Assembly: GCA_903859705.1 (NCBI GenBank)
Contig: CAIONQ010000070.1
Location: 1-34,848, forward strand
Length of the DNA: 34,848 nucleotides
Source of the DNA: an uncultured Chthonomonas sp.
GTDB lineage: Bacteria > Armatimonadota > Chthonomonadetes > Chthonomonadales > Chthonomonadaceae
Direction: 5' to 3'
Shown: in pieces, positions 1 to 34,848 of the stretch
Layout of the letters: each line of letters starts with the position of its first letter
How positions within the stretch are numbered: position 1 is the stretch's first letter
The notes under the pieces: generated by a model
Databases searched by the model: none
Told to the model about the DNA's origin: nothing
What the model saw: the letters and a program-made list of their open reading frames with translations, nothing else
Position numbers and translations under genes: made by a program

Positions 1-120
1 AGCTTGTGGGCGGGGCAAGCGCCGCCCCTACGTGGTCCGGGAGACAGGGAGATGCGCGCCTGCCGGTAGGATGGCGCAGTTCGGCTGGTAGCTTGTGGGC
101 GGGGCAAGCGCCGCCCCTAC
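1..120. repeat. Two copies of a GC-rich hairpin repeat
   Basis: Copies at 1-31 (cut by the window edge) and 88-120 are identical over their shared 31 bases. The repeat begins GTAGCTTG and ends GCCCCTAC. Its core GGGGC-AAGCGCC-GCCCC can fold into a small hairpin, and the GTAG/CTAC ends are also complementary. The copy at 88-120 is followed by ACCGGTCTGCAA (121-132), which also follows the copy at 416-447. It looks like an intergenic REP/MITE-like element; no coding capacity is evident. Confidence 0.8.
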
Positions 121-365
121 ACCGGTCTGCAATGCGATATTTATCGTAGATAGCTGTTATTAACTCGTAACTGTTGGGCCTCTCCTTGCCTCTCCACTTA
201 GCTCGTTCCTCGCCCCTACGATGTAGTTGCTATCGCAACTCGCAGGGAACCCGAGAGGAAGTTGTGCGGAAGCTATACCGTTGGGCGGGTGGCTGGAAGA
301 ATATGAAGAGCAATTTCTACCGCGCTGCACAGGAGAGAGTTGGCGGGGTTAGGAGTCGGGGGTCA

Positions 366-459
366 GGAGACAGGGTGAAATGCCGCCTCCCGGTAGTTTG
401 CCGCGCATCGGCTGATAGCTTGCGGGCGGGGCAAGCGCCGCCCCTACACCGGTCTGCAA
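366..459. repeat. Second copy of a ~94-bp intergenic duplication (first copy 40-132)
   Basis: Positions 40-132 and 366-459 both start GGAGACAGGG, both contain a CCGGTAG-(G/T)-TGCCGCGCA(G/T)TCGGCTG-like middle section with several mismatches, and both end in the hairpin repeat plus ACCGGTCTGCAA. The two units are nearly the same length (93 and 94 bases). The hairpin repeat therefore sits inside a larger, partly diverged duplicated unit. The rest of 1-519 shows nothing that looks like a gene: the plus-strand ORFs there are composed of repeat sequence. Confidence 0.6.
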
Positions 460-498
460 ACCGGTAGCTTGTGGGCGCGGCAGAGCAGCGCCCATTTG
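416..498. repeat. Two further copies of the GC-rich hairpin repeat, one degenerate
   Basis: The copy at 416-447 differs by one base from the copy at 88-120 over the aligned part and is followed by the same ACCGGTCTGCAA (448-459). A degenerate copy starts directly afterwards at 464: it keeps GTAGCTTGTGGGCG and then diverges (GCGGCAGAGCAGCGCCC), though GGGCGC and GCGCCC still allow a stem. This second copy reaches almost to the stop codon of the gene ending at 520. A short partial match (TCGCCCCTAC) also lies at 210-219. Confidence 0.75.
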
Positions 499-519
499 TA
501 TGGCCACTGGTTGTTGTGG

Positions 520-1026
520 TTAGCCAGGTGGGGTTTCTGTGCTGAGGCCGAGGGCGGCACGCAGTGCTGTTTCGCGTTCTGGATGCAGTGCAAAATCGAT
601 GTGCTGGCTGCCGGATGGAAGCACATCTACGTGCAGCATTACATCATATTCAAAGCCGCATGTTGTGAAGTGTTTTACCAACCGGCGCATGATCAGCAGC
701 ATGGCTTCTGATAATCGGCCCGCTTCTTTGCCTGAGTGCATGCCGATTATGTGGTGCACGTATTTGCCCTCTGTGGTTTTATCCACGAAGCACGCAAAGC
801 GGAAGCCACTTATCTCTTCGCAGGCAACGTCCTCTGGCACTGTTTCGGGAGGCTGAGGTATCCCGCAGGGCGGGACGGTTCCGTGCAGGCGCTCCATGGC
901 ACTGGTATGGAGTTGCTCTACGCCAGATACCACCTGGTCCATTCGGCGGTTCAATATCAGATATCGGATTAACCACGCAGTAAATGCTGTGGCCCCTACT
1001 GCCTCTAATACAACCTTGTATTGCAT
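520..1026 (-). CDS. Small membrane-anchored protein of unknown function
   Basis: This 168-residue protein is not recognised. Residues about 8-28 form one hydrophobic N-terminal segment (a membrane anchor, probably uncleaved), followed by a short helical stretch and a soluble domain from about residue 70 to the end. The soluble part has alternating hydrophobic strands (FRFACFVDK, YDVMLHVDVLP) and a long amphipathic helix around LSEAMLLIMRRLVKHF, which suggests a compact alpha/beta fold. The start is an ATG preceded by GGAGA three bases upstream, slightly close but plausible. It lies 34 bases upstream of the next minus-strand gene's stop codon in genomic order, so it would be the last gene of a left-hand minus-strand group. 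No catalytic motif is visible. Confidence 0.65.
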   Translation of the reverse strand: MQYKVVLEAVGATAFTAWLIRYLILNRRMDQVVSGVEQLHTSAMERLHGTVPPCGIPQPPETVPEDVACEEISGFRFACFVDKTTEGKYVHHIIGMHSGKEAGRLSEAMLLIMRRLVKHFTTCGFEYDVMLHVDVLPSGSQHIDFALHPERETALRAALGLSTETPPG

Positions 1027-1060
1027 ATTCTCCGGCCCATTTATATTATTTTCTGTGGCG

Positions 1061-2512
1061 CTATGCGATTAATGCAGGCACCAGATTGCCATACACATCC
1101 GTAAGGCGGTAATCGCGCCCTCCGTATCGGTATGTAAGGCGTTTGTGATCCATCCCCATCAGATGCATGATGGTTGCGTGCAGATCATGCACGTGTACTT
1201 TGTCTTGCACGGAGTTCCAGCCATAGTCATCGGTTGCGCCGTGCACATAGCCGCCCTTTGTTCCACCGCCTGCCATCCACATGGTAAAGCCAAACGGATG
1301 ATGCTCTCGCCCATCCATGCTTTCTGCGGTTGGTGTTCTGCCAAATTCACCGCCCCAGATGACCAGGGTGTCTTTTAATAGGCCGCGCGCTTTCAGGTCT
1401 TTCAGCAGGCCTGCAATTGGCATATCGGTTGCCATGCAGTTCTCTTTGAGGCCGTTCTTGAGGTTTCCATGCTGATCCCACAGCTGGCAGCTGGCCCGGT
1501 TTTCATTCTGGGTGTGGTACACCTGCACCATGCGCACACCACGTTCCACCAGCCTGCGGGCCATTAGGCACTGTTTGCCAAAGGTTTCGGTGACCTTGTT
1601 ATCCAGCCCATACAGCTTTTTGGTTTCGGCCGATTCTTTTTCCAGATCGAACGCTTCTGGCGCTTCTCGCTGCATTCGGAATGCCAGCTCAAACGATGAG
1701 ATGCGGGCGTTGAGGCGCGTATCTGCCTCACGGGCATCCCGGTGCAGCTCATTTAACTGCTTCAAAACATCGAGCTGATCTCGCTGCTGCGCCAACGAGA
1801 GATTGGCGTTTGCGAGATTGGATATCGGGTTCTTTAGATCTGAAACCAGTGTGCCCTGATAGGCGGCTGGCAAAAAGCTGGATGACCACAGCGGGGCGCC
1901 CTGTGCGGGCTGCGCCGGGCTGATTACGACATAACCTGGCAGGTTTCGGTTTTCGGTACCGAGGCCATAGAGCAGCCACGAGCCCATGCTGGGCCGGGAA
2001 AACGCCTGCTCCCCGGTATTCATCTGCAGGCATGCGCCGTTGTGGTTGATGTTATCGGCAACCATTGAACGAATGATTGTCATATCATCCACACAGGAAC
2101 CTACGTGTGGAAATAGCTCGCTTACTTCAATGCCGCTCTGGCCATATTTGTTGAACTTAAATGGCGATGGCAGCAGGTTGCCTGTTTTGGTTCTTTCCAG
2201 ATGCGGGCGCTCAAATGGCAGGGGTTTGCCCTGATCCCGAGTGAGCAACGGTTTTGGATCGAACGTATCTACATGAGATGGCCCACCGCTCATAAACAGA
2301 AAGATAACCCGCTTTGCCTTTGCTGCATACATTGGTGGCCGAACCGCCAGTGGATCGGCCGATGCTGCACGCACAACATATGCCCCGGCGGCATCTGCCT
2401 GGGCAACGGAGGCGAGGCCGAGCATGCCAAAGCCACTGGCAAAGCTTTCAAGCATTTGCCTGCGTGATAGACCGGCAGGTACCAGGTTATGTTCCGGGTG
2501 GTTTCGTTTCAT
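1061..2512 (-). CDS. DUF1501 domain-containing secreted protein (Tat signal)
   Basis: The 483-residue product belongs to the DUF1501 family, sulfatase/alkaline-phosphatase-like proteins of unknown reaction common in Planctomycetota and relatives. A twin-arginine signal is visible (S-R-R at residues 16-18, then a hydrophobic stretch to about 45), so it is probably exported folded by the Tat pathway. Family hallmarks are GGPSHVDTFDPK near residue 75 and GGEFGRTP at about 387-394, followed by EHHPFGF. The ATG at 2512 is preferred over an in-frame TTG at 2527 because GGAG lies nine bases before the ATG, whereas the TTG overlaps that GGAG. It follows the cytochrome/DUF1549/DUF1553 gene by about 36 bases, the usual partner arrangement, so the two are probably co-transcribed and act together outside the cytoplasm. 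Confidence 0.93.
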   Translation of the reverse strand: MKRNHPEHNLVPAGLSRRQMLESFASGFGMLGLASVAQADAAGAYVVRAASADPLAVRPPMYAAKAKRVIFLFMSGGPSHVDTFDPKPLLTRDQGKPLPFERPHLERTKTGNLLPSPFKFNKYGQSGIEVSELFPHVGSCVDDMTIIRSMVADNINHNGACLQMNTGEQAFSRPSMGSWLLYGLGTENRNLPGYVVISPAQPAQGAPLWSSSFLPAAYQGTLVSDLKNPISNLANANLSLAQQRDQLDVLKQLNELHRDAREADTRLNARISSFELAFRMQREAPEAFDLEKESAETKKLYGLDNKVTETFGKQCLMARRLVERGVRMVQVYHTQNENRASCQLWDQHGNLKNGLKENCMATDMPIAGLLKDLKARGLLKDTLVIWGGEFGRTPTAESMDGREHHPFGFTMWMAGGGTKGGYVHGATDDYGWNSVQDKVHVHDLHATIMHLMGMDHKRLTYRYGGRDYRLTDVYGNLVPALIA

Positions 2513-2548
2513 AGGTGTCCGCTCCAATGCTTTGGCGCTGCGCCAGCA

Positions 2549-5500
2549 TCAGTCGAAATAGATCATCTCATTGGCACACAAAAGGATACCGCAATAGCTC
2601 TGCCAGATCTTCAACTCGGCAGGCGACTCCACTGCAGTTGCCGGGGCAACATACGCTGCGGTATGCGCACTGGCGGCCCGGCCCCGCTTGAGGTAGGCCG
2701 AACCGATCTGAATTTCACGCACGGTTGCAGGCCTGCCATAGAGGCGGCTGTATAGCCATATGATGCGCGCACTATCGGTTGTTAACGGTTGTTTCAGCAG
2801 CAACTGGGCCAGTGCACTCTCTTGTTTCCCCATGAACTCATTGTTCATAAGGAAGAGTGCCTGCGGTGCCACTGTTGATGTGATGCGCTTTTCAACGCTA
2901 TTTGTAGGATCGGCGGTATCGAATAGCGGGCCGTAGCCGGAGCGATCTGACCGTATGGTCATAACATACAGTGTGCGCTTTGGTGCTGCGAAATCGCGAA
3001 CAGCCACGCCGCCCATAGATGTATCCAGTTGATCTGGAGCCAGGGTACCTGCCGCCATCATCATCGTATCTCGAACGGCTTCTGCTTCCAGGCGCTGGCG
3101 GATAAATCGACCACAGAGGCGGTTATCCGGATCCGACCGCATTGCTGCAGGATCCCCCTGCCCCGACTGACGGTAGACGCTGGAGAGCATGATGGTGCGG
3201 TGCAGGCGCTTGAGAGACCACCCACATGCATATGGATCTGAAGAGCTTACAGGCTGCTTAAATTCGTATGCCAGCCAATCCAACAGGGCTGGATTGGAAG
3301 GACGATCTCCCAGGAAGCCGAAGTTGCTGGGTGTGCGAACAATGCCTTCGCCAAAGTGGTGCTGCCATACACGGTTAACCATAACCCGGGCTGGCAATGG
3401 ATTTGTTGGGCTTGCGAGCCACTTTGCCAGTTCCAATCGGCCGCTACCGCTCTTGATTGGTGGCTGCTGCTCACCGGCGATAATTACCGGAAAATGGCGC
3501 GGAACCATATCCCCCAGCCTATCATACTTACCACGTATGTGAACGCGCACATCATGTATGCCAGAGGTGGGGCAATCTGGAATGCCCCCTTCCTGAATGC
3601 CATTGGCAATGCCTGCAGCAGCGGGTGCGCTTTTCTTCAACTCATCCAGTGCGGTTGTTAGCGCGGCGATTTTTGCCTGATCTGCCTGAGGCAGCTCTTT
3701 TAGATCACCTACTGCGGGGCGAAATGGATTTGCCGCCTCTTTAGGATCCAGCGAATTCTGAACAACGGTTGCTGCTGCGCTTTGCGATGCAACATCAGCC
3801 GCTGCGAGATAGGCGGCGATAGCCTTTCCGCCTTGCCCATTCAGGCGATTTTCACGGCGAACGGCGCCCATATCTGCAAATCGCCACACGCCCTGATTGC
3901 CAGCTGCATCGGCCCTGGGGTTTGAGCGCGTAGGAGTTTCCATCAGCTCTTTTGCCAGGTCCCACGTTTTGCCATCGGCAGATAAAATCGTAAGTGAGGT
4001 AACGGTTGTATCGCAGGTGTATTCGGCTTTTGGTAGAACTACCAATTGAACCCGATCGCCGGCACGCACCTGGACCTGTTTGAGCGACGCTGCCCCCACC
4101 CCGGCGCTAAACTCCTGATTACCACCATTGGGAAATGCCCCTGAGGCAAGTTCACGGGTTCCGGCTGCGGCCTGCAAATCGATGGCCCATGCAATGCCAT
4201 CACCGCCGTTTGGATCGGCATCTGAAACTTTGCCGGCAATTCCGATGGTGCCTGAAACGGGGCTCACCCATTCTATAGCAACGCCATTTGCAGGCCCGGG
4301 GTGCACTGCGACAGACTTCGGCGGAAGCGTTATGGTGGTGTAGCTAACGGCAGCGGCGTTGGTGTTTACTACCAGATTGGGGCAATCTGCCTGCCCTCTC
4401 CACGTAAACACGCCGGCTTTGCCACCGGTGTTGCCACTGGCCAACGTCATCAGTGGGTAATCGCCACCGCGTGCGGCGGCATCCCAACGTTCCAGAACGC
4501 GTATCTCCAGCCCACGGGCAGCAGAAATTTGCGCAAGCGTTGTGGGCTTGCCATTATGAGAGGCTTGCCTGAACTCTGCGATGGCTGAAATGGCTGCCTC
4601 GCGGGCAGAAGAAAGTGCGGTGGTTGCTTCAGAAAGCTTCTTATCGTAGGCTGCCTGTGCCGCCTTAGATTCCGCAGTTTCCAGTGGAATGCGCAGCATA
4701 ACCTCGCCCTGCCCCTTGGGGGTTAAGCGTGGAAGAATGTGACTGCTAAAGAAGATGCCTGCAAGGCCATAGTAATCTTTTGTGGGAATAGGATCAAACT
4801 TATGATCATGACAGCGGGCGCAACCCAGTGTTAAACCGAGGAAGCCTTTGCCTATGATATCTACCTGATCATCGGCGATATCGGTGACGATCTTATCTTT
4901 ATCGGCATCCCCGTTTCCCCAGTTACCAATTGCCATAAGTCCGGTGGCAATGGTGCCGGGCACGTTGAACGATGCGTGCGGTTTACGAGGATCTGGCAGA
5001 AGGTCGCCGGCAATCTGGTTCATCACAAACTGATCGTAGCCCATATCTGTGTTGAGAGCGTTTACAACCCAATCACGGTAGCGCCAGGCTTCAGATATAT
5101 CTCCTTCAGAACCCAGGCCACGTGCATCTGCAGAATCGGCATAGCGGGCCACATCCAGCCAGTGGCGGCCCCAGCGCTCGCCGTACCTCTTAGAGGCAAG
5201 CAGCCTATCAAGCACCTTTGGATAGGCATTTGTACTGTGATCATTTAAGAACGCGTTTACTTCGGCCTCTGTAGGTGGCAGGCCCGTGAGATCGTAGGTT
5301 GCGCGGCGCAGGAGCGTGCGTTTGTCGGCGGCAGCCGCAGGCTTAAATCCCTTTTTCTCGAGGCCAGCAAGTATAAACGAATCGATAGGGCTAACGCCCC
5401 AGTTGCGCAACTTAACGGCCGGAGCGGCTTGTTTCCTGATTGGCTGGAAAGACCAGAAGCTCTTTTGATCTGGCCGGAAGCCTGCCTTAGGCGATGCAGA

Positions 5501-5890
5501 AGCTGGCCATGGAGCTCCGCGTTTAACCCAATCTGTAAGGACATCTATCTGAGCCTGCGGCAGTTTGCCGCCGGGCGGCATCTGGATTTTTCCATCGTAA
5601 CGGAGGACGTGGACAAGGGCGCTGGTTTCAGGGTTGCCAGGCACAACCACCTTTAGTGAGGATGCATCCTTCAACAGTTCTGCACGAGAATCCAGACGAA
5701 CTCCACCCTTTTGTGCTTTGTCGCCATGGCAAACGTAGCATTTATCGGCCAGGATGGGGCGGACTTTGCTTTCGAAGAAGGCGATATCTTCGGGAGTGGC
5801 GGGTGGCGCAGCTGTTTGCGCCCTGGCGGGTATGCCAGAACCAAGCCAGAGAGCTGTTAGAAGTATGCTCGATTTGCCAAAACCGGTCAT
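2549..5890 (-). CDS. Secreted planctomycete-type cytochrome c / DUF1549 / DUF1553 protein
   Basis: This 1113-residue protein starts with a signal peptide (residues 1-24, cleavage after ARA). A planctomycete-type cytochrome c domain follows, with a heme motif CYVCH at 51-55 and a likely axial methionine in MPPGG near 104. DUF1549 spans about 165-385 and contains a second CxxCH (CARCH, 357-361). Next come an Ala-rich helical stretch (about 400-450) and a beta-rich region (about 490-640) that resembles a carbohydrate-binding sandwich. DUF1553 fills roughly 800-1080, marked by NRVWQHHFG and SNFGFLGDRP. Such proteins are paired with DUF1501 proteins and are suspected to work in extracytoplasmic, possibly redox-linked, breakdown of complex substrates; the reaction is unknown. 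The ATG at 5890 fits the signal peptide. The stop is TGA, 36 bases before the DUF1501 start. Confidence 0.93.
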   Translation of the reverse strand: MTGFGKSSILLTALWLGSGIPARAQTAAPPATPEDIAFFESKVRPILADKCYVCHGDKAQKGGVRLDSRAELLKDASSLKVVVPGNPETSALVHVLRYDGKIQMPPGGKLPQAQIDVLTDWVKRGAPWPASASPKAGFRPDQKSFWSFQPIRKQAAPAVKLRNWGVSPIDSFILAGLEKKGFKPAAAADKRTLLRRATYDLTGLPPTEAEVNAFLNDHSTNAYPKVLDRLLASKRYGERWGRHWLDVARYADSADARGLGSEGDISEAWRYRDWVVNALNTDMGYDQFVMNQIAGDLLPDPRKPHASFNVPGTIATGLMAIGNWGNGDADKDKIVTDIADDQVDIIGKGFLGLTLGCARCHDHKFDPIPTKDYYGLAGIFFSSHILPRLTPKGQGEVMLRIPLETAESKAAQAAYDKKLSEATTALSSAREAAISAIAEFRQASHNGKPTTLAQISAARGLEIRVLERWDAAARGGDYPLMTLASGNTGGKAGVFTWRGQADCPNLVVNTNAAAVSYTTITLPPKSVAVHPGPANGVAIEWVSPVSGTIGIAGKVSDADPNGGDGIAWAIDLQAAAGTRELASGAFPNGGNQEFSAGVGAASLKQVQVRAGDRVQLVVLPKAEYTCDTTVTSLTILSADGKTWDLAKELMETPTRSNPRADAAGNQGVWRFADMGAVRRENRLNGQGGKAIAAYLAAADVASQSAAATVVQNSLDPKEAANPFRPAVGDLKELPQADQAKIAALTTALDELKKSAPAAAGIANGIQEGGIPDCPTSGIHDVRVHIRGKYDRLGDMVPRHFPVIIAGEQQPPIKSGSGRLELAKWLASPTNPLPARVMVNRVWQHHFGEGIVRTPSNFGFLGDRPSNPALLDWLAYEFKQPVSSSDPYACGWSLKRLHRTIMLSSVYRQSGQGDPAAMRSDPDNRLCGRFIRQRLEAEAVRDTMMMAAGTLAPDQLDTSMGGVAVRDFAAPKRTLYVMTIRSDRSGYGPLFDTADPTNSVEKRITSTVAPQALFLMNNEFMGKQESALAQLLLKQPLTTDSARIIWLYSRLYGRPATVREIQIGSAYLKRGRAASAHTAAYVAPATAVESPAELKIWQSYCGILLCANEMIYFD

Positions 5891-6012
5891 TTAAGATCCC
5901 ATTTACAAAAGATGGAAGGCTGCCGTGCGCATGGGCGCCGGCAGCCGGAATTTCTTGCCAGTATGATGCTGAAAGCGCAGCTTTGTTGCACGCGTTTACG
6001 GTACAAAATTGC

Positions 6013-7464
6013 CTATTTTGTGCGGGTGTTCCTCCCTGAAATAACGTGAGCGATTATCCAATCTGCCATGACTTTGAGTGCATTGCGTGAAAAGGTTTCT
6101 TCGATTTTGCCATATTCGGATGGTGCACCGGTTGTGCAGGTTTGAAACAGGTGGTTCAGGCCTTCGAGTTCTACCACCTTAAAATCCTTATTACCACCGG
6201 CGGTGAGCGCTGCTTTGATTGCTGGAAGGTTTTGTTGTGGTGGAACTTGCCTATCTTTTGAGCCATTGAGCGCGAGTACGGGGCACTTGACTTTTTGTAG
6301 CGCGGGTGCGGGATCGTACTTCAGGAAGTAGCGCATCCAGGGGGAGTTCATGGTTGCTATGGCGCTGTTAACGGCCTGATCGACCGCTGCGGGATCGGCA
6401 CCCTGTGCCTTCGCCTGTGCAGCCTGTGCTTCGGCGACCTTTCTTATTGCTGCTTCGCTGCTTGCGGCATCTTTGGAGGCAACAACGATATCGAACAGGG
6501 CTTTGTTAGACGCCCTTGTTGCGGCGATTGCCTGATCTGGAGTGCCCATGGCCCTGCCAATGGCTTCTTGCTGAGCAAGAAGCAAGCTTGCCCCGTTAAC
6601 GCCCGTGCCGGCGAGCAGAACGATGAATGCGATTTTAGGATCGGCGGCGGCCACGGCCGGGGCGATTATTCCCCCTTCGCTATGGCCTGCGAGCCCGATT
6701 CTTGCCGAATCGATCTCTGGCCTTGAGCGCAGAAAGGCAATCCCAGATTGAACATCGGTTACAAAATCTGCGGTGGTAGAGGCCGCGAAATTACCGCCAG
6801 ATTTGCCGATACCTCGATCATCCACCCTCAGCACCGCAATCCCACGCCGAGTGAGATAATCGGCGATGACGAGAAATGGGCGGTGGCCGAGCAGCGATTC
6901 GTTTCTATCCTGCTGGCCAGAGCCGGTTATCAAGAGAACGGCGGGAAATGGCCTCTTGCCCTGTGGGATAGTAAGCGTGCCGCCGAGATTAAAGCCAGCG
7001 GTTTTGTTTGGGTACAAAACCTCGACCTGTGTATATGGAAACGGAGCAACGGGATCTTGCCAGCGCGAAGTTTTTGGCGCACCCGCCTGTTTTTTGAAGT
7101 TAAGGGGCAGCGAGCTTGCGCCCTGGCTCCAGGTGCCGGAAAGCTCTGTGCCCTCTGTGTTTAGTTCGCCAGACCAGGAGCCGCTTGCGATTTTGAGAGT
7201 AAATGCTACGGAGTTGCCGTTTACGGTAACAGAATCCAGAGGGAGAGTTTGTGCACCTTGATCCAGGCTCTGGAAAGTACCGCTGTAGGCTCCGCCAGAT
7301 TTGATGGTAAAGGCAAGGCCTATACGAAGCTCGATACCGTTGACAGCGATAGTGCCCAGCCAATTGCCGGCTATACTTTTATCTTGTGCGGCTAAGGCCC
7401 GGCCGCCAGGTACTGATAGAAACAGAATTGCAATGGCAGCGGCCAACAAAATCAATCGTGGCAT
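6013..7464 (-). CDS. Secreted alpha/beta hydrolase (serine esterase/peptidase-like)
   Basis: The 483-residue product has a signal peptide (residues 1-26) and a beta-rich N-terminal domain (about 30-125, starting IAGNWLG) like the lipocalin-like domain found before many secreted hydrolases. An alpha/beta-hydrolase domain spans about 145-475. The nucleophile elbow is GHSEGG with Ser262. The likely acid is Asp404 (NGSKDRQVPP) and the base His438 (LEGLNHLF). The oxyanion region is ITGSGQQDRN at about 179-188. This matches esterase or dipeptidyl-peptidase-like enzymes; the substrate cannot be read from sequence. The frame stays open upstream to 7971, but that extension overlaps the dioxygenase gene and lacks a signal sequence. 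The ATG at 7464 starts a clean signal peptide and has AGGAA about 11 bases upstream. Confidence 0.9.
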   Translation of the reverse strand: MPRLILLAAAIAILFLSVPGGRALAAQDKSIAGNWLGTIAVNGIELRIGLAFTIKSGGAYSGTFQSLDQGAQTLPLDSVTVNGNSVAFTLKIASGSWSGELNTEGTELSGTWSQGASSLPLNFKKQAGAPKTSRWQDPVAPFPYTQVEVLYPNKTAGFNLGGTLTIPQGKRPFPAVLLITGSGQQDRNESLLGHRPFLVIADYLTRRGIAVLRVDDRGIGKSGGNFAASTTADFVTDVQSGIAFLRSRPEIDSARIGLAGHSEGGIIAPAVAAADPKIAFIVLLAGTGVNGASLLLAQQEAIGRAMGTPDQAIAATRASNKALFDIVVASKDAASSEAAIRKVAEAQAAQAKAQGADPAAVDQAVNSAIATMNSPWMRYFLKYDPAPALQKVKCPVLALNGSKDRQVPPQQNLPAIKAALTAGGNKDFKVVELEGLNHLFQTCTTGAPSEYGKIEETFSRNALKVMADWIIAHVISGRNTRTK

Positions 7465-7508
7465 TTTTGTAGAGATTCCTATCTGAAGTTTATGAAGCCT
7501 ATTTATAT

Positions 7509-8297
7509 CTACGCATCCGCAAGCGACTTCAAGCCTGCGAGCTGCACTTCTGCGGCCACCACGATGCCTGTATCTGGCAATACTGAAATGGGAGAGTAGC
7601 GTGGATGTGGCCCCTCTTTGTATGGGCTGTTGCTTCTGGCGTTGTAGCAGCAGATTAATCCCCAGCGTGGATTTGGGCTTTGGTTTTGATCGGACCGATG
7701 CAGGGTGTTGCAATGGAAGTAAACGGCATCTCCGGCCTCCAGTTCTGCATACACCAGCTCCAACTTTTCCAGGGCGGCATTTACGCGCTCCATATCGGCA
7801 CCGGTTTGGCCACCAATTTTGCCATGATCTATGCGGCCAATAAGGTGGCTGCCTTTGAGCACCTGCAGGCATCCGTTTTCGATATTGGCAGGATCGATGG
7901 CAATGTAGCAGCTGAGCATATTGGGGTACAGGCAACCGTTGTTGTACCAGTACCCATAATCCTGATGCCATTCCCAGGCCCCGCCTTCAAAGGGCTGCTT
8001 GGCCGAAACCTTGTGGTGGTAGTGGTAAGGCTCATCTCCCAGAAGCAGTTCGGTGGATTTCACGACACGTTCGCTACGAACGATTGCGGAATAGATATCC
8101 TCGCCTAAAGAGTTATCCAGGGCAAGGGTGGTTTTTGCACCGGTGGCATCCAGCCTAACGCTCATAATTGACGCGAGGCGGGCATCGAGTGTGGATATCT
8201 CCTTTAACAGCGCGGTTTCCCGGGCCGTGAGCAACCCTTTCACTATTACATAGCCATCTCGATGGAAGCTGGCGGCCTGTTCTGCACTAAGGATCAT
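7509..8297 (-). CDS. Phytanoyl-CoA dioxygenase (PhyH) family protein
   Basis: This 262-residue protein is a cytoplasmic Fe(II)/2-oxoglutarate-dependent oxygenase of the PhyH family. The facial triad is visible as H111-x-D113 (WEWHQDYGYW) and a distal His in TLHRSDQN (His200). Arg211, in NPRWGL, is placed to bind the 2-oxoglutarate carboxylate. The N-terminal FHRDGYVIVKGLL is the standard family opening. The substrate is unknown; family members hydroxylate small molecules such as lipids, antibiotic precursors or osmolytes. An in-frame GTG exists at 8306, but a perfect AGGAGG (8306-8311) sits eight bases before the ATG at 8297 and overlaps that GTG, so the ATG is the start. The hydrolase gene follows 44 bases downstream, so they may share a transcript. 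Confidence 0.92.
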   Translation of the reverse strand: MILSAEQAASFHRDGYVIVKGLLTARETALLKEISTLDARLASIMSVRLDATGAKTTLALDNSLGEDIYSAIVRSERVVKSTELLLGDEPYHYHHKVSAKQPFEGGAWEWHQDYGYWYNNGCLYPNMLSCYIAIDPANIENGCLQVLKGSHLIGRIDHGKIGGQTGADMERVNAALEKLELVYAELEAGDAVYFHCNTLHRSDQNQSPNPRWGLICCYNARSNSPYKEGPHPRYSPISVLPDTGIVVAAEVQLAGLKSLADA

Positions 8298-8623
8298 GAT
8301 TGGCACCTCCTGGAGGATATTTCGACATTTGACTAAGTATCCCTGTTATTGCAACAAAATAGGTAGCTATTCTTAGAATTCTCTGTATTATTGCTCTCGA
8401 TAAACAAATAGCTAATGATTGCGTGCAGAATAGTTAATTAATAATCAGTATGTGCCCAGTCTCTTGTTGGATTGGCATTGAGATTTGCGACGCTACCACT
8501 GATCGCAGCATTTGCTCCTCGTTTTGTTGAATCTGTGCCCTGTTGCCATTCATACCCCGTTTCGAGACGCACGGGATTGTTATTTACCCCGCGTGGGATT
8601 CTGACTCTCGAAAGGTATCACGA
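8298..8623. other. Divergent intergenic region
   Basis: This stretch separates the minus-strand dioxygenase gene from the plus-strand anchor-E-like gene. It holds the AGGAGG of the dioxygenase gene at 8306-8311 and an AT-rich section from about 8325 to 8460 that probably contains the divergent promoters. I could not assign convincing -35/-10 pairs. An open frame upstream of 8624 (from 8543) adds residues before the signal peptide and is unlikely to be translated. Confidence 0.5.
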
Positions 8624-9811
8624 ATGACATCTAAGTTACGTATGTGCGGCGCAATTCTGTTTGCGGCGGCCACTTTGAGCATTCTATCGCCTGTTGCGGC
8701 ATCTGCACAGGCTTCGGTTTCGGCGAAATCGGCGACGATTGCGAACCAACTCACGACATGGTCTACCGTGCCTGTGAATGCCGCTTCTGCGGGATCGATT
8801 CCGGATTTGACAGTAAGCCAGTTTAACCCGGCACTTTGAACCCTGACTTCCGTTAAGCTTACCTATAACTGGACATCTCACCAGGACTGCTTCATTAAGA
8901 ATACCGACGTGGTTGATGAGATTTTCTACCTTGATGAATCGGTGCTTGTGTTTTCAATCCTGCCAAATGGCCAGATGCTTGCGGGTGGCCCGCCAGATTT
9001 GACACTTGGCTACTCTGCTTACGATCCTATATTCGGACTGGATATCGCGAGCGGCCCACTACCTGTTGGCTCGTCTCTCTCGGCTGGACCCGTTGATAAA
9101 TCCGGCACAACTACTGTAACCTTAAGTGTTAACAGCGGAGACGATCTTTCTCCGTACTATGGCACTGGCCTTGTGAGCTTCCCCACCACGGGCCTTGGTA
9201 CATTTACCCTGAACGCCATGGGCGGCAACTACGATACGGGCAGCACCACTACTTGCGGTGCAAGCATCTCCATTCAGTACAACTACATCCCGGCAAGCCC
9301 ATACTTTGTAACGTACACTCAGGGTGGCTGGCATGCACCCGCGGCAGGCGGCAATCCTGGCGCGATATTGAATGCAGGTTGGCGACTGGCAGTGCCATCT
9401 GGCACTATTTCGATTGGCACAAACAAGCTGTACGCCTTTGATAGTGCGGCAGCTGTTCAGGCATTTTTGCCGCAGGGCGGGCCGAACAAGGCTTTACCTG
9501 GCAGCGTGCTGAATTCGACTAACACCAAGACTGGCAATATTGCCGGGCAGCTGCTATCCGTGAAACTGGCTGTTGGTTTCTCCAATTCTGGAGTGTATAA
9601 GGCAGGCCTTGGTGGGCTGACGATACAGAGCGGCCCGCTTGCAGGCAAATCTGTAAACTTCCTGGTTTCGCTTGCCGATGCACTGCTTGGAGGCACCGCT
9701 GTGCCTGCGGGAACACCTGCTAAGGTGAGTATCGACGATGTATCTACGGCGCTAAACAACATCAACAACTGTTTTGATGGTGGAAGCAAGGGCAACGGTT
9801 ACGTAAAGTAA
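8624..9811 (+). pseudogene. Choice-of-anchor-E-like secreted protein gene interrupted by an in-frame TGA
   Basis: Read through a TGA at 8837-8839, one frame runs from 8624 to 9811 and would give about 395 residues. The first 71 codons encode a signal peptide (cleavage near ASA-QA) and the start of a choice-of-anchor-E-like beta-sandwich: TTWSTVPV, then FNPAL, stop, TLTSVKLTYNW. The family usually reads FNP-x-LGTLTSV, so the stop falls exactly on a conserved glycine and is one base from GGA. The part after the stop continues in frame (DEIFYLDESVLVF, YYGTG, NYDTGSTTTCGASISIQYNYIP). AAAGG lies eight bases before the ATG at 8624. A GTG at 8909 could restart only a truncated, signal-less product. 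The likely explanations are a recent nonsense mutation or a sequencing error. No C-terminal PEP-CTERM anchor is visible. Confidence 0.75.
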
Positions 9812-9826
9812 CTGCTGGCACTTAAC

Positions 9827-9865
9827 GCAAAACAGGCAGGGCTTTTGCCCTGCCTGTTTTGCTTT
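9827..9865 (+). terminator. Strong rho-independent terminator after the anchor-E-like gene
   Basis: A perfect 16-bp stem (9827-9842 with 9847-9862) encloses a TTTT loop and is followed by TTT. The arms are GCAAAACAGGCAGGGC and its complement. The stem carries T-runs on both strands, so it may also stop transcripts of the convergent kinase gene that ends at 9897. Confidence 0.88.
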
Positions 9866-9896
9866 GACCCGAGACCAATCTGTATGGGTTATATCC

Positions 9897-11582
9897 TCAT
9901 TCTAAACGCGTATCTGGCGCATCCGCTGCTGCGGGAAGAGTTATAGTAACTTCCGTTCCTACCCCCACTTCGCTGCTGAACTCCAGCGTGCCACCGTGCG
10001 CTTCTATAATCCCCTTAACAATAGAGAGGCCAAGGCCTGTGCCACCGGTTGGGCGTGTTCGAGAGGAATCTATTCTATAAAACCGCTCCCCGAGATGAGC
10101 CAGGTGCTCTGGTGCAATCCCTTCGCCATGATCTCGAACGGTAAATACTGCCTTGCCATCACTCTGCCGGGCGGATACATGCACCATGCCACCATTTGGA
10201 GAGTAGTTAATGGCGTTATCCAGCAGGTTTTTGAATACGCGAACCAGCTCCTGTTGATTGCCGCTCACCATGAGATCGGAATCTGGAGGCATGTAATCGA
10301 TGATCACTTCATGCCGTGGCTTTACCGTTTTAATTGCTTCTGTGAGAATCTCTGGCGCTGTTAGCAACGTGCGGCTGCCCGCTGCGAGGCCGCTATCTGA
10401 GCGTGCCAGCAGGAGGAGATCCTGTACCAGCGAAGACATGCTGTTTGCCGCGGTATCTATCTCCTGCATAGACTGCTGATAATCATCCAGTGTAAGGTGG
10501 CTTCCCATAGATATAGAGAGGCTTGTATTGCCTTTAATTATCGTGAGAGGAGTTTTCAGTTCGTGCGATGCGTCTGCGGTAAATCTACGTTGCTGCTCTA
10601 ACAGGGCATTCTGGTGGCGAAACACATTCTCGAGCCTTTGTAGCATGCCATTAAACGTGCGCGCCAGAACCGAAAACTCATCTTCGCCTTCGGCTGGCAG
10701 CCTGCGAGAGAGGTCTCCAACGCCCATGGTTTCGGCGGCATTCGTCATCCAGGTGATACGATGTAGAACTCGACCCGTAAGATACCAGCCCCCAATGCTC
10801 GCAAATATCAGGCCAACTGGAAGCATAAATAGCAGCGCACGATCCAGCTCTTCCAGCGCGCGATATACATCCGTAAGTGGATACGGAATCTGCATGATGA
10901 TTGCGCCGAACCGTGGATCTCGCCGGGCAACTGTAAACACGCGTACGGCTGTGCCATCTACATTGATAGTGCTGTATTCAAGCAAACCTGGCGGAGACAG
11001 AGGTGCCTGTTTGGCTTTGTCTTGAAAGCGGCGAAACACATCGGCATCCCACGGAGCGAGGTGCCCACGCGTATCTAACACGCTGCCATCCAACGCGAAC
11101 ATGGCGGGCTTATAGGGGCCTTCCTCCTGTGGTGGGGGCCCGGGGCGGTTTTGCCGCATCCCATTATCCTGCGCGCCACGTGGATCTCCTCCACCGCCCG
11201 GCGCCCTCTCCGGTGGGTTGCCATCACCATCTGGCCCCTGGTGCCCTGGTTCCTGAGGGGCATCGTTGCCGGGCTGAGGCCCACCGGGTGCACGCCCCTG
11301 CCCCGGGTATTGCGGAATGCCCGGCTGTGGTGAATTGGGAGAGGCATCTCTGCCACCGGGCCCGCGCATTGGGCCACCGCGGCCGCCGGGACCGTGCCCC
11401 CTGCGCTGCAGCTCTCTATCTATAGATTGGAGCATGAGGCGCTTTACCGAATAGCGAACCGTGATGCCGAGCCCGCCAAGCAGCAAGCTAAGTGCCAGAA
11501 CGTTTACAGCAATGAGCTGTGTACGGACAGAGCCGGGCCGAAGAATGCGTGCTAACAGCGATCTGCGGGGCACTGGGTTCAT
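9897..11582 (-). CDS. Sensor histidine kinase with a Gly/Pro-rich extracytoplasmic insert
   Basis: The 561-residue inner-membrane kinase has TM1 at about 22-44, an extracytoplasmic region at 45-248, TM2 at about 249-270, a HAMP linker at 270-323, HisKA with the phospho-accepting His340 (ADASHELKTPL), and an HATPase domain (N456 in NLLDNAINYSP, DHGEGIAP at 484-491, GGTGLGLS at 513-520). Residues about 62-155 of the sensor region are a disordered Gly/Pro/Gln-rich tract; a small folded sensor domain follows (156-245). That tract is unusual for this family. The ATG at 11582 is chosen over the upstream frame because AGGAGG (11589-11594) lies six bases away, inside the regulator gene, whose TGA ends one base before this ATG. 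The pair is therefore translationally coupled. The input signal is unknown, but the divergent Gly/Pro-rich protein is an obvious candidate partner. Confidence 0.93.
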   Translation of the reverse strand: MNPVPRRSLLARILRPGSVRTQLIAVNVLALSLLLGGLGITVRYSVKRLMLQSIDRELQRRGHGPGGRGGPMRGPGGRDASPNSPQPGIPQYPGQGRAPGGPQPGNDAPQEPGHQGPDGDGNPPERAPGGGGDPRGAQDNGMRQNRPGPPPQEEGPYKPAMFALDGSVLDTRGHLAPWDADVFRRFQDKAKQAPLSPPGLLEYSTINVDGTAVRVFTVARRDPRFGAIIMQIPYPLTDVYRALEELDRALLFMLPVGLIFASIGGWYLTGRVLHRITWMTNAAETMGVGDLSRRLPAEGEDEFSVLARTFNGMLQRLENVFRHQNALLEQQRRFTADASHELKTPLTIIKGNTSLSISMGSHLTLDDYQQSMQEIDTAANSMSSLVQDLLLLARSDSGLAAGSRTLLTAPEILTEAIKTVKPRHEVIIDYMPPDSDLMVSGNQQELVRVFKNLLDNAINYSPNGGMVHVSARQSDGKAVFTVRDHGEGIAPEHLAHLGERFYRIDSSRTRPTGGTGLGLSIVKGIIEAHGGTLEFSSEVGVGTEVTITLPAAADAPDTRLE

Positions 11583-11583
11583 A

Positions 11584-12267
11584 TCACGCCTCCTGCGCAT
11601 CTGGCAGGCGTAGAGTGTATCCCACACCATGGACGGTGTGAATCAGTTTGACCTCATAGTTTGCATCTATCTTCTTGCGGAGCATACGAATGTACACATC
11701 TACGGTGTTTGAGTATGAATCTTCATTCATCCAAACTCGCTCTTGAATAGCTTCACGAGATAGCACCTGGCTCTCGTGCGCGGCAAGTGCTTCCAGGAGT
11801 TCGTATTCACGGTGGCTCAGGTTAATATCGTCTGCACCTCTACGAACTCGGTGCTGTGCTGTATCTATTTCCAGATCGCCAACCCGGATAATGCGTACTT
11901 TGTTGACCTTATCTCTGCGTACAAGTGCGCGAACGCGGGCCAGAAGTTCTTGAAAATCGAAGGGCTTTGGCAGGTAATCATCTGCACCCAGATCCAGCCC
12001 TTTAATTTTATCTGGCGTAGTATCTCGGGCAGTAAGCATCATAATGGGCGTTTTGTTGCGCTGCCCACGGAGGTTTTCACAAACAGACCACCCATCCATT
12101 TTTGGAAGCATTATGTCCAGAAGAATGATGGAGTAGGTGTTTTCTTCTGCCAGGCGGAGCCCTTCCAGGCCATCTGCAGCGGTATCCACGGTATAGCCAG
12201 CTTCTTCCAGCCCTCGCCTCATAAGGCGTGAAATCCCAGGTTCATCTTCTACAAGCAGAACGCGCAT
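11584..12267 (-). CDS. OmpR/PhoB-family response regulator
   Basis: This 227-residue cytoplasmic DNA-binding regulator has a receiver domain (1-115) with the acidic pocket E7-D8, phospho-acceptor Asp51 (LLDIMLPKMDG), Thr79 and Lys101. A winged-helix trans-activation domain (about 128-222) follows, with LSHREYELLEAL and the recognition-helix region NTVDVYIRMLRKKID. It receives phosphate from the kinase encoded one base downstream. The start ATG at 12267 has GAGGGT a few bases upstream. The regulator gene is transcribed away from the Gly/Pro-rich protein gene, so it probably controls both its own operon and that gene from the 327-bp region between them. Confidence 0.96.
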   Translation of the reverse strand: MRVLLVEDEPGISRLMRRGLEEAGYTVDTAADGLEGLRLAEENTYSIILLDIMLPKMDGWSVCENLRGQRNKTPIMMLTARDTTPDKIKGLDLGADDYLPKPFDFQELLARVRALVRRDKVNKVRIIRVGDLEIDTAQHRVRRGADDINLSHREYELLEALAAHESQVLSREAIQERVWMNEDSYSNTVDVYIRMLRKKIDANYEVKLIHTVHGVGYTLRLPDAQEA

Positions 12268-12594
12268 CTGGTTACCCTCATCTAATGCTATCTACCGCAC
12301 ATTGGAACTGCGGCTACGCTACGTGCGAGCAGGCTTCTGCGCGGCACATACGCACATACAGATTATATGCGGTTTACAGATGAAAACAAGATGAAATACG
12401 AGCTTTTCGGACGTAAACAACTTACCGACAGGCGTGGATGTGAGCATAAAAAAGTTCTTACAAAGAATATTTTGCGTTCACGTGGTTTTCATTTTCTCCT
12501 GAGAGAATACAGATGTCAGGGCGAACGAAGACCTGAGTGATTTAAAGATTGCGGTGAACTAACCACCTGATCTGACAGCGAGAGGAGCACGACG
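12268..12594. promoter_or_regulatory. Divergent regulatory region with candidate response-regulator repeats
   Basis: The region separates the regulator gene from the Gly/Pro-rich secreted protein gene. AGATGAAA occurs twice in direct orientation at 12378-12385 and 12389-12396, a repeat pitch of 11 bases, the spacing at which OmpR-family regulators bind as tandem dimers. A related motif on the other strand (AATGAAAA) lies at about 12486-12493. AT-rich promoter-like sequence fills 12440-12500, but I could not fix -35/-10 boxes. AGGAG at about 12583 serves the plus-strand gene. Regulator binding is an inference from spacing and gene context. Confidence 0.45.
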
Positions 12595-13710
12595 ATGAAA
12601 ACACGACGCATGAACAGAAATCGGCCGGGCACGATGATGGCAGCCCGAAATGCAGGACGCACACTGGCGATGGCGCTTGCGGCGGCAGGAACTCTGGCCG
12701 CGACGGTTGCTCTCGCTCAGCCCCCCGGCGGCGGCCAGGGCGGCGAATTTGGCCCACCTCCCGGTGGCGGGCAGTTCGGCCCTCCCCCCAATGGACAGGG
12801 CCAGCGCCCTGGTGGACCGATGGGCGGCATGCAGGTGAGCATTGTAATGATCCCTGCTGAGGCTCTGAAGGCTCCGCTGGCTTTGAACGATGATCAGGTT
12901 AAGAAGATAGCTGCGATCCAGAAGAAGGCCATGGCTGGCCGGCGACAGGGTGGCCCTGGCCAAGGCGGACCAGGTGGCTTCGGTGGCCCTGGTGGTCCCG
13001 GTGGTCCCGGTGGACCTGGACAGGGTGGACCCGGCGGCTTTGGTGGGCAGGGTGGACCTGGACAGGGTGGCCCCGGCGGCTTTGGTGGGCAGGGTGGACC
13101 CGGACAGGGTGGACCCGGCGGCTTTGGTGGGCAGGGTGGCCAGCGCGGTGGCCAGGATCAGAAACTGGTTAAGGACATCATGGATGTGCTGACCGATGAG
13201 CAAAAGACCAAAGTGCCTGCGGTGTTGAAACAGTTCGGCGCCCTGCCTATGGCAGGCATACCGATTGAGGCGTCCACTGCACTCAAACTGACAAGTGCTC
13301 AGTTCACTAAGATAGCCACCATCGCTGAGGCTGCCCGTGAGGCAGACCGCAAGACGATGGACGAGGCCAGGGCAAGCGGTGATTTTGAGGCAGTTCGGGA
13401 CGCAATGCAGCAATCTCGGAAAGCGGTGCAGGACAAGGTTAAGGCTGTGCTGACCGAAGACCAGAAAAAGGCTCTTGCAGACTGGGAGAAGGATCACCCA
13501 AGGCGTGGACCGGGTGGTCCGGGTGGACCAGGCGGGTTTGGCCCTGGCGGACCGGGTGGACCAGGTGGCTTTGGCCCCGGCGGCCCGGGTGGCCCCGGTG
13601 GATTTGGACCGGGCGGGCAGGGCGGACCTGGTAATGGCCCGAATGCCCCGGAGGACAGAACCCCTCCGCCAGCTGACGACCATGACATCCGCGGTGGTTT
13701 GCCGCTTTAG
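12595..13710 (+). CDS. Secreted Gly/Pro-rich protein with Spy/CpxP-like (LTxxQ) segments
   Basis: The 371-residue protein has a long signal peptide (cleavage likely after VALA, residue 41). The mature part alternates low-complexity Gly/Pro/Gln/Phe tracts with two helical blocks. Block 1 (about 85-115) contains LALNDDQVKKIAAIQKKA. Block 2 (about 185-300) contains VLTDEQK, LKLTSAQFTKIATI and VLTEDQKKALADWEK, the LT-x-x-Q pattern of Spy/CpxP periplasmic chaperone-like proteins. The first tract includes three 14-residue repeats (GGPGQGGPGGFGGQ) and the C-terminal tract three 11-residue repeats (GGPGGPGGFGP). AGGAG sits seven bases before the ATG. It is divergent from a kinase/regulator pair whose sensor also has a Gly/Pro-rich insert, which suggests envelope-stress feedback like cpxP with cpxRA; this is inference. 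A strong terminator follows. Confidence 0.85.
   Translation: MKTRRMNRNRPGTMMAARNAGRTLAMALAAAGTLAATVALAQPPGGGQGGEFGPPPGGGQFGPPPNGQGQRPGGPMGGMQVSIVMIPAEALKAPLALNDDQVKKIAAIQKKAMAGRRQGGPGQGGPGGFGGPGGPGGPGGPGQGGPGGFGGQGGPGQGGPGGFGGQGGPGQGGPGGFGGQGGQRGGQDQKLVKDIMDVLTDEQKTKVPAVLKQFGALPMAGIPIEASTALKLTSAQFTKIATIAEAAREADRKTMDEARASGDFEAVRDAMQQSRKAVQDKVKAVLTEDQKKALADWEKDHPRRGPGGPGGPGGFGPGGPGGPGGFGPGGPGGPGGFGPGGQGGPGNGPNAPEDRTPPPADDHDIRGGLPL
13009..13134 (+). repeat. Three tandem 42-bp coding repeats
   Basis: Units at 13009-13050, 13051-13092 and 13093-13134 differ at only a few positions, mostly silent, and each encodes the same 14 residues (GGPGQGGPGGFGGQ). Near identity at DNA level suggests recent slippage or unequal recombination, so copy number probably varies between strains. 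Confidence 0.92.
13513..13611 (+). repeat. Three tandem 33-bp coding repeats
   Basis: Units at 13513-13545, 13546-13578 and 13579-13611 each encode GGPGGPGGFGP. They differ at many third codon positions (GGT/GGC/GGA and CCG/CCA/CCC), so this array is older than the 42-bp one or is held by selection on the protein sequence. Confidence 0.9.
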
Positions 13711-13726
13711 TACGCTGTGAATTACG

Positions 13727-13772
13727 GCGGGCACCGTTTCGAGGGTTTCCTCGAAACGGTGCCCGCTTTTTT
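13727..13772 (+). terminator. Rho-independent terminator after the Gly/Pro-rich protein gene
   Basis: A perfect 18-bp stem (13727-13744 with 13749-13766) with loop GTTT is followed by TTTTTT (13767-13772). It lies 17 bases after the stop codon and between convergent genes. There is no T-run on the minus-strand side, so it mainly serves the plus-strand gene. Confidence 0.95.
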
Positions 13773-13789
13773 GTTCCTATGCGCGGTTG

Positions 13790-16540
13790 TTATTCGCTGG
13801 AAAGGTTCAGATCATCCAGGTAGAACACGGTGTGCTCCGTTGCCATGCTGCTGAAGCCGGCCCAGGTTAGGGTTGCCAGTTTGCCACCTTCACATGGCAG
13901 CCTGTTAAATATCGTTGCTGCTGTGCCCGTTGGCTGAACGCGCATTGTCCACGTTCCATCACTATCTGTCCCAACCCCGGCACGCACCTCAAAATCTACC
14001 CAGGTATCCTGCGGAAACTCCATCACAGGTTTGCCCGCAATTACCAGCTTTCCGCCTTGCACCCAGAAACTGGGACCAACACGGTACTGCTCTTTACTCC
14101 AATCTCTCCACTCGTGATACATCCTGACCCCTGGCCCGCATCGCAGAGAGAACTTGAAAACCGTTGTGCCCTTTTTGTGGGCGGGAGAGAATACCAGGTG
14201 CGGATCGAAACCATTTACTAAGCCAGGCGCATCGGTGATTTTGAGGGAGTGTTTACCGGTGCGGGCCGTTTCATCTGTAACCTGGATAGAATCTCCTTTG
14301 CCCTCGGTATTGTTCTGCGCATCCGGGCATGGAGCACCGATGGGCAGCAGCTCAAAATCCTCTTTTAGTGCCATAGGTGGCGCAGGGGGCGGAGGCGGTG
14401 CAAACTCTACCGGTGGATATACGGCCTGTTTTGCAAGCGCAATCCAGGCTCGGTCCCCGGTTACACCCGCCAGGCTGTAATTGAAGGGCACAAACCCAGT
14501 TTTGAGTGCCGGCGAGTTTGCTGGCAATGTGAAGTTGCCGTGCTCTGGATCTTTGAACCCGGGATCGGCAACCAGAGAGCCCTCGTCGCGCCCGGCTGCC
14601 TGCCAGTTCTCGAGGCTCATGCCAGCAAAGCTAACGGGCTGCCCACCCAGGCGATAGTATAAGTTGTGATCGATGCGCATGTTCACATCGGTCCATGTGC
14701 CAGAAAACAGAGGGCTATCTTTCCAGATGACGATGTTGTTTTGAAACGTGAATGGAACCCAGGCTTCCACCCTGGAACGCTGAAGCTGACCATCCATACT
14801 GAACGCAAAGATGTTATTCTTGATTATGTTCTCTTTGCCATAGTGTTGATGGTAACCGCCCGTTTTAGTGCGGTAAACCAGGTTATTTTCCAGCAGCATG
14901 TGGGTGGTGCCTTCATCGTTATAAAGCCCCCAACCGCCCCTACCATATTTATCATAAGAGAAGACATCGTGCACTACGTTGCCTCGAAGAACGCTTCCAT
15001 CGGAAGGCCCAAGCGTGTAGATGCCGCCCATATCTGAAAGCACGCCCCACCCTATATGGTGAATGTGGTTGTACTCTATGATATTGCGCTTCGCCACGCT
15101 TTCTGCATAGCCCCAGCGCCAACCGACTGAAACACCTGTATACCGATAATCCCCAATATCGTTATGCACAATGTGGTTATCGCCACTGTGCCCAATCCAC
15201 ACGCCAACGCAGCCCGGGAATAACTGCCCACCACTCTGCAGAATGCTGTTGGAAACGGTATTGAAGCCCGTGTACTCGGCCCCGGCAGGGTTTTCTTTCT
15301 CCCATCCCTGGCCAATGCGAACGGCGCCGGCCCCCATATCATGGATCCAGCAATGATCGATGGTGCAATGCGTACACCCGGCATAGAGCCAAACGCCGTA
15401 TATGCCGATGTGCCCTATTTCGCAATTCTGGATAGTGAGGCCGGTGCAATAGTTTGCGGTGATTGTGGCGGGAACGGTTGCCGCCGCCTGGCCATCGCTA
15501 TGGCCTTTGGCTTCCAATATGCGCTGCCCATACAGGAAGCGCAGGCCACGGATAGTTACGCCAGCAACAGGCTTGCCAGGAGTGCCCTGAATGGTAGCAA
15601 ACAGCTCTGTTGCTGGCGCCTCTACATCTGCAGAACCCATCTTTTCGCCAGGGAGTGGCAGATACTCCAATAACCCATTGCGAGAGAGAAACCACTCGCC
15701 GGGTGTATCCAACGCTGCCCGGACATTTTCAATATAGTAGCGTTGAGTGGGGCCCCACTCCATGAAATTCCAGGCGGCCGGCCCGGTGGTTACCAGCGTG
15801 TTGGCCTCTTTATCCACCCGGGCAACTCTTAACCGCGATGCTTCCCAACTGTGGAGAACTACCACCGTTGCATCGTTTAGTACTTGCCCTGAAAGGCCAT
15901 CCAGGCATTTTATATCCTGCGGATATGCTTTAAACGCCCGCGATGCAAGGTTGCCAGGCTTGCCTGTTTCTGGATCGATGCCATACACCGATTTGCCAGC
16001 CATGTAGGAGTAAAACTTGTTTGGGGTGCGCGCCCGCACCGCTCGTTTACCATTAACCCAGAGTTGTTCGAAGTACCACTTGCCTGCCGCTACATCCGGA
16101 ACCTGAGCAGACCACACGCCACCGGGCCCTACATGCCAGCCAGTGATTCGCCTGCCAGCAGATAAAATTGGATGTGCCCCTGGCGCAGCCTCAATCGTTA
16201 ATGGGCAGGCTTCGGTGCTATCTTCCGGGCCAAGCTGAATTGGGTTGAGGAGAGCATAGCGCCCCTCTGTTATTTCAATGTGAACAGATTTGACAGATTT
16301 CCCGGTGCCTCTAATAGCTCGGCTAATATCCAGTGCACGTTCCAGTGATTTTACTGGTCCAGATGTACCGGCATGGTGAGATTGCGCAAGCCCACTCCAG
16401 GCATCGCTGCCATTGGGAGCAAGATAGATGTGCACATCTCCCAGATTTTGTGAAGCGTTCTGCTGTGCCAAAACGGCCGTACCACACGCGATTCCCCAGG
16501 CAAGCAGAATAGCCTTCGCCAAATGGTTCCAAACGCTCAT
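13790..16540 (-). CDS. Secreted right-handed parallel beta-helix protein with C-terminal jelly-roll domain
   Basis: This 916-residue exported protein has a signal peptide (about 1-25, ending AVLA-QQ). The opening IYLAPNGSDAWSG and VKSLERALDISRAI is typical of secreted pectate-lyase-like beta-helix proteins. Repeated coil motifs (IQNCEIGHIG, TIDHCWIHDMG, NIIEYNHIHHIGWG, VLRGNVVHDV, LLENNLVYRT, IIKNNIFAF) span about 370-620 and form the right-handed helix. A Pro-rich linker (PPPPPAPP, about 715) leads to a C-terminal beta-sandwich (about 725-915, starting EDFELLPIG) like concanavalin/LamG-type modules. The likely role is polysaccharide binding or cleavage outside the cell; the substrate is unknown. 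An in-frame TTG precedes the ATG directly; the ATG at 16540 has GGGAG six bases upstream. Confidence 0.9.
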   Translation of the reverse strand: MSVWNHLAKAILLAWGIACGTAVLAQQNASQNLGDVHIYLAPNGSDAWSGLAQSHHAGTSGPVKSLERALDISRAIRGTGKSVKSVHIEITEGRYALLNPIQLGPEDSTEACPLTIEAAPGAHPILSAGRRITGWHVGPGGVWSAQVPDVAAGKWYFEQLWVNGKRAVRARTPNKFYSYMAGKSVYGIDPETGKPGNLASRAFKAYPQDIKCLDGLSGQVLNDATVVVLHSWEASRLRVARVDKEANTLVTTGPAAWNFMEWGPTQRYYIENVRAALDTPGEWFLSRNGLLEYLPLPGEKMGSADVEAPATELFATIQGTPGKPVAGVTIRGLRFLYGQRILEAKGHSDGQAAATVPATITANYCTGLTIQNCEIGHIGIYGVWLYAGCTHCTIDHCWIHDMGAGAVRIGQGWEKENPAGAEYTGFNTVSNSILQSGGQLFPGCVGVWIGHSGDNHIVHNDIGDYRYTGVSVGWRWGYAESVAKRNIIEYNHIHHIGWGVLSDMGGIYTLGPSDGSVLRGNVVHDVFSYDKYGRGGWGLYNDEGTTHMLLENNLVYRTKTGGYHQHYGKENIIKNNIFAFSMDGQLQRSRVEAWVPFTFQNNIVIWKDSPLFSGTWTDVNMRIDHNLYYRLGGQPVSFAGMSLENWQAAGRDEGSLVADPGFKDPEHGNFTLPANSPALKTGFVPFNYSLAGVTGDRAWIALAKQAVYPPVEFAPPPPPAPPMALKEDFELLPIGAPCPDAQNNTEGKGDSIQVTDETARTGKHSLKITDAPGLVNGFDPHLVFSPAHKKGTTVFKFSLRCGPGVRMYHEWRDWSKEQYRVGPSFWVQGGKLVIAGKPVMEFPQDTWVDFEVRAGVGTDSDGTWTMRVQPTGTAATIFNRLPCEGGKLATLTWAGFSSMATEHTVFYLDDLNLSSE

Positions 16541-16841
16541 CAATTTCTCCCAATCTGCGCCAGACGCAACAAAAAACCAGAATTACACACAATGATTTCG
16601 GGTGTAGACCGGCGTTATCCTGTTGATGCTTCAACCTTGCGTAAATTTATTACTGCGTACTGGAACACTTACCACTATGCAATCGTCTCAATGCTATCCA
16701 TTCACCAAAATGTGGCCGACTGGTAAGCCTGTAACCGGGTACTTTCCTATTTCGTCTTATCGAAGCATGTGCCGCCGAGGCATTTCGGCGGGTTCCGCCT
16801 GTTAAGCACGTTTCTAAGATTTCGTGTGCGGGAGGTGCGCT
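16541..16841. other. Divergent intergenic region with overlapping alternative hairpins
   Basis: The region separates the beta-helix gene from the acidic exported-protein gene. Near the plus-strand gene, CCGCCGA (16772-16778) pairs perfectly with TCGGCGG (16785-16791). The GGCGG part (16787-16791) can instead pair with CCGCC (16795-16799). The two hairpins are mutually exclusive, which would allow a switch in the leader of the downstream gene, though neither is followed by a T-run. GGAGG six bases before 16842 is the ribosome binding site. No other element was recognised. Confidence 0.45.
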
Positions 16842-17612
16842 ATGGATACGTTGCGTCTGTGGATTGGTTCTGGCCTAGCGGCATTCTTGATTCTCACTTC
16901 GACCTGGCTGCGTCTGCGGGCAGATGAAATAGTTCCTAACGGAACGTCTCAGACTTCGGGCACTAGCGGCGCAGAAACATCATCTGCCACACCCCATGCT
17001 TCCTATAAAGAAGATCATGCGGAAGAGCCGGCCTCAGCACCAACCCTCAAGGGACCAGCGTATAGGCCGTATGCCTTTTCTGGTGGTTATCCATCCATAA
17101 GCGATCCGGCATCATCAGGCTTTGTGGCGGGCACATCCAATCAGCAGGGTGCATTCGGGCCAACATTTTCTGAAACTATGCCAGGGCAGCAACCGGAGTT
17201 TTCCGTTGAACGAGAAGCCGGGTTGCCGTACCCGCAGGCATCTACTGAAACTAACCGGTGGGTATTTCCCGCGCAGGCCGGCGATATTGCTATGGTAAAT
17301 CAGTTTATTTCTAGAGACACCGATGGCGCGGATGTGCCGGTATATCTGTTTGCAGATACCCGTACGGATATGACGCTGACAAACACTGTTAACGAAACTA
17401 AAATAAATCAAGTACTGCTGACATCTGACGACATCGCGTATGACGTGCCAACTGACGGCGCCGTTGCACTAAATGTTGTGTTTACAGGTGAAACGCAAAC
17501 ACAAGAGTTGGGCCTTGCAACTGTAGATATGACTGCGGATGTTCAGACACAAGATGAAGTAGACATGCCAACTCCTGCACCAGTGCCGACACTTGAAGAC
17601 CTTTCCGATTAA
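16842..17612 (+). CDS. Acidic exported or membrane-anchored protein of unknown function
   Basis: This 256-residue product is not recognised. Residues about 5-25 are a hydrophobic N-terminal segment (LWIGSGLAAFLILTSTWL), a signal peptide or anchor. The rest is rich in Thr, Ser, Asp, Glu, Pro and Ala with almost no Lys, Arg or Cys. Residues 30-120 look disordered. Residues 140-240 contain strand-like stretches (VPVYLFADTRTDMTL, KINQVLLTSDDIAYDV, AVALNVVFTG) that could form a small beta domain. The C-terminus is an acidic Pro-rich tail (PTPAPVPTLEDLSD). GGAGG six bases before the ATG at 16842 decides the start over an in-frame GTG at 16824. The bias suggests an extracellular or cell-surface role; this is inference. 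Confidence 0.8.
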   Translation: MDTLRLWIGSGLAAFLILTSTWLRLRADEIVPNGTSQTSGTSGAETSSATPHASYKEDHAEEPASAPTLKGPAYRPYAFSGGYPSISDPASSGFVAGTSNQQGAFGPTFSETMPGQQPEFSVEREAGLPYPQASTETNRWVFPAQAGDIAMVNQFISRDTDGADVPVYLFADTRTDMTLTNTVNETKINQVLLTSDDIAYDVPTDGAVALNVVFTGETQTQELGLATVDMTADVQTQDEVDMPTPAPVPTLEDLSD

Positions 17613-17644
17613 CATAACCTGCGATACAAGAAACAGCAAAAAGT

Positions 17645-17679
17645 AAAGGCACACCAGGGATCTGCCCGGTGTGCCTTTT
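17645..17679. terminator. Bidirectional terminator between convergent genes
   Basis: AAAGGCACACC (17645-17655) pairs with GGTGTGCCTTT (about 17668-17678), extended by GGG/CCC across a one-base bulge. TTTTC follows on the plus strand and CTTTTT on the minus strand. It sits between the acidic-protein gene (stop 17612) and the cysteine peptidase gene (stop 17708) and can serve both. Confidence 0.88.
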
Positions 17680-17707
17680 CATTGCGTTGATAGCCACTAA
17701 AGTTTAA

Positions 17708-19075
17708 TTACTCAGCTATGGCAAGCGAACCCATTGGGTCCCACGGGGGAAGCGAGGTTGGCTGCCCTTCAAGCAGCTTAAGAAGTTCTGCATCCACGTA
17801 CTTCTTTTCCACTACCACTTCGTACAGGTACTTGTCGAACCAGGCATCGGTCATCATCATGAAGCCCTTATCGCCACCCTTGTCGCCCCAGCTGTTTTCC
17901 ACGCGCCATTTGGTGGAATTGCCTTCGTCATCAATATCCACGCCAGTAAGCACCATGGCATGGGTCATCAAGCTCTGGCCGTAATCCAGCAGTTCTGCCT
18001 TTGTCATACCAAAGTCCAGGCTGTACACTCCAGAGAAGTCATACAGATCCAGATCCATCACCCCAAGATCGCGATCAAACGACTTGCCAACATCGCAGCC
18101 AAACCATACTGATTTGCCGTCTTTAATCTGCGCTGCAGTCGCCTTTTTTAGCACGTCGATCTCTACATTAATGTAACGTATGATATCGCCGCCTACCACG
18201 TTGCCAAGGTAATCAATGGTGTAAAGCGTGTTGTAGCTCTTTGCGCTCTGCGGGCAGTGGATAAGGCAAACGAGGCTATCGATATCCAGCGCGCAGTGCT
18301 TCTCAAGGAACGTGTGCGGAGTTAGCATGCCATCGCGGTGGAACTCTTTATCCTTATCTCGCCACTGCCACAGAAACTCGGTGGGTGGCTCGCCGAGGTG
18401 GATACAGAGCATGCGATAAACCTCTTGCAGCATTCCGGATTTCAGTTCCTGCAGTGCATCCGCAGTGGCGCCTGCTGCCGCTTTTTCACGGAGAATAACG
18501 GCGTACTCGCGCAGCTTCCAGGTAATTCTATCGTTCATTAACCCGGTGGCGCTGCTGCTCTCGGTTTCTGGCATAACCTCTTTGGGAACTACACCATACT
18601 TGCGAATAAGGTTTACAAACATATCCCATTGGCCGCCATCCTGAATTGGAGATGACACCAGGTAGCTGATAAGGCGATCGGTGGTGGGCAATTCTACTGT
18701 TTTTAGAATGCTCTCAAGGAAGTAGTTGGATTTTTCCAGCTTATCCCAGAACATCGGATAGTTTTGCGATAGTTCAAAGTCCTCAAGATTCAGGCTCTCG
18801 GCTGCCTTCATGCGGAACAGGTTGAGGCCGGCAAACATCCAGCAGCGCCCGCTGCCATGCTGGCTGGTTGCAGCTCCCGCCTTAACCACATGCGAATAGG
18901 TATGATTGCTACGAACCACTGCCTGACGGCTCATGGCCACGTTCTTAACCGATGTACGCGTTACTGCATTTAGTGCGGTGCGGTTCGTTGGGAGAGACTC
19001 GAATGCGCTCTTGTATGCGCCGATTTCGGCTGGTCCGATAGCGCCACAAGCCGATGCATCGTTTGGAACACCCAT
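17708..19075 (-). CDS. Bleomycin hydrolase / aminopeptidase C-type cysteine peptidase (C1B)
   Basis: The protein (455 residues from this start) belongs to peptidase family C1B, intracellular barrel-shaped hexameric aminopeptidases that trim peptides. The catalytic Cys is in HGSGRCWMFAGLN (Cys78), the His in MTHAMVLTGV (His372) and the Asn in VENSWGDKG (Asn394), all present and in order. Length and spacing match PepC/bleomycin hydrolase. No signal peptide is visible, so it should act in the cytoplasm. The start is uncertain: an ATG at 19117 adds 14 residues but has no ribosome binding site, whereas GGAGAAAGG lies upstream of the ATG at 19075, though at a long spacing of 13 bases. It follows the lytic transglycosylase gene with a gap of about 170 bases. 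The family is well supported; its natural substrate is not evident. Confidence 0.93.
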   Translation of the reverse strand: MGVPNDASACGAIGPAEIGAYKSAFESLPTNRTALNAVTRTSVKNVAMSRQAVVRSNHTYSHVVKAGAATSQHGSGRCWMFAGLNLFRMKAAESLNLEDFELSQNYPMFWDKLEKSNYFLESILKTVELPTTDRLISYLVSSPIQDGGQWDMFVNLIRKYGVVPKEVMPETESSSATGLMNDRITWKLREYAVILREKAAAGATADALQELKSGMLQEVYRMLCIHLGEPPTEFLWQWRDKDKEFHRDGMLTPHTFLEKHCALDIDSLVCLIHCPQSAKSYNTLYTIDYLGNVVGGDIIRYINVEIDVLKKATAAQIKDGKSVWFGCDVGKSFDRDLGVMDLDLYDFSGVYSLDFGMTKAELLDYGQSLMTHAMVLTGVDIDDEGNSTKWRVENSWGDKGGDKGFMMMTDAWFDKYLYEVVVEKKYVDAELLKLLEGQPTSLPPWDPMGSLAIAE

Positions 19076-19247
19076 AGGATGATAACTGCCTTTCTCCGGG
19101 GACGATCTGTAACACATGGGGGCGGCGGGGCGGCTGAATTAGAATGCAACTTCTGAAACGCGGCGCTCACACACAGTTCCCCAACAATCCTGCAATTCTT
19201 ATTCTATCCTTAATCCGTGTGTTCCTGCTCACAACTTTGGTGGCGAA

Positions 19248-20858
19248 TCATGGGTGCATTGAAGCAGCAGTGAGGCCAGTGAATGCGGGATTTGGGCTAA
19301 CAGCCCAGCACCCACGTGCTTTATCTAAGTGCCTAAAAATCAGCATTCTATCTTCTAATACGCCAAGCGTGTAATCCAAAATGCGTTTACTATGTTTATC
19401 CTGGGGCACTCGCAGATCGAAGGCTACACCAATTCTGTGAAAATCAAGAGTTAGTGGGCCATACACTGCCTGCTGCTGCTCCGTTTGGCACATCTGGCAA
19501 ACCAGCAAGCGTTCTTTGCCGCCTGCAAGCCGATACTGCCGGGCAACTGCTTTAAGGCACGCTGCTGCTTCAGGAGTTAACGAGGAAAGCATGGGAGATG
19601 CCTGTTCGGCGGTATTTACCGGCGGAATAGATATCTGCATGCTCTCTTCTGCGCGGATCGGCACCAGTTCCCCGGCAGCGAGCGACTCCTGAATATCCTT
19701 GAGGTTACGGAATCCTCTGGGATCTGTGCCGTACCAGATTGCTGGGGGTGGTGCTCCGGGCAAGAGTAAACCATACATTACACGTATGCCAGTGGGATGA
19801 TTGTGAAGCGCTTCAAAGGCAGTTGCTGCACACAAAATTTTCCACCAGTAATGCCGGTGATCATCGCCCCGGCTATACAAGTATTCGAAGGCCCGGGGAT
19901 GTAGGGTAGGCGTAGACGTGAGGTAAACCGTTTCAAAATCCAGAGGGTTACCACCATATCCGCCCCTTATTGCAGCGGCGGCTGTGCCGGTGTATTTCTT
20001 ACCCATCCAGCGTTTTATTGTGCGTTCGGCACCGGCCTCGCCACCGTGATATGCCTGAAATAGCCAGGATGCATCCGGAAGTTTGTGCCAGAGCGCCAGG
20101 AGATACCGGGTTTGAGCAAAGATGGCTATTTGCGGGTTAAACCGATCATCTACTTTTGCACGCTGCTTTTGCAGGGACTTAATGCGTGAGAGGATAGTTT
20201 CTAACAGGTGGCTTGCATCCTGGTTTTGCTGCGGAGTTGTTGATGTGGGTGCCTGTTTGATAAGCGAAATGAGCCTTGCAGCCTCCTGATTAAGCATAGA
20301 TATTTGTAGTGTAAAGGCCAGGGACTTATCGATATCAATTCTGAGCCCCATCTTTTTACCGGGACCAGGCATCCACTGAGCAACACCACATGCCCCTGCG
20401 GGAGAAATGGCATCGGGATTTCCGCCAGATTCGAGGTAAAGATCTGCTTCCTGCAAGCGCTCCCAGTAATTCATGAACTCTGCGTTACGCATCTTGAGTT
20501 CTGCGGCAAAGGTCTTTACGTCTGCTTGAACCGAGGGTTGCTGTAATGCACGGCGAATGAGCGGGAGCACATCCTCCTCTGTTCTAAAGAGCTCATCAAA
20601 CGATTCTGCCCTGCCTAGAACGCGCTTTTGCTGGCTGAGAATCAGTATGTCTCGCGGAACTGGCTGGCGGATATCTGCTATCTCGGCCGTTGTGACCTGC
20701 AGCGCATTGTAATGTTTTCGGCCGGAAAGCCATGTGCCGTGTGTTGGCACCGCAACGCGTCGCCGCTCCAGTACAAAACTGGTAAGAAGTACTAGCAGAG
20801 CAACAGCCAGAAAAAATGTGATCCGCTTCTTCCTGTTGGGCAGTACTTCCCGGCTCAT
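19248..20858 (-). CDS. Membrane-anchored lytic transglycosylase fused to an M15/DUF5715-like domain
   Basis: The 536-residue protein has one N-terminal membrane segment (about 12-30) after a basic start. An SLT-type transglycosylase domain (about 130-310) carries the catalytic Glu143 in YLESGGNPDAISPAG, then GVAQWMPG, and AYHGGEAGAERTIKRW as the second conserved block. It should cleave the glycan strand of peptidoglycan from the membrane's outer face. A C-terminal domain (about 425-525) contains DFHRIGVAFDLRVP, matching the HxxGxAxD zinc-site motif of M15 peptidases and DUF5715 (His474, Asp481). The final block, GCWAVSPNP, has Ala where these families usually have the third zinc ligand His (WHV), so this domain may be inactive and only bind wall peptides; this is inference. 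Its ATG overlaps the stop of the M16 gene by four bases, indicating translational coupling. Confidence 0.85.
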   Translation of the reverse strand: MSREVLPNRKKRITFFLAVALLVLLTSFVLERRRVAVPTHGTWLSGRKHYNALQVTTAEIADIRQPVPRDILILSQQKRVLGRAESFDELFRTEEDVLPLIRRALQQPSVQADVKTFAAELKMRNAEFMNYWERLQEADLYLESGGNPDAISPAGACGVAQWMPGPGKKMGLRIDIDKSLAFTLQISMLNQEAARLISLIKQAPTSTTPQQNQDASHLLETILSRIKSLQKQRAKVDDRFNPQIAIFAQTRYLLALWHKLPDASWLFQAYHGGEAGAERTIKRWMGKKYTGTAAAAIRGGYGGNPLDFETVYLTSTPTLHPRAFEYLYSRGDDHRHYWWKILCAATAFEALHNHPTGIRVMYGLLLPGAPPPAIWYGTDPRGFRNLKDIQESLAAGELVPIRAEESMQISIPPVNTAEQASPMLSSLTPEAAACLKAVARQYRLAGGKERLLVCQMCQTEQQQAVYGPLTLDFHRIGVAFDLRVPQDKHSKRILDYTLGVLEDRMLIFRHLDKARGCWAVSPNPAFTGLTAASMHP

Positions 20859-23557
20859 CTGGAAGCAAGCCCGCCCCGCACAGCGCCAATCCAGGACTGC
20901 CGTGGATCGAGGTATTTTGCTGCGGCAAACTGGACGTCATCAATCGTTGTGTTTTGCACGCGCTCGAGATATAGTTGTGGCTCCTCAAGCGGGAGGCCAT
21001 AGATGCCGGTTGCAGCCAACTCCATGGATTGGGAGGAGAAAGTTTGGGAGCCAATGATGTAGTGCCCGAGAATGGCAGCTTTTGCTGCATCTAACTCGCG
21101 GGTAGTAACGGGTTCACGAGCCAGGCGCTCGCATTCTCGCAGTATCAGATCGCGTGCTGTCTCTTCATTATCTGGAGCGGTAGAAACGTATGTAATGAGG
21201 TTCCCAGACTCTTGCCGAACTCTGTGAAAGGCAGCGACCTGGTAAGCCAGAGCATGATCGCCACGCACGGCTCTGAAAAGCCGCCCACCCATTCCGGATA
21301 GTATCTCGGAAACCACATCCAGCACATGCCGATCCGGGCTATACATGCCTGCGCCCATAAACCCAAGAACCGATGCCGTTTGCTGCTTATCTCGCAATAC
21401 CGCCTTCTCGGCGGTTGAGCGTGCGCCATGTGCGGCCAGCGGCAACCGCTCGGCGGCAGTTGAAACACGCCTTTCGAGCAGGGTTGAGAAGAGCTCCACT
21501 GCCTCTGCCTCATCGATATCACCAACCATGCCAACAACAAGGTTTTGTGCGCTGGCGTGGCGCTGATGCCACACCGCAAGATCGGCCCTGAGAAGGGGCT
21601 CAACGGCGGTTACAATACCAGCTGAGGGCAGGCCATAGGGGTGATCTTCACCATAACAGGCCGCAGAAAATAGATCCATTGCTACCGCGCCAATGCTATC
21701 TTGTTGGCGGCGGATATCCGCAAGTACTGCCTGCTTTTCGCGCTCAACTTGTTCTGTGGGGAATGTGGGATGCGCAACCACATCCGAGAAAATATCGAAT
21801 GCTTCTGAAAGCAGATCGCGCTTAACCTTCATGCTAAAGCCAAAGCAATCCGCGCCAACCGTGATGCCAATGCCGGATCCAAGCCCCTCAATGCGAGCAG
21901 CAACCTCTTCTCCGCTCCAGCGGCGTGTGCCCTTAAGGCAAGACTTGAGCATAAGGTTTGTGATGCCACAGCTTGAAAGCGTTTCTCCACGTTTGCCTCC
22001 GTGGAAAAGGGCTGTTATGGATACCAGCGGCAGATCTCGGCGGGTTTTATAAAGCAGGTGGCCGCCCCAGGGCAGAGTTAGCCCCCTGGTTACGGCATCG
22101 AACGCGCTACGAGAAAAGTGGAATGGGTGATGCTCTGGCTGTGGCGAGGCGCTCATGCCCGGCGCAACTACCGGCACAGCGCTTGCCGGATGGCCATGCA
22201 GAAGCTCGGCTTCCAGGGATTCAGCAGAAAACTCGGGAGTGTGATCCGCGGCTGGCAGATACTCTACTACCGATGCGGCCGAGACGTGAAACCATTTGCC
22301 CGCAACGCGCATTACATCTTCGGCGGTAACCGCCCGCAGCTGTTCAAGGAAGGTATCGGTAAGCTGATACCCGCCGCTTGCCTCATTGGCGGCAAGCGAA
22401 GACGCCATTCCCAATACCTCTTCTTGCGAAGACAGGCGCTGGCTCTCCACGCGGATTTTAACTCTCTCAAGCTCGATTCGGTGAACCGGAGATTGTTGCA
22501 AACGTAGAATTTCGCCCCACAGCGCGCGCTCTGCTTCCCGCGGGTCCGGGTGGATGCACTCTGCGCCAATTAAGAACATACCAAGTTCATCGAAGCCTTC
22601 ATACGAGGCCCAGAAGGTATTCACCAGCTTCAAATCTTCGCGCAGGTGGCGGAACAGCCGAGAACTTCGGCCATCACTGAGCAGGGCTCCCATCACCATC
22701 AACGCCGGCACATCTTCATGCATTTCAGGCGGTGCCGGAAAATGAAAGCACGTGAGGCGCTGCCTGGTGTCTCCGGTTAGCCTGCGGTACCTGAAGCCGG
22801 GCGTTTTGACTTCTGCAGGCCCACGCGTAATCTCAACGGATCCCCGTGGAATGCGGCCCCATTGCCTTTCCACCATTGCTTTCACTTCAACAGGATCTAC
22901 ATCACCCACAATGCAGACCACCATGTTTTCTGGCCTATATGCATCCGTGATGAACTGCTTCAAATCATCGCGCGTAAAGCTTCTTAATGTTTCCGGGTGC
23001 CCCATCCGCCAGCGGCGTATTCGGTGCGAATCATAGGCTGTTTCATAAATTGTTTCAAACAGCATTGCATTCGGGTTATCACGCTTCTGCAGGCTCTCCT
23101 GAACTATCACTTCTATTTCACGCGCTAATGCTTCGGGGTCTACTCTGGTATTGTGCAGTGCATCTGCCTGAATTTCAAATGCATGGTCCAGATGTTCTGC
23201 TGGCACAACCACATAGTAACTGGTGTGATCGTAATAGGTGCTGGCATTTAAAACGCCACCCAGTTCTCGGATTTCTCGGGCAAACTGATCCTCTTCCGGG
23301 CGCCTGTGCGTGCCTTTAAACATCATGTGTTCAATTACATGTGTAATTCCGTTCAGGCGATCTGGCTCATGAAAGTAGCCTGCCTTAACATAAACCAGGG
23401 AGGCTACAACGGGCGAGTTGTGGTTCTCTTTAATCAGCACCGTAAGGCCATTTTGCAGCTTATAGCACTGCACATTGGCTGAAATTCGGTGCTGGCCATG
23501 GTCGGACTTACTGGCTGTTCCAGCGTCGCCAAGGCCAATTGTGGTTTCCAGATCCAT
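20855..23557 (-). CDS. M16 family (insulinase-like) peptidase with two M16 repeats
   Basis: This 900-residue protein contains two full M16 units. The first (about 30-450) has the inverted zinc motif H73-x-x-E76-H77 (THVIEHMMFKGT) and the third ligand Glu154 (IVQE), so it is the active half. The second (about 480-895) keeps the fold (LPLVSITALFHGGKRGE, GVAREKQAVLADI-like helices) but has ITNLMLKSCLKGT where HxxEH should be, so it is the usual inactive partner half. There is no signal peptide; family members cleave small peptides in a clamp-shaped chamber. GGGGGA lies four bases before the ATG at 23557. The TGA stop overlaps the ATG of the transglycosylase gene (ATGA), so both are made from one message. 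The mnmE gene lies about 150 bases upstream on the same strand. Confidence 0.95.
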   Translation of the reverse strand: MDLETTIGLGDAGTASKSDHGQHRISANVQCYKLQNGLTVLIKENHNSPVVASLVYVKAGYFHEPDRLNGITHVIEHMMFKGTHRRPEEDQFAREIRELGGVLNASTYYDHTSYYVVVPAEHLDHAFEIQADALHNTRVDPEALAREIEVIVQESLQKRDNPNAMLFETIYETAYDSHRIRRWRMGHPETLRSFTRDDLKQFITDAYRPENMVVCIVGDVDPVEVKAMVERQWGRIPRGSVEITRGPAEVKTPGFRYRRLTGDTRQRLTCFHFPAPPEMHEDVPALMVMGALLSDGRSSRLFRHLREDLKLVNTFWASYEGFDELGMFLIGAECIHPDPREAERALWGEILRLQQSPVHRIELERVKIRVESQRLSSQEEVLGMASSLAANEASGGYQLTDTFLEQLRAVTAEDVMRVAGKWFHVSAASVVEYLPAADHTPEFSAESLEAELLHGHPASAVPVVAPGMSASPQPEHHPFHFSRSAFDAVTRGLTLPWGGHLLYKTRRDLPLVSITALFHGGKRGETLSSCGITNLMLKSCLKGTRRWSGEEVAARIEGLGSGIGITVGADCFGFSMKVKRDLLSEAFDIFSDVVAHPTFPTEQVEREKQAVLADIRRQQDSIGAVAMDLFSAACYGEDHPYGLPSAGIVTAVEPLLRADLAVWHQRHASAQNLVVGMVGDIDEAEAVELFSTLLERRVSTAAERLPLAAHGARSTAEKAVLRDKQQTASVLGFMGAGMYSPDRHVLDVVSEILSGMGGRLFRAVRGDHALAYQVAAFHRVRQESGNLITYVSTAPDNEETARDLILRECERLAREPVTTRELDAAKAAILGHYIIGSQTFSSQSMELAATGIYGLPLEEPQLYLERVQNTTIDDVQFAAAKYLDPRQSWIGAVRGGLASR

Positions 23558-23709
23558 CAGTTCCCCCGGTACAGAGAGTGTTCTCCGACGATAGAGTGTG
23601 CCGGTAAAAAAGTATTGCTTAAGATAAGCGGATACAGGTATATCATGCGTTCAGTTCCGCACTCTTAACCCTGGTTCCTTTGATGTGCACAACCGTTTCA
23701 AGTTGCAGG

Positions 23710-25137
23710 CTATTTGCCCACACAGAAGTCCTCGAAGATGCGGTGGATAATGTCTTCGGTTACGGTTTCACCGGTTATAAGCCCCAGTGCATTCAGAGCT
23801 CCCCGAACATCTATTGCGGCGAAATCGCCGGGCATGCGCTGCCTTGCGCTTTCCAGCGCCAATGCAACACTTTCGGCAGCAGAATTTAGTGCCTGAATGT
23901 GCCGCACGTTGGATACGATGGCTGCACGCCCGGCAGAATCTGCACCGTTGCCGCAGGCTGCACTGGAAATCTGTTGTTCTATCGGGCCTATGCCCGGCGC
24001 GCCCGCGGCTGATACACATTCTATGGCACAGCCACTTAATCCAAGTTCATCGGCAGCCGTTGCGGCAAGTTGAATTGCCGATTCAGCAGAAATCAAATCG
24101 CATTTGTTTAACAGCACAACCACTCCGCCTGCTCGGGCAGCGGTTGCAGCCAGATCGCGATCTTCGTTTGTAATTCCTACAGAGGCATCCACTACAAAGA
24201 GAGCCAGATCGGCGGCAACAACGGCATCCTTTGCCCGGTCCACGCCGATGCGCTCAACAGGATCCAGGGCATCCCTCAGGCCTGCTGTATCCGAAAGGGT
24301 AACCGCAATCCCATCTATTTGCAGCTGCTCATCAATTCTATCTCGGGTGGTTCCTGCAAAGGGGGATACAATAGCGCGATCGGAGCGGAGCAAGGCGTTC
24401 ATTAACGACGACTTACCAACATTCGGCCTGCCTGCAAGTGCAACAGATAGGCCATCCCTCAACGCCTTACCGCGCCCAGATTCGGCGAGCAGCGTTTGAA
24501 TGTTGAAGAGCGCAGCCTCGAGCCGCTGCTCCAGCTGAGGATAGTTTAGATCACCCACCTCATCGCTGAAGTCTATAGAAACCTCAATGGCGGCGGCGGC
24601 GCCAATAAGTTCATGCCGCAGCGCAGCCACTTCCTTCGAAAGTGACCCATCTAACTGGCGCAGAGCCAGGCGCCGTGCCTCTTCTGTTCTTGCCCGTATA
24701 ATATCTGCCACGGCTTCCGCCTGTGAAAGATCTATTCGGCCATTCAGAAAAGCACGCCTTGTAAACTCACCCGGTTGTGCAAGGCGAGCGCCTGCATTGA
24801 TAGTTTGTAAGATGATGGCCTGAACCACGGCAGAACCTCCGTGGCAGCTAAGCTCAACACAATCTTCACCGGTGTAAGAGCGCGGGGCACGAAACAGGGT
24901 TAGCAGCGCTTCGTCAATTCTCTCGCCACTAAAAATATTGGCTACATGGCCATAGATAACAGAGTAGCCTGGCAGGTTCAGCAGCTTCCTGGTGGGAGAT
25001 TTTGGCGTAAACAACTGTGCGGCAGCCGCAATGGCACCTGTTCCACTCAGCCGAACGATAGCGATACCACCGGCACCGGGCGGCGTGGCAAGGCCAACAA
25101 TCAGCTCTTCACTATTGATGCAGGTAGTTAGGTTCAC
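23710..25137 (-). CDS. mnmE: tRNA uridine-5-carboxymethylaminomethyl modification GTPase MnmE
   Basis: MnmE with MnmG installs the (carboxymethyl)aminomethyl group on wobble uridine 34 of certain tRNAs in the cytoplasm. The 475-residue product has the N-terminal tetrahydrofolate-binding domain (LATPPGAGGIAIVRLSG, 16-32), a helical domain with YTGEDCVELSCHGG, and an inserted G domain: P-loop GRPNVGKSS (236-244), G2 GTTRD, G3 DTAGL (283-287), G4 NKCD. The C-terminal FCVGK holds the catalytic Cys of the family (C-x-G-K). The start is uncertain: an ATG at 25206 adds 23 residues not seen in homologues and lacks a ribosome binding site; the GTG at 25137 gives the usual length but also has only a weak site. 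It is divergent from the PmoA-like gene that starts at 25291. Confidence 0.97.
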   Translation of the reverse strand: MNLTTCINSEELIVGLATPPGAGGIAIVRLSGTGAIAAAAQLFTPKSPTRKLLNLPGYSVIYGHVANIFSGERIDEALLTLFRAPRSYTGEDCVELSCHGGSAVVQAIILQTINAGARLAQPGEFTRRAFLNGRIDLSQAEAVADIIRARTEEARRLALRQLDGSLSKEVAALRHELIGAAAAIEVSIDFSDEVGDLNYPQLEQRLEAALFNIQTLLAESGRGKALRDGLSVALAGRPNVGKSSLMNALLRSDRAIVSPFAGTTRDRIDEQLQIDGIAVTLSDTAGLRDALDPVERIGVDRAKDAVVAADLALFVVDASVGITNEDRDLAATAARAGGVVVLLNKCDLISAESAIQLAATAADELGLSGCAIECVSAAGAPGIGPIEQQISSAACGNGADSAGRAAIVSNVRHIQALNSAAESVALALESARQRMPGDFAAIDVRGALNALGLITGETVTEDIIHRIFEDFCVGK

Positions 25138-25290
25138 TGCAATTCGCACTCTTTCAGACGTAATAGCAATGTGATCTCGATTCCGGACCCGTTGCCTGAG
25201 CGCCATAGTCGAAAGTTCGACCGAGCGGGCAGCGTCCTCCCAACCTGTCCGGCGGGTACAATAAATAACACGCTATCAGGAGTAGATCGC

Positions 25291-26127
25291 ATGGTTGAGA
25301 TCCTTGAACTGCCCGAACAGTACGTAGTGCGCATTGGCGGGCAAGAGTTTGTAAAGTATCAGGTTTCAGCCGGCGCCTTCAGGCCGTATCTATACCCCAT
25401 GCGCGCAGCGAATGGGCTTAGCCTGATTGCCGATGCCCCCACAGATCACCGGCATCATCATGGCATATGGATTGGCCACGGCAGTATTAATGAATCAGAT
25501 TTTTGGCTGGAAAGGCACAACAGCGGCCGAATAGTGCAGAAATCACTTACGATCACGGCTACAGAAGGCGGCGATACCGCCTCGCTGAGCACAGAAAACC
25601 AGTGGATTGATGCCGCTGGCGATCTCCATCTGCGGGATGTGCGCACGTTTACCTTTTACGATACGCCTGCGGACCGGAGATGGTTTGATATTGAAATAGC
25701 GCTGCACTGTGTGGGCACCGAGCCTGCCGTTCTGCATCCAACCAACGAAGCTGGCATGCCATATATACGTGCAGCAAGCAGCCTTACTGTGCGCAACGGC
25801 GGTCGCCTTGTGAACGCAGAAGGCAAAATGAACGAGCGGGGAACTTACAGGCAACGCTCTGCCTGGATGGATTGTTCCGGGCGGCTGGGGCGGCTCGATT
25901 GTGGTTTTGCGGTTTTCGATCATCCCAAAAACCCGGATCATCCCACCAGGTGGTTTACGCGCGATTACGGGCCATTTTCTCCCAATTATGGGTTCTTTGA
26001 TGAAGATCCCATCGACATACAGCCAGGCAACCCACTTGTTCTGAAATATCGCATCTACGTACACAACGGTGATGCAGAAACAGGCGGCGTGGCGCAGGCT
26101 TATGCCGAGTACAGTAATCAGGGATAA
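25291..26127 (+). CDS. PmoA/DUF6807 family protein
   Basis: The 278-residue protein belongs to the DUF6807 (PmoA-like) family. The name is historical: it is unrelated to membrane methane monooxygenase function here, and homologues are frequent in planctomycetes and other saccharolytic bacteria beside glycosidase or oxidoreductase genes. Family landmarks are SAGAFRPYLYPMRAANG (26-42), TDHRHHHGIWIGHG (51-64), DFWLERHNSGRIVQ (70-83) and a C-terminal RDYGPFSPNYGFFDEDP. The cluster of four histidines suggests a sugar- or metal-binding pocket in an all-beta fold resembling galactose-mutarotase-like proteins (inference). AGGAG eight bases before the ATG at 25291 sets the start; the frame is open upstream but lacks a better site. 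A TACAAT at 25257-25262 could be the -10 box, though no good -35 accompanies it. No signal peptide is present. Confidence 0.85.
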   Translation: MVEILELPEQYVVRIGGQEFVKYQVSAGAFRPYLYPMRAANGLSLIADAPTDHRHHHGIWIGHGSINESDFWLERHNSGRIVQKSLTITATEGGDTASLSTENQWIDAAGDLHLRDVRTFTFYDTPADRRWFDIEIALHCVGTEPAVLHPTNEAGMPYIRAASSLTVRNGGRLVNAEGKMNERGTYRQRSAWMDCSGRLGRLDCGFAVFDHPKNPDHPTRWFTRDYGPFSPNYGFFDEDPIDIQPGNPLVLKYRIYVHNGDAETGGVAQAYAEYSNQG

Positions 26128-26155
26128 GAGTGCTTACAGCAGGAGTTTAGTAACC

Positions 26156-26806
26156 GTGCCAGACCGTGAAATTGCGACAGTAACCTTCCAGCTGGGAGAT
26201 TTTGGGATATTTGAAGCCCCTGAGTTTTCGGTGCGGATGCCGCGCCTGCGGGCAGAGGTTAAGCCGCGCCTGATTGTGCTGGGGCAGGAACTGGCGCCGG
26301 ATCTATCTGCGGTTCTGAAAGAGCCCTTATTTGTGCATGTTGCCCAACACCTCCGCAGAACGGTTAATCCGCCAGAGGCCACCTGGGCTGCATTTGCGCG
26401 CACCCACCGGGCGTACAAACCAACGGTGCACATTCGCACCGCAATCAATGCAGCCAGCATCCGAGTATCGGTGTTTGTTGAGGATTATGCGGAAGACAAA
26501 CTGCTCTTTGCTGATGCGTTGAAAGCAAAGTGTGATGCTCTTGCGGCCTACTTTTCAAAGCACCCCAAAATTCGTGCCTACGATATTCCAGACGAAAACG
26601 GCAAACCAGGTTGTGGCGCTCACCTGAGCGCAGAAACGCTGGCAAGCTTTTCGGAGCGCATGCATCAGGTGAAATCCCAGCATGCGGTGTTTGGCATCGA
26701 TCTGCCGGCAAAGAAGGTAACACAGATGAGTGCCGAAGAGCTGCATAAAGCCATCGTAACCGCGGTGAAAACTCTCAAACCAATTTATGATCTTGGGCGA
26801 CCGTAA
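26156..26806 (+). CDS. DUF1054 (UPF0637, YktB-like) family protein
   Basis: This 216-residue cytoplasmic protein matches the DUF1054/UPF0637 family, known mainly from Bacillota (YktB of Bacillus subtilis) and of unknown function. Conserved stretches are RLRAEVKPRLIVLGQELAPDLS, FVHVAQHLRRTVNPPEATWAAF (typical of the family: VAKHARRTVNPP), SVFVEDYAEDK, and a C-terminal FGIDLPAKKV. The chosen start is a GTG at 26156, with CAGGAG ten bases upstream; this gives the family's usual length. The longer frame from 26069 overlaps the PmoA-like gene and adds a basic tail with no family match. It sits 28 bases after the PmoA-like gene and 28 before the DinB-like gene, so all three are probably co-transcribed. 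Its presence in a sugar-enzyme cluster is unexpected. Confidence 0.88.
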   Translation: MPDREIATVTFQLGDFGIFEAPEFSVRMPRLRAEVKPRLIVLGQELAPDLSAVLKEPLFVHVAQHLRRTVNPPEATWAAFARTHRAYKPTVHIRTAINAASIRVSVFVEDYAEDKLLFADALKAKCDALAAYFSKHPKIRAYDIPDENGKPGCGAHLSAETLASFSERMHQVKSQHAVFGIDLPAKKVTQMSAEELHKAIVTAVKTLKPIYDLGRP

Positions 26807-26834
26807 ACACGAGAAAGGCAAAGAGGCAAGCCCG

Positions 26835-27305
26835 ATGAATGCACAGAACTATATGGCCGATCAGTTGGAGCGCCTGGCAGAGAGTTACAGCCAGTTTTTA
26901 GAGTCTACCGAAGTTGATCGCCTGCAATGGAAGCCTGAATTGGCAGGTGCCAGCGAGCTCAGGACAATTCTGGAGCAGGTTTCCGAGTGTGTGGCTGTTA
27001 ATATCGCTGTGGCAGCGTTGCTGCGCGGCGAGCCTGTTCCTCCAATGACGGATACACCCGTGCCCGAGAGCGCCACTATCGGCAGATCGATGCTGCAAAC
27101 AAGCGCTGCAGAGTTGGCGGCTGAGTTCCGAGCTCTCACCGACGAGGATCTAACCAAGGTGTATCCGCATCCAAAGGCCCAGATCCTCGGATCCAACCTA
27201 CTTATGATGCCCCTGCGCAACATGGCGTACCATTGCGGGCAACTAAACCTGTTCCAGATGCTATACGGTGATGCAGAGTTTCATGCTCCCACCAACTGGC
27301 GCTAA
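26835..27305 (+). CDS. DinB-like four-helix protein
   Basis: The 156-residue protein looks like a member of the DinB/YfiT superfamily of four-helix bundle proteins, many of which are metal-dependent thiol transferases (such as bacillithiol or mycothiol S-transferases). Helix 2 reads ELRTILEQVSECVAVN, where family members normally have a metal-binding His (IL-x-H-V/L); here position 48 is Gln. The C-terminal helix has MAYHCGQLNLFQMLYGD, which retains one expected His. Two of three ligands may therefore be altered, so a catalytic metal site is doubtful. GAGG eight bases before the ATG at 26835 sets the start. The overlapping upstream frame from 26787 is not needed. The gene lies between DUF1054 and the glycosidase in the plus-strand run. 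Confidence 0.75.
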   Translation: MNAQNYMADQLERLAESYSQFLESTEVDRLQWKPELAGASELRTILEQVSECVAVNIAVAALLRGEPVPPMTDTPVPESATIGRSMLQTSAAELAAEFRALTDEDLTKVYPHPKAQILGSNLLMMPLRNMAYHCGQLNLFQMLYGDAEFHAPTNWR

Positions 27306-27365
27306 CTCAGAGCAACACCTCCCGGGATGGCATACGCCACCCGCAGGAAAGCAGGAATAGCTTTT

Positions 27366-29765
27366 ATGTTCAGCCGCCTCGACCCTATAAAACTCCTGGA
27401 GCGCTCCGACAAGTGGTATGTCGGCGGTGGAGCCTGCACGATTTTTGCGCCGGCTTTTCCCCGCTACCTGTCTACACCGGGGTTTTGGGATGAGGCCTAT
27501 TTTGCAGATGTACGCCTTGAAAGGCTGTTTGCAATAACGTTGTTGGATTCTGAGGGCCGGCCCGTGGGCCTGAACTGCGTTATAAAGCGCTGGAACCCGG
27601 ACCATTACACTCAGGTGTACCTTGTAACAGGGTTTCCCGGCGTAACGCTTCGAGAAGAGCGTGTAGTTACACCGGGTAACACGTTTGCAGTTCGGCTTAC
27701 GCTGCACAACACCGGCGATATGACTTACCGTTTCCACGTTTTAGCGTGGACGATGCAAACCGTTGCGGAGCTCCCACCCATCTCTCCAAACGGTGCACGC
27801 CAAACGGCCACTGTTACAACCTGTACAGATACGCACCGCGAACTGGACCTGCTTTCCTACTTTCACGAAATAAGGTATGGCACCGATATTGATGCTCCCG
27901 CAGAAGTAAATGGGTGGGGTACAGATGCGGTTGCTGAGGGAGAATCTGCCGGAGACTACTCAAAGCTCCGTACTGGTATCCATATTGCTATGGGGGCAGA
28001 CAGGCTTCCAGATTCCTGGACAGTGAATCTTTGTGAGAACTCCGATACGGCACCGCTATACGAGCTGAGTGTGTTCCCGGAGAAGTTTGTGGGTGGCACT
28101 TTGCCCCAGGAAGAGATTACAGAGGCAGGCTGGCGAAACACGGGCCAGATGCACCTGGCGCTGCACTACATCCTGGAGACAAGCAAAGACCAGGAAGAAG
28201 CGCTAACTTTTGGAGCCTGTACTGCGCTAACCCGGGAAGATGCAGAGCAGGGTTTGCGGGAAGACATGCGCGACGACGCGCTACTTCGCGCGCGCAGATC
28301 GTGGCAGCGTTTCTTTGCATCCGTTCCATACCTCGAATGTTCTGATCCGTACATCGAAAACTACTACTGGTATCGCTGGTATGGGCTGCGTATGCAGGTA
28401 GTAAGCCTGGCCGCCAATGCAACCGGCAAGCAGCCAATGCATCGGTTGCCCTACCCCTGCGTATTTGAAGGTATTGGCGCATTTCGCAGCCATATATCCT
28501 ATTCGGCACAATGCCACATGAGGGAAGCATCCTGGATGCACGATTCCACTGTGGCTATGGGCAGCCTCGAAAACTTTCTGCACAATCAGATCACTTCACT
28601 GGAATCCCAAAACAGGGGGCTTCTGCCCGGGCACCTGATGCTGTGGCGAAACGAGCGCGGATTTTATCATGCAGATTGGGGCGCTGCAGCCCTGCAGGTT
28701 TACAACATCACAGGCGATTTAAACTTTGTGCGCCGGGTGTATTCTGGTCTGGGACTTTATGCCGAGTATTTCCAGCGAGTGCGAGATCCCGAAGAGAGCG
28801 ATCTCTTCGACATCATTGATCAGGGCGAAACCGGCCAGGAGTATATGAGCCGGTATCTGGCAGCCTCTTCCGATGCGGACCGTTGGAAGAAGATACGGAT
28901 AAAGGGTGTGGATGCCACGTGCTGCATCTACTCCCTGTTTTCTGCACTTTCGGTGTTTGCCGGTTTACTTGGCCTGCAAACTGAAGCATCCAAATGGCGC
29001 AGGCAAGCCGATAGGGTTCGGCGCGCAATTCGAGAACGGATGTGGGATGGTGAGAGCGGGTTATTTAAAGACCTGCTGACGCCAGATCTCAGCCAATCTC
29101 CTTACAGTGCAGCCGTTGGCTTTTATCCTCTCATCACGGATACTGCTACTGCGCAGCATCTGCACCCTATGCTGGAGGCACTATTCGATCCCGAGAAGTT
29201 CGGTACAAAGTTTCCGGCACCAGCCTGCCCGGTGAATGATCCTTATTACGATGCTACGGCGCAATGGAGGGGCAAGCGAACTAGCTGCCCATGGAACGGC
29301 CGGATGTGGCCGATGGCCAGCTCCCATATTGCCGATGGTCTTGCACATGCTTACCGTAATCTGGAGTTTGAAACGGCGTATGGCTTTTCAGATTTCTTTA
29401 TGCGCTTCCTACGCACGCTGTTCTTTAATCAGGACCCGAAACGCCCGAACAGCTTTGAACACTACAACCCGGAAACCGGAACTCCTTCGCTGTACCGTGG
29501 TATCGATGATTATCAGCATTCATACATTGTTGATCTTATCCTGAGACATGTTGCCGGTATCCAGCCTGCGCCAGGGCCCAATGGCGGAGTAGTTATCGAT
29601 CCTATTCCATGCAAGATTGAACGTATGCTGGTGCAGGATGTGAGGGTTCGCGGCCACTCCATTGATGTTCGATGGGGATATGGTGATGGATTTGTAGTAA
29701 GTGTTGACAGGGTAGAGCTGGTTAATCTGCCAACACCACAGATGGTAGAAGTGGAGCTTGACTAA
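27366..29765 (+). CDS. MGH1-like (alpha/alpha)6-barrel glycosidase, GH63/GGH-type
   Basis: This 799-residue protein has an N-terminal beta-sandwich (about 1-300, with LTLHNTGDMTYRFHVLAWTM) and a C-terminal (alpha/alpha)6-barrel (about 320-770). Landmarks are REASWMHDSTVAMG (Asp393 as candidate general acid), GQEYMSRY, a SCPWNGRMWPMASSHIADGLAHAY segment resembling the WRGPVWP block of GH63 and MGH1-type enzymes, and NSFEHYNPETG (Glu698 as candidate base). These fit mannosylglycerate/glucosylglycerate hydrolase-like and GH63 enzymes, which are inverting alpha-glycosidases; the exact substrate is not readable. No signal peptide is visible, so it acts in the cytoplasm. AGGA nine bases before the ATG at 27366 favours it over an earlier ATG at 27327. 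The stop is three bases before the start of the kinase gene, indicating tight coupling. Confidence 0.85.
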   Translation: MFSRLDPIKLLERSDKWYVGGGACTIFAPAFPRYLSTPGFWDEAYFADVRLERLFAITLLDSEGRPVGLNCVIKRWNPDHYTQVYLVTGFPGVTLREERVVTPGNTFAVRLTLHNTGDMTYRFHVLAWTMQTVAELPPISPNGARQTATVTTCTDTHRELDLLSYFHEIRYGTDIDAPAEVNGWGTDAVAEGESAGDYSKLRTGIHIAMGADRLPDSWTVNLCENSDTAPLYELSVFPEKFVGGTLPQEEITEAGWRNTGQMHLALHYILETSKDQEEALTFGACTALTREDAEQGLREDMRDDALLRARRSWQRFFASVPYLECSDPYIENYYWYRWYGLRMQVVSLAANATGKQPMHRLPYPCVFEGIGAFRSHISYSAQCHMREASWMHDSTVAMGSLENFLHNQITSLESQNRGLLPGHLMLWRNERGFYHADWGAAALQVYNITGDLNFVRRVYSGLGLYAEYFQRVRDPEESDLFDIIDQGETGQEYMSRYLAASSDADRWKKIRIKGVDATCCIYSLFSALSVFAGLLGLQTEASKWRRQADRVRRAIRERMWDGESGLFKDLLTPDLSQSPYSAAVGFYPLITDTATAQHLHPMLEALFDPEKFGTKFPAPACPVNDPYYDATAQWRGKRTSCPWNGRMWPMASSHIADGLAHAYRNLEFETAYGFSDFFMRFLRTLFFNQDPKRPNSFEHYNPETGTPSLYRGIDDYQHSYIVDLILRHVAGIQPAPGPNGGVVIDPIPCKIERMLVQDVRVRGHSIDVRWGYGDGFVVSVDRVELVNLPTPQMVEVELD

Positions 29766-29768
29766 AAG

Positions 29769-31277
29769 GTGACAAACTCAGAACCACTGGCCCTCAGCCT
29801 GGATATTGGTACTTCTTCTTCGCGGGCCCTGTTGTGGGATAGCGCCGGGCGCGAGGTGATGGGTACTGGAGCGCAAGTTCACTACCAGATGCGTACCACG
29901 CCAGATGGCGGCGTGGAGATGGATGCAGAGGACCTGCTGATGCATATCAGCGGATGCATAGACAGAGCCCTCTCTGCTGCTGGAGACAGAGCCAAACACA
30001 TAAAGGCTGTTGGCATCTCCACATTCTGGCACTCGTTGCTGGGTATAGATGCTGCAGGCAATGCAGTAACCCCTATTTTCAGCTGGGCAGATAACCGGGC
30101 AGCAGAGCAGGCTGAGATTCTGCGAGCAAAACTTGATGCTGCACAGGTGCACCGGCAAACCGGGTGCATAATCCATCCATCCTACTACCCCGCTCGCCTA
30201 CTGTGGCTTAAGAATAGGATGGGAGCCAGTTTTGATTTAGTACACAGATGGGTATCTCCCAGCGAATACCTATTCGGCAAATGGTTTGGCAGGCAGGCTG
30301 TTACTGTATCTGTTTCCATGGCATCTGGAACGGGATTGTTTCTGCAATCCGAACAGACATGGGATGCAGACCTTGCGGAAACTATTGGTATTGGCATCGA
30401 AACACTCTCTCGGATTGTTGATCTGAAAGAGTTCTCCTCCGGACTATCCCAGGAATACAGCAAGCGATGGTCCGCTCTGCGGGAGGTGCCTTTCTATCCT
30501 GCTGTTGGTGATGGGGCCTGTGGCAATATTGGCAGTGGGTGTACTGCGCCAGACAGGCTTGCAATTAACCTGGGCACCAGTGGCGCCATAAGGGCAGTGT
30601 GGAGCGAAGACGCCGGAAACAGTGAGTATCAGCACCCCGGGCATGGGCTCTGGAGATACAGGGTTGATTCTCGCCGGCCAGTTATTGGTGCGGCATTCAG
30701 TGATGGTGGCCATGTATTTGCCTGGATGACACGATGCCTCAATTTGAGCGGCTCCTCACCAGAGCAACTGGATACCGCGCTCTCGGCCATGCAGCCGGGC
30801 GCCCATGGGCTAACGTTTCTGCCGTTTCTTGCGGGCGAGCGAAGCATGGGCTGGCATGTGGATGCCAGGGCTGGAATATTTGGGCTTAACCTTGATACCG
30901 GCCCGCTGGATATTCTGCGAGCATCTATGGAGGCCGTGGCGCTGCAGTTTATGGAAGCTGCATTGCAGCTTCAGCAAACGTTTCCTGCAGCCACAGAAAT
31001 TGTAGCATCCGGTGGGGCGCTGGGCCATTCGCGAGCCTGGCAGCAGATGTTTGCCGATGCCATAGGATGCCCGGTAACCCTTGCAGAGGAGCCAGAGGCC
31101 AGTAGCCGGGGGGCAGCGCTATTGGCACTGGAAGCTGCGGGAATAATATCAAGCATAGCGGAAGCACCCGCAAGGCTTGGCAAAACCATTGAGCCCAACC
31201 TTAAGGTAACCGGGCAATACATGGATATGAGCAGCCGGCGCAACGTGATTTATCGTGCTCTTTTCCCGGATGCGTAA
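29769..31277 (+). CDS. FGGY-family carbohydrate kinase (gluconokinase/xylulokinase-like)
   Basis: The 502-residue cytoplasmic kinase phosphorylates a sugar, sugar acid or polyol with ATP. Domain FGGY_N opens with SLDIGTSSSRALLWD (about 10-24). The catalytic Asp is expected in AVGDGACGNIGSG, and the second phosphate-binding turn is INLGTSGAIRAVW. FGGY_C contains the adenosine-region motif VASGGALGHSRAWQQMFADAIG and EEPEASSRGAALLA. The overall pattern is closest to gluconate kinases of the FGGY type, but substrate residues cannot be assigned reliably. The start is a GTG at 29769, three bases after the glycosidase stop, with GGAG about 13 bases upstream inside that gene. The neighbours suggest it phosphorylates a product released by the glycosidase or GH2 enzyme (inference). 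Confidence 0.9.
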   Translation: MTNSEPLALSLDIGTSSSRALLWDSAGREVMGTGAQVHYQMRTTPDGGVEMDAEDLLMHISGCIDRALSAAGDRAKHIKAVGISTFWHSLLGIDAAGNAVTPIFSWADNRAAEQAEILRAKLDAAQVHRQTGCIIHPSYYPARLLWLKNRMGASFDLVHRWVSPSEYLFGKWFGRQAVTVSVSMASGTGLFLQSEQTWDADLAETIGIGIETLSRIVDLKEFSSGLSQEYSKRWSALREVPFYPAVGDGACGNIGSGCTAPDRLAINLGTSGAIRAVWSEDAGNSEYQHPGHGLWRYRVDSRRPVIGAAFSDGGHVFAWMTRCLNLSGSSPEQLDTALSAMQPGAHGLTFLPFLAGERSMGWHVDARAGIFGLNLDTGPLDILRASMEAVALQFMEAALQLQQTFPAATEIVASGGALGHSRAWQQMFADAIGCPVTLAEEPEASSRGAALLALEAAGIISSIAEAPARLGKTIEPNLKVTGQYMDMSSRRNVIYRALFPDA

Positions 31278-31335
31278 TCGCAATAACGCCGCATCTGAAC
31301 CGCAAACCCGATCCAAATCTGGAGCAACAGAAACC

Positions 31336-33984
31336 ATGAAGCTGATACCCTGGTTGTGTAACATCGCATCCGCTGCTCTGTTATTCTCAGTTATCGGCTC
31401 AACCCTGGTAACCCGGACGGCCGAAGCAGAAACTGTGCGAGACTTATCCTCGGCTGCTGGCCAATTATGGACCATTCGCCCCGAAGGGACCGATGGATGG
31501 CAGAGCATAAAAGTACCGGCCGGAGGATGGCGAACCCAGGGATTTACCTGCGATGCGGCTGATTATCGAACCGAGATTAAAGTACCTTCGGATGCCAGAG
31601 ATCAGCTGGTGCAGTTGCACTTTGAGGCCGTGAACTTCGGTTGCGACGTGTATGCCGGCACCCCGGGATCGGTACTCCACCTGGCCGGCAGCCATGTGAA
31701 TGGCTGGATGCCGTTTGATGTTAGCCTCACTGGTATCGCCGTTCCCGATAAACCGCTGCAGATTGAGGTGAGAGTACGCGGCCGTCGCAAGTTTATGCAT
31801 GAAGGCAAATTCACTGTTCCAGAAGGTGCCTCCTGGGACGATAAGGTTGAGGATGGGATACTGCGGGGTATTACCCTGCGGGTTAGGCCGCAGTTGCACC
31901 TGGAAACAGCCTATGTGCAAACAACGCCTGCATCTTCCGTAAATGCCAAAACAGCATCCGATACGGTTCGCTCGGTTGTTACTCTGGTGAATGCTGGCGC
32001 ATCGCCCCGGCATGTGACTGTTACGGCGGGCTACCGCGCATGGGGAACTCACAAAGGTGTTTACCCTGGTGTATCCAGGTTTCAGGTTTCTATTGCTCCG
32101 GGAGAAACCCGAATTCTGGATACGGGTGTAGTGCGCTGGCCAGGCGGGCCCGCAAGCTACTGGTGGCCGAACGTTCCGTACAGAGCAGGATACACTGCGA
32201 AGCTGCACGAGCTAGTGGTGCGGGTGCAGGAGGGCAACTCCGTAATTGATACCCGCACGCAGCGCTTTGGATTTCGTGATTTTGCAGTTAGCAAACGTGT
32301 AAAGCACCCGGAACTGCTTGCTGGCCCTGAAGCTGTTCTGCTGGGAGCCCATTACGAACTGAATGGTGTGCGATGCAATTTGCGCGGTGATAATCAGCAA
32401 GAGGCTAACTTCGGAACGGATGCCTATGGGGTAAAGCCCGGCTTTGGCAGGCCAACGGCGAATAACCCAGGATGGCCCGCCGCTGTTGATAATTTGCTTC
32501 GGCTCAACTTCAATGTAATGCGCATTCATCAGATACCCGCTACCCCTTACATGCTGGACGTGTGTGACGAAAAGGGGCTGATGATTGTTGACGAATCGCC
32601 ACTGCGTGGATCTGAAGGCATGGAGGATTTTGAGGCTGGCAAAGAGGCCATGATAGAGATGGATAGGGAACTGGTGTTGAGAGACAGAAACCATCCATCG
32701 ATTGTGATATGGAGTGCCGCCAATGAATGGACCACCCCTATTCCATTTGTTGTGCCCGTTATTATGGCAACGGATAGCACCCGGCCAATTATTGCAGACG
32801 GCGTTGGAGATTTCGATCCTCGGTTCATAAACATGGAGCACTATGTTAACGGAATTGGTGGGTTACCAACGCGCGGTGCAAGCAAGCGAGCAGACAGACC
32901 TTACGGAGAAACAGAAGCAATTTGGTCGGCAGACAATACGCTGCAGGGGTTTGCATGGATGGCTACAAGTGTACGGCTACGCCGATTGCTTGGAAATGCT
33001 GACTTGCGAAACTATGTATTGAACAACGCCTGGTCTAACTATGTGCCCGGTGAAACCGCGGATACCGAGATACTTGAAAAGGCTGTGAAGGGCATGGATG
33101 GCGATAAACAGATCCGCCCTGCAATCCGAGATCCGTGGACCAACCCTATTATCCGCCTGATGCAGCGCTGCTACGCCCCGGTGGCGCTATGCGACGTACA
33201 ATTCGACAAAATAAATGCGCGCAGCAATGCTAACGGCGATTGGCCAACCACTGTTCCAGCGGTGATTGCTGGCACAGAAGTGCGGCGCGAAATTGCGCTG
33301 CTAAACGATACCTTCAGAGAATCCAAGCTCACGCTGGAGTATGAGATAACAGTGCAGAAGGGTGCGCTGCCTGTAAAGATAGCCACTGGAAAAATTGACA
33401 AAACGGTGGATGCAGGAACCTACGCAACAGTAGATGTTACGTTTGCTGCACCGGCAGAACCCTGCGAGCTTAGCGCGCGCTATGTACTGAAGCAGGATGG
33501 CATCGAAGTATTTCGTGAAGAAGCAATTCGATACCGTGTATCTCCTTCAGGACAATTTGGCTTGCCAGATGGCACCTACGTGCTTATAAACGGAAATAGT
33601 GGGTTGCCAGCCGAAGCGTCTGCCGACAATACGCTCATACAGGGCTCTTCCGTGGAGGGAGCGCAGATTTGGACACTGAAACGTCTTGGTGGTGATGGCA
33701 TTACGTTAACTAACGCAGCTACCGGAATGGTGCTTGCGGTAGAACACAATGGCGTTCAGAATGGATCTTCCGCAATACAGGCACGCTGGAATGGGCTTAC
33801 AAATCAAGTGTGGAGAATTGAGGAATCGTTAGATGGTTCTGCCTACACTATCACGAACAAATCGTCTGGCAGATCGCTTGATGTATACGGGCGTTCAACC
33901 ACTGCAGGCGGAAGAATTGTAGTTTGGGAAGCGAATGGTGGAGAGAACCAGCTATGGCGTTTTGTGCCTGCAAAACACAAATAG
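31336..33984 (+). CDS. Secreted glycoside hydrolase family 2 enzyme with C-terminal ricin-type lectin domain
   Basis: The 882-residue protein has a signal peptide (about 1-30), a GH2 sugar-binding beta-sandwich (about 45-185), an immunoglobulin-like domain (190-315) and a TIM barrel (320-700). The barrel carries RDRNHPSIVIWSAANEW, with Glu464 as the acid/base. The nucleophile is less clear; Glu525 or Glu527 in PYGETEAIW is the best candidate. A beta-trefoil ricin/CBM13-like module (about 742-882) shows three Q-x-W motifs (QIW at 777, QVW at 824, QLW at 872). It probably attacks beta-linked galactosides, mannosides or glucuronides outside the cytoplasm; specificity is not readable. The ATG at 31336 follows GGAG by 11 bases and starts a good signal peptide; the open frame from 31255 overlaps the kinase gene. 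No terminator is visible after the stop. Confidence 0.9.
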   Translation: MKLIPWLCNIASAALLFSVIGSTLVTRTAEAETVRDLSSAAGQLWTIRPEGTDGWQSIKVPAGGWRTQGFTCDAADYRTEIKVPSDARDQLVQLHFEAVNFGCDVYAGTPGSVLHLAGSHVNGWMPFDVSLTGIAVPDKPLQIEVRVRGRRKFMHEGKFTVPEGASWDDKVEDGILRGITLRVRPQLHLETAYVQTTPASSVNAKTASDTVRSVVTLVNAGASPRHVTVTAGYRAWGTHKGVYPGVSRFQVSIAPGETRILDTGVVRWPGGPASYWWPNVPYRAGYTAKLHELVVRVQEGNSVIDTRTQRFGFRDFAVSKRVKHPELLAGPEAVLLGAHYELNGVRCNLRGDNQQEANFGTDAYGVKPGFGRPTANNPGWPAAVDNLLRLNFNVMRIHQIPATPYMLDVCDEKGLMIVDESPLRGSEGMEDFEAGKEAMIEMDRELVLRDRNHPSIVIWSAANEWTTPIPFVVPVIMATDSTRPIIADGVGDFDPRFINMEHYVNGIGGLPTRGASKRADRPYGETEAIWSADNTLQGFAWMATSVRLRRLLGNADLRNYVLNNAWSNYVPGETADTEILEKAVKGMDGDKQIRPAIRDPWTNPIIRLMQRCYAPVALCDVQFDKINARSNANGDWPTTVPAVIAGTEVRREIALLNDTFRESKLTLEYEITVQKGALPVKIATGKIDKTVDAGTYATVDVTFAAPAEPCELSARYVLKQDGIEVFREEAIRYRVSPSGQFGLPDGTYVLINGNSGLPAEASADNTLIQGSSVEGAQIWTLKRLGGDGITLTNAATGMVLAVEHNGVQNGSSAIQARWNGLTNQVWRIEESLDGSAYTITNKSSGRSLDVYGRSTTAGGRIVVWEANGGENQLWRFVPAKHK

Positions 33985-34001
33985 AAGAAGGGCAAACGCA
34001 T

Positions 34002-34470
34002 CTAAATTCCCAGCAGCGTTTCCAGGTAGCTGATCTCCCATGTTGCGAGCAGAAGCTTCGTTTTCAGGCTCTTGTTCGTGGACTTGCCCTGCCTTAACAG
34101 CTTGAGCACAGTATGGCGCATCACGGCAATATTCTCTGGCGCATGGTCCTTTCTTACCCGGCAAGCATCTTCGTTCATTGCCACGTCTGGTACCCAATGT
34201 AGGCTGTTTTCTGTGCCCTAATGGCGGATACCTGGTTAAGTACCACTTCACCAGCGCGTTCTATTGCGATACCATAACGGACGAAAACTCCAACGTTATC
34301 ACGATAACCCGGAATACGAGGATCTTCGTAACATCTGTTGCCGATGCTTTTTTGGGCCTGGCCGGTCTATTCTCTAATCATCCCAGGTAATACCTTCAGG
34401 TAGATGCTGTATTACCACGTTTCAATGCGTCCGTGGTATTTCTCGACAGTGGCTGTATGTGTTCGCGTAG
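34002..34470 (-). pseudogene. Decayed ISAs1-family transposase
   Basis: On the minus strand, fragments in changing frames reproduce the order of an ISAs1-type DDE transposase. From 34460 downward: TVEKYHGRIETW (about 34455-34415; the family reads TVEKGHGRIE), a TAA at 34412-34414, then YSIYLKVLPGMIRE and a TAG at 34367-34369 where the family has Trp. A weak middle section includes KWYLTRYPP in another frame (family: RYYISSLP). Then IRH, a TAG at 34218-34220 in place of Trp, and GTENSLHWVPDVAMNEDACRV-type sequence. RKDHAPENIAVMRHTVLKLL runs on to a TAG at 34002. The C-terminal third (34002-34217) is well preserved. At least three stops and two frame changes make it non-functional. The N-terminal half and terminal inverted repeats were not found. 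Confidence 0.82.
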
Positions 34471-34848
34471 TCAAGCCCGTTTTGAGATGGCGACGAATAA
34501 CGGCAGTACCGACTCCTGAGCGTACCAAACATGGATCTTAAGGACTCCCGACAACTGTGCATATTTAGATGTGTTCGCCCTGAAAATCTTCCTTTTACCC
34601 GGTTGACACTTCTCTGGGTGTTATGTATAATTGCTGAGACGCTGTTCTGTAGTACTTAATAGCTCACCAACCAATGCTTGCCTTGTAGTAATACCGGTTG
34701 CCTCCGCGTTAGCGGTGTTGTGTGCCAACCGGCCAGCGGATAACGTACAGATGGCGTTTCCGCACCCTTGATGATATATAACTTGGTACCCGGCAGCTTG
34801 TTCTTGACCGTGTACCGCGATTTACCCGTTCTGCTTTTCTTACAACCT
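34471..34848. other. Right-edge region without an intact gene
   Basis: Minus-strand sequence from 34471 to about 34560 (for example LKIHVWYAQESVLPLF in one frame) may be a further degraded part of the transposase, but the match is weak. 34603-34631 holds a consensus promoter. Downstream, CCGGTTG (34694-34700) pairs with CAACCGG (34726-34732) around an inner CCGC-GTTA-GCGG hairpin. On the minus strand, a frame of 64 codons without a stop enters from the window edge and ends at 34656-34658 (TAA). It contains TKLYIIKGAE and VRYPLAGWH, is not recognised, and may be chance or the 3' end of a gene outside the window. Confidence 0.4.
34603..34631 (+). promoter_or_regulatory. Consensus sigma-70 promoter
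   Basis: TTGACA at 34603-34608 and TATAAT at 34626-34631 are both perfect consensus hexamers with the optimal 17-bp spacer. Transcription would start near 34638 and run off the right edge. No open frame of note follows on the plus strand within the window, so the product could be a stable RNA, an rRNA/tRNA leader, or a gene beyond 34848. Confidence 0.6.

Follow-up and report, generated by a model that had tools for sequence, protein, structure and literature searches.

Within the 34,848-nucleotide stretch of DNA analysed here (the window), an operon on the minus strand encodes an OmpR/PhoB-type response regulator (11584-12267; Response_reg and Trans_reg_C by Pfam) and a sensor histidine kinase (9897-11582), and divergent from it, on the plus strand, lies a gene (12595-13710) whose secreted product has a Spy/LTxxQ domain in tandem and three Gly/Pro-rich (GP-rich) tracts. 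The kinase open reading frame spans 577 residues (9897-11630); its true start is probably M17 at 11582, right after the regulator stop codon and with an AGGAGG upstream, and the regulator is probably translationally coupled to it. The kinase is composed of a first transmembrane helix (TM1), a GP tract, a small extracytoplasmic PAS/Cache-like sensor domain, a second transmembrane helix (TM2), and the HAMP, HisKA and HATPase_c domains recognized by Pfam, with residues 35-345 modelled by AlphaFold2. An earlier sequence-only reading of this DNA had described a disordered Gly/Pro/Gln tract in the extracytoplasmic region, and the model agrees: the insert (11100-11417, minus strand, ORF residues 72-177) is about 105 residues long, consists of 47% Gly plus Pro, has pLDDT values below 50 over most of its length, and follows the TM1 helix, ahead of the strand that opens the sensor domain. 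The latter (10878-11105, minus strand, about residues 176-251) is predicted as strands and a helix with pLDDT mostly above 90, and resembles the WalK, CzcS, PhoQ and Cache sensors at the level of fold only (Z 6-8).

The secreted protein begins with a hydrophobic signal peptide region (12595-12717, plus strand, residues 1-41, ending ...VALA-Q), and Q42 is invariant in the first alignment of the family. The same reading had claimed GP tracts like that of the kinase and helical LTxxQ blocks for this protein, and both are there: the tracts cover residues 28-92, 101-201 and 289-370, and LTxxQ-like motifs occur four times, at 97, 199, 232 and 286. There are two Spy-like repeats on the plus strand, the first (12844-13260, residues 84-118 and 187-222) interrupted by a GP insert (12949-13152) and the second at 13261-13494 (residues 223-300). 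Most of the inner insert is encoded by a 42-bp tandem repeat (13009-13139, plus strand, 3.1 copies, 96%), a 33-bp tandem repeat (13519-13632, plus strand, 3.5 copies) lies within the GP tail, and the gene is followed by an intrinsic terminator (13726-13773, plus strand) with a 19-bp perfect stem followed by T6 (-40.5 kcal/mol, z -8.0). The Pfam LTXXQ model (PF07813) scores the window's protein at 22.8 bits, just below the gathering cut-off of 24.3, and family members L161, L212, L237 and L253 clear it at 34-44 bits. An ordered helical core is predicted (pLDDT mostly above 90). Foldseek alone gave no significant match for the secreted protein; the Spy assignment is based on the family profile, which matches Spy structures (E 5.6e-7), and on realignment of repeat 2 only to VirG-like (Z 8.9), Spy (Z 8.4) and CpxP (Z 7.5) structures. 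The Spy family is characterized by a cradle-shaped antiparallel dimer with chaperone activity; since the Spy repeats here are in tandem, the arrangement suggests a possible single-chain pseudo-dimer, and going by its fold the protein is most likely an extracytoplasmic, ATP-independent chaperone. A 391-residue antisense ORF (12559-13734, minus strand) overlaps the gene and was rejected, as homologues, the Shine-Dalgarno sequence, the promoter box and the terminator all identify the plus-strand frame as the real gene.

A PhoB-like box, TTCAT-N6-TTCAT-N10-(-10), precedes the regulator operon as well as the secreted gene; it is an 11-bp direct repeat that overlaps the -35 region at a fixed 10-bp gap from a -10-like hexamer. 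The regulator-side copy (12364-12395, minus strand) reads TTCATCTTGTTTTCAT, 10 bp, CATATA(AT), and the copy on the side of the secreted gene (12477-12508, plus strand) reads TTCACGTGGTTTTCAT, 10 bp, GAGAAT, with one mismatch (TTCAC). These are the two matches in the entire window, both in the gap between regulator and secreted gene, where 0.03 would be expected and none of 100 shuffles reached two; exact half-site pairs number zero in 400 kb of own-genome background, which covers part of the genome. Of 16 related loci, 11 have the box ahead of the secreted gene (shuffled sequences give 0.017 for the half-sites alone and 0.003 when the -10 is included), and of 40 related loci 15 have it in exact form ahead of the regulator. 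Exact sites with both box and -10 number 51 across 36 relatives, where the reversed control gives 2. The wiring of the CpxP type proposed by the sequence-only reading is thereby strengthened, in that a conserved box, apparently of the response-regulator type, stands before both transcription units, and the partner regulator very probably activates the two of them by binding to this predicted site. The box targets seen include Spy-like proteins, YHYH-Spy fusions, DUF5666 and EF-hand proteins, MauG/DHOR di-haem enzymes and a CusB/HlyD-type fusion protein (efflux); most are envelope proteins, GP-rich secreted proteins are frequent among those other than the window's own pair, and no phosphate-uptake genes were found among them.

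I consider it rather probable that the whole constitutes an autoregulated two-component system of the envelope-stress type, driving its own operon and the secreted double-Spy gene. The PAS/Cache-like sensor kinase, when active, would act on the OmpR/PhoB-type regulator, which would bind the tandem TTCAT half-sites over the -35 region and switch on both divergent units, and the secreted double-Spy-domain protein would then serve outside as an ATP-independent chaperone and exert a negative feedback on the sensor similar to that of CpxP or ZraP. Such feedback of the secreted protein on the kinase is plausible by analogy, because it is the most economical reason for the kinase being repeatedly encoded beside the secreted protein, and precedent is found in CpxP, which binds CpxA and inhibits its autophosphorylation (PMC4160245).

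With CpxRA-CpxP of E. coli the window shares, on sequence evidence, an OmpR-type regulator-kinase operon, a divergent secreted LTxxQ gene and one regulator box for both units. However, the Cpx box is GTAAA-N5-GTAAA, whereas here a TTCAT-N6-TTCAT box is accompanied by a GP-rich disordered sensor insert and a Spy domain that is duplicated in tandem and carries long GP tracts, and inhibition would be by analogy; also, the kinase scores 134 bits against the CpxA equivalog, below the cut-off of 486. Spy itself (PF07813) is alike in its LTxxQ motifs, helical fold, secretion and apparent two-component control, and unlike in that the present protein has two Spy repeats per chain, the first of them split by a GP insert, and also a GP tail. 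In ZraSR-ZraP a secreted LTxxQ protein is likewise encoded beside a two-component system, but ZraR is a sigma54 NtrC-type regulator, in contrast to the OmpR-type regulator (Response_reg plus Trans_reg_C) and the -10 box promoter found here. PhoB uses tandem direct repeats with an 11-bp period over the -35 region, as do the repeats of the window, but the regulator scores 196 bits against the PhoB equivalog (cut-off 296), the kinase 202.5 against PhoR (cut-off 334), and the targets seen are mostly envelope proteins. Direct repeats of the pho box are bound in tandem (PMC3348028). By the features tested, the system as judged from sequence is distinct from Cpx, Zra, Cus/Czc and PhoBR and belongs with the accessory-protein kind of two-component system.

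The role of the GP tracts themselves has to be weighed separately, since the kinase tract could be a flexible antenna that docks the secreted protein or a mere domain spacer. By a criterion of at least 50% Gly plus Pro over 40 residues, such tracts occur in 2 of the 318 genes taken as background from the same genome, a frequency that rules out chance composition. Among the 10 kinases of this genome that were scored, one has such a tract (0.57, the rest reaching 0.30 at most), and the kinase tract is unusual, as had been claimed. The tracts of kinase and secreted gene have no common DNA word longer than 10 bases, therefore their likeness does not come from a copied repeat. The tracts may equally well be a common low-complexity trait of the extracytoplasmic proteins of this lineage, serving as an entropic bristle, a solubility tail or a spacer, with the kinase tract a flexible linker and no binding through tracts, an explanation to which I give an even chance. 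It would fit an AlphaFold2 sensor domain that is complete without the tract, and secreted tracts that are likely fast-evolving because they are tandem repeats. However, the tracts, rare as they are, are concentrated in the kinase, its neighbour and the other box targets, where they are found in 9 of 32 (p = 7e-9 versus own background) and, in a comparison with neighbouring genes, 4 of 15 versus 18 of 632 (p = 0.001), and the kinase-adjacent secreted protein is GP-richer than a non-adjacent paralogue in 8 of 8 genomes (adjacency presumed in one). The expected covariation of tract length or composition held by half: composition covaries between partners (G:P ratio, rho 0.64), matched pairs being closer than permuted ones (p = 5e-5, relatedness uncontrolled), but length does not (rho 0.26, n.s.), and a tree-controlled test on supported branches comprised 2 pairs only and had no power. 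It had also been reasoned that relatives whose kinase lacks the tract or the neighbour would speak against the pairing, and in part they do, because the tract is present in numerous related kinases that lack this neighbour and in L145 and L147 the two are decoupled, the kinase tract being retained and the detached secreted protein having little (GP 0.16). These cases and the uncorrelated lengths also favour the tracts as a trait common to the lineage. Returning to the autoregulated scheme, contact from tract to tract or co-condensation is speculative. On a sensing view the kinase tract would mimic the tracts of the proteins whose genes it controls; that homotypic contacts between low-complexity tracts let the kinase sense a layer of secreted GP-rich proteins, targets accumulated outside the membrane titrating the sensor or co-condensing with it and thereby turning it off, is improbable.

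The trio of kinase, regulator and secreted gene, for which a search of related genomes had been suggested, is found again in related genera, and the kinase-adjacent secreted genes are scattered over the family tree. Of 79 genes immediately flanking the kinase-regulator pair, 18 are GP-rich and secreted, versus 3 of 172 genes lying farther away (p = 1e-7), a count that drew on 44 loci, four of them picked through the secreted gene; a query of named genomes with the kinase only returned generic kinases matched mostly over the kinase domain and is uninformative on synteny. It is somewhat doubtful, though to be taken seriously, that the secreted protein is a plain regulon effector, a chaperone of the Spy type that does not feed back on the kinase, and whose divergent order follows from shared promoters. 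Detached secreted genes retain the box in L145 and L147, where 6 kb separates gene from kinase, and the divergent slot holds a di-haem oxidoreductase in L269 and a GP-rich protein without a Pfam match in L271, and because the slot differs in this way the secreted neighbour may simply be one target of the regulator. A plain effector does not account, however, for adjacency to the kinase operon repeated on many branches, nor for the head-to-tail order in L154, L165 and L171, which have no divergent promoter to share. A metal- or oxidant-responsive system of the Cus/Czc type, with the genes for Spy-like and YHYH proteins, di-haem peroxidases and efflux as its response, is unlikely: cztR_silR_copR (TIGR01387) is the closest NCBIfam to the regulator, CzcS is among the fold matches of the sensor domain (Z 6.6) and the targets include the di-haem, YHYH and CusB/HlyD-type proteins, but regulator (261 bits, cut-off 279) and kinase (TIGR01386 heavy-metal family, 198 bits, cut-off 292) both fall under the family cut-offs, tract and sensor domain together contain no Cys and three His (Asp/Glu ligands being possible), and the trio is seen without any metal-resistance gene.

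Envelope-stress two-component systems with a Spy/CpxP accessory have so far been known mainly from Proteobacteria, and a literature search found no description of the present one, which is weak evidence of absence. The autoregulated scheme would place comparable wiring, with a promoter code of its own, a Spy module in duplicate and a sensor whose unusual tract is like those of its secreted targets, in numerous genera of a phylum that has received little study (apparently Armatimonadota, judging by the named related loci L073-L080 and by prepilin motifs typical of that phylum), where the box provides a ready regulon prediction for cultivated members and where it becomes a concrete question whether disordered sensor tracts read out secreted proteins. 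Within the window's own genome the box precedes the secreted gene of the paralogous locus L212 on another contig. Paralogous regulators of this genome may share the box, since an exact half-site pair is present in the promoter of the C76 regulator.

The window takes in all of contig C70, which belongs to a draft genome of 6.24 Mb; in it a sensor kinase with HAMP, HisKA and HATPase_c domains (ORF 9897-11630, minus strand) follows an OmpR/PhoB-type response regulator (11584-12267, minus), with a secreted, Spy/LTxxQ-like protein encoded divergently (12595-13710, plus) ahead of a strong terminator. The kinase start is likely M17 at 11582, with AGGAGG ahead of it and one base past the regulator stop. 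An antisense ORF of 391 aa (12559-13734, minus) covers the secreted gene and exceeds the true frame in length, and an automatic gene caller could choose the wrong strand. Convergent with the kinase gene, 8909-9811 (plus) matches a choice-of-anchor E domain and probably encodes another secreted protein.

The Gly/Pro-rich likeness of kinase and secreted protein, already remarked in the sequence-only reading, is borne out: at least 50% Gly+Pro over 40 residues occurs in two of 318 genes (400 kb of the same genome) and in one of ten kinases scored, namely the window kinase, and the shared composition is therefore real and not background. In the kinase, the Gly/Pro/Gln-rich tract occupies residues 72-177; AlphaFold2 models a TM1 helix, some 90 disordered residues and then a confident small domain (strand-helix-strand-strand-strand) running into TM2, so the tract is an insert preceding a small sensor domain, whose matches to PAS/Cache sensors, including WalK, CzcS and PhoQ, are at the level of a common fold only. 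The secreted protein has tracts at residues 28-92, 101-201 and 289-370, two of them holding tandem repeats of 42 bp and 33 bp, and four LTxxQ-like motifs; its core in the AlphaFold2 model is all-helical and ordered (pLDDT mostly >90) and its tracts disordered, one sitting within the first half of an internal duplication that the family alignment reveals, with a Spy-type motif pair per half. In the family profile, repeat 1 matches Spy (E 5.6e-7) and repeat 2 matches an LTxxQ protein of VirG-like type. Structurally, repeat 2 aligns with Z scores of 8.9 to the VirG-like protein, 8.4 to Spy and 7.5 to CpxP, pointing to a putative chaperone of a family present in 180 of the phylum's 291 genomes, the phylum presumably being Armatimonadota.

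A direct repeat of 11 bp, TTCAT-N6-TTCAT, is common to the intergenic regions and stands 10 bp ahead of a -10-like hexamer; this box has only two matches in the window (0.03 expected), one on the regulator side (12364-12395, minus) and one on the secreted-gene side (12477-12508, plus, one T-to-C change). It lies 5' of the secreted gene in 11/16 related loci, against 0.017 in shuffles, and in exact form before the regulator in 15/40; exact sites number 51 in 36 relatives (reversed control, 2). The box also precedes the genome's second secreted paralogue (L212), and at loci L145 and L147 it remains upstream of a secreted gene 6 kb off. Its geometry, with tandem half-sites over -35, resembles PhoB-type activation, and it is the predicted site of the window regulator, a cautious prediction because paralogous regulators (e.g. 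on contig C76) have similar upstream sites.

Searched for in related genomes, with genes called from open reading frames, the trio recurs: in a survey around related kinases the secreted gene adjoins the kinase-regulator pair in many genera, whether divergent (L142, L143, L144, L146, L161, L237, L253, L254), co-directional and upstream (L154, L165, L171, L173) or beside the kinase (L156, L180). In the window's sister genome the adjacency is presumed, and only likely, because the regulator (L141) and secreted gene (L220) lie at the end of one contig and the start of another. Kinase-adjacent secreted proteins are dispersed over the family tree, and all 12 in it are Gly/Pro-rich (median 0.31, versus 0.20 for 57 non-adjacent ones; p = 9e-7, relatedness left in); the adjacent protein is also the richer in 8/8 genomes having both, one adjacency being presumed. 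Across 44 loci, four of them chosen via the secreted gene, Gly/Pro-rich secreted proteins make up 18/79 directly adjacent genes versus 3/172 further away. Upstream of one related regulator, L166:3143-4006 encodes a Gln/Gly/Pro-rich secreted protein with MTPxQ-like motifs, possibly a Spy-like member that the profile missed.

Whether the two tracts belong together has a divided answer. Composition covaries, matched pairs being closer than permuted ones (p = 5e-5, though pairs are phylogenetically non-independent; p = 0.016 without G and P, 0.09 without Q as well) and G:P ratios correlated (rho 0.64), but tract lengths in matched pairs do not. Kinase loops have a median G+P of 47 with a secreted partner beside them and 36 without (p = 0.03), yet many kinases without a secreted partner keep tracts, and at L145/L147 a tract-bearing kinase accompanies a nearly tract-free, box-bearing secreted protein, so the tract is not strictly tied to the partner.

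By the features tested the system does not match Cpx, Zra, Cus/Czc or PhoBR, and it is therefore best classed as a new form of accessory-protein two-component system. The architecture, recurrence, box positions and statistics are direct observations. The CpxP-type negative feedback on the kinase proposed from sequence is plausible, with CpxP-CpxA as its precedent (PMC4160245); the accompanying idea of binding or condensation between the tracts is speculative.

The box extends further, and regulators are among its other targets. On contig C24 of the same genome an exact copy precedes a DUF5666-like Gly/Pro-rich secreted protein (L266:2036-3190), probably a remote target of the window regulator or a paralogue, and a MauG-like di-haem protein on C98 is another target. 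Elsewhere targets include DHOR di-haem oxidoreductases (L269, L278), EF-hand Gly/Pro-rich secreted proteins (L285 and, by eye from sequence, L302), a CusB/HlyD-type fusion protein (L273) and an ECF sigma factor (L283); at L269:1-3522 (genome G010) a DHOR gene replaces the Spy-like gene, divergent from a related kinase-regulator pair with boxes on both sides. Two YHYH secreted proteins with a box upstream (L270:1574-3133, L280:2057-3433), each with a Gly/Pro tract, Spy-like LTxxQ segment and Gly/Pro tail, are domain fusions joining YHYH to the Spy module. Nine of 32 targets outside the trio families are Gly/Pro-rich (own background 2/318; p = 7e-9), as are 4/15 versus 18/632 neighbouring genes of the same loci (p = 0.001). 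Genomes G078 and G079 (family f24) each have between 8 and 12 exact sites with box and -10, far more than others; here the regulon may be large, or a different regulator may use the same code.
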